A DNA stretch of 40,482 nt from an uncultured Kiloniellales bacterium. Lineage in GTDB: Bacteria > Pseudomonadota > Alphaproteobacteria > Kiloniellales > JAKSDN01. Under the pieces are notes generated by a model that did no database searches, was not told the origin of the DNA, and saw nothing but the letters and a program-made list of their open reading frames with translations. Positions 1 through 40,482 of the stretch are shown here, piece after piece; the first letter of the stretch is position 1; the number at the start of each line of letters is the position of its first letter. A program made the translations under genes and the position numbers. The stretch lies in assembly GCA_947258885.1 (NCBI GenBank), contig CAMYKD010000012.1, positions 1 through 40,482 of the forward strand, given 5' to 3'.

Positions 1-6
1 AACGCC

Positions 7-771
7 ATGCAGGTTGATTTCGGTAGGACCGCTGCGGACTACGCCCGCTTCCGCGCGGGTTTCCCGGAGCGGCTGTTCGATGAACTGGCGGCGCGCGGAA
101 TTGGCTTCGCCGGTCGGCGGGTGCTGGATCTCGGGACCGGCACGGGAACGCTCGCGCGCGGTTTCTCCCGGCGCGGCGCGGCGGTGGTCGCGCTCGACCC
201 GGCCGAGGCCCTGCTGGCAGAAGCGCGGCGTCTGGCCGGGGCGGAGGAACTCGCCGTCGAGTTCCTGGCCGGCCGGGCTGAGGCTACGGGCCTGCCGGAT
301 GCGGCCTTCGACCTGGTCGCCGCCGGCCAGTGCTGGCACTGGTTCGAGCGGGCGGCCGCGGCGGCTGAAACCTGGCGCTTGCTGAAACCCGGTGGCCATC
401 TGGTAATCTGCCATTTCGACTGGATCCCGTCGGGGACAAACGTAGTGGCGGCAACTGAAGCCCTGATCGAACAGCACAATCCCGATTGGCGCCTGGGCGG
501 TGGCAACGGGCTCTATCCCGCCTGGCTGGCCGATGCGGCGGAGGCCGGTTTCGCGGAGATCGAGACCTGTAGCCGCGACTTGACCGTGCCCTATGGACAC
601 GAGGCCTGGCGCGGCCGGATCCGAGCGAGCGCCGGGGTCGGCGGCAGCCTGTCCGCGGAAGCGGTCGCGCGCTTCGATGCCGCGCTGGCCGCGCTGCTCG
701 CCGAAAGATTTCCCGAGGACCCGCTAGCCGTGCCACACCGGTTGTTCGTCCTCTTGGCGGCCAAGCCATGA
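7..771 (+). CDS. Class I SAM-dependent methyltransferase
   Basis: A 254-residue Rossmann-fold methyltransferase of the UbiE/Methyltransf_11 type. Motif I (VLDLGTGTG, residues 39-47) binds S-adenosylmethionine, VALDPAE (about 61-67) is the acidic end of strand beta 2, and FDLVAAGQCWHWF (about 101-113) is the motif IV region. The WHWF segment occurs in several small-molecule methyltransferases, but the acceptor cannot be read from sequence. There is no signal peptide, so the protein is cytosolic. Its stop overlaps the next gene's start by 4 nt (ATGA), so the two are probably co-translated. The ATG at 7 is the first usable start in the window and gives a full-length domain; an upstream operon partner outside the window cannot be excluded. 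Confidence 0.85.
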   Translation: MQVDFGRTAADYARFRAGFPERLFDELAARGIGFAGRRVLDLGTGTGTLARGFSRRGAAVVALDPAEALLAEARRLAGAEELAVEFLAGRAEATGLPDAAFDLVAAGQCWHWFERAAAAAETWRLLKPGGHLVICHFDWIPSGTNVVAATEALIEQHNPDWRLGGGNGLYPAWLADAAEAGFAEIETCSRDLTVPYGHEAWRGRIRASAGVGGSLSAEAVARFDAALAALLAERFPEDPLAVPHRLFVLLAAKP

Positions 772-1700
772 GCGCGCCCGACGCTCCCGCGCGCATCGTC
801 TCGCTGTTGCCGGCGGCAACCGAGATCGTCGCCGAACTCGGGTTCGGCGATAGCCTGGTCGGCCGCTCTCACGAGTGCGACCATCCACCGCAGGTGGCAG
901 ACCTGCCTGCACTGACCCGACCCAAGCTCGACCCGGCACTTCCCGGCGGGGAGATCGCCCGGCGGATTCGTGACTTGGTAGAGCAGACGCTATCGGTCTT
1001 TCTGGTCGACGCCGAGGAGCTGCGCGCGCTCCGGCCGGACTTGGTCGTGACCCAGACCCAGTGCGCGGCCTGCGCGGTCAGCGAGGCTCAGGTGGCCGAG
1101 GCGCTGGCCGACTGGGCCGGTCCGCAGACTCGCATCGTCGCCCTCAAACCGGTCGGCCTCACCGAGGTCTGGCAGGACCTGCAGCGGGTCGCCGAGGCGC
1201 TGGACGTCCCGGAACGGGGCGCCGTGCTGATTGCCGAACTGACCGGGCGGCTCAAGGCGCTGGGCACCCGCCTGGAAGGCACGGACGAGCGACCCAGCGC
1301 GGTCTCGATCGAATGGATCGACCCGCTCATGGCAGGCGGTAACTGGATGCCCGAGCTGATCGCCGCAGCCGGCGGGCGCGAACTGCTAGGCCGGCGCGGC
1401 GCACCCTCGCACTGGATCACCTTCGAGGAGCTGACCGCAGCCGACCCCGAGGTTCTGCTGCTGCATCCCTGCGGCTTCACCATCGAACGGGCCCTGGACG
1501 AGCTGCCGCCCTTGATCGCGCAGCCCGGGTGGGGCGAACTGCGCGCGGTGCGGGCTGGCCGGGTCTACATTCTGGACGGCCACCGGTACTTCAATCGACC
1601 GGGCCCGCGCCTGGCAGAATCGGCCGAGATCCTGGTCGAGGTCCTGCACCCCCGAGCCTTTTCGTTCGGCCACGAGGGAACCGGCTGGGTGCGGCTCTAG
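768..1700 (+). CDS. BtuF-like cobalamin-binding protein
   Basis: A 310-residue protein of the periplasmic-binding-protein helical-backbone family (BtuF/FhuD fold). It opens with RIVSLLPAATEIVAELG and SHECDHP, typical of B12-binding BtuF homologues, and ends with the FNRPGPRL segment of the cobalamin-binding subfamily. No signal peptide or lipobox precedes the domain: the sequence runs straight from MSAPDAPARIV into the first strand. It would therefore be cytosolic unless the start is wrong. The ATG overlaps the stop of the methyltransferase upstream (ATGA). No BtuC or BtuD lies nearby. The family call is firm; a role in B12 transport rather than intracellular corrinoid binding is inference. 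Confidence 0.8.
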   Translation: MSAPDAPARIVSLLPAATEIVAELGFGDSLVGRSHECDHPPQVADLPALTRPKLDPALPGGEIARRIRDLVEQTLSVFLVDAEELRALRPDLVVTQTQCAACAVSEAQVAEALADWAGPQTRIVALKPVGLTEVWQDLQRVAEALDVPERGAVLIAELTGRLKALGTRLEGTDERPSAVSIEWIDPLMAGGNWMPELIAAAGGRELLGRRGAPSHWITFEELTAADPEVLLLHPCGFTIERALDELPPLIAQPGWGELRAVRAGRVYILDGHRYFNRPGPRLAESAEILVEVLHPRAFSFGHEGTGWVRL

Positions 1701-1732
1701 AGCGGCGCAGGGCATCATGGCGGAGTGAGTCT

Positions 1733-2332
1733 TCATCCGGGGGTCACCCCCGCTTCTTCCTCCAGTTCCTCGATGTCGCGCGCATCGATCACCCGGCGGG
1801 CCAGCGCCAAGTCGAAGCCCTGGCGGCCGAGGGCAGCCAGGTCGCGCTCACGGCGCTCGGCGCGGGCCGCCGCCCGGTAGGGCCCCAGGCGCCGACGCCG
1901 GGCAAAGGTCAGCGCCGCAGCCAGCTCCGGCTCGCCCGCTGTTTCGGCAAGGCCGGCTAGAGCCTGGTCGATCAGATCCGGCGCAACACCCTTGTGCAGC
2001 AGCCGGCTGCGAATTCCCCGGGCCGAGGCGCCCCGGCGCGCCAAGCTGCGTGCGCGGGCCATAGCATAGGCCGCATCGTCGAGCAGCCCGGCCCGCGTCA
2101 GGCGCGCGATCAGCTCGGTCACCGCCGCCGCCCCGGCCTCGGCGTCGGTTTGGTGGACGCGGGCCGAGCGGGCCACCTTGGCCAGGAGCAAGCGCCGCAG
2201 GTGCTCCGCCGGGGCGGCATAGCGCTCCAGGTAGAACAGCGCCGCCTTCTCGAGATAACTTGGCGTCGCCTTGCGCGGCCCGAGTCGCCGCCGCTCCCGG
2301 CGGCGCTCCGATCCATTCTTCGAGTCCGTCAT
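1733..2332 (-). CDS. recX: Regulatory protein RecX
   Basis: A 199-residue, basic, mostly helical protein with the repeated three-helix units of RecX. The recognisable parts are SYLEKAALFYLERYAAP near residues 25-41, LLDDAAYAMARARSLARRG in the middle, and GIRSRLLHKGVAPDLIDQAL after it. RecX caps growing RecA filaments and restrains recombination and the SOS response. The basic N-terminus (RRRERRRLGPRK) is usual in alphaproteobacteria. recA is not adjacent. The gene is convergent with the BtuF-like gene and divergent from the permease pair that starts at 2413. Confidence 0.88.
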   Translation of the reverse strand: MTDSKNGSERRRERRRLGPRKATPSYLEKAALFYLERYAAPAEHLRRLLLAKVARSARVHQTDAEAGAAAVTELIARLTRAGLLDDAAYAMARARSLARRGASARGIRSRLLHKGVAPDLIDQALAGLAETAGEPELAAALTFARRRRLGPYRAAARAERRERDLAALGRQGFDLALARRVIDARDIEELEEEAGVTPG

Positions 2333-2412
2333 CGCCGGTCCAGCATGGCATGGCCCGGCGCCCCCGTGCCAGCGCCTTGCTTCGGCCGCTCCATCGGCTT
2401 ATGTGAAGCGCC

Positions 2413-3228
2413 ATGCATGCCCCCTCGACTCTGCAGCGCCCGCCCGCGCCGCGCCTGATCGGCCGGGTGAACGGCCGCGGCCTCTGGACCCTCTACGTGA
2501 AGGAGGTGCGCCGCTTCCTCAACGTCTTCACCCAGACGCTGCTGGCGCCGATGATTACGACGCTGTTGTTCCTCGCGATCTTCACGCTGGCCCTGGGCCG
2601 ATCGGTCCAGCAGGTCGGCGGCGTCGGCTTCGCGCAGTTCCTGGCGCCCGGCCTGATCGTGATGGCCATGGTTCAGAACGCCTTTGCCAATACCTCGTCC
2701 TCGATCGTCATCTCGAAGGTACAGGGCAACATCGTCGATCTGCTGATGCCGCCTTTGAGCCCCTGGGAGCTTACCCTGGGCGTGGCCGGCGGCGGCGTGA
2801 CCCGCGGCCTCCTGGTCGGCTTCGTGGTCGGGCTCGGCATGTCGCTCTTCGTGCCGCTCTCCATCCACGCCCCGCTCTTCGTGCTCTATCACGCAGTCAA
2901 CGCCTCGCTGATGCTGGCCCTTCTGGGCATGATCGGCGGCATCTGGGCCGAGCGATTCGATCACATCGCGGCGGTCACCAACTTTGTGATCACGCCGTTC
3001 TCCTTCCTATCCGGCACCTTCTACTCCATCGAGCGCCTGCCCGAGAGCTGGCACTTCGTCGCGCTCCTCAACCCCTTCTTCTACGTGATCGACGGCTTCC
3101 GCTACGGGTTCATCGGCCATGCCGACGGATCGCTTCTGGTCGGTGTGCTGCTGATGGCAGCGGTCAACCTGGGGCTCTGGACGCTCGCCCATCGGATGAT
3201 CGCGACCGGCTACCGGCTCAAGCCTTGA
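2413..3228 (+). CDS. ABC-2 type transporter permease, first of a pair
   Basis: A 271-residue polytopic membrane protein of the ABC-2 (NodJ/DrrB-like) permease family, with about six hydrophobic segments. A cytosolic amphipathic N-terminus (LYVKEVRRFLNVFTQT) leads into the first span. The family signature (VITPFSFLSGTFYSIERLPESW, then LNPFFYVIDGFRYGF) lies in the last third. Such permeases export polysaccharides, lipids or drugs with a separate ATPase. The second permease begins inside this gene's stop codon, so the two are translationally coupled. No ATP-binding subunit is seen in the window. The substrate is unknown. Confidence 0.85.
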   Translation: MHAPSTLQRPPAPRLIGRVNGRGLWTLYVKEVRRFLNVFTQTLLAPMITTLLFLAIFTLALGRSVQQVGGVGFAQFLAPGLIVMAMVQNAFANTSSSIVISKVQGNIVDLLMPPLSPWELTLGVAGGGVTRGLLVGFVVGLGMSLFVPLSIHAPLFVLYHAVNASLMLALLGMIGGIWAERFDHIAAVTNFVITPFSFLSGTFYSIERLPESWHFVALLNPFFYVIDGFRYGFIGHADGSLLVGVLLMAAVNLGLWTLAHRMIATGYRLKP

Positions 3229-4031
3229 GCGGGGCCGCGGGGCCGCCCGCCCCCCGGCGCTTCGGCGCCGTAAACTGGCGAGGCCTTCGGACGCTCGTCT
3301 GGCGCGGCGTCTGGCGCTATTTCAAGATGGCCTGGCACACCCTGGGCGGGCCCTGCATCTCCAGCTTGCTGCTCCTCGCGGTCTTCGTGCTGGCCGCCGG
3401 CGGGGCCGGCCAGATGGCGCCCGGCATAGCGCTCGCAGAGTTCCTGGTGCCCGGCATCGTGATGTTCCAGCTCGCCCACGCGGCCTTCGAGAACGCCGCC
3501 TTCCCGGTGCTCGACGACAAGCTGGAGGGCATGATCGGCGACATCCTGGCGGCCCCGCTGTCGCCGCTCGAGATCCTGGCCGGCTACGTTCTACCGGCCG
3601 TGACCAGCGGGCTCATGACTGGCATGGCGATCCTGGGGCTGGGCTGGCTCTTCGCCGACCTGCGCCTCCACGACCTCGGAGCCCTGATGGGCTTCGCGCT
3701 GGCCGCGGCGCTGCTCTTCGCGCTGCTGGGCACGTTCATCGGCCTCTGGGCCGATAGGTGGGAGCATTACGCCATGGCGGAGAACTTCGTGATCCTGCCC
3801 TTGGGCTTCCTCTCGGGCACTTTCTTCACGCTCTCCAGCCTGCCCGAGGCGGCGCGTCCGCTGATCGCTCTCAATCCCGTGTTCCACGCCGTCGGCGGCG
3901 TCCGCTACGCGCTTACGGGGTACGCCGAGACCGCGCTGTTCCCCGGCGCCCTGCTGCTCGGCGGTCCAATCCTGTTCTTGTGGTTTCTAGTTTGGCGGCT
4001 TTTCGCTACGGGATACAAGATCAAGCCGTGA
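3225..4031 (+). CDS. ABC-2 type transporter permease, second of a pair
   Basis: A 268-residue permease paralogous to its upstream neighbour. Both share NWRGLRTLVWRGV/NGRGLWTLYVKEV near the N-terminus, LxPLSPLEIL/LMPPLSPWELT, FLSGTFFTLSSLPE/FLSGTFYSIERLPE and end in ATGYKIKP/ATGYRLKP. The TTG at 3225 overlaps the previous stop (TTGA) and gives a protein of matching length; the same frame stays open far upstream, but that part overlaps recX and the first permease and has no family similarity. The pair probably forms a heterodimeric membrane channel. The TTG start is inferred from the overlap and length. Confidence 0.82.
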   Translation: MSGAAGPPAPRRFGAVNWRGLRTLVWRGVWRYFKMAWHTLGGPCISSLLLLAVFVLAAGGAGQMAPGIALAEFLVPGIVMFQLAHAAFENAAFPVLDDKLEGMIGDILAAPLSPLEILAGYVLPAVTSGLMTGMAILGLGWLFADLRLHDLGALMGFALAAALLFALLGTFIGLWADRWEHYAMAENFVILPLGFLSGTFFTLSSLPEAARPLIALNPVFHAVGGVRYALTGYAETALFPGALLLGGPILFLWFLVWRLFATGYKIKP

Positions 4032-4042
4032 GCGCGCGGGGG

Positions 4043-4639
4043 CTACTTCCTCAAGCGCTTCAGACGCTTGGCCAGGGTCCCGAGGTGCGCGCCCAGGATG
4101 CGGATACCGCTCGTATCGCCGGGATCTTCACAGGACACGTCGAAGGCTGCGTCGGTGATGCCGAAGCGGGCGAGTGCGGACCGCGCCCAATGGACATCGG
4201 CGCCGAATTGCTTTTCATAGAGCGCTAGGCTTTCCCTGGACTGCGCGGCCTGTTCCTCGGTATCGAAGAACGGATCGCCGGTCATGCCCGCGCCCAAATC
4301 GTCGCGCTCCCGCTCCCTGGCAAAGGTGACGATCGCGTTGGAGATTTCGGAAATCCTCTGAGCCACCTTGGTGCGCGAGGTCGGCTTTCCCGCCGACCAC
4401 GCATGGCCGAGAAGTGCCAGGACCACGCCTGCCAAAACGAACGCGATTGCGTTGGTTTGGCTGTCGAGCCCGGGGATCATCGGGATGAGCGCGAGCGCAG
4501 CGACTTGGCGGTCGAACCCGGGAATCGCCCGGGCGACCGGATCCAGTTGTGCGAGATAATCCGGCTGGGCCAGGGTGTAGGCGGCGCCGTTCAGGAGCGC
4601 CCAGCCCCAGCCAAACAGGATCGTCACGCTTCGCAGCAT
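4043..4639 (-). CDS. Hypothetical two-span membrane protein
   Basis: I do not recognise this 198-residue protein. It has two hydrophobic segments (about residues 4-22 and 60-80) joined by a loop with PDYLAQLDPVARAIPGFDRQ, then a soluble C-terminal half with charged helices and a basic tail (AKRLKRLRK). The ATG at 4639 is preferred because CGGAGG lies 8 nt upstream. An in-frame ATG at 4696 would add 19 residues, but its coding would run through a perfect 12-bp inverted repeat. The gene sits alone on the minus strand between plus-strand genes, with two inverted repeats upstream. Confidence 0.6.
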   Translation of the reverse strand: MLRSVTILFGWGWALLNGAAYTLAQPDYLAQLDPVARAIPGFDRQVAALALIPMIPGLDSQTNAIAFVLAGVVLALLGHAWSAGKPTSRTKVAQRISEISNAIVTFARERERDDLGAGMTGDPFFDTEEQAAQSRESLALYEKQFGADVHWARSALARFGITDAAFDVSCEDPGDTSGIRILGAHLGTLAKRLKRLRK

Positions 4640-4662
4640 CCTCCAAGCCTCCGCGGCAACAC

Positions 4663-4701
4663 AAGGTGTGGCGATTTTTCTCTGAGACTTCGCCACACCT
4701 T
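4663..4701. repeat. Perfect 12-bp inverted repeat
   Basis: AAGGTGTGGCGA at 4663-4674 is mirrored exactly by TCGCCACACCTT at 4690-4701, with a 15-nt loop. It lies just upstream of the ribosome binding site of the minus-strand membrane protein, so it would form a stem in that 5' leader or a wide operator. No T-tract follows on either strand, which argues against a simple terminator. Confidence 0.7.
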
Positions 4702-4713
4702 ATCTTACCACAC

Positions 4714-4732
4714 AAACGTTCATGAAACGTTT
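4714..4732. promoter_or_regulatory. Palindromic operator candidate
   Basis: AAACGTT and AACGTTT form a perfect 7-bp inverted repeat around CATGA. It lies 75-93 nt upstream of the minus-strand start at 4639, beside the 12-bp repeat. Its size fits a dimeric regulator site. Nothing in the sequence identifies the regulator. Confidence 0.4.
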
Positions 4733-4845
4733 ACGGTGGTCGGGAAATAAGAGTCTGAAAATAAAGGGAATTTTTTCTGCCCGCCGACGCCCTGCGAGAC
4801 CACCGAGGGCCTGACCAGTGCCATGCTGGCGGGCCCGGGGTTCGG

Positions 4846-4874
4846 TTGACAGGGCGGGCCTTTGCGCGAATAGT
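4846..4874 (+). promoter_or_regulatory. Sigma-70-type promoter for argD
   Basis: A perfect TTGACA (4846-4851), a 17-bp spacer and AATAGT (4869-4874, four of six matches to TATAAT) lie about 67 nt upstream of the argD GTG. Spacing and orientation suit housekeeping transcription of argD-argF-hslO. Confidence 0.55.
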
Positions 4875-4940
4875 GCCCGCCTTTTTCCGGCGCCGGGCTG
4901 GGGATTTGCCCCGCCTGGCGGACACGCCGAGGAGGATACC

Positions 4941-6119
4941 GTGAGCGACGCCCTGATGCCGACCTATGCGCGTGCCGAGCTCGCCTTCGAGCGCGGCGAG
5001 GGCCCGTACCTCTTTGCGACCGACGGACGGCGCTACCTCGACTTCGCGGCGGGTATCGCGGTCAACGCGCTGGGCCATTCCCACCCGCACTTGGTGTCCG
5101 CACTCAAGGACCAGGCGGAAAAGTTTTGGCATTGCTCGAACCTCTACCGGATTCCGGCGGGCGAGCGCCTGGCCGAGCGGCTCTGCGAGCAGAGCTTCGC
5201 CGAGCGCGTGTTCTTCAGCAATTCCGGGGCCGAGGCCCTCGAATGCGGCTTCAAGCTGATCCGCAAGTACCACGACGACACCGGCAACCCGGGGCGCTAC
5301 AAGGTCATCGGTTGCCAGGGGTCGTTCCACGGCCGCACGCTGGCCACGCTTTCGGCCGCCGGCAACCCGAAGTACCTGGAGGGCTTCCGTCCCGAGGTGC
5401 CGGGCTTCCTGCAGGTCGCCTTCGGCAACATGAACGAGCTGCGCGCGGCGATCGACGACGAGACCGCGGCGATCCTCGTCGAGCCGATCCAGGGCGAGGG
5501 CGGGATCCGGGCCGCGGAGATCGACTATATGAAGGGCCTGCGCCGCGTCTGCGACGAGTTCGGCCTGCTGCTGCTCCTCGACGAGGTACAGTGCGGCATG
5601 GGTCGCACCGGCAAGCTCTTCGCCCACGAGTGGGCGGAAGTCGCGCCCGATGTCATGGCGCTCGCCAAGGGCCTCGGCGGCGGCTTTCCGATCGGCGCTT
5701 GCCTGGCCACGGAGAAAGCGGCCGCGGGCATGACCACCGGTACCCACGGCTCCACCTTCGGCGGCAACCCGCTGGCCATGGCGGTAGCCAATGCGGTGCT
5801 CGACGTGATGCTGGCCGAGGGCTTCCTGGCGGGTGTGCAGAAGACCGGCGGCATCTTGCGGGCGCGTCTGGAGGAACTCGTCGCGCGCCACCCGGCGGTC
5901 CTGGCGGGTTTGCGGGGCCGCGGCCTGATGCTGGGCCTCGAGTGCGTCGTGCCGGCCGGCGAGATGGTCGCGCGGCTCCGCGACGAGGGACTCCTGACCG
6001 TCGGGGCCGCCGAGAACGTGGTGCGCATCGTTCCGCCGCTGATCATCGGCGAGGCGCAGGTAGGAGAGGCCTTGGCCATCCTCGAGCGGGTCTCGGCCGG
6101 CTGGGCCGAGGCGGCGTGA
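4941..6119 (+). CDS. argD: Acetylornithine aminotransferase
   Basis: A 392-residue class III PLP-dependent aminotransferase. It converts N-acetylglutamate semialdehyde and glutamate to N-acetylornithine in arginine synthesis. Visible landmarks are NSGAEALE (94-101, phosphate binding), GSFHGRT (127-133), [13 protein letters not shown] (about 212-224) and ALAKGLGGG, where K243 should be the Schiff-base lysine. GTG at 4941 is chosen because GAGGAGG precedes it at the right distance and it gives the usual family length. A longer in-frame start at 4818 would read through the promoter. argF follows after 1 nt. Confidence 0.93.
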
Positions 6120-6120
6120 C

Positions 6121-7032
6121 ATGAGCGGGCCGAGGCATTTTCTCGACCTCGACCGGCTGGATGCCGGCACGCTGCGCGGCATCCTGGACCGGAGTGTGGC
6201 GTGCAAGCGTGCAGGCGGCGCGGCGCGGCCGCTGGCCGGGAAGGCGCTGGCCATGATCTTCGAGAAGCCCTCGACCCGCACCCGAGTCTCCTTCGAGCGC
6301 GGCATCCAACAGCTCGGCGGCGCTGCTATCGTGCTCGAGCCGGCCAGCAGCCAACTCGGCCGTGGCGAGACCGTTGCCGATACCGCCCGCGTGCTGTCGC
6401 GCTATGTCGACGCGATCATGATCCGTACGACATCCGAGGAGAAGCTGCTCGAAATGGCCGAGCACGCCAGCGTCCCGGTGATCAACGGCCTGACCGATCG
6501 TACCCATCCCTGCCAGCTGATGGCCGACGTCATGACCTTCGAGGAACACCGCGGGCCGATCAGGGACCGGGTGGTCGCCTGGTCGGGTGACGGTAACAAC
6601 ATGGCGACCTCGTGGATCCACGCGGCAGTGCGTTTCGACTTCGAGTTGCGCCTGGCCTGTCCCGGCCCGCTTGGGCCGCCCAAGGAGATGCTCGACTGGG
6701 CCGCCGCCGAGGGCGGGCGCATCGTGGTGACACCCGAAGCCGAGGCCGCGGTCGCCGACGCCGATGCCGTGGTAACCGACGTCTGGGTCTCGATGGGCGA
6801 CGAGGAGGATGCCGGCGCCAGGGCACGCCACAATCTGCTGCGCGGCTATCAAGTCGACGACCGGCTGATGAGCCTCGCCAAGCCGGAGGCGGTCTTCATG
6901 CACTGCCTGCCGGCACACCGCGGCGAGGAGGTCACGGCCTCGGTGATCGACGGTCCGCGCTCCGTGGTTTGGGACGAGGCCGAGAACCGTCTGCACGCGC
7001 AGAAGGGGATTCTGCTCTGGTGTCTCGCCTGA
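6121..7032 (+). CDS. argF: Ornithine carbamoyltransferase
   Basis: A 303-residue transcarbamoylase that joins carbamoyl phosphate and ornithine to give citrulline. It has the carbamoyl-phosphate motif STRTR (51-55), HPCQ (129-132), the SMG motif of ornithine-specific enzymes (about 224-226) and HCLPA (261-265), whose cysteine binds ornithine. Length is normal. The gene sits 1 nt after argD, and the next gene starts inside its 3' end. The argD-argF-hslO order is common in alphaproteobacteria. Confidence 0.95.
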
Positions 7033-7940
7033 CGGCCGTCAGCGACCTGATCCAGCCCTTCGTGCTCGAAGTGCCGGCCCTGCGCGGCCGGCTGGTTCGC
7101 CTCGGGCCGCTTGTCGATACGGTGCTGTCGCGCCACGACTACCCGCCATCGGTCGCGGTCCTGCTGGGCGAGATGCTGGCCCTGGCCGCTGTCCTGTCGA
7201 GCACGCTCAAGTTCGACGGCGTGTTCACCTTGCAGACCAAGGGCGACGGGCTGGTCGGCCTGGCGGTGGTCGACATGACGACGGACGGCGAGCTGCGCGC
7301 CTACGCCGAGTTCGACGCGGCGCGCCTCGCCGCGCCGGCTGCGGCGCCGGACGGTCAGGGCACCGGCGCGCGGGCCCTGCTGGGCGAAGGCTACATCGCT
7401 TTCACTGTGGACCAGGGCCCGCACACCGAGCGCTACCAAGGCATCGTCGAGCTGCGTGGCGTCACGCTGGCCGATTGCCTGCAGCATTACTTCCGCCAGT
7501 CCGAGCAGCTCAAGACAGCGGTGAAGCTGGCCGCCGGCCGCGTCGACGGCGCCTGGCGGGCCGGCGGCCTGCTCCTCCAGCAATTGCCGGAGGCCGGGGC
7601 CGACGGCACCGCACTGGCCAACGACGAGGAGGACAACTGGCGCCGTGCCGTGGTGCTCATGGCGAGCTGCACGGAGCATGAGCTGCTGGACCCGGCATTG
7701 CCGGACCACGACCTGCTGTTCCGACTGTTTCACGACGAGCGGGTCCGGGTCTACCGGCCGCGGCCGCTGACCACCGGCTGCCGCTGCTCGCAGGAGCGCC
7801 TTGAGCGGATCCTGCGCTCGCTCCCGCGCGACGAGGTGACAGAGATGAAGGTCGGTGGCGAGGTGATCATGACCTGCCAGTTCTGCAACGCGGAGTACCG
7901 CTTCGACGAAGCGGCGCTTGAGCGGATCTACGCGCCTTGA
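7020..7940 (+). CDS. hslO: Hsp33 redox-activated chaperone
   Basis: A 306-residue holdase chaperone that is activated by oxidation and loss of zinc. The C-terminal redox switch is intact: CRC and, about 30 residues later, CQFC, the four zinc ligands. The N-terminal domain starts [21 protein letters not shown]. The GTG at 7020 overlaps argF by 13 nt and is preceded by AGAAGGGGA about 10 nt upstream. The frame remains open inside argF, but that sequence is not Hsp33-like. The protein acts in the cytosol under oxidative and heat stress. Confidence 0.93.
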
Positions 7941-8011
7941 TCCCACGCGAATCGCGGCGTATTGATTCTCCTGGGATGCCATTCTCTCAGCCGCCAAACG
8001 GGAGGCCAACC

Positions 8012-8608
8012 ATGCGCCGTCTTTCCAGACTCCTCGTTGCCACGCTGCTGCCGGTCGCGGGTCTGGCGCTCGCCGCCTGTGAGCTGACCCCGCCCAGTGG
8101 CGACTTTCCCGAGCTGACGTATGCCCACCTCACACCGCTACGCTTCGACGTGGCGTCGGTGGAGGTCGAGCAGGCCTACCAGCCCTCGTCCGAGGCGCCC
8201 AACGTCGAGTTGCTGTTCCCGGTGCGCCCGGGCCAGGCGGCGGCCAACTGGGGGCGCGACCGCCTGCAGGCCGTCGGCGCGTCGCGCCGGATGCGCTACA
8301 TCGTACGCGAGGCCCCGGTAATCGAGACCGCGCTCGAGACCAAGAGCGGGCTGACCGGCGTGGTCACCAGGGACCAGTCGGAGCGCTACGAGGCGCGCCT
8401 GACCGTCGAGGTGGAGATCCTCGACGACGGCGGCCGGACGGAGGGTAACGCCATGACCCGGGTTGTCCGTTCCATAACCGTGCCCGAAAACGCCACGCTG
8501 CACGAGCGCGAAGAGGTCTGGTACCGATTGACCCAGAAGGTGATGAACGACATGAACACCCAGCTGGAGGAAACCCTGAAAAGGATCTTGTTCCGCTACC
8601 TGCGCTGA
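8012..8608 (+). CDS. Putative lipoprotein of unknown function
   Basis: A 198-residue protein with a clear lipoprotein signal: basic MRRLSR, a hydrophobic core and the lipobox LALAAC with C23 as the lipidated residue. The ATG at 8012 has GGAGG at 8001-8005; an upstream in-frame ATG at 7937 would bury the signal peptide. The mature part looks like a mixed alpha/beta envelope domain, with RYEARLTVEVEILDDGG and a C-terminal amphipathic helix (MNDMNTQLEETLKRILFRYL). I do not recognise the family. It starts 71 nt after hslO on the same strand. Confidence 0.75.
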   Translation: MRRLSRLLVATLLPVAGLALAACELTPPSGDFPELTYAHLTPLRFDVASVEVEQAYQPSSEAPNVELLFPVRPGQAAANWGRDRLQAVGASRRMRYIVREAPVIETALETKSGLTGVVTRDQSERYEARLTVEVEILDDGGRTEGNAMTRVVRSITVPENATLHEREEVWYRLTQKVMNDMNTQLEETLKRILFRYLR

Positions 8609-8712
8609 GTGTGCAGGCCCCGGGCCGTGGCTGGAAAAGACCCTGTTTAAAGGGCCTGTTAAGCGATTTGCCCCAAGCTGGGGCCTTGTTCCCCAGGGGA
8701 AAGGCTCGGGCG

Positions 8713-9072
8713 ATGCGGTATGTCTTGTTCGCCGTCGGTACGCTCGTCGTCATGGCGGGCGCACTGGTTTTCATCAAGTGGGACTCGATCACGGAATCCT
8801 ACGACGAAATGGTCGCCATGGCCGCCGAGGTCGCCGTCGAGAGCGGAAACCAGATGGGCCAGGGCGCCTATCATCTGACCCAATGCGGCCGCCCCACCTA
8901 CATGGCGGACCTTCGCGAATCGATGGACCAGCTGGACCAGTTATCAACAGAGTTCCAGACCAATATGAAAGCCGCGTTCGAAGCCGGCATCGAGGAGGCC
9001 CGGGCTGCGAACATCGATTATAGCGAGGAGTTCTGCGAACGGCTGCTGTCGGAGGTCGATGCGACCGATTGA
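8713..9072 (+). CDS. Small single-span membrane protein, unknown
   Basis: A 119-residue protein with one N-terminal hydrophobic segment (residues about 3-21, VLFAVGTLVVMAGALVFIK) that is either a signal anchor or an uncleaved signal. An acidic, helical domain follows. It has two cysteines (HLTQCGRP and EEFCERL) that could form a disulphide outside the cytoplasm. ATG at 8713 is preceded by a purine-rich AGGGGAAAGG. An in-frame start at 8611 would add an implausible basic leader. It is convergent with znuA. No family is recognised. Confidence 0.6.
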   Translation: MRYVLFAVGTLVVMAGALVFIKWDSITESYDEMVAMAAEVAVESGNQMGQGAYHLTQCGRPTYMADLRESMDQLDQLSTEFQTNMKAAFEAGIEEARAANIDYSEEFCERLLSEVDATD

Positions 9073-9106
9073 CGGTCGGGGCCGGGCCGCGAGCAGGCGA
9101 CAAGCG

Positions 9107-10093
9107 TCAGCTTCCCGGCGAGAGGCAGCGGGCGAGCGACGTGGCAAGTCCGCGAATTAGCCCGAAGTAGGCATCCGGTCCCGCGGGCAGAGCGGCCCCG
9201 AGGGGGTCTAACACGCCGGTCCTGGCGGCCGTATGCGCGACCACCGTGTCGACCAGCGCCGGCCGAAACTGCGGCTCGGTGAACACGCAGACCGCCCCGA
9301 CTTCCGCGATCCTCGCGCGGATTTCGACAAGGCGCCGGGCACCCGGGGGACGGTCTGGACTTACGGCCACCGAGCCGACGGCGTTGAGGGCGTAGCGCCG
9401 CTCGAAATACTGGTAGGCATCGTGGAACACGACATAGGGGCGCTCACGGACCGGTGCGAGCTGGCTGGCGATTTCGCTGTCGAGGGCCTCGATCCCGGCT
9501 ATAAGTCCCTGCCCGTTGCGCCGGTAGCGGTCGGCGTTTTCCGGGTCCACCCTAAGCAGGGCCGCAAGGACGGCGCGAACGATCCCGACGGCGTTCCGAG
9601 GATCCAGCCAAAAATGCGGGTCCGCCGCGCCGTCCTTCTGCTCGGCGTACTCATCGCCAAGATGTCCGGGCTCTTCCCCCATGGTATCCCAGGCGCCGCC
9701 CCGACGGACCGGTAGCAGCCGGATCCCGGCGGCCTCGGACAACGCGACGACCCGGGCCTGCCCGGTCAGCGCAGCAAGCGGTCGGGCGAGAAAGGTCTCG
9801 AGCTGCCCGCCGATCCAGAACACCAGCTCGGCCTCGCCGAGCGCCCGCGCCTCGGAGGGCCGCAGGCTGTGGCCGTGCGGCGAGCCGCCACGCCTGATCA
9901 GCAGGACCGGCGCGCCGACCCCCTCCATCACGCCGGCGACCAGGGCATGGACCGGCATGATGCTCACGGCCACTTTGGGCGCCGCCGCCGCAGGTGCCGC
10001 CGCCCAAGCGAGCGCGATCAGCGCCGCCACCAGGAGCCCCCTGGAGAACGGGGCCTGGCGCCATCGCGCGCTCCTTGTTCCGGTGTCCGCCAT
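9107..10093 (-). CDS. znuA: Zinc ABC transporter substrate-binding protein ZnuA
   Basis: A 328-residue cluster A-I metal-binding protein with a cleavable signal peptide ending near APAAAA. The three histidine positions of ZnuA are visible in GGSPHGHSLRPS, ADPHFWLDP and VVFHDAYQYF. The His-rich loop between the first two is short and acidic here (EEPGHLGDEYAEQKDG), so this is a compact variant. It captures periplasmic Zn(II) for ZnuB and ZnuC. It is divergent from zur-znuC-znuB across a 92-bp gap that should hold the Zur operator. Confidence 0.92.
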   Translation of the reverse strand: MADTGTRSARWRQAPFSRGLLVAALIALAWAAAPAAAAPKVAVSIMPVHALVAGVMEGVGAPVLLIRRGGSPHGHSLRPSEARALGEAELVFWIGGQLETFLARPLAALTGQARVVALSEAAGIRLLPVRRGGAWDTMGEEPGHLGDEYAEQKDGAADPHFWLDPRNAVGIVRAVLAALLRVDPENADRYRRNGQGLIAGIEALDSEIASQLAPVRERPYVVFHDAYQYFERRYALNAVGSVAVSPDRPPGARRLVEIRARIAEVGAVCVFTEPQFRPALVDTVVAHTAARTGVLDPLGAALPAGPDAYFGLIRGLATSLARCLSPGS

Positions 10094-10122
10094 GTCCTCG
10101 GCTCGAGATTGCGCTCCAGAGA

Positions 10123-10147
10123 TGCTATGTTATATCCTTACAGTTCG
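10123..10147. promoter_or_regulatory. Candidate Zur operator between znuA and zur
   Basis: The AT-rich sequence TGCTATGTTATATCCTTACA lies in the intergenic region shared by the divergent promoters. It contains the TATGTTATA half-site typical of proteobacterial Zur boxes, with an imperfect opposite half. Placement suits zinc repression of both transcripts. The second half-site is weak, so exact boundaries are uncertain. Confidence 0.45.
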
Positions 10148-10185
10148 AATTTGGAGTCGCCAAGTCAACAAGATAGGAAACGCGG

Positions 10186-10707
10186 ATGGACCGATTCAAC
10201 CGCGTCTCGGCCGCCCCGTTCTCCGCCGGGGACCACGACCATGGGGCCTGCATCGCCGGAGCCGTGAGGAACGCCCAGCGGATCTGCGCGCGCCGCGGCG
10301 TTCGCCTGACCAGGCTGCGGCAGCGGGTGCTGGAGTTGGTCTGGTCGAGCCATGCCCCGGTCGGCGCCTATGACCTGCTCAGGCGACTCAGCCGGGAGCA
10401 TGACGGCGCGGCACCACCGACGGTCTACCGGGCGCTGGACTTCCTGTTGGAGCAGGGCCTCGTGCACCGTATCGAGAGCCGCAACGCCTTCGTCGGCTGC
10501 GCCGACCCGGCCGAGTCCCATGCCGGACAGTTCCTGATCTGCCGTGACTGTGGCAGCGCGGCGGAGATGCACGACCGGCGGGTCAACCAGGCGATCAACC
10601 GCGGCGCTGCGGAACTGGGCTTCTTCGTCGAGGCCAAGACCGTCGAAGTGAGCGGCGTCTGCCCGGCCTGCCGCGCCGCGGAGGGAGTTCCTTCCGGTGC
10701 TCGGTGA
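10186..10707 (+). CDS. zur: Fur-family zinc uptake regulator Zur
   Basis: A 173-residue Fur-family repressor. The winged-helix segment carries LTRLRQRVLELVW and PTVYRALDFLLEQGLVHRIE, and the structural zinc site has CRDC and CPAC. It has a long N-terminal extension with a His-rich patch (GDHDHGACIAG). Direct linkage to znuCB and divergence from znuA identify it as Zur rather than Fur. znuC starts 11 nt before its stop, implying coupled translation. Confidence 0.9.
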   Translation: MDRFNRVSAAPFSAGDHDHGACIAGAVRNAQRICARRGVRLTRLRQRVLELVWSSHAPVGAYDLLRRLSREHDGAAPPTVYRALDFLLEQGLVHRIESRNAFVGCADPAESHAGQFLICRDCGSAAEMHDRRVNQAINRGAAELGFFVEAKTVEVSGVCPACRAAEGVPSGAR

Positions 10708-11509
10708 GCCACCCGCGACGGTTGGAGGTCAGGGCGAACCGCTGGTCTCGGTATCGCAGATCGGGGTCGATTTCGACGGCAGGACAGTGCTCTCGGCCGT
10801 CGACCTGGCGGTCCATGCCGGCGAAATCCTGACCCTGATCGGCCCGAACGGCTCGGGCAAGACGACGCTGGTCCGGGTCGTCCTCGGCCTGCTCAAACCC
10901 GCATCGGGACGGGTCAGGCGGCAGGCCGGACTGCGGATCGGATACATCCCGCAGCGCCTGCACGTCGACGAGACCCTGCCGCTCACGGTCGAACGCTTCC
11001 TGAAACTCTGCGCCCCGCGGGCGCGCGGCCAGTTTTCCAAGGTACTGGCCGAGGTAGGCGCCGGTCATCTGCTGGACAGTCCTTTCCAGACGGTCTCGGG
11101 CGGCGAGTTGAAGCGGATCCTGCTGGCCCAGGCGCTGCTCAGGGATCCGGACCTGCTGGTGCTCGACGAGCCCAGCGCCGGCGTCGACGTCACCGGCCAG
11201 GCGGAGCTCTACGCGCTGATCAAGTCGATCCGGGACAGCCGGCGCTGCGGCGTGCTTCTGGTGTCGCACGACCTGCACCTGGTGATGGCGGCGACCGATC
11301 GGGTGGTCTGCCTCAATCACCACGTCTGCTGCACCGGCCGGCCCGAGGCGGTGAGCCGGGACCCGGAGTACCTCGCGCTGTTCGGGCCGGAGCTGGCCGG
11401 GCGCCTCGCGGTCTACACCCACGAGCACGATCACCGCCACGGCCTGTCCGGGGACCTGGTCGAGGGAGAGGAACAGGCGCCGACCGTGGTGGAACACACC
11501 CATGGCTGA
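10697..11509 (+). CDS. znuC: Zinc ABC transporter ATP-binding protein ZnuC
   Basis: A 270-residue ABC ATPase. Walker A is GPNGSGKTT, the signature is VSGGELKRILLAQALL, Walker B is LLVLDEPSAGVD, and the switch histidine is in LLVSHDLH. The C-terminus carries a histidine cluster (HEHDHRHG and HTHG) that is common in ZnuC proteins and may sense or buffer zinc. The start is GTG at 10697, overlapping zur; znuB overlaps the other end by 8 nt. It powers zinc import with ZnuA and ZnuB. Confidence 0.93.
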   Translation: MLGEPPATVGGQGEPLVSVSQIGVDFDGRTVLSAVDLAVHAGEILTLIGPNGSGKTTLVRVVLGLLKPASGRVRRQAGLRIGYIPQRLHVDETLPLTVERFLKLCAPRARGQFSKVLAEVGAGHLLDSPFQTVSGGELKRILLAQALLRDPDLLVLDEPSAGVDVTGQAELYALIKSIRDSRRCGVLLVSHDLHLVMAATDRVVCLNHHVCCTGRPEAVSRDPEYLALFGPELAGRLAVYTHEHDHRHGLSGDLVEGEEQAPTVVEHTHG

Positions 11510-12320
11510 CTTCGTCCTGCGCGCGCTTTTGGCCGGCATCGGGGTCGCGCTGGTCTCCGGGGCGCTCGGGTGCTTCCTGGTCTGGCGTCGCATGGCCTAT
11601 TTCGGCGCAACCTTGGCCCATTCCGCCCTGCTCGGCGTCGCGCTCGGCCTGCTGTTCGAAATCGACTTGAACCTCGGCATCCTGGCCGTCTGCGTCGCGG
11701 TCTCCGCGCTACTCGTCGGCCTGCAGTTCCGAGGCGGACTCGCCACCGATACCCTGCTCGGGATCCTGGCCCACGGCACCCTGGCGTTCGGCCTGGTCGC
11801 GATCTCCTTCATGGAGACGCTGCGCATCGACCTGATGGCCTATCTGTTCGGAGACATCCTGGCGGTGACGGCGGGTGACCTGCTCTGGATCTACATCGGG
11901 GGCCTGGCGGTCCTGGCCGGGCTGGTCGCATTGTGGCGGCCGCTCTTGTTCATCACCGTGCATGAGGAGCTGGCTCGGGTCGACGGCATTCCGACGGGCG
12001 CGGTCCGCCTCGCCTTCATGCTCCTCGTCTCGGTCGTCATCGCGATCGCCATGAAGATCGTCGGGGTTCTGCTCATCATATCGATGCTGATCATCCCGGC
12101 CGCCGCCGCCCGGCGCCTCGCCGCGACGCCCGAGCAGATGGCGCTCTTCGCCTCGGCGATCGGCTGCCTGGCAGTGGCCGGGGGGCTGGCCTCATCGATG
12201 ACATGGGACACCCCGGCCGGCCCGTCGATCGTGGTGGTGGCGACCGGACTGTTCTTACTGATGCTGGTGCTGCCCCGCCGCAAGGCGGGCGGCGATCGAG
12301 TGCAGAGGGAACCGGAATAG
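11502..12320 (+). CDS. znuB: Zinc ABC transporter permease ZnuB
   Basis: A 272-residue ABC-3 family permease with about eight hydrophobic segments. The family features include the N-terminal GCFLVWRRMAYFGATLAHSALLGVALG and the MKIVGVLLIISMLIIPAAAAR segment that contacts the ATPase. It forms the Zn(II) channel across the inner membrane with ZnuC and ZnuA. The gene overlaps znuC and ends 30 nt from the convergent coxF. Confidence 0.92.
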   Translation: MADFVLRALLAGIGVALVSGALGCFLVWRRMAYFGATLAHSALLGVALGLLFEIDLNLGILAVCVAVSALLVGLQFRGGLATDTLLGILAHGTLAFGLVAISFMETLRIDLMAYLFGDILAVTAGDLLWIYIGGLAVLAGLVALWRPLLFITVHEELARVDGIPTGAVRLAFMLLVSVVIAIAMKIVGVLLIISMLIIPAAAARRLAATPEQMALFASAIGCLAVAGGLASSMTWDTPAGPSIVVVATGLFLLMLVLPRRKAGGDRVQREPE

Positions 12321-12322
12321 CT

Positions 12323-12348
12323 CCAAAGGTCATTGAAAACGACCTTGG
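12323..12348. terminator. Possible bidirectional terminator
   Basis: CCAAAGGTC and GACCTTGG pair across a 9-nt loop with one bulged A, in the 30-bp gap between the convergent znuB and coxF genes. There is no clear T-tract on either strand, so it is only a weak intrinsic terminator candidate. Confidence 0.3.
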
Positions 12349-12350
12349 TA

Positions 12351-13259
12351 TCAGTGCTTGCCTTCGTTGCCCCGACAGGAGTCGGGCGCCGGCCAAACGA
12401 CTTGGCTCTCGAAGCGGCCCCCATCGGTCTCCTCGATCTGCATCGGCGGCGCCGTCGCGAGCCGCGCGGCGTCGCGGCGCTCCTGAACGATTTCGGCGAG
12501 GATCGAGAGTGCGATTTCTTCCGGCGTGGCAGCTCCGATATCGAGCCCGGCGGGAGCTCGCAGCCTCTCCACACGCGCGGCCGGCAGTCCCTGGTCGATC
12601 ATCGCCGACTTCAGTGTCGCCGCTTTGCGACGACTGCCGACGAAGGCGACATAGGGCGCACCACAGGAGAGGGCTGCCGCGAGCGCTTCCCGGTCCCGCT
12701 TGCCCTGCGTGGCGACAACGACGAAGCTGGTCCCGACGCGGGCCGCGCCGGAGAGGTCGAACCCCGCGATCCACGCATCGGCCTCTCCAAAGCCCGGCTG
12801 GTCCTCGACGAGGGCGGCCACTGTTACGGCGAAGCCCGAGCGGCGGCCGAGGGCGGCGAGCGCCCGCGCGGTCGGCGAGGCGCCGGCAACGATCAAGGAT
12901 GGACGCGGCAAGATCGCTTCGACGAACAGCTCGATCGTTCCGCCACTGGGGCAACCACTCTTGTGAATCTCCACGCCCGTGGTTTCCACGGTGTCCGGCA
13001 GGCGCTCCTTGGGATAAACGCGAACCAGGCGAGGTCGTCCGTCGAGCAGCGCGTCGCTGGCCGCTTTCCGGGCCGCGCCCTGGGTACAGCCGCCGCCGAT
13101 CCAGCCCACCATGGAGCCATCGGCACGGATCACCGCCTTGGCCCCCGCCTTGGCGGCGGTCGCGTCCTCGGTCCGCACAACCGTCGCAAGGGCAAACGGT
13201 CGGCCATCGCCTTTCATTCGCGCCATGCAGTCGATGATATCTTCGCTCTCGTCGCTCAT
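12351..13259 (-). CDS. coxF: XdhC/CoxF-family molybdenum enzyme maturation protein
   Basis: A 302-residue XdhC-family protein. The N-terminal domain has ATVVRTEDATAAKAGAKAVI and GWIGGGCTQG; the C-terminal part is a Rossmann-like domain starting LIVAGASPTARALAALGRRSGF. Homologues help insert or modify the molybdenum cofactor of xanthine- and CO-dehydrogenase-type enzymes. ATG at 13259 has GGGAGGAAACGG directly before it, so it is preferred to an in-frame ATG at 13289. It is the sixth gene of the cox run, 26 nt after coxE, matching the coxMSLDEF order of carboxydotrophs. Confidence 0.87.
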   Translation of the reverse strand: MSDESEDIIDCMARMKGDGRPFALATVVRTEDATAAKAGAKAVIRADGSMVGWIGGGCTQGAARKAASDALLDGRPRLVRVYPKERLPDTVETTGVEIHKSGCPSGGTIELFVEAILPRPSLIVAGASPTARALAALGRRSGFAVTVAALVEDQPGFGEADAWIAGFDLSGAARVGTSFVVVATQGKRDREALAAALSCGAPYVAFVGSRRKAATLKSAMIDQGLPAARVERLRAPAGLDIGAATPEEIALSILAEIVQERRDAARLATAPPMQIEETDGGRFESQVVWPAPDSCRGNEGKH

Positions 13260-13285
13260 CCGTTTCCTCCCGCGCCGCGTCAGCG

Positions 13286-14470
13286 TCACAGCTTCGCCAG
13301 ATAGGGTTCAAGCGCCGCCAGACTCTGCAGATCATGGGCCGGCGCAAAGAGATCTACAAACGGTAGGGCGGCGGACATGCCTTTCGCGACCGGCTCATAA
13401 TCCGCCCAGCCGATCATCGGGTTGAGCCAGACGATCCGTTTGGCGCGCCGTTTCAATTGCCTCATTTCCGCCGCCAGGCGTTCCGGCGGGCCGGTATCGT
13501 AGCCGTCGCTGACGATGATGACGGCCGTCCGCGATCTGATCGCGCTCGCCGCATAGCCGCGGTTGAAGGTCGCCAGGCTCTCGCCGATCTTCGTCCCGCC
13601 ATCCCAGCCGGACGCCATCAAAGCCATGCGTTCCAGCGCCTTCTCGGTGTCGCGCTCGCGCAGCGCGGCGCTGATGTGGATGAGACGCGTATGGAACACG
13701 AAGGCCTCGGCCTCGCGGAAGTGGTCGAGGACACCGCGGATGAACCGCACGAAGAAGGTGCTGTAGAGGCTCATGGAGCCGCTGGCATCGAGGATGACCA
13801 CGAGGCGCAGCGGCTTCGGCCAGCGTTTGCGGTACGCGAGCTTCATGGGCGTACCGCCGAAACGGATCGAGTTGTGGATCACCCGGCGCAGGTCGAGGCG
13901 CCGGCCGCGCCGACGTTGCCGCTCGCGGCGGGTCAGGCGATACCGCATGCGGGCCGCGAGGCGTTCGCTCAAATCGGTAACCCGGGCCAACTCCTCCGGG
14001 TCGTTGACGTGGCGCAGGTCGGTTGCGGCCAGGGATTCCGCGCTGCCGGCGCCGCCGCGACGGCCATCGCCACCCTCCGCCTCTAGTTCCTCGCCACGCT
14101 GGCTGCGCAGAACCGGGCCGAGCGGCCCGGCCGGGACCAGGCCACCCGGCAGACCCGCCTGTGGGCCGCGCGCCTTTTGGCCGGCGACCCGTGACGCCCG
14201 CTTTCGCCCGTGGCCCAGCCAATAGAGGTCGAAGATCTGGTCGAAGCGCCGCCAATCGGTGCGCGAGGCGCAGAGCAGGCTGCGGAAGGCCCAGCGGACC
14301 GCGTCCCGCCGGCCCAGTTCGACCGCGCGCACCACGCGCAGCCCGTCGATGGCCTCGGGCAGACCGACCGGAAAGCCGTTGTCTCGCAGGACGCGCAGGA
14401 ATCCGACGACACGCCGGGCGAGCAGCCGGCCGCCGCTAGCGGTGCCCAGGATCTCGACGGCCGCGCTCAT
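13286..14470 (-). CDS. coxE: CoxE, von Willebrand factor A domain protein
   Basis: A 394-residue protein with a C-terminal VWA domain. The metal-ion-dependent adhesion site is intact: DASGS in VVILDASGSMSLYS, a threonine in DGGTKIGESL, and IIVSDGYDTG. The middle is rich in R, G and E (RRERQRRRGRRLDLRR). CoxE proteins work with the MoxR ATPase CoxD to build the Cu-S-Mo site of CO dehydrogenase. The ATG at 14470 overlaps the coxD stop by 4 nt (ATGA). The frame stays open to 15151, but that part is antiparallel noise inside coxD. Confidence 0.9.
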   Translation of the reverse strand: MSAAVEILGTASGGRLLARRVVGFLRVLRDNGFPVGLPEAIDGLRVVRAVELGRRDAVRWAFRSLLCASRTDWRRFDQIFDLYWLGHGRKRASRVAGQKARGPQAGLPGGLVPAGPLGPVLRSQRGEELEAEGGDGRRGGAGSAESLAATDLRHVNDPEELARVTDLSERLAARMRYRLTRRERQRRRGRRLDLRRVIHNSIRFGGTPMKLAYRKRWPKPLRLVVILDASGSMSLYSTFFVRFIRGVLDHFREAEAFVFHTRLIHISAALRERDTEKALERMALMASGWDGGTKIGESLATFNRGYAASAIRSRTAVIIVSDGYDTGPPERLAAEMRQLKRRAKRIVWLNPMIGWADYEPVAKGMSAALPFVDLFAPAHDLQSLAALEPYLAKL

Positions 14471-15348
14471 ACCGCCCTGCCGGCCAGGCGCTCGACCACC
14501 TCGAGGGGGACGACGGCTTGGTCCTCCTGGGTTTTGAGCAGGCACATCAGGCTTTCGTGAAGCGCCTCGGGCTCGCTGCGCAGGTCCCTGACACCGAGAC
14601 CCACGAGCGCCGCTGCCCAATCGAGCGTCTCGGCCACGCCCGGCTTCTTGCGCAGATCCTCCTTGCGCAGCGCCTGCACGAAACGGACGACCTGCGCGGC
14701 CAGGGCCTGCTCGATGCCCGGCAGGCGGGCCAGCACGATCCTGAGCTCCTTGTCCTCGCCGGGGAAGTCCACGTAGTGGTAGAGGCACCGTCGCCGGAGC
14801 GCGTCGGAGAGTTCGCGCGTGCCGTTGGAGGTCAGCACGACGTAAGGAACGGCCGTGGCCGTGACCGTGCCCAGCTCCGGGATACTGATCTGGAAGTCGG
14901 ACAACACCTCCAGGAGATAGGCCTCGAACTCCTCGTCGGCGCGGTCGATCTCGTCGACCAGCAGGACCGGCGGCTCGGCCATTGAGATCGCCTTGAGAAG
15001 CGGACGCTTGAGGAGAAAGTCCTCGTCGAAGATGTGCCGCTCCTTCTCCTCGGCCGAGCGCTCTTCGCTCTCCCAGATCTTGATGGCGAGCAGCTGGCGC
15101 TGATAGTCCCACTCGTAGACCGCAGCGCTGGCGTCCAGGCCCTCGTAGCACTGCAAACGGATGAGCGGCGCGGCCAGGACCGCAGCCAGGGCCTTGGCGA
15201 CCTCGGTCTTGCCGACCCCGGCCTCGCCCTCGAGCAGCAGGGGCCGACCGAGCTGCTGCATCAGCACGATGGCCGTGGCCAGCTGCGGGTCGGCCACGTA
15301 GCCGACTCCGCCCAGCCGCCCCAGCACCTCCTCGCGGCTCAATGTCAT
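14467..15348 (-). CDS. coxD: CoxD, MoxR-type AAA+ ATPase
   Basis: A 293-residue MoxR-family AAA+ ATPase. Walker A is GEAGVGKTEVAKAL, Walker B is PVLLVDEIDRADEEFE, sensor 1 is VLTSNGTREL and the arginine-finger region is DALRRRCLYHYVDFP. Established work on Oligotropha CoxD shows it is needed for sulphuration and copper insertion in the Mo site of CO dehydrogenase. It lies 74 nt after coxL and overlaps coxE, so it belongs to the same transcript. Confidence 0.92.
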   Translation of the reverse strand: MTLSREEVLGRLGGVGYVADPQLATAIVLMQQLGRPLLLEGEAGVGKTEVAKALAAVLAAPLIRLQCYEGLDASAAVYEWDYQRQLLAIKIWESEERSAEEKERHIFDEDFLLKRPLLKAISMAEPPVLLVDEIDRADEEFEAYLLEVLSDFQISIPELGTVTATAVPYVVLTSNGTRELSDALRRRCLYHYVDFPGEDKELRIVLARLPGIEQALAAQVVRFVQALRKEDLRKKPGVAETLDWAAALVGLGVRDLRSEPEALHESLMCLLKTQEDQAVVPLEVVERLAGRAV

Positions 15349-15422
15349 TCAGGCACCCTCATGACCGGATCCGCCGCCGCGCGAGGACGGCGTCGCCCCG
15401 CGCGGTGGTCGAGCGGTCCGCC

Positions 15423-17827
<2,405 letters not shown>

Positions 17828-17828
<1 letters not shown>

Positions 17829-18322
17829 TACTCGGCGGCCTCCCGTTGTGCGTTCAGCTTGTCGGCGGCGTAGCGCACCGCCTTGACGATGTTCTGATAG
17901 CCGGTGCAGCGGCAGAGATTGCCGGACAGCTCCCAGCGGATCTCTTCGTCGCTCGGGTTTGCATTCTCCTGCAGCAGCCGGTGGGCCCGCATGATCATGC
18001 CCGGCGTACAGTACCCGCACTGGAGGCCGTGCTCCTGCATGAAGCCCTCCTGCAGCGCCGAGAGGCTGCCGTCGGCATTGGCCATGCCCTCGACCGTCGT
18101 GATTTCCGCACCCTCGGCTTGCACGGCAAAGACCGTGCAGGACTTCACCGACATGCCGTCGAGATCGACGGTACAGGCGCCGCAGTGCGAGGTCTCGCAA
18201 CCTACGTGCGGCCCGGTCAGGTTCAGCTTGCCACGCAGGAAGTGGACCAGCAGCAGGCGCGGTTCCACAAGTTCGTCGACCGCCCGACCGTTGACCGTCA
18301 TCTTCACGGGAATCTTGCTCAT
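17828..18322 (-). CDS. coxS: CO dehydrogenase small iron-sulphur subunit
   Basis: A 164-residue protein with two [2Fe-2S] clusters. The plant-ferredoxin-like cluster is in [16 protein letters not shown] with a further cysteine in VKSC; the second cluster uses CGYC and CRC in the C-terminal helical domain ([11 protein letters not shown] and [12 protein letters not shown]). It passes electrons from the Mo site in CoxL to FAD in CoxM. All eight ligands are present. It starts 19 nt after coxM and runs into coxL. Confidence 0.95.
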
Positions 18323-18341
18323 CGTTTTCGGAGCCTCCCTA

Positions 18342-19208
18342 TCAAGCTTGTGCGCGGGCCAGCGCCCGCTCGACCGCGCGGCGGACCATGACGCCGGTCA
18401 CGTGGGTCCGGTACTCCTCCGGGCCGCGCATGTCGGCCACCGGTTCGGCGATGCCCTTGGCCGCCTCGACCGCCATGGCGACCGCCGCCTCGTCGACCTT
18501 GGTGCCGACCAGCGTCTGGCCGGCGGCCTCGGCAAAGAGCGGTGTCTGTCCGACGTTGGTGAGCGCGATCGACGCGCTCTCGCAGGTGCCGCCGTTCATG
18601 ATCAGGACCACTGCCGCCGCCGCGGTGGCGTAGTCGCCCACCTTGCGCTTCAACTTCTCGTAGGCGTAGCCGTGGCCGGCCGGCGGTATCGGGAGGCTGA
18701 CCGCGGTCAGGAGCTCGTCCTCCGCGCGTGCCGTAAAGTAGGCCGCCTCGTAGAAGTTCCGCGCCGGAACCTCCCGTTCGCCCTTCGGCCCGCGCAGGAC
18801 GAAGCTGGCATCCAGGCACTGCATGACCGCGGGCATATCGTTGCCGGGATCGCCGTTGGCGACGTTGCCGCCCAGGGTGCCGCAATAGCGCACCTGCGGG
18901 TCGGCGATCAGCAGCGCGGCCTCGCGCAGGATCGGACAGACTTCGGCCAGCAACTCCGAGGCTGCCACCTCCTGTTGCGTGGTCATGGCGCCGATCTCGA
19001 TGCACCGCCCGGCCTGCTGGATGCCCCTGAGGCTGTCCAGGCCCTGCAGGTCGATGAGATGACCGGGCTCCGCCAGACGTAGCTTCATCATCGGGACGAG
19101 GCTGTGCCCGCCCGCGATCACACGCCCCTCGTCGCCGTGTCGCGACAGCAGCGCGATCGCCTCATCGACCGAAGCCGGCCGATGATACTCGAAGGCTCCA
19201 GGAATCAA
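18342..19208 (-). CDS. coxM: CO dehydrogenase medium FAD subunit
   Basis: A 288-residue FAD-binding subunit of the xanthine dehydrogenase family. The FAD motifs are AGGHSLVP (near 32-39) and [11 protein letters not shown] (near 111-121). It hands electrons to the quinone pool. The start is read as TTG at 19208: GGGAGGAAGCC sits immediately upstream and the protein then begins (M)[10 protein letters not shown], matching the usual CoxM N-terminus and length. An ATG 51 nt further upstream (19259) lacks a ribosome binding site. It is the first gene of the cox run. Confidence 0.92.
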
Positions 19209-19240
19209 GGCTTCCTCCCATGAGTTTTCTATTTTTTTCG

Positions 19241-19260
19241 TATGGCGTCTTCGCGCCATA
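19241..19260. promoter_or_regulatory. Palindrome in the coxM leader
   Basis: TATGGCG and CGCCATA form a perfect 7-bp inverted repeat around a 6-nt centre, 33-52 nt upstream of the coxM start. It could be an operator or an mRNA hairpin. On the minus strand it is followed by an A-run rather than a T-run, so it is not a terminator of rightward or leftward transcripts. Confidence 0.4.
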
Positions 19261-19398
19261 GGTTCATTATCTGGGTTATGAGAACTAATCGCAACCGGAG
19301 ATATGGAAACGGCCCCCGCCCGCCGGGAGCCGCAAGCGCCCAGGCAACGTGCCAAAAGCCTCAATCTCGCCGATTTTATAAGCAAAACAGTGACTTGG

Positions 19399-19488
19399 TG
19401 GCGGAGGGGGTGGGATTCGAACCCACGAGACGGTTTCCCGCCCACACGCGTTCCAGGCGTGCGCCTTAAGCCACTCGGCCACCCCTCC
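19399..19488 (-). tRNA. tRNA-Ser(GGA)
   Basis: The minus strand folds into a class II tRNA of 90 nt. The acceptor stem is GGAGGGG/CCCCTCC with encoded CCA, the D arm contains GCCGAGTGG, the anticodon stem is CACGC/GCGTG with loop CTGGAAC (anticodon GGA, reading UCC/UCU), and there is a long variable arm. The T arm is GTGGG-TTCGAAT-CCCAC. It lies about 190 nt upstream of coxM on the same strand, with no sign of an integrated element next to it. Confidence 0.95.
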
Positions 19489-19737
19489 GGTCCAGCGCGC
19501 GGCGCGCAACCTAGCCGACCGCGCGGTGCGATGCAACGCCGCAAGCCCGCCGTGGGCCATAAATAATATTCTACAATATCCTAACAATAGTGCCCCAGCT
19601 TTGTCACACATGAAACCGAGTATTTTAGTATATACTTGTTTTGTCTGGTTAAATATTGACGGTACTCGAGAAGATGTTTCCGCGGCGTATCGCGATCATG
19701 GAACCATTGGACCGGTGTGTTACGGGAGTTGCAGGTC
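19489..19737. other. AT-rich intergenic region
   Basis: This gap holds the promoter side of tRNA-Ser on the minus strand and the promoter side of the small-membrane-protein triplet on the plus strand. The part from about 19560 to 19680 is unusually AT-rich for this genome (runs such as ATTTTAGTATATACTTG and GGTTAAATATTGAC), consistent with a strong or regulated promoter. No gene is visible. Confidence 0.4.
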
Positions 19738-20064
19738 ATGTCTAGCACAGTACGCACCCTTGGCTGGCTGCTCATCGTCCTGGCGACCGCAGCGCTGGGC
19801 TGGGAGCTCTATGCGCTGGCCGAGACCGGCAATTTCCAGCTCTCGTCCCTCGGCGAGCTCTGGCACGATTTGCACCCGGAAAGCCTCGGCGTCGTCCAGG
19901 GCGCGCTGGAAGGGCATGTTTCGACAACGCTCTGGGACGGGCTTCTGGCCCCCTTGCTGCTCCGGGATGCCGTCCTGGTCTTCGCGCTGCCCGGCCTCCT
20001 GCTGGCCTCCCTGCCCGGTTTGGTCGAAGCGATCAACCGCATGGGCGAGCCCGAGATGGCTTGA
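19738..20064 (+). CDS. Small membrane protein, tandem family copy 1
   Basis: A 108-residue protein with two hydrophobic segments (about residues 6-27 and 75-97). They flank a soluble loop of the form WELYALAETGNFQLSSLGELW, HDLHPESLG, then LWDGLLAPLLLRDA. Both neighbours downstream share this plan at similar length, so it is the first of three tandem paralogues. ATG at 19738 has GGGAG 9 nt upstream. I do not recognise the family. The short second hydrophobic stretch ends in a proline/glycine-rich PGLLLASLPGLVEA. Confidence 0.72.
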   Translation: MSSTVRTLGWLLIVLATAALGWELYALAETGNFQLSSLGELWHDLHPESLGVVQGALEGHVSTTLWDGLLAPLLLRDAVLVFALPGLLLASLPGLVEAINRMGEPEMA

Positions 20065-20238
20065 CCGCCGCTACCGACGGTCCCGGCTCGGTCCGACGGG
20101 CAAGGGTCGAATCTACGCGATCTGGCTTGGATTTCCTGTTAATAAGATTGCCAAGGAACAGCAGTATCATGCCTTCCTGCGCGCCTTCGGCCTGACGCCG
20201 GAGGCCGCGCCATTGCGGCGCTATGGGAGTAACATCCA

Positions 20239-20568
20239 ATGTCCCTCATGGTTCGGTTCGTCGGCTGGACGTTGCTTTGTCTGTCCTTCGCCATCATGGG
20301 CTGGGAGCTCTACCAGCTGGCCGATACGGGCAAATTGATGCTGTCGTCCTGGGGCGAGATGTGGTTCACGCTGCACCCGTCCAGCCTCAACCTCTACCAG
20401 GCGGTGGTCGAGCGCTACATCTCGACCAAACTGTGGGACCAGGTCCTGGCGCCCATGCTACTGTGGGACGCCTTCATGGTCTTCGCGGTGCCCGGCGCGG
20501 TGCTGGCCGCCCTGCCCCGTGTCATCCAAATCTTCACCCGCCGGGACGCCGCATACAGAAGCGACTGA
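20239..20568 (+). CDS. Small membrane protein, tandem family copy 2
   Basis: A 109-residue paralogue of copy 1. Conserved positions include GWELYQLADTGKLMLSSWGEMW, TLHPSSLNLYQ, STKLWDQVLAPMLLWDAFMVFAVPGAVLAALP. Two hydrophobic segments lie at the same places as in copy 1. ATG at 20239 follows GGGAG with a 9-nt spacer. A 174-nt gap separates it from copy 1. The function is unknown; the conserved Trp, Gly and Pro positions argue that the product is real. Confidence 0.75.
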   Translation: MSLMVRFVGWTLLCLSFAIMGWELYQLADTGKLMLSSWGEMWFTLHPSSLNLYQAVVERYISTKLWDQVLAPMLLWDAFMVFAVPGAVLAALPRVIQIFTRRDAAYRSD

Positions 20569-20810
20569 GCCGGGGACCGGCCGGGGGTCGGCCGCATGCG
20601 GGCAAGGGACCTGGCGAAACGGCAATAGGCCGGGTGCCTGCGCCGCCGGTCCGCCTGCTGGTGGCCGACGGTAAGCCCAATGTCCCTCGATTGCCGCCAA
20701 ATATGAAGGGGATATTAAGGCCCTACGGATAGGTTGTGATCATTGGGGGCGGCATCGCGCCACCTCGTGACCGGGGAAACGGGCGTCTGTTGCATGAAGG
20801 AGATCGCATC

Positions 20811-21134
20811 ATGCGCACCGCTGTCGGAGTCGGTTACCTCTTGATCGCCGTTGGATTGGGTGCGCTGGCCTGGGACCTGTACTTCCTGTCGCTGGCCGGC
20901 CACTTCAAGCTGTCCAGCTGGGGCGAGTTCTGGTACGGGGTCCACTCACCCAGCCTGAGCGCCCTCAAGACCGGGGTCGAAAGCCACCTTTCGGTCGGGC
21001 TTTGGAATGGGGTCATTGCCCCCTTGATGAAGGCACCGGCGCTTCTGCTCTTCGGGCTCCCGGGCGCCATCCTGGCTAGCCTGCCCTGGACGCTGCCCAG
21101 GCTGAGTAAACTGAGGACCCTGCGGCAAGCTTAG
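20811..21134 (+). CDS. Small membrane protein, tandem family copy 3
   Basis: A 107-residue member of the same family, the most diverged of the three. It keeps LAWDLYFLSLAGHFKLSSWGEFW, GVHSPSLSALK, VGLWNGVIAPLMKAPALLLFGLPGAILASLP. ATG at 20811 follows GAAGGAGATCGCATC; an in-frame start at 20736 lacks a good binding site and would add a non-conserved leader. The gene ends 10 nt from the convergent lepA stop. Confidence 0.72.
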   Translation: MRTAVGVGYLLIAVGLGALAWDLYFLSLAGHFKLSSWGEFWYGVHSPSLSALKTGVESHLSVGLWNGVIAPLMKAPALLLFGLPGAILASLPWTLPRLSKLRTLRQA

Positions 21135-21144
21135 CCCAGGTGGT

Positions 21145-22947
21145 TCAGTCGTCGCTCATCCGGAGCGCGGCGATGAAGGCGGACTGCGGGATCTCGACCT
21201 GGCCGAACTGGCGCATGCGCTTCTTGCCGGCCTTCTGCTTTTCCAGCAGCTTGCGCTTCCGGGTCACGTCGCCGCCGTAGCACTTGGCGGTCACGTCCTT
21301 CCTGAGCGCGCCCACCGTCTCGCGGGCGACGACCTTGCCGCCGATCGCGGCCTGTATCGCGATCTTGAACAGCTGGCGCGGGATCAGATCCTTCAGGCGC
21401 TGGCAGAGCGCCCGGCCGCGCGGCTCGGCCTGGCCGCGGTGCACGATCATGGCGAGCGCATCGACCGGTTCGCCGTTGACCAAGATCGAGACCTTGGCGA
21501 GATCGCCCTCGCGGTACTGGTCGAGCTGGTAGTCGAAGCTGGCATAGCCGCGCGAGACCGACTTCAGCCGGTCGTAGAAGTCGAAGACCACCTCGTTGAG
21601 CGGCAGCCGGTAGACGACCATGGCGCGGTTGCCGGCATAGGTGAGATCGAGCTGCTCGCCCCGCCGCTCCTCGCAGAGCTTCAGCACCGCGCCCAGATAG
21701 TCGTCGGGCACCAGGATCGTGGCATGGATCCAGGGCTCCTCGATGGTCTTGAGCTTGACCGGGTCGGGCATGTCGACCGGGTTGTGCAGCTCCTTCATGG
21801 TCCCGTCGGTCAGATGCACCTTGTAGACCACGCTGGGCGCCGTCGTGATCAGGTCGAGCGAAAACTCGCGCTCGAGGCGCTCCTGGATGATCTCCAGGTG
21901 CAGCAGGCCGAGGAAGCCGCAGCGGAAACCGAAGCCGAGCGCCACCGAGGTCTCGGGCTCGTATTCGAAGCTGGCGTCGTTGAGCGCCAGCTTGGCCAGG
22001 CTCTCGCGCAGCATCTCGTAGTCGGCGGCGTCGGCCGGGAACAGGCCGCAGAACACGACGGGCACGCTCGGCTTGAAACCCGGCAGGGGCTCGGCCGTGG
22101 GCTGCCGCTCGCCGGTCAGGGTATCGCCGACCTGGCAGTCCGCGACCGACTTGATGCTGGCGGTCAGGAAGCCGATCTCGCCGGGAGCCAGTTCCGCCAT
22201 CTTGGTCATCTTGGGCGTGAAGACACCCACGCGGTCGACCTGGTGGACCGCGCCGGTCGCCATCATGCGGACCTTCATGCCGGCCTTGAGCCGCCCGTCG
22301 ATCACCCGGACCAGGGTGATGACGCCCAGATAGGCGTCGTACCAGGAATCGACCAGGAGCGCCTTCAAGGGCGCCTCGGCGTCGCCCCGGGGCGGCGGCA
22401 GGCGGGTGACCAGCGCCTCGAGCACCTCGGGCACGCCCTGGCCGGTCTTGGCCGAGATCGGCACCGCGTCCGAGGCCTCGAGGCCGATCACCTCCTCGAT
22501 CTGCTGCCTGACCCGCTCGGGCTCGGCCGCCGGCAGGTCGATCTTGTTGAGCACCGTGACCACCTCGTGGTCGTGGTCGATCGCCTGGTAGACGTTGGCC
22601 AGGGTCTGGGCCTCGACCCCCTGGCTGGCGTCGACCAGCAGCAGCGAGCCCTCGCAGGCCGAGAGGCTGCGCGAGACCTCGTAGGCGAAGTCGACGTGGC
22701 CCGGCGTGTCGATCAGGTTGAGCTGGTAGGTCTCGCCGTCCGCCGCCTGGTAGGTGAGGCGCACGGTCTGGGCCTTGATCGTGATGCCGCGCTCGCGCTC
22801 CAGCTCCATGGAGTCGAGCACCTGCTCCTTCATCTCGCGCTCGGCCAGGCCGCCGCAGACCTGGATCAGGCGATCGGCCAGGGTCGACTTGCCGTGGTCG
22901 ATATGGGCGATGATCGCGAAGTTGCGGATGTGGGCGAGGTCGGTCAT
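21145..22947 (-). CDS. lepA: Elongation factor 4 (LepA)
   Basis: A 600-residue translational GTPase that back-translocates or remodels ribosomes under stress. G1 is AHIDHGKST (about residues 14-22), G3 is DTPGHVDF and G4 is NKIDLP. The LepA-specific C-terminal domain is complete and ends [26 protein letters not shown]. Length is normal (about 600). It lies 76 nt after the dioxygenase-like gene on the same strand and is convergent with the small membrane protein triplet. Confidence 0.96.
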
Positions 22948-23023
22948 GGACGCTCAATATGGTGATGCGGCGTGGCTATAACACCCGAGGGCCGAAGCGC
23001 CAAGGGCTTGCGGCGGGGCCGTT

Positions 23024-23845
23024 TCAGGAGAGCTCGACCACGGCCTTGGGCAGGCCGCCGAGCGGCGCGTCGACGAAGGCGACGATGGCCGGGTCCATGT
23101 CGCGTTCGGGCACGGGCTCGGGTGCAAAGTGGCCGTAGGCGTCGCGGCCGCGCACCAGGGTCGCCAAGTTCTGGTCGCCGCGCTGGCGCACGTGCGGCGC
23201 CACGTAGCGGATGGCATAGCCGAGGCGCCGTTCGGCCGAGCGGTTGGGCGGCGAGCCGTTGACCAGCTTGACGTGGTGCAGCGACATCTCGCCCTGGGCG
23301 AGCAGCAGGTCGACGGCCTGGCGCTCGTCGAACTCGACCGCGATTTCCTCGTGGGTGAACAGCATGTTGGCGCTGTCCGGCGCCGAGGCCTGGCGGGCCA
23401 GCGCCATGGCCTCGCCCCTGTGGCTGCCCGGGATCACTTGCACGGCGCCGTTCTCGCGCGTGCTCGGCGCCAGCGCGATCCAGGCCGAGCAGACCTCGGC
23501 CGGGTCCAGCCCCCAGTAGTAACTGCCCTGGTGCCAGGCGACGAAGTCCGGGTCGCCCGCCTCCTTGACGAAGAGGCTGGAGCCCCAGCAGAGGATGTCG
23601 GGCCCGAGCACCGATTCGACGGCATCGAGGATCGCACCGTGGAAGATCAGGTCGTAGAGCGCGGTCAGCTTGAGGTGCCCCTTGTTGCGGATCACGTGGC
23701 CGGCCGTGAGCCCCGTTTCGGCCTCGAAGTCGGCGAGCCGCCGCGCGAGGCGCCCGGCCTCGCCCGCCCCGATCCCCGGCAGCGGGCAGAGGTAGCCCTC
23801 GCGGTCGTAGCGCGCCACCTGGGCCGCGGTGAGATGGATCGACAT
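23024..23845 (-). CDS. Phytanoyl-CoA dioxygenase-like protein with altered iron site
   Basis: A 273-residue PhyH-superfamily protein of the Fe(II)/2-oxoglutarate oxygenase fold. The segment WHQGSYYWGLDP (104-115), then SAWIALAPSTRENGAVQVIPGSH, is characteristic of the family. In usual members the first motif is WHQD; here the carboxylate ligand position is G107. The second histidine, normally in an L-V-H-G-S context, is N196 (LVNGS), though H190 and H191 lie nearby. ATG at 23845 is the most family-like start; the frame is open further upstream. It lies just upstream of lepA on the same strand. Activity is uncertain. Confidence 0.8.
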   Translation of the reverse strand: MSIHLTAAQVARYDREGYLCPLPGIGAGEAGRLARRLADFEAETGLTAGHVIRNKGHLKLTALYDLIFHGAILDAVESVLGPDILCWGSSLFVKEAGDPDFVAWHQGSYYWGLDPAEVCSAWIALAPSTRENGAVQVIPGSHRGEAMALARQASAPDSANMLFTHEEIAVEFDERQAVDLLLAQGEMSLHHVKLVNGSPPNRSAERRLGYAIRYVAPHVRQRGDQNLATLVRGRDAYGHFAPEPVPERDMDPAIVAFVDAPLGGLPKAVVELS

Positions 23846-24238
23846 GGACCTGGGTCCGTGGGCCGGTGATCCTTGGAGGGACTGTAGCGCCTTGCCGGCG
23901 GGAGCGCCAAGGGGCGGGGCCAAACGGAGCAAACGAGCCCATGCACGGTGAAAGATTTCGATTTTTCAAGGGGTTATACGGCGTTCCTCATGTGAATGAC
24001 TTTCGATAAGTTGTTGAAAATAAACAGATCCAACCGCATGGCTCCAGTGATCTCCATGTCCGTGATCACCGGCCGCGTGACGCCCAGGGTGAGTGCGCTA
24101 ACGGCCAGAGTGCCGACCGTCCAGCCGCGCAATGCAACCGTTGTTGGGCTGCTATGACCCGCGAAGCGGGCACCGAAGGGACCTAGGCCCCTGGGCCGTT
24201 TGTGCTATAAGAGTTCGTTGACGCACGGGAGGGGAAGC
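23846..24238. other. Intergenic region, partly AT-rich
   Basis: This gap of nearly 400 nt separates the divergent dioxygenase-like and stress-protein genes. The part from about 23945 to 24040 is AT-rich compared with its surroundings. An unassigned minus-strand frame of 52 codons (23974-24132, TTG start) reads LTLGVTRPVITDME and DLFIFNNLSKVIH, but it has no convincing ribosome binding site. CCCGCGAAGCGGG near 24158 is a short palindrome. No gene is called. Confidence 0.35.
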
Positions 24239-24673
24239 ATGACGGATGTATTGCTGGCCGGAATAGACGGCAGCGAAGGCGGCAAGCGCGCCGCGGAATT
24301 CGCGGCGTCGCGGGCCAAGGCCGCCAAGGCGCGCCTCGTGGTGGCCTATGTGATCGAGTGGTCGCCCTATACCTTCAATACGCCGGAAGAGAACGAAATG
24401 CGCCACAAGCGGCGCGAGGAGGAGATCGATCGGGCCAAGGCCCAGGTGCTCGATCCTTTCGTCGCCGCGCTGAAGAGCTCCGGGCTCGAGGTGCAGGGTA
24501 TCGTGCAACACGGGCACCCGGCGCAGGTGTTGAGCGACCTGGCCGGGGAAACCGGCGCCTGTCAGATCTTCATCGGCAGGCGCGGCATCTCGAGGATGGC
24601 AGCCCTGCTGTTCGGCAGCGTGGCCGGCACGCTGGTACAGATCTCGCCGGTTCCTGTCACCGTAGTCCCCTGA
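24239..24673 (+). CDS. Universal stress protein, UspA family
   Basis: A 144-residue single-domain Usp. It begins VLLAGIDGSEGGKRAAEFA and carries the ATP-binding motif G-x2-G-x9-G-S as GRRGISRMAALLFGS near the C-terminus, so it is probably an ATP-binding member. ATG at 24239 follows GGGAGGGGAAGC. An in-frame start at 24200 would add residues not found in the family. It is cytosolic; the specific stress is unknown. The alanine symporter follows on the same strand after 94 nt. Confidence 0.9.
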   Translation: MTDVLLAGIDGSEGGKRAAEFAASRAKAAKARLVVAYVIEWSPYTFNTPEENEMRHKRREEEIDRAKAQVLDPFVAALKSSGLEVQGIVQHGHPAQVLSDLAGETGACQIFIGRRGISRMAALLFGSVAGTLVQISPVPVTVVP

Positions 24674-24691
24674 ACCTATAAGGCCCCATGC

Positions 24692-24733
24692 CGGGTTGCG
24701 CAGGCCGCTGCTTGGGTTGCCTGCGGAAGCCCG
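24692..24733 (+). terminator. Hairpin between the stress protein and symporter genes
   Basis: CGGGTTGCGCAGGC and GCCTGCGGAAGCCCG pair with small interruptions around a 13-nt loop, 19 nt after the usp stop. No T-tract follows. It may end or attenuate the usp transcript or be a REP-like element. Confidence 0.35.
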
Positions 24734-24767
24734 AGGCCACAAACGCGACTAGCCTAGGGAGGCATTG

Positions 24768-26312
24768 ATGAGACACAAGATTGCAGCCGCCTTGCCGGCG
24801 CTTTTCTGGGCCCCGGCCGCGCTGGCACAGGAAACGCAGGAACGGGGGATCGACGCCGCCATCAACGAGGCCGTCGCGCCGATCTCCAATGCGATCGTCA
24901 GCGTGATCTTCTATTCCGTGCCGGTCTTTGGCACGCAGTTTCCCTTGATCGTGCTGTGGCTCGTCGTCGCCGCGGCCATTGCCACGGTCTATTTCAATTT
25001 CATTGCGTTTCGTGCCTTCAAGCATGCCCTGGAGCTGATCCGGGGCGACTACATGGACCCCAAGGACGCCGGCGAGGTCTCCCACTTCCAGGCGCTGGCG
25101 ACCGCCCTTTCGGGCACCGTCGGGCTCGGCAACATAGCGGGCGTCGCCATCGCCGTCTCCATCGGCGGGCCGGGCGCCACCTTCTGGATGATCCTGGCCG
25201 GCCTCATGGGCATGTCGCTCAAGTTCGCCGAGTGCACGCTCGGCGTCAAATACCGCAACGAGTACGCGGACGGAACCGTCTCCGGCGGCCCGATGTACTA
25301 CCTGAGCAAGGGCCTGGCGGAAAGAAACATGGCCGGCCTCGGCAGGTTCCTGGCGGTGTTCTTCGCCGTCTGCTGCATCGCCGGCGCGCTGGGCGGCGGC
25401 AACATGTTCCAGGCCAATCAGTCCTTCCAGCAGTTCGTGAACGTGACCGGGGGCCAGGACGGCTTCATGGCGGACAAGGGCTGGCTGTTCGGTCTGGTCG
25501 TCGCGTTCGTCGTCGGGGCCGTGATCATCGGCGGCATCAAATCCATTGCCAGGGTGACCGAAAAGGTCGTGCCCTTCATGGCCGTGGTCTATTGCACGGC
25601 GGCGCTGGTCATCATCCTTGCCAACATCACCGAGGTGCCGGCCGCCTTCGGGGCCATCGTCACCGGCGCGTTCAGCCCGGAAGGCGTGGCCGGCGGCGCG
25701 ATCGGCGCGCTGATCCAAGGGTTCAAGCGCGCCGCGTTCTCCAACGAGGCGGGCGTCGGATCAGCGTCGATCGCACACTCGGCAGTGCGCACCAAGGAGC
25801 CGATCACCGAAGGACTGGTGGCGCTGCACGAGCCCTTCATCGATACGGTGGTGATCTGCACGATGACGGCGCTGGTCATCGTCATCACCGGCTCGTACTC
25901 CAACGAGGCGGGGATGAGCGGCGTCGAGCTGACGTCTTCGGCCTTCGAAAGCGTGTTCCCCTGGTTCCCCTACGTCCTCGCCCTGGCGGTGATCCTGTTC
26001 GCCTTCTCGACTATGATCTCCTGGTCCTACTACGGCTTGAAGTGCTGGACCTATCTGGTGGGCGAGAACAAGACGGCGGAGCTCGTCTTCAAGGTCATCT
26101 TCTGCATCTTCGTGGTGATCGGCTCCTCGATGACCCTCGGTCCCGTGGTGGACTTCTCGGATTCCGCCATCTTCGCGATGGCGATCGCCAACATCATCGG
26201 GCTCTACATTCTGCTTCCGGTCGTCAAGGAGGACCTGGCGTCCTACTGGGGCCGCCTGCGGGCCGGCGAGCTCAAGAAGTTCCGCACGGCGTGGCTCATC
26301 CACACCGAATGA
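24768..26312 (+). CDS. Sodium/alanine symporter, AGCS family
   Basis: A 514-residue polytopic transporter of the alanine/glycine:cation symporter family, with about eleven hydrophobic segments. Recognisable stretches are [39 protein letters not shown] and [18 protein letters not shown]. It probably imports alanine or glycine with sodium. The N-terminus is unusual in having a signal-peptide-like leader ([15 protein letters not shown]) before the first span. ATG at 24768 follows GGGAGG; a TTG lies one codon upstream. Its substrate cannot be fixed from sequence. Confidence 0.92.
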
Positions 26313-26381
26313 AGCTGCCGACTGGCATTCATCAGCGCGAGCCCCCAGTCGGCGGATGAGCGGAGGTCCGGCCGCAGTCCA

Positions 26382-26520
26382 CCCTCTCAGCCTGCGGCGC
26401 TCGGGTGGCTTAGGCGGCGCCACCGGCGCCGCGGTTCACCCTCGCCCCTCGGGAGAGGGGCGCGCAGCCCGGCGCTTCGCGCGACCGGCGCGGCGCGAGC
26501 CGCGTGGGAGGGTGAGGGCC
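26382..26520. repeat. REP-like composite repeat, copy 1
   Basis: A core of CCCTCTCAGCCTGCGGCGCT, then GGGTGGCTTAGGCGGCGCCA and CCGGCGCC, is followed by a hairpin unit (CCCTCGCCCCTCGGGAGAGGGG up to GGGAGGGTGAGGG). The core recurs at 28205, and a shorter version at 26556. It lies in the gap after the symporter gene and codes for nothing I can support. Confidence 0.75.
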
Positions 26521-26555
26521 AGTTGGTGGTGGTCGCGCTTACCCGCTCGGCGGGG

Positions 26556-26620
26556 CCGTTCGGACGGCTTACGCGGCGCCACCGGCGCCACGGTCCGTCC
26601 TTACCCCAAAGGGCGAGGGT
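26556..26620. repeat. REP-like repeat, partial copy
   Basis: CGGCTTACGCGGCGCCACC followed by GGCGCCACGGTCCG (26564-26596) repeats the core of the elements at 26382 and 28205, with a different tail (CCTTACCCCAAAGGGCGAGG) that is itself a short hairpin. Confidence 0.65.
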
Positions 26621-26748
26621 TTCTCTTGGGTGCCCTGCGCTTTGCCATTGCATCCCTTGCCCCCAAGGGTTTGCCTAGGCGATGTGGTTTGAGTTCGTTC
26701 TTGACGATGGCCACTGCCCCTTCGCGCGACTCGGCCGAGCTGCTAATA

Positions 26749-26784
26749 CCAGGGAGCCAACGACGGCGGTCGTCGGCTCCCTGG
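26749..26784. repeat. Long near-perfect inverted repeat
   Basis: CCAGGGAGCCAACGAC and GTCGTCGGCTCCCTGG pair over 16 bp with one mismatch around a 4-nt centre. It lies 121 nt upstream of the nucleotidyltransferase-like gene and 437 nt after the symporter stop. There is no T-tract, so it is more like a palindromic repeat than a terminator. Confidence 0.65.
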
Positions 26785-26904
26785 CAAGCGCGACCGCGCG
26801 CCTGCAGCGAAGCGAGGCCAGCCAAGCAGACGGATGTCTGCGCCAGGGCTTGAGCGGCAAACGGCGAGTCCGCTCTCGGACCTGACGGTATGAACGGAGC
26901 CGCC

Positions 26905-27471
26905 ATGGAAGGCCCGAGGACCGCCGCGGAGGTTTGCGGCCGGGTCGCCGGCGCGCCCTGGCGCCGCCGGGCGCTGGAGGTCGTCGCCGCGCTCGACCTG
27001 CCGGACTGCTGGATCGGCGCTGGCTTCGTGCGCGCGCCGGTCTGGGACGCCCTGCACGGCTTTGGGAACCCGACGCCGCTCGACGACATCGACGTGGTCT
27101 ATCACGACCCGGCCTGCCTCGATCCCGCGGCGGAAGCGACGGCCGAGGCGCGCCTGAAGGAACTTCTGCCCGGCCTGCCCTGGTCTGTCCGCAACCAGGC
27201 GCGCATGCACCTGAGGAACGGCGACCGACCCTACGGCTCGACCGCCGACGCGCTTTGCCATTGGCTGGAGACGCCGACCGCCGTCGCGGTGCGCCTCGGC
27301 CCAGACCGCGCGCCCGAGCTGCTCGCCCCGCTCGGCCTCGACGACCTCGTCGATCTGGTCCTCCGCCCGACGCCCCACGCCCGCGCGCAGCGCATGGCGG
27401 CGTTTCGGCAGCGGGTCGCGCGCAAGGGCTGGCTGAAGACCTGGCCGAAGGTGCGCCTTGAGTGCCGATGA
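26905..27471 (+). CDS. Nucleotidyltransferase-fold protein (NTP_transf_6 type)
   Basis: A 188-residue protein of the DUF925/NTP_transf_6 family. Diagnostic stretches are CWIGAGFVRAPVWDALHGF, PLDDIDVVYHDP (the acidic pair D-I-D), WSVRNQARMHLRNGDRPY, LLAPLGLDDLVDLVLRPTP and a C-terminal KGWLKTWPKV. The substrate of this family is not established. ATG at 26905 has GGAG 5 nt upstream; an in-frame ATG at 26890 would add five residues with a poorer binding site. It is flanked by REP-like repeats. Confidence 0.82.
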   Translation: MEGPRTAAEVCGRVAGAPWRRRALEVVAALDLPDCWIGAGFVRAPVWDALHGFGNPTPLDDIDVVYHDPACLDPAAEATAEARLKELLPGLPWSVRNQARMHLRNGDRPYGSTADALCHWLETPTAVAVRLGPDRAPELLAPLGLDDLVDLVLRPTPHARAQRMAAFRQRVARKGWLKTWPKVRLECR

Positions 27472-27549
27472 CCGGCACCTTTCGGCACAGCTTTTCTCCC
27501 GAGCCCGACATGAAGGCGGTCGCTCGGAAGCGATCCCGGCTTCGGGATC

Positions 27550-28056
27550 CTAGCACCGCCGATACCGCGGCCGTCCGGCCTCGGTGAGCGCGGGGCCGTG
27601 GACCAGGGCGTCGATGTTCGCCCAGTGGGCGGCGGTCTCGCACATCTGGCAGGCGGACGAGGTGCCGTAGAGGACGCAGCCGGAGAGGTCGCGGGTGCCC
27701 AGGACGCGCGCGGCGGCGCGGATCGCCTCCATCTCGGCGTGGGCCGTGGGGTCGCCGCCCACCACCACACGGCTCGGCGCCTGGCCGACGATGCGGTCGT
27801 CCTTGACGATCACGGCGCCATAGCCCTGGTCGCCGGTGGCAAGCGCGAGATTCTTCATCTTTTCGGCGCGCTTCATGAAGGCCGGCGGGCCGGGGTCGCG
27901 GGGCTGTGCGATCTCCTTGGCCGCGGCCCGGCCGGCCGGCAGCAGAACGAGCGGCGCCAGCGCGCCGGCCAGCGCCGCCAGGCGCGACAGGGCGGTGCGA
28001 CGGCCTTGCGGGCGGCTGTGGGCCGCGGACTCTGTCACTTCCTTACGGTTGTTCAT
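27550..28056 (-). CDS. Tat-exported cytidine-deaminase-like protein
   Basis: A 168-residue protein with a zinc-dependent deaminase domain behind a twin-arginine-like signal. GRRTALSRLAALAGALAPL and a cleavage-like RAAAKE form the leader. The deaminase zinc site is HAEMEAIRAA with SACQMC in place of the usual PCxxC, so the zinc ligands (His and two Cys) and the catalytic Glu are present. ATG at 28056 has GGAAG 7 nt upstream; a longer frame to 28128 would bury the signal. Known tRNA, cytosine and guanine deaminases are cytosolic, so export is unusual and the substrate is unknown. Confidence 0.78.
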   Translation of the reverse strand: MNNRKEVTESAAHSRPQGRRTALSRLAALAGALAPLVLLPAGRAAAKEIAQPRDPGPPAFMKRAEKMKNLALATGDQGYGAVIVKDDRIVGQAPSRVVVGGDPTAHAEMEAIRAAARVLGTRDLSGCVLYGTSSACQMCETAAHWANIDALVHGPALTEAGRPRYRRC

Positions 28057-28204
28057 GTGGACGCTTCCGATTTTTCGATCTTGGAGCCGGGTCCAGAATG
28101 CGCAAAAGCCAATCGATGTGCCAGCCACATCATGCGATAGCTCGTCATGGCCGGACTTGATCCACTGCTGTCCGGTGAAACGCAGTCTTGCGCCAGCGCA
28201 GTTT

Positions 28205-28312
28205 TCCCTCTCAGCCTGCGGCGCTCGGGCGGCTTACGCGGCGCCACTGGCGCCACGGTCCGCCCTCTCCCCCCTGGAGAGGGAGGGGCCCGCGTAGCGG
28301 GAGGGTGAGGGC
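28205..28312. repeat. REP-like composite repeat, copy 2
   Basis: The element repeats the core seen at 26382 with few differences (CCCTCTCAGCCTGCGGCGCT, then GGGCGGCTTACGCGGCGCCA), followed by the hairpin unit CCCTCTCCCCCCTGGAGAGGG and GGGAGGGTGAGGG. A related inverted unit (CCCTCACCC and CTCCCGGCGGGAG) lies at about 28375-28423, before the hicB-like gene. The gap from 28057 to 28441 holds no other feature I can support. Confidence 0.75.
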
Positions 28313-28441
28313 GGGCTGTTTCGGAGTTCTCCTCAAAGCAGCGGCGCGATTCGGCGACCGCTCAAAGCAACGCGCCCTCACCCGCTCGGCTTCGCCTCGC
28401 CATCCTCTCCCGGCGGGAGAGGGTTTCAGGGGTGCCTTCGC

Positions 28442-28615
28442 TCAGATGGGCGCGCCCGTCGCGACGGGCGGCTCGAAATGGAGCGCCAGGGCTTCTTTCA
28501 GGTTGTCTAGCGCCTCTTGTTCGCTGTGTCCCTGAGTCGCCACGTCTACCTCCAAGCATTGCGCGACGAACCAGCCGTTGTCGGACCAGACGCTTGCGCT
28601 GAATTCCTTTTTCAT
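28442..28615 (-). CDS. Orphan HicB-like antitoxin domain protein, short
   Basis: A 57-residue protein with the HicB partial RNase-H-like fold: SASVWSDNGWFVAQCLEVDVATQGHSEQEALDNLKEALALHFEPP. Related solo HicB proteins continue about ten residues further, and this one ends abruptly in VATGAPI next to repeat-derived sequence, so the C-terminus may be truncated. No HicA toxin reading frame is visible on either side and there is no DNA-binding domain. ATG at 28615 is the natural start. It lies 47 nt after pheT, in the same direction. Confidence 0.65.
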   Translation of the reverse strand: MKKEFSASVWSDNGWFVAQCLEVDVATQGHSEQEALDNLKEALALHFEPPVATGAPI

Positions 28616-28662
28616 AGTCCTCGTCCGCCACTGCTCGACCCTTCGGCCTGGGCGCGGCGCCA

Positions 28663-31071
28663 TCAGGTTCTGAGCGTGCCCCCGGTCGCCTTCTCGACGC
28701 TGGCGACGATCCTCTTGGCGATCGCCTCGATCTCGGGGTCCGTCAGGGTCTTTTCGCGGGGCTGCAGGGTGACGGCGATCGCGAGCGACTTCTTGCCGTC
28801 TTCGATCCCCTTGCCGGCGTAGGTGTCGAAGACCTCGACGTTCGTAATGAGGGCCTTCTCGGCGCCCTTGGCGGCGCGGATCAGCTTCTCGGCCGGCACG
28901 GCCTCGTCGACTGCGAAGGCGAAGTCGCGCTCGACAGGGTGCAGGGGCGAGAGCTCGAGCGCCGGGCGCTGCTTGCCGGACTTGGCCTTGGGCTCGGGAA
29001 TATGCTGGAGGAAGATCTCGACCGCGGCGGCCGGGCCGCGCAGTCCGAAGGCGCGGAGCACGCGGGGGTTCAGCTCGCCGAAATTCGCCAGCACGTTGGG
29101 GCCGAGGCGCAGCACGCCCGAGCGCCCGGGGTGGTACCAGGCCGGCGCATCGGCCGTCACCTGGAGGTTGGCGACCGGCGCGCCGCAGGCCTCGAGCACG
29201 GCCAGCGCGTCGCCCTTGGCGTCGAAGGCGTCCACCGGGCGCGGCCTGACATCCCAGTGGCGCGGGCCCGACTGGCCGGCGCGGAGCGCCGCGGCGACCA
29301 GGTCCTCGCCCTCGGGCGTGTCGTCCCGGTACTGGGGACCCACCTCGAAGAGCGCGGCGTCGCCCAGGCCCCGGTCTGCGTTCCTGGCCGCGGCGGCCGC
29401 CAGATTCGGCAGGATCGAGGGGCGCATGACGTCGAGGTCGCTGGAGATCGGGTTGGCCAGGCGAAGAGCGTCCGGTATGCCGCCGAACAAATCGGCCTGG
29501 GCGCCGGCCAGGAAGGAATAGGTTACCGCCTCGTTCATGCCGCGCCAGGCGAGCGCCGTGCGCGCGGCGGCGACGCGGCGTTGGCGCAAGGAGATCGCCG
29601 GCAGGGGCAGGGTGGTGTCGAGCGTGAGCGGCGCCTGGGGGATGTGCTCGAAACCGTGGATACGCAGCACCTCCTCGACCAAATCCGCCTCGCCCTCGAC
29701 GTCGGGCCGCCAGGTCGGCACGCCGGCGGTGATCTGGCCGTCCTTCTCGGCCACCTCGAAGCCGAGGTCGGCGAGGATCGCGCGCTGGCGCTCGGCGGGC
29801 AGGTCGAGGCCGCCCAGGGTCCGGGCGCGCTCGGGCCGGAGCGCGATTTCGCGCTTCGGCTTGGGAAGGGTTCCCGCGCTCACCGGTTCGCTCGCCTCGC
29901 CGCCGCAAAGGTCCAGGATCAGGCGCGCGGCGACCTCGGCGCCCCAGACCGCGGACTGCGGGTCGACGCCGCGCTCGAAGCGGTAGCGGGCGTCCGAGAT
30001 GATGCCGAGCCTGCGTCCCGTCGCGGCGACCCGCACGGGGTCGAACAAGGCCACCTCGAGGAACACTTCTGTCGTCGTCTCGGTGCAACCCGAGAGCTCG
30101 CCGCCCATGACCCCGCCGATACCCTGCACGGCGGCCTTGTCCGCGATCACGACCATCTCGGGGTCGAGGGTATAGGCCTTGCCGTCGAGCGCCAGGACCC
30201 CTTCGCCCGCCTCGGCCAGGCGCATGGTCAGGTCGCCCTTGAGCTTCTTGGCGTCGAAGACGTGGAGCGGCCGGCCCAGGTCGAAGGTGACGTAATTCGT
30301 GATGTCGACCAGAGCGGAGATGGGCCTGAGGCCGATGGCGCGCAGGCGGTCCTGCAGCCACTTCGGGCTGGGCCGGTTCTCGACGTTGCGGAAATAGCGG
30401 CCGACCACGAAGGGACAGGCGGCCGCCTTGTCCTCGGGCAGGTCGATCCGCCATTCGACCGGGCTCTTGAAGGCGCCGGGCAGGGGTGCCTGGTCGAAGG
30501 GCCGGAGCTTGCCCAGGCCGGCCGCCGCCAGGTCGCGCGCCACGCCGTGGACGCCCAGGCAGTCGCCCCGGTTGGGCGTGATCGCGATGTCGATGACCGG
30601 GTCGTCGAGCCCCAGGATCCCGGCGACCGGCGCGCCCAGCGGCGCGTCCTCGGGCAGCTCGATGATGCCCTCGTGCTCGTCCGAGATCCCAACTTCGCGC
30701 TCGGAGAGCAGCATGCCGTTCGACTCGACGCCGCGGATCTTCGTCTTCTTGAGCACGCCCGTGTGGATGCTGCCCGGGATGTAGCTGCCCGAGGCCGCGA
30801 AGACGCCCTTCATGCCGGTCCGCGCGTTGGGCGCGCCGCAGACCACCTGGACCTCCTCGTTCCCGGTGTCGACGATGCAGACGCTGAGCCGATCGGCGTC
30901 GGGGTGCTGTTTCGCCTCCTTGACATAGGCGACCGTGAAGGGCGCGAGCTCGGCGGCGCGGTCCTCCAGCGCCTCGAGCTCCAGGCCGATCATGGTCAGC
31001 TTGTCGGCGATCTCCCGGACCGGCGCCTCGGTCTCGAGGTGGTCCTTCAGCCAGGATAGCGTGAACTTCAT
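28663..31071 (-). CDS. pheT: Phenylalanyl-tRNA synthetase beta subunit
   Basis: An 802-residue beta subunit. The N-terminal EMAP/tRNA-binding domain (about residues 40-150) has VVCGAPNARTGMKGVFA and GMLLSEREVG; the B3/B4 editing domain and B5 domain are in the middle; and the C-terminal ferredoxin-fold anticodon-binding domain ends ITLQPREKTLTDPEIEAIAKRIV-like. It works as (alpha-beta)2 with PheS to charge tRNA-Phe and edit Tyr-tRNA-Phe. Length is normal. It follows pheS with a 3-nt gap. Confidence 0.95.
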   Translation of the reverse strand: MKFTLSWLKDHLETEAPVREIADKLTMIGLELEALEDRAAELAPFTVAYVKEAKQHPDADRLSVCIVDTGNEEVQVVCGAPNARTGMKGVFAASGSYIPGSIHTGVLKKTKIRGVESNGMLLSEREVGISDEHEGIIELPEDAPLGAPVAGILGLDDPVIDIAITPNRGDCLGVHGVARDLAAAGLGKLRPFDQAPLPGAFKSPVEWRIDLPEDKAAACPFVVGRYFRNVENRPSPKWLQDRLRAIGLRPISALVDITNYVTFDLGRPLHVFDAKKLKGDLTMRLAEAGEGVLALDGKAYTLDPEMVVIADKAAVQGIGGVMGGELSGCTETTTEVFLEVALFDPVRVAATGRRLGIISDARYRFERGVDPQSAVWGAEVAARLILDLCGGEASEPVSAGTLPKPKREIALRPERARTLGGLDLPAERQRAILADLGFEVAEKDGQITAGVPTWRPDVEGEADLVEEVLRIHGFEHIPQAPLTLDTTLPLPAISLRQRRVAAARTALAWRGMNEAVTYSFLAGAQADLFGGIPDALRLANPISSDLDVMRPSILPNLAAAAARNADRGLGDAALFEVGPQYRDDTPEGEDLVAAALRAGQSGPRHWDVRPRPVDAFDAKGDALAVLEACGAPVANLQVTADAPAWYHPGRSGVLRLGPNVLANFGELNPRVLRAFGLRGPAAAVEIFLQHIPEPKAKSGKQRPALELSPLHPVERDFAFAVDEAVPAEKLIRAAKGAEKALITNVEVFDTYAGKGIEDGKKSLAIAVTLQPREKTLTDPEIEAIAKRIVASVEKATGGTLRT

Positions 31072-31074
31072 GGC

Positions 31075-32145
31075 CTAGAGCCCCCTGACCAGGCTGGGCG
31101 CCTCCAAAGGCACGAAGCCGTAGTGCCTGAGCCAGCGCAGGTCGGAGTCGAAGAAGGTGCGCAGGTCCGGGATGCCGTACTTGAGCATGGCGAGCCGCTC
31201 GATCCCCATGCCGAAGGCGTAGCCCTGGTAGCGGGTCGAATCGATGCCGCAGTTCTCCAGCACCTTGGGATGGACCATGCCGGAGCCGAGGATCTCCAGC
31301 CAGTCCTCGCCGGCGCCGATCTTGAGCACGCCGCCCTCGTGCGAGCAGCCGATGTCGACCTCGGCCGAGGGCTCGGTGAAGGGGAAGTAGCTGGGCCGGA
31401 AGCGGACCGGCAGGTCGTCGACCATGAAGAAGGCGCGGCAAAACTCGATCAGCGTGCCCTTGAGGTGGCCCAGGTGGGTCGTCTCGTCGACCACCAGGCC
31501 CTCGACCTGGTGGAACATGGGCGAGTGGGTGGCGTCGTAATCGGCCCTGAACGTGCGCCCCGGCACGATGATCCGGATCGGCGGTTCGTGCGCCTGCATG
31601 TGGCGGATCTGCACCGGCGAGGTATGGGTGCGCAGCAGCCTGCGCGTGCCGTCGGCCCGCTCGGGCAGGTAGAAGGTGTCCTGCTCCTGGCGGGCCGGAT
31701 GCTCGGGCGGGATGTTGAGCGCCGCGAAGTTGTGGAAGTCGTCCTCGATGTGCGGGCCCTCGGCGACCGAGAAGCCCATCTCGCCGAAGATCGCGACGAT
31801 CTCCTCGACGGTCTGGCTGATCGGGTGGATGTGCCCGACCTCGGCCGGACGCGCCGGCAGGGAGACGTCGATCCGCTCGGCCTCCAGGCGATGGTCGAGG
31901 TCGGCGTCCTGCAGCGCCAGCTTGCGTTCCTCGATGGCCTCGGCCACGGCCTCCTTGGCCGCGTTCAGCGCCTGGCCGGCGGCCTTGCGCGCCTCGGGCT
32001 CCAGGCCGCCCAGGGTCTTCATCAGGCCGGTGATCTGCCCCTTCTTGCCGAGAGCATCGACCCGTATCACTTCAAGCATATCCAGTGATGTCGCGGCTGC
32101 TGTAGCCTCAACGAAGTGTGTCTGCAGTTTGTCCAGGTCTTCCAT
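31075..32145 (-). CDS. pheS: Phenylalanyl-tRNA synthetase alpha subunit
   Basis: A 356-residue class II synthetase catalytic subunit. The N-terminal coiled coil is followed by [10 protein letters not shown], motif 2 around [12 protein letters not shown] and [22 protein letters not shown], and motif 3 near the C-terminus as [25 protein letters not shown] at 32145 gives the usual start MEDLDKL; an in-frame ATG at 32193 would add 16 residues without support. It is preceded by a lipoprotein gene in the ribosomal-protein operon and followed directly by pheT. Confidence 0.95.
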
Positions 32146-32167
32146 CGCCCGTCTACCCGACCTTCCC

Positions 32168-32560
32168 CTATTCGAGCTCCAGCTCCAGGACATCCAGAGC
32201 GGCGCCCAGGATACCGCGCGAGCGGCCGTTCACCAGCACGTCCTCGAACGCCACCTTGCCGGTCTGCCGGTTGTGCAGCCACTGCAGCAGAACCACCTGC
32301 TTGCGGCCGGACCTGCCGGTCCGCGTCACGGTTGCCTCGACCAGCACGATGCCGCTGTCCTTGCCGTACTTCTCGTCCTGCCTGGCCGACCAAGCAAAGG
32401 TGCCGCGCGCGCCCGCCAGGTCAGTGACGAAGGCCTCGTTGGTCGCCCCGGTGGTCTTGGCCGCCTTGACCGTCTCGATGTCCGACTCGTACTTGGCGCA
32501 GGCCCCCAATACGCCGAGGCCGAGCAGCAATACGAAGGTCCAACGCGGGACAGGGGGCAC
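32168..32560 (-). CDS. Putative lipoprotein between rplT and pheS
   Basis: A 130-residue protein with a lipoprotein signal: MPPVPRW, a hydrophobic core ([14 protein letters not shown]) and C21 as the lipidation site. The mature region, with [29 protein letters not shown] and [26 protein letters not shown], looks like a small beta-rich envelope domain. No family is recognised. It sits 54 nt after rplT and 22 nt before pheS in the same direction, so it is probably carried on the translation operon's transcript. This is not a usual member of that operon. Confidence 0.75.
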
Positions 32561-32614
32561 GAGAATTCGCTCCGACTGGCCGGGCCCGGGCCATTCGGCC
32601 CGGGCCCTTCGGGA

Positions 32615-32986
32615 TCAGCCCTGCGGGGCCTCGGCGAGCGCCGACTGCGCCGTCTCGACCAGTGCCTTGAAGGCCTCGGGCTCGCGCACCGCGATGTCGG
32701 ACAGGACCTTGCGGTCGAGATCGATCCCGGCGCGCTTCATGCCGTTCATGAACTGGGAATAGGTCAGTCCATGCAGGCGGGCGCCGGCGTTGATGCGTTG
32801 AATCCAAAGGCCGCGGAAGCTGCGCTTGCGGACGCGTCGGTCGCGGTAAGCATATTGCAGCCCCTTCTCGACCCGCTCGATGGCGACCTTGTAGACGTTC
32901 TTGGAGCGGCCGCGGTAACCCTCGGCCTGCTTGAGAACCTTCTTGTGGCGGGCGTGCGTGGTGACGCCCCGCTTGACACGTGCCAT
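32615..32986 (-). CDS. rplT: 50S ribosomal protein L20
   Basis: A 123-residue basic protein with the L20 signature: [50 protein letters not shown] and [16 protein letters not shown]. It binds 23S rRNA early in 50S assembly and, in E. coli, represses its own operon. It lies 12 nt after rpmI. Confidence 0.97.
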
Positions 32987-32998
32987 GGCGACCTCCCG

Positions 32999-33199
32999 TC
33001 AGGCGTTCGGCAGGAAGTGGCGCAACACGATCCGGGCGTCGGAATCGCCCATGATCGTGGTGCCACGTGCCTTGCGTTTCATCTTCTGCGGGCGCTTGCG
33101 CATCCCGTGGCGCTTGTAGGCCTGATTCATCCGGACCTTGCCGGAGGCCGTGAGACGGAAGCGCTTTTTGGCTCCGCTCTTGGTCTTGAGCTTGGGCAT
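32999..33199 (-). CDS. rpmI: 50S ribosomal protein L35
   Basis: A 66-residue L35 with [32 protein letters not shown] and the C-terminal [11 protein letters not shown] at 33199 is fixed by the conserved N-terminus; a longer open frame upstream is not coding. It lies between infC and rplT as usual. Confidence 0.96.
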
Positions 33200-33372
33200 T
33201 TCGCAGTCCTCTATGTGATCGGTCCGACGTTCGGGGCGGTTGGGCATGCCCTGTTCGGCCGCGCCACCCGGTTCGAAGGCGGAGGTTATAGCCGTGCCGG
33301 GGAGCGGAGGCAAGGCCCGGGCGGACGTTTGCCCGAAGGGAGGTGGATGGACCGGAGCGCGACCGGGCGCGC

Positions 33373-33909
33373 TCAGCGCGGCGCCATCACCATGATCATC
33401 TGGCGGCCTTCCATCTTGGGGAACTGCTCGACCTTCGCGGTCTCCTCGAGATCGTCGCGCACCCGGTTGAGCACGTTCATGCCGAGCTCCTGGTGAGCCA
33501 TCTCGCGGCCCCGGAACCGCAGGGTCACCTTGACCTTGTCGCCCTCGGCTATGAAACGATGGATCGAGCGCATCTTGGTATCGTAGTCGTGCTGGTCGAT
33601 GTTCGGGCGCATCTTGATCTCTTTGAGATCGATGGTCTTCTGCTTCTTGCGCGCCTCCGCCTTCTTCTTCTGGCTCTCGTATTTGAGCTTGCCGGAGTCG
33701 GTGATCTTGCAGACCGGCGGGTCGGCGTTGGGGGAGATCTCGACCAGATCGAGGCCCGCGTCGAGCGCCCGCTCCAGGGCATCTTCCACCAGGACGACGC
33801 CGACATTCTCGCCCTCCGCGTCGATCAACCTGACCCGCGGTACGGAAATCTGCTGGTTCACACGCGGCCCTTCGCGGGACGGCGTGGGATCGAACGGTGG
33901 CCTCGCTAT
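33373..33909 (-). CDS. infC: Translation initiation factor IF-3
   Basis: A 178-residue IF-3 with an N-terminal domain ([21 protein letters not shown]), a linker helix rich in K and a C-terminal domain ([18 protein letters not shown] and [17 protein letters not shown]). The start is read as ATA at 33909. AGGAGG stands 7 nt before it, an in-frame TGA lies just upstream, and the intervening residues ([15 protein letters not shown]) resemble the usual alphaproteobacterial N-terminus. The alternative is GTG at 33861, which would lose 16 conserved residues. Rare infC start codons allow IF-3 to limit its own synthesis. Confidence 0.93.
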
Positions 33910-33994
33910 GGCCGCTCCTCCTCTACTGTTTCAGCGCCCCCAGCCCCCCTTGCTGCCGGACTGCGTGCGCGCAAGGCTACTCTGCGCCTCGCCC

Positions 33995-35902
33995 CTAGGG
34001 CGCGGCAGCTTCGTCTCGAAGTCTAATCACTGAATCCGAGAGCGCAAGAAACTCTTGCTCCTTGCCGCCGAGACGGCGGAGCGCAACGGTCCGACCTTCG
34101 GCTTCGCGCCGGCCGACAACCGCGATGACCGGCACCTTGGCGAGAGAATGTTCTCGCACCTTATAGTTGATTTTCTCATTACGCAGATCTAGCTCGACCC
34201 GGAGCCCGGCGGCGCCGAGCGCCTCGGCCACTTCCCCGGCGTAGGCGTCGGCGTCGGAGGTGATGGTTGCCACGACCACCTGCACCGGAGCGAGCCAGAG
34301 CGGGAACCTGCCGGCGTACTGCTCGATCAAGATGGCCAGGAAGCGCTCGAAGGAGCCCAAGATCGCCCGGTGCAGCATGACCGGGTGGTGTTTGGCGCCA
34401 TCCTCGCCGACGTAGTGGGCGCCCAGGCGCTCCGGCAGCACGAAATCGACCTGCAGGGTCCCGCACTGCCAGTCGCGGCCGATCGCATCGCGCAGCACGA
34501 ATTCGAGCTTGGGGCCGTAGAAAGCGCCCTCGCCCGGGTTGAGCGTATAGCTGAGACCGGTCTCCTCGACAGCAGCTTTCAGCGCCTCCTCGGCCCTGTC
34601 CCACGTCTCGTCGCTGCCGGCCCGCACATCAGGCCGGTCGGCGAACTTGATCACGACCTCTTCGAAGCCCAGGTCGCGGTAGATGCTGAGCAGCAGCTCG
34701 CAAAAGACGACCGTCTCGCTGGTGATCTGATCCTCGGTGCAGAAGATGTGGGCGTCGTCCTGGGTGAAGGCGCGCACGCGCATAAGGCCGTGCAGCGCGC
34801 CCGAGGGCTCGTTGCGGTGGCACGAGCCGAACTCGGCCATCCTGAGCGGCAGGTCACGGTAGCTGGTGATGCCCTGTTTGAAGATCTGCACGTGGCAGGG
34901 GCAGTTCATCGGCTTGACGGCCAGCATGCGGTCCTCGGACTCGGCGACGAACATGTGCTCGCGGAACTTCTCCCAGTGGCCCGAATCCTCCCACAGGCTG
35001 CGGTCGATCAGCTGCGGCGTCTTGACCTCGACGTAGTCGGCGGCCTCGAGGCGCTGGCGCATGTAGCCCTCGACCGTACGGTGCAAGGTCCAGCCCTTGG
35101 GGTGCCAGAACACGCTGCCGGCGGCCTCCTCCTGCAGATGGAACAGGCCCATCTCGCGGCCAAGGCGCCGGTGATCGCGCTTTTCCGCCTCCTCCAGCAT
35201 GTGCAGGTAGGATTTGAGCTGCTTCTCGTCCTCCCAGCAGGTGCCGTAGATGCGCTGCAGCTGCTCGTTGCGGGCATCGCCGCGCCAGTAGGCGCCGGAA
35301 ACCTTCGTCAGTTTGAAGGCGTGGCCCAACTTGCCGGTCGAGGGCAGGTGCGGCCCGACGCAGAGATCGAGCCACTCGCCCTGGCGATAGACCGTGATCT
35401 CCGCGTCCTCCGGCAGGGTCTCGATGTGCTCGGCCTTGTACTTCTCGCCGAGATCCTGGAAGAAGCGGATTGCCTCGTGCCGGTCCCAGACCTCGCGGGC
35501 GATCGCCTCATCGCGCTTTACGATCTCGTGCATGCGCGCCTCGATCTTCTCGAGGTCGTCCGGCGTGAAGGGCTCACCGCGGGCAAAGTCGTAGTAGAAA
35601 CCGTTCTCGATCGCGGGGCCGAAGGTTACTTGGGTGCCGGGATAGAGCTCCTGTACCGCTTCCGCCATGACGTGGGCGCAATCGTGGCGCAGCAGCGCGA
35701 GCGTATCCGCGTGGCCCCGTGTCACGATCTCGACGGCCACATCCCGGTCTACAAGAGAGGCGAGGTCCTTCAGCTCCCCGTCGACCTTGAGCGCCAGCGC
35801 GGCCTTGGCCAGGCCGGGGCCGATCGCCGCGGCGATCTGGGCGCCGCTGACCGGCGCGTCGAATTCGCGCACGCTTCCATCGGGCAGCGTGATGGCAACC
35901 AT
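33995..35902 (-). CDS. thrS: Threonyl-tRNA synthetase
   Basis: A 635-residue class II synthetase with all domains: the TGS domain ([17 protein letters not shown]), the editing domain with [14 protein letters not shown] and [10 protein letters not shown], catalytic motifs ([22 protein letters not shown] near motif 3, [26 protein letters not shown] at motif 2) and the C-terminal anticodon-binding domain ([14 protein letters not shown]). ATG at 35902 gives the normal MVAITLPDG start. It precedes infC after 85 nt, the classic order. Confidence 0.96.
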
Positions 35903-35954
35903 GGCGACCGACTCAGTCTTTGTTGGCTGGGACCTCACGAAGCCGGCAATTTAG

Positions 35955-35985
35955 AAGGAAAACGGGGCCTGTCAAGAAGGCCCCG
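35955..35985 (-). terminator. Intrinsic terminator of the ExbB-like cassette
   Basis: On the minus strand CGGGGCC, a 9-nt loop and GGCCCCG are followed by TTTTCCTTCT. It lies 26-56 nt after the last stop of the three-gene cassette and before thrS, so it ends that transcript and separates it from the translation genes. Confidence 0.75.
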
Positions 35986-36010
35986 GTCCGACCCGTGGGA
36001 GTGGCGGCTC

Positions 36011-36541
36011 TCAAGTGGCGTCGGACTTCTCCTTGGGCCCCGGCTGCTCGAATATGAAGGGCTTGTCCTTGCCTTTCCGCTTGTCCGGCAGGGGCGGCTG
36101 AGGTGCGGCATAGAAACGCCGCTCGCGCTTGTCCCAGGATCGCTCGAACGGCTGGCTCATGCGCACGCCGTTGCCTTCCGCCTCGGCCGCGCGCTGGGCG
36201 TCCTGGAGCTGTTGGGCCATCTCCTGGTTCCACGGCATGACATAGGCGCGCGGCTCGGCCAGGCCCTCGATGCCCAGCCAGAGGTAAATCGCCTCGTCCT
36301 CCTTCATCCTGGCGCCCAGCACTGTGGCCTCGGCCAGCTCGACGTTGTTCCACTCGATCTCCATCGGCTTGGGCCGGCTGAGCAGGTCGGCCAGGCTGAC
36401 GTAGGCGGCGGGAAGGAAAAGCGCCGTGGTGACCAACGCGGTGACCTTGACCCAGATCTTGCGCGGCGCCCAGATGCTGATCTGCGCGAGGATGGCGGCA
36501 AGGCCGCCGAACACGACGAAAAAGCCTGTCAGATCGTCCAT
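36011..36541 (-). CDS. Membrane protein, third gene of the ExbB/ExbD-like cassette
   Basis: A 176-residue protein with two hydrophobic segments (about 5-22 and 30-50), then a soluble domain containing MEIEWNNVELAEATVLGARMKEDEAIYLWLGIEGL and a Lys/Pro-rich tail (PLPDKRKGKDKPFIFEQPGP). I do not recognise it. The ATG overlaps the previous stop by 1 nt (TGATG), so it is translated with the ExbD-like protein and is probably part of the same complex. It could connect the proton channel to a partner not encoded here. Confidence 0.75.
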   Translation of the reverse strand: MDDLTGFFVVFGGLAAILAQISIWAPRKIWVKVTALVTTALFLPAAYVSLADLLSRPKPMEIEWNNVELAEATVLGARMKEDEAIYLWLGIEGLAEPRAYVMPWNQEMAQQLQDAQRAAEAEGNGVRMSQPFERSWDKRERRFYAAPQPPLPDKRKGKDKPFIFEQPGPKEKSDAT

Positions 36542-37146
36542 CAGGTTTTCTTCCCGGTCCGCAGGGGCCGCGGCAGGTTGTTCACACTACCCCTCACCAG
36601 GCGCCCGGACTTGTCGAGCGCGAAACGGAAAGCCGTCAGCTCCTGGCCTTCCTGCTTGAGCGTAAGCTTGGTCGCCAGAATCTGCTTGGCGGCTTGCTCC
36701 GGCGAGGGCTTGACACTGACCACCACGGTCACCGGCACCGGCAGCTGTCCGGTGAGATCCCGGTAGAGGTGCAGGTTCACCGTGTAATCGCCGCTCGGAA
36801 CGCCACGGCTGTAGGACACCTCATAGTTCAGCCCCGAGAAGTCGGCGTGCAGTCCCAGGTCGTCGCGCAGCAGGTTGAAGACCACGCCGCCCTTGTTCGA
36901 ATAGCCGACCGGAACATCGCCGGGCGCCTCGACCCAAAGATCCACGTCGGTGTTCCGATCGTCCGGCCAGCGAATCTCGACGATGACGTTGCCCGGGCTG
37001 GGCGCTTCTTCCTCGGCCTTTGCGGGCGGATTGAGATGCGGCAGCAGCAGCAGGACGATCGCGATGAAGCCGGCCAGCGCAAGGAAGATGACGTCGCGAA
37101 AAACCGTATCGCTGTCGTCTTCCTCGAGCAGCTCAAGTCCCTCCAT
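36541..37146 (-). CDS. ExbD/TolR-like protein with a beta-rich periplasmic domain
   Basis: A 201-residue single-span protein. Residues 1-17 are cytosolic and acidic, and FRDVIFLALAGFIAIVLLLLP follows. D18 takes the place of the proton-carrying aspartate of ExbD and TolR (their F-x-D-V-x-L pattern). The periplasmic part (about 50-150) is beta-rich: VEIRWPDDRNTDVDLWVEAP, GGVVFNLLRDDLG and YTVNLHLYRD, reminiscent of carbohydrate-binding-like or DUF2135-type domains rather than the usual ExbD fold. ATG at 37146 follows GGAGAAG. A TTG at 37158 is less likely. It overlaps the ExbB-like gene by 14 nt. Confidence 0.78.
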   Translation of the reverse strand: MEGLELLEEDDSDTVFRDVIFLALAGFIAIVLLLLPHLNPPAKAEEEAPSPGNVIVEIRWPDDRNTDVDLWVEAPGDVPVGYSNKGGVVFNLLRDDLGLHADFSGLNYEVSYSRGVPSGDYTVNLHLYRDLTGQLPVPVTVVVSVKPSPEQAAKQILATKLTLKQEGQELTAFRFALDKSGRLVRGSVNNLPRPLRTGKKT

Positions 37147-37891
37147 GGTCTTCTCCAAACTCGACCAGCGCGGTGATCAACTTCACCGTGCCGCCCGCCA
37201 GCAGGCGGTAGTTGACCATGAGCCAGACATTGAGCACCGCCCCGACAAGGGTCGTATAGAGCGCGGTGGAAAGGCCTTCGATGAGGGTCGAGACCATGGG
37301 GGCGATCGACTGGACGTCCGAGGCGCGTTCTGGATCGACACCCGACAGCGCAATGATGAAGCCGACGACCGTCCCGATCAGGCCCAGGAGAACGAGGCTT
37401 CCAGCCGTGTGGCGCACCGCGGCAATCCGTTGCGACAACTTGAGCCGCAGGGTCGACGCGAGGGTCGACCGGCTCTCGACGCCGCGCCCGCGTAGCTTGG
37501 CGATATAGTCGGCGGTCGTGGACGGTACGAGCGGATCGAAGGCCTTGACCTGGTTGAGGTCCCGGCTGGTCTGCCAGACCCTGAGGGTGCAGAACGCCAG
37601 ACCCCCGAGGAACGCCGCCACGATCACGATGGACAGATGGCTTTGGTCGCCCAACACCACCTTGTGGATCCAACCCTGCAGGTAGGTTGCGCCGAGCAAG
37701 GCGAATCCGATCAGGTTGACCAATACGAAGCGCAGCAGCAGCAGGTAGTGATATGGCTTCGCCCGGGCGGAGCGGGTGCGCGCCAGAAGCCAATTGACCC
37801 GCTGATCGTCGTCCTCGGCGGGCGCCCGCGAGCCCACCCGGGACAGGTCTTGCAAGCCGGTTATCAAATCGCTGGTGTGGGTATAGGCCAT
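37133..37891 (-). CDS. MotA/TolQ/ExbB-like proton channel protein
   Basis: A 252-residue protein with the MotA/TolQ/ExbB domain in its C-terminal half. LVLLGLIGTVVGFIIALSGV has the conserved channel threonine context of ExbB (L-G-L-x-G-T-V-x-G), and LSTALYTTLVGAVLNVWLMVNYRL matches the last span. Two further hydrophobic segments lie near 53-72 and 83-101. ATG at 37891 follows AGGAGAAAGGC. It leads the three-gene cassette, and no tonB, tolA, motility or Zorya gene is adjacent. The family is clear but the process it powers is unknown. Confidence 0.82.
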   Translation of the reverse strand: MAYTHTSDLITGLQDLSRVGSRAPAEDDDQRVNWLLARTRSARAKPYHYLLLLRFVLVNLIGFALLGATYLQGWIHKVVLGDQSHLSIVIVAAFLGGLAFCTLRVWQTSRDLNQVKAFDPLVPSTTADYIAKLRGRGVESRSTLASTLRLKLSQRIAAVRHTAGSLVLLGLIGTVVGFIIALSGVDPERASDVQSIAPMVSTLIEGLSTALYTTLVGAVLNVWLMVNYRLLAGGTVKLITALVEFGEDHGGT

Positions 37892-37915
37892 GCCTTTCTC
37901 CTGGTAACAGAAGCA

Positions 37916-37937
37916 AGATAGCCCGGCCCTGCTATCT
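37916..37937. promoter_or_regulatory. Inverted repeat upstream of the ExbB-like cassette
   Basis: AGATAGC and GCTATCT form a perfect 7-bp inverted repeat with an 8-nt centre, 25-46 nt upstream of the ExbB-like start. It may be an operator or a leader hairpin. Further upstream (38052-38094) TACCG/CGGTA motifs recur several times. Confidence 0.4.
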
Positions 37938-38160
37938 GCGCTCTTTGCGGCGCGCCTCGGGCTTTATCGCAAATAAATGGTCGCCCGGCGGCCGGGGTTT
38001 CACCCGGATGCCGCGCACGCCCAAGGTATGCGTGCATGGTTAATGTCTCGTTACCGAATCGTACGGTATGCCGAGAGAAAATCGCACGGTACCGCCGGAG
38101 ACGACCACAACGGTCTCGGGACGTTGTTCCCGGGCGTGCTGGTGTGAGGGTCCGGCGGGT

Positions 38161-39390
38161 TCAGACGGAGGCGACGCCGGCCTCGCCGTCCGTCTCGAGG
38201 CCGAGCAGCTCGCGATAGACCGCCAGCGTCCGCGCGCACATCTTGTCCTTGGAGAAATTGGCGCGCACGTGGGCCTCCGCCTGCCGGCTCACGTGCTCGC
38301 GCTCGCTGGTGCTCAAGCGCAGCGCCTGCCGCAGGGCCTCGGCCAGGGAGGCCTCATCGCCGGGTGGGAAGGGGAAAGCGGTCACCCGCGGCAGCACCTG
38401 TTCGCGCATGCCGCCGTGATCGCTCGCCACGACCGGGCGCCCCATGGCCTGCGCCTCGCTGATCACCCGGCCGAAGGCCTCGGGCTCGGTGGACGCGGAA
38501 ACCACCACGTCGGCCAGCATGTAGGCGGCGGCCATGTCGTTGCACTGGTCGACGACGAAGGCCCGGCTGCGCAGGTCGAGGCGCGCGATCAGTTTCTCGA
38601 GCTCGCGCCGATAGGCCGCGCGCCCCTGGTCGGCGCCGATCAGAACGCAGCAGAACTCCAGATCGCGCAGGCGGGTCAGGGCTTGCAGCAGGAGCGCCTG
38701 TCCCTTCCAGCGGCTGAATCTGGCCGGCAGCATGACCAAAGGCAGGTCGTCGGGCACGCGCCAGTTGTTCGCCAGCTGGATGACCCTTTGTGGGCTGACA
38801 CGGGCCGGATTGAAGACCTCCAGGTCGACGCCGCGCTGAATCACGCGGACGCGCTGCGGATCGACCCCGTAGTTGTCGCGGATGTGAGCGGCGATGAACT
38901 GCGAGGGTGCGATCACCAGCTCACCCTTGGTCATGATCGCGTTGTAAGCGCGCTTGAAGGGGGTGGAAAACCCGTAGGTGCCGTGAAAAGTGGTGACGAA
39001 GCGGCAGCCGGCGCGCCGCGCGGCGCGGCGCGCGCTCCACGCCGGCGCGCGCGAGCGGGCGTGGACGATATCCACGCCGAACTGCTCGATCACGCGCGCC
39101 AGACGGCCGGCGTTGCGGCGCATGACAAAGGGATTCTTCGAGGCCAGCGGCAACCGCACGTGCACCGCCCCGGCGCGCATCAGGTGGCGCTCGAGCTGGC
39201 CGCCCTCGGAGGCGACGATGGACGTGCCGCCGGCCTCGACGACCGCGCCGGCGATATCCACGGTGCCGCGCTCCACCCCCCCGGTCTCCAATGCGGGCAG
39301 CACCTGGAGCACCACCGGTCGGCCGCCTTTCGCGGCCTCGCGCCCGGTGCTAGTCTCCTCGGCCAGTGTCGCAGAGTCCTCGTGAACCAT
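38161..39390 (-). CDS. Family 4 glycosyltransferase
   Basis: A 409-residue GT-B fold glycosyltransferase. The N-terminal domain has VLPALETGGVERGTVDIAGA, and the C-terminal nucleotide-sugar domain has the E-x7-E motif in EAFGRVISEAQAMGRPVVAS. It probably transfers a hexose from a nucleotide sugar to a lipid-linked or surface polysaccharide. ATG at 39390 shares CATG with the divergent hydrolase start, so one or both starts may lie further in. No other polysaccharide genes are in view. Confidence 0.85.
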   Translation of the reverse strand: MVHEDSATLAEETSTGREAAKGGRPVVLQVLPALETGGVERGTVDIAGAVVEAGGTSIVASEGGQLERHLMRAGAVHVRLPLASKNPFVMRRNAGRLARVIEQFGVDIVHARSRAPAWSARRAARRAGCRFVTTFHGTYGFSTPFKRAYNAIMTKGELVIAPSQFIAAHIRDNYGVDPQRVRVIQRGVDLEVFNPARVSPQRVIQLANNWRVPDDLPLVMLPARFSRWKGQALLLQALTRLRDLEFCCVLIGADQGRAAYRRELEKLIARLDLRSRAFVVDQCNDMAAAYMLADVVVSASTEPEAFGRVISEAQAMGRPVVASDHGGMREQVLPRVTAFPFPPGDEASLAEALRQALRLSTSEREHVSRQAEAHVRANFSKDKMCARTLAVYRELLGLETDGEAGVASV

Positions 39391-40168
39391 GCCGGTCTCG
39401 GAATCCCCCTCCCGCTGTGCGCCGGAAACGCTGATGCGCCCGGACGGCAGCGCCATCGCCTACCACAAGACGCCTGGATCTGCACCCGGAATTGTCTTCC
39501 TGGGCGGCTTCATGTCCGACATGACCGGATCCAAGGCGCTCTGTCTCGAAGACTTCGCCCGGCGCCGCGGCCAGGCCTTTCTGCGCTTCGACTACCAAGG
39601 CCACGGTGCGTCCTCGGGCCGCTTCGAGGAGGGCACCATAGGGCTCTGGTCCGCGGATGCCGTGGCCGCCCTCGACGAGCTGACCGAGGGGCCACAGGTG
39701 CTGGTCGGCTCCTCCATGGGCGGCTGGATCATGCTGCTGGCGGCCCTCGCCCGGCCGCAGCGGGTCGCGGGCCTGCTCGGCATCGCCGCCGCACCGGACT
39801 TCACCGAGGACCTGATGTGGGACGCCTATCCGCCCGAGGTGCGCGAGACACTCGAGCGCGAGGGCGTCTACCGCGAGCCCTCGGACTACGGCGAGGAGCC
39901 CTATACCATTACCAAGGCATTGATCGACGAGGGCCGCGAGCACCTCCTGCTGCGCGCACCGGTCCCCATCGCCTGTCCGGTCCGCCTGATCCACGGCATG
40001 GCCGACCCGGACGTGCCTTGGGAACTCGCGGTCCGGCTGGCCGACCGGCTCGAAAGCGACGACGTGGAGATAACGCTGGTCAAGGGCGGTGGCCACCGGC
40101 TGTCCGAGCCCGAGGACCTGGAGCGGCTCGGTATGACTTTGGCTCGACTCCTGGAGCATCTTGGTTGA
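39389..40168 (+). CDS. Alpha/beta hydrolase, ABHD10-like
   Basis: A 259-residue serine hydrolase resembling animal mitochondrial ABHD10. The shared pattern includes FLGGFMSDMTGSKALCLEDF, RFDYQGHGASSGRFEEGTIG, VGSSMGGWIMLLAALARP, CPVRLIHGMADPDVPWE and a C-terminal GGGHRLSEPED. The nucleophile is in GSSMGG, with the aspartate in ADPDVP and the histidine in GGGHR. It may cleave acyl thioesters or acyl glucuronides. ATG at 39389 gives a 15-residue leader; ATG at 39434 is a plausible alternative. Confidence 0.87.
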   Translation: MPVSESPSRCAPETLMRPDGSAIAYHKTPGSAPGIVFLGGFMSDMTGSKALCLEDFARRRGQAFLRFDYQGHGASSGRFEEGTIGLWSADAVAALDELTEGPQVLVGSSMGGWIMLLAALARPQRVAGLLGIAAAPDFTEDLMWDAYPPEVRETLEREGVYREPSDYGEEPYTITKALIDEGREHLLLRAPVPIACPVRLIHGMADPDVPWELAVRLADRLESDDVEITLVKGGGHRLSEPEDLERLGMTLARLLEHLG

Positions 40169-40181
40169 CGCCACGAGGGTC

Positions 40182-40482
40182 TCACCGCTCGGCTGCAAAG
40201 AGGCTATCCAGTCCGCTCTTGTAGTCCGGAAATGAAAGTTCGACGCCCAGCTCGTCCTTGATGCGGCGGTTCGAGACCCGCTTGTTGTCGCGGTAGAAGG
40301 AGCGCGCCATAAGCGACAGCTCAGCCTGCTCGAAGGACACCAGGGGTGGCGGCGCGACGCCCAGCAGGCCGCAGGCATAGGCAATCACCTCGGCCGGCGG
40401 CGCCGGGTTGTCGTCGCAAACGTTGTAGGCGCGGCCCGGGTTCGGCCGGGCCATGGAGGCCTCCAGCACCGTGGCGATGTCC
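40182..40482 (-). CDS. NAD-dependent epimerase/dehydratase-like protein, C-terminal part
   Basis: Only the last 100 codons are in the window; the 5' part lies beyond 40482. The visible segment reads DIATVLEASMARPNPGRAYNV and CDDNPAPPAEVIAYACGLLG, typical of the C-terminal half of SDR-family nucleotide-sugar epimerase-like proteins (YeeZ-like). VSNRRIKDELGVELSFPDYKSGL is the usual end. It is convergent with the hydrolase 13 nt away. Catalytic residues are out of view, so activity is inferred. Confidence 0.75.
   Translation of the reverse strand, partial: DIATVLEASMARPNPGRAYNVCDDNPAPPAEVIAYACGLLGVAPPPLVSFEQAELSLMARSFYRDNKRVSNRRIKDELGVELSFPDYKSGLDSLFAAER

Follow-up and report, generated by a model that had tools for sequence, protein, structure and literature searches.

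A candidate proton-driven envelope motor encoded by three linked genes in bacteria and phages

Introduction

ExbB-class motors are among the few routes by which the inner-membrane proton gradient is spent on periplasmic work. ExbB–ExbD–TonB and TolQ–TolR–TolA are built from a MotA_ExbB ring protein, a one-span partner with an Asp in the membrane, and a further inner-membrane protein that has its head in the periplasm. ZorA–ZorB, from the Zorya system, also combines a MotA-class ring protein with an Asp-bearing partner, and is a presumed envelope sensor of phage attack. A survey published in 2025 in Mol Biol Evol (PMC12204202) put forward vWA proteins as substitutes for the axle of ExbB-class motors.

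Here we describe a trio of genes found in a window of 40,482 nucleotides (the whole stretch of DNA that was analysed) from an uncultured Kiloniellales bacterium, and we compare it to these systems.

Layout of the locus

The features of the locus are as follows.

37133..37891, minus strand: gene 1, ExbB/MotA-like channel protein, 252 aa (open reading frame and PF01618 match)
36541..37146, minus strand: gene 2, ExbD-like axle candidate, 201 aa (open reading frame, AlphaFold2 and hhalign)
36011..36541, minus strand: gene 3, two-span membrane protein, 176 aa (open reading frame and AlphaFold2; no named family)
35963..35985, minus strand: intrinsic-terminator-like hairpin after the trio, ahead of thrS (8-bp stem, 7 G–C, then TTTTCCTTCT)
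37916..37937, minus strand: inverted repeat just upstream of gene 1, with perfect arms AGATAGC...GCTATCT

The three reading frames lie on the minus strand and run from 37891 to 36011, the positions given in an earlier note on this DNA, and the overlaps that it gave are exact: 14 nt between genes 1 and 2, and 1 nt between genes 2 and 3. The terminator that it reported corresponds to the terminator-like hairpin, which has a T-rich tail (35985–35963). In most bacterial trio loci, genes 1 and 2 likewise overlap by 14 or 8 nt. The inverted repeat is a possible control site, either an operator or an attenuator.

In the window, the trio has housekeeping flanks, with a glycosyltransferase gene upstream and thrS downstream; none of the TonB, TolA, Pal, flagellar or Zorya genes adjoins it, as had been claimed. 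A 130-aa lipoprotein-like open reading frame is also present in the window (32168–32560), between pheS and rplT, and has no Pfam match.

The three proteins

Judging from its sequence, protein 1 belongs to the MotA/TolQ/ExbB channel family. It matches PF01618 (MotA_ExbB) in Pfam with 34.6 bits (cut-off 22.9, E=1.8e-8), and the profile of its family matches solved chains of PomA (E=2e-7) and also of ZorA, MotA and TolQ. Four transmembrane spans are predicted from hydropathy (about 46–75, 77–108, 156–188 and 202–233), and the basic loop between spans two and three (104–166) is predicted to be cytoplasmic, which is the MotA plan. The motifs GLIGTVVGF and ALYTTLVG are present, with Thr motifs in TM3 (GT) and in TM4 (TT). 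No ExbB or TolQ equivalog model reaches its cut-off (tolQ 15.7 bits vs 221), and the ZorA model gives 21.3 bits for a cut-off of 100; the resemblance of the ZorA models to protein 1 is weak but real (E 1e-6). The description of this protein as an ExbB/TolQ-like channel therefore stands as far as the MotA_ExbB family is concerned, and is refined in that the protein is MotA-like, with four predicted spans, and falls below the cut-offs of the ExbB and TolQ equivalogs.

The AlphaFold2 model of protein 2 (pLDDT 84.8) consists of one transmembrane helix (11–38) and a beta-sandwich (53–177). D18 is located near the start of this sole transmembrane helix, an arrangement shared with ExbD/TolR, and is kept in 120 of 128 protein 2 sequences, bacterial and viral. 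Six of the exceptions are probably the Bradyrhizobium-like rows (6/128), a branch in which the Asp is off the aligned position and another Asp is found a few residues earlier; two viral rows have a gap in the D18 column. In the sandwich, W60, D67, D69, D95, G98, E109 and R114 are invariant in 128/128 sequences. In Pfam, nothing matches protein 2 at E<=10, hence no PF02472 (ExbD/TolR) domain and no single-protein match to PF09906, and NCBIfam gives nothing over cut-off, so that the one Asp-bearing helix is its only tie to known axles.

Profile comparisons indicate that the periplasmic domain of protein 2 is a DUF2135/YfaP-like beta-sandwich. It aligns by hhalign to DUF2135 (PF09906) over 111 columns with a probability of 96.6% (E 6.5e-10), and a separate search with the profile of the protein 2 family retrieved DUF2135 proteins from whole genomes (E 5e-7 to 7e-4). 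The likeness consists of a W...DxDLW/H start, an acidic stretch and a G-x-Y strand. The DUF2135 proteins compared are larger or stand-alone and have no channel helix, whereas the protein 2 domain sits on one. The earlier note had described an ExbD-like protein that retains D18 and has an atypical beta-rich domain; this is borne out, an ExbD/TolR domain being absent and a DUF2135-like sandwich being found instead. The profile comparison that it proposed for this domain is what revealed the DUF2135/YfaP relation, which the note itself did not contain.

In structure comparisons, the top matches of the protein 2 domain are TerD (Z 10.6, 9.4 and 9.0), followed by DUF4425 and Ca-bound beta-sandwiches (2lge, Z 6.2). 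TerD (tellurite resistance, Ca-binding) and Ca-bound 2lge share the beta-sandwich fold with protein 2, but no sequence relation to TerD is detected, the hhalign probability being 0.3% with a TerD alignment of two proteins only. Protein 2 is 83% identical to that of a family relative in which the identity is 84% for thrS and 74% for pheT; this thrS-like value suggests that gene 2 is under strong constraint.

Protein 3 was described as a third, two-span protein, and both hydropathy (two hydrophobic spans) and its AlphaFold2 model agree with this: the model (pLDDT 81.6) consists of two helices and a small b-b-b-a-b(-b) domain (71–145). The short loop between the helices, PRKIWVK, should be cytoplasmic according to the charge rule, which would make the OB-like domain periplasmic. 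Protein 3 has no Pfam, NCBIfam or PADLOC family. Foldseek returned nothing under E 0.02, and a second structural comparison gave Z values of at most 6.4, for eIF5A C-terminal domains; since these structural matches are weak, we use "OB-like" to denote a topology, not a kinship. The alignments used had 44 sequences, and the structure models are single-chain models of proteins 2 and 3.

Other motor-type gene sets of the same genome

The genome that contains the trio also has TolQRA elsewhere (L025) and two MotAB-like sets. It gives no TonB_C match, and one weak TonB receptor fragment falls under the cut-off. The presence of TolQRA and the absence of TonB_C imply that the trio is not a spare Ton or Tol set.

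Several identities were considered and rejected. For this genome, the role of Ton energiser was discarded on the absence of TonB_C and of a receptor over cut-off. The Tol and flagellar identities were discarded given the separate TolQRA and MotAB-like sets, the tolQ score (15.7 bits vs 221) and the fact that TolA, TolB and Pal are unlinked to the trio. A Zorya identity was discarded on the ZorA score (21.3 bits vs 100), on the absence of linked ZorC/D/E, and because PADLOC matches neither protein 2 nor protein 3. With no ExbD domain and equivalogs below cut-off, the trio is not a conventional ExbBD or TolQR set either, in agreement with the earlier note, but its manner of working may be similar to theirs.

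The same genome harbors another set (L028, 1087–3290) that codes for a MotA_ExbB protein, a 327-aa protein with an N-terminal helix that bears an Asp and a vWA domain, and then an FHA protein. Its predicted domains fit the vWA-type motors proposed in PMC12204202.

The trio in bacteria

Each protein was searched alone in 58 genomes of the same order, so that the linkage of the trio is not built into the search. Gene 2 was found in 21 of the 58 genomes, at 24 places, and gene 3 in the same 21 genomes and at the same 24 places; gene 1 is present in 20 of these 21 genomes, and in the remaining one gene 2 begins at the edge of a contig. In a wider set of bacterial loci, 77 of 81 have the complete trio, and three lack gene 1 through contig ends. 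All three genes are also present in each of 15 further genomes sampled across the phylum (15/15). Overall, about a hundred genome fragments from bacteria and about sixty from viruses carry the linked trio. The trio, whose recurrence the earlier note had proposed to survey, is thus a near-obligate unit, far beyond what is expected by chance.

The only real break of the trio is seen in L104 (1–640), where a serA-like gene immediately precedes gene 2 and gene 3, and gene 1 is absent. Diverged copies of the whole trio coexist in two genomes, three in G040 and two in G027 (loci L030, L031, L040, L041 and L052). Trios also occur under the titles Parcubacteria (L095), Nitrospira (L096) and Cryomorphaceae (L120); they sit in proteobacterial or viral branches and are probably misbinned contigs. 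Like them, L119 (alpha proteobacterium SCGC) groups with proteobacterial or viral trios, and all four are likely misbinned or phage contigs.

The distribution across the order is patchy; in several families, almost every member sampled has the trio. Among the flanks of the bacterial trios, no constant neighbour gene names a substrate and no defence gene recurs; the neighbours that do recur are bound to a lineage (malate synthase, gamma-glutamyltransferase, ABC-F).

The trio in phages

Phages of Rhizobium and Sinorhizobium encode relatives of proteins 2 and 3. In Rhizobium phage 16-3, the trio corresponds to p038, p040 and p042, which are annotated without function. Scans of IMG/VR gave 57 viral loci and, with five annotated phages, the set amounts to 62, which include a few near-copies and phage 16-3 itself once more. 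The trio is complete in 61 of these 62 loci, T4-like phages included, and the last one is cut by the end of the contig. Protein 2 alone as a query retrieved no viral relatives, whereas narrower alignments did; none of the trio proteins has a PHROGs family. This wide carriage by phages was absent from the earlier note.

The ring proteins of phages are very short (about 140 aa), almost devoid of a cytoplasmic domain, and some have Asn in place of the TM3 Thr. In two examples, protein 1 scores 26.8 bits against PF01618, which is over the cut-off (L123), or just under it (L125).

Lysozyme and spanin-like genes are found a few kb upstream of the trio in many Rhizobium-type phages. In T4-like phages the trio sits among replication genes, and in marine phages next to such genes. 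A trypsin-like protease gene is found near the trio in 30 of the 62 viral loci, usually just upstream in Rhizobium-type phages, and bacterial trios do not have it as a recurring neighbour. In L121, L122, L125 and L213, for instance, this protease, predicted to be periplasmic, is encoded upstream of the short ExbB-like gene.

In a quick tree of protein 2, well-supported branches force at least five switches between bacteria and viruses. A bacterial-type trio is present on two viral contigs, L154 (3998–5794; T4-like, with a UvsX-like gene) and L153 (3477–5474; tailed phage), so that not all exchange with hosts is ancient. These two cases suggest a fairly recent exchange, in either direction.

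A separate motor, and what it may do

We lean, if only slightly, towards the idea that the trio is a proton-driven envelope motor of the MotA/TolQ/ExbB class, separate from the Ton, Tol, flagellar and Zorya motors. This reading is supported by the family of protein 1, by the conservation of D18 (120/128), by the constant linkage, by the constraint on gene 2 and by the periplasmic heads, which are predicted with fair to good confidence; the replacement of axles by vWA proteins proposed in PMC12204202 offers a precedent. The earlier proposal of a separate ExbB/ExbD-type set is thus strengthened by the domain and co-occurrence results, since the beta-rich domain is not that of ExbD and the third partner is constant. 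Several observations speak against a motor: one helix is what ties protein 2 to axles, the Asp is shifted in the Bradyrhizobium-like branch, the phage ring proteins are only about 140 aa long and have Asn in TM3 in some cases, L104 lacks gene 1, and there is no conserved partner gene to indicate what is moved.

The best reading of the analysis would be a 5:2-type assembly whose output head is new and which has a third subunit of its own; we infer the ring/axle assembly, the proton flow, the movement, the docking and the envelope role. Protein 1 would form the ring, its pore lined by TM3 and TM4 with their Gly/Thr motifs, and would enclose two copies of protein 2. D18 would be the proton carrier, and an entering proton would turn or shift protein 2, whose DUF2135/YfaP-like sandwich would be the moving periplasmic head; the fixed acidic cluster of this head may bind Ca2+ or a ligand. 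Protein 3 would dock on the ring by its two helices, roughly at the site of the TonB/TolA helix, and the movement would be received, or gated, by its OB-like head.

In resident bacteria, such a motor may work on the envelope itself (outer membrane or wall), and a phage-borne trio may serve to control the envelope of the infected cell. We favour an envelope role because the predicted heads are periplasmic, cytoplasmic effectors are unlinked, and cells and phages both keep the trio. That the motor acts on the cell wall or on a surface polymer, as the earlier note ventured, is a guess. The role is the least certain part of our proposal, and exclusion or defence is the main rival to envelope work.

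Along the same lines, we tentatively entertain the possibility that the trio is a phage-encoded ExbB-class motor cassette that acts on or guards the host envelope, for example by excluding other phages, and of which bacteria keep a resident version.

In another hypothesis, which we find rather doubtful, the trio is a sensor or a superinfection-exclusion unit that, by analogy with ZorAB, would detect phage entry or block it: bacteria would use it as an anti-phage defence, and phages to exclude rivals. Protein 1 does resemble the ZorA models, if weakly, and ZorA chains are among the solved structures that match its family; both would fit this idea, as would the presence of the whole trio in several kinds of phages, the supported bacterium/virus switches, the bacterial-type trio of two viral contigs, one of them T4-like, and the patchy presence across the order. 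However, the ZorA tail is missing, neither ZorC/D/E nor a nuclease or helicase is a neighbour, and the flanks are housekeeping genes in the window and show no recurring defence gene elsewhere. Moreover, several families have the trio in almost every member sampled and gene 2 shows thrS-like conservation, unlike what is seen with fast-turnover defence genes.

It is improbable, in our opinion, that the trio is a gated leak, that is, only a channel for protons or ions that depolarises the membrane upon an envelope signal, with no motion, and that in phages aids lysis or blocks energised entry. The minimal ring proteins of phages, and the lysozyme, spanin-like and trypsin-like protease genes near the Rhizobium-type trios, could be explained in this way, but the T4-like and marine phage trios adjoin replication genes instead, and a plain leak could do without the third protein that every lineage keeps and without a 130-residue sandwich whose acidic residues are invariant. 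Last, a divergent Ton/Tol energiser for an unlinked TonB or TolA-like protein, or for outer-membrane solute transport, shares the general architecture (ExbBD and a third membrane protein in the position of TonB or TolA), but it is very improbable considering that the genome has TolQRA already and neither TonB_C nor a TonB receptor over cut-off, that the ExbD/TolR domain is absent, and that it is hard to see what a phage would gain from it.

Significance

The trio looks like a real, unstudied machine kept by bacteria and viruses. No description of it was found in a literature search whose partial coverage makes it weak evidence of novelty, nor, with the same coverage, any paper on DUF2135/YfaP; the paper on phage AP-16-3 does not discuss the trio genes. 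If the motor reading is correct, the trio adds to the ExbB class a lineage in which the output domain is exchanged and a third subunit is dedicated to the motor, and ties the uncharacterised DUF2135/YfaP domain to a putative membrane motor. The repeated retention of the whole trio by viruses suggests that it is useful in infection. Phage 16-3, which has long been studied in the laboratory and carries the trio (p038/p040/p042), gives a direct handle on its function.

Comparison with known systems

The trio has the three components of ExbB–ExbD–TonB and TolQ–TolR–TolA: a MotA_ExbB ring protein, a one-span partner with a membrane Asp, and a third protein of the inner membrane whose head is periplasmic. 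It differs from them in that its ring protein has four predicted spans, the head of the partner is DUF2135-like, and protein 3 has two spans and an OB-like head; receptor, TolB and Pal are unlinked.

With ZorA–ZorB, the trio shares the MotA-class ring protein, the Asp-bearing partner and a link with phage biology. Unlike ZorA–ZorB, it has neither the long cytoplasmic tail of the ring protein, nor a match to the peptidoglycan-binding part of ZorB, nor ZorC/D/E, and it includes a constant extra third protein.

The vWA-type motor partners (PMC12204202) have in common with protein 2 a swapped output fold on an Asp-bearing helix. The trio is distinguished from these motors by its DUF2135/YfaP-like head, its near-obligate third gene and its carriage by phages.
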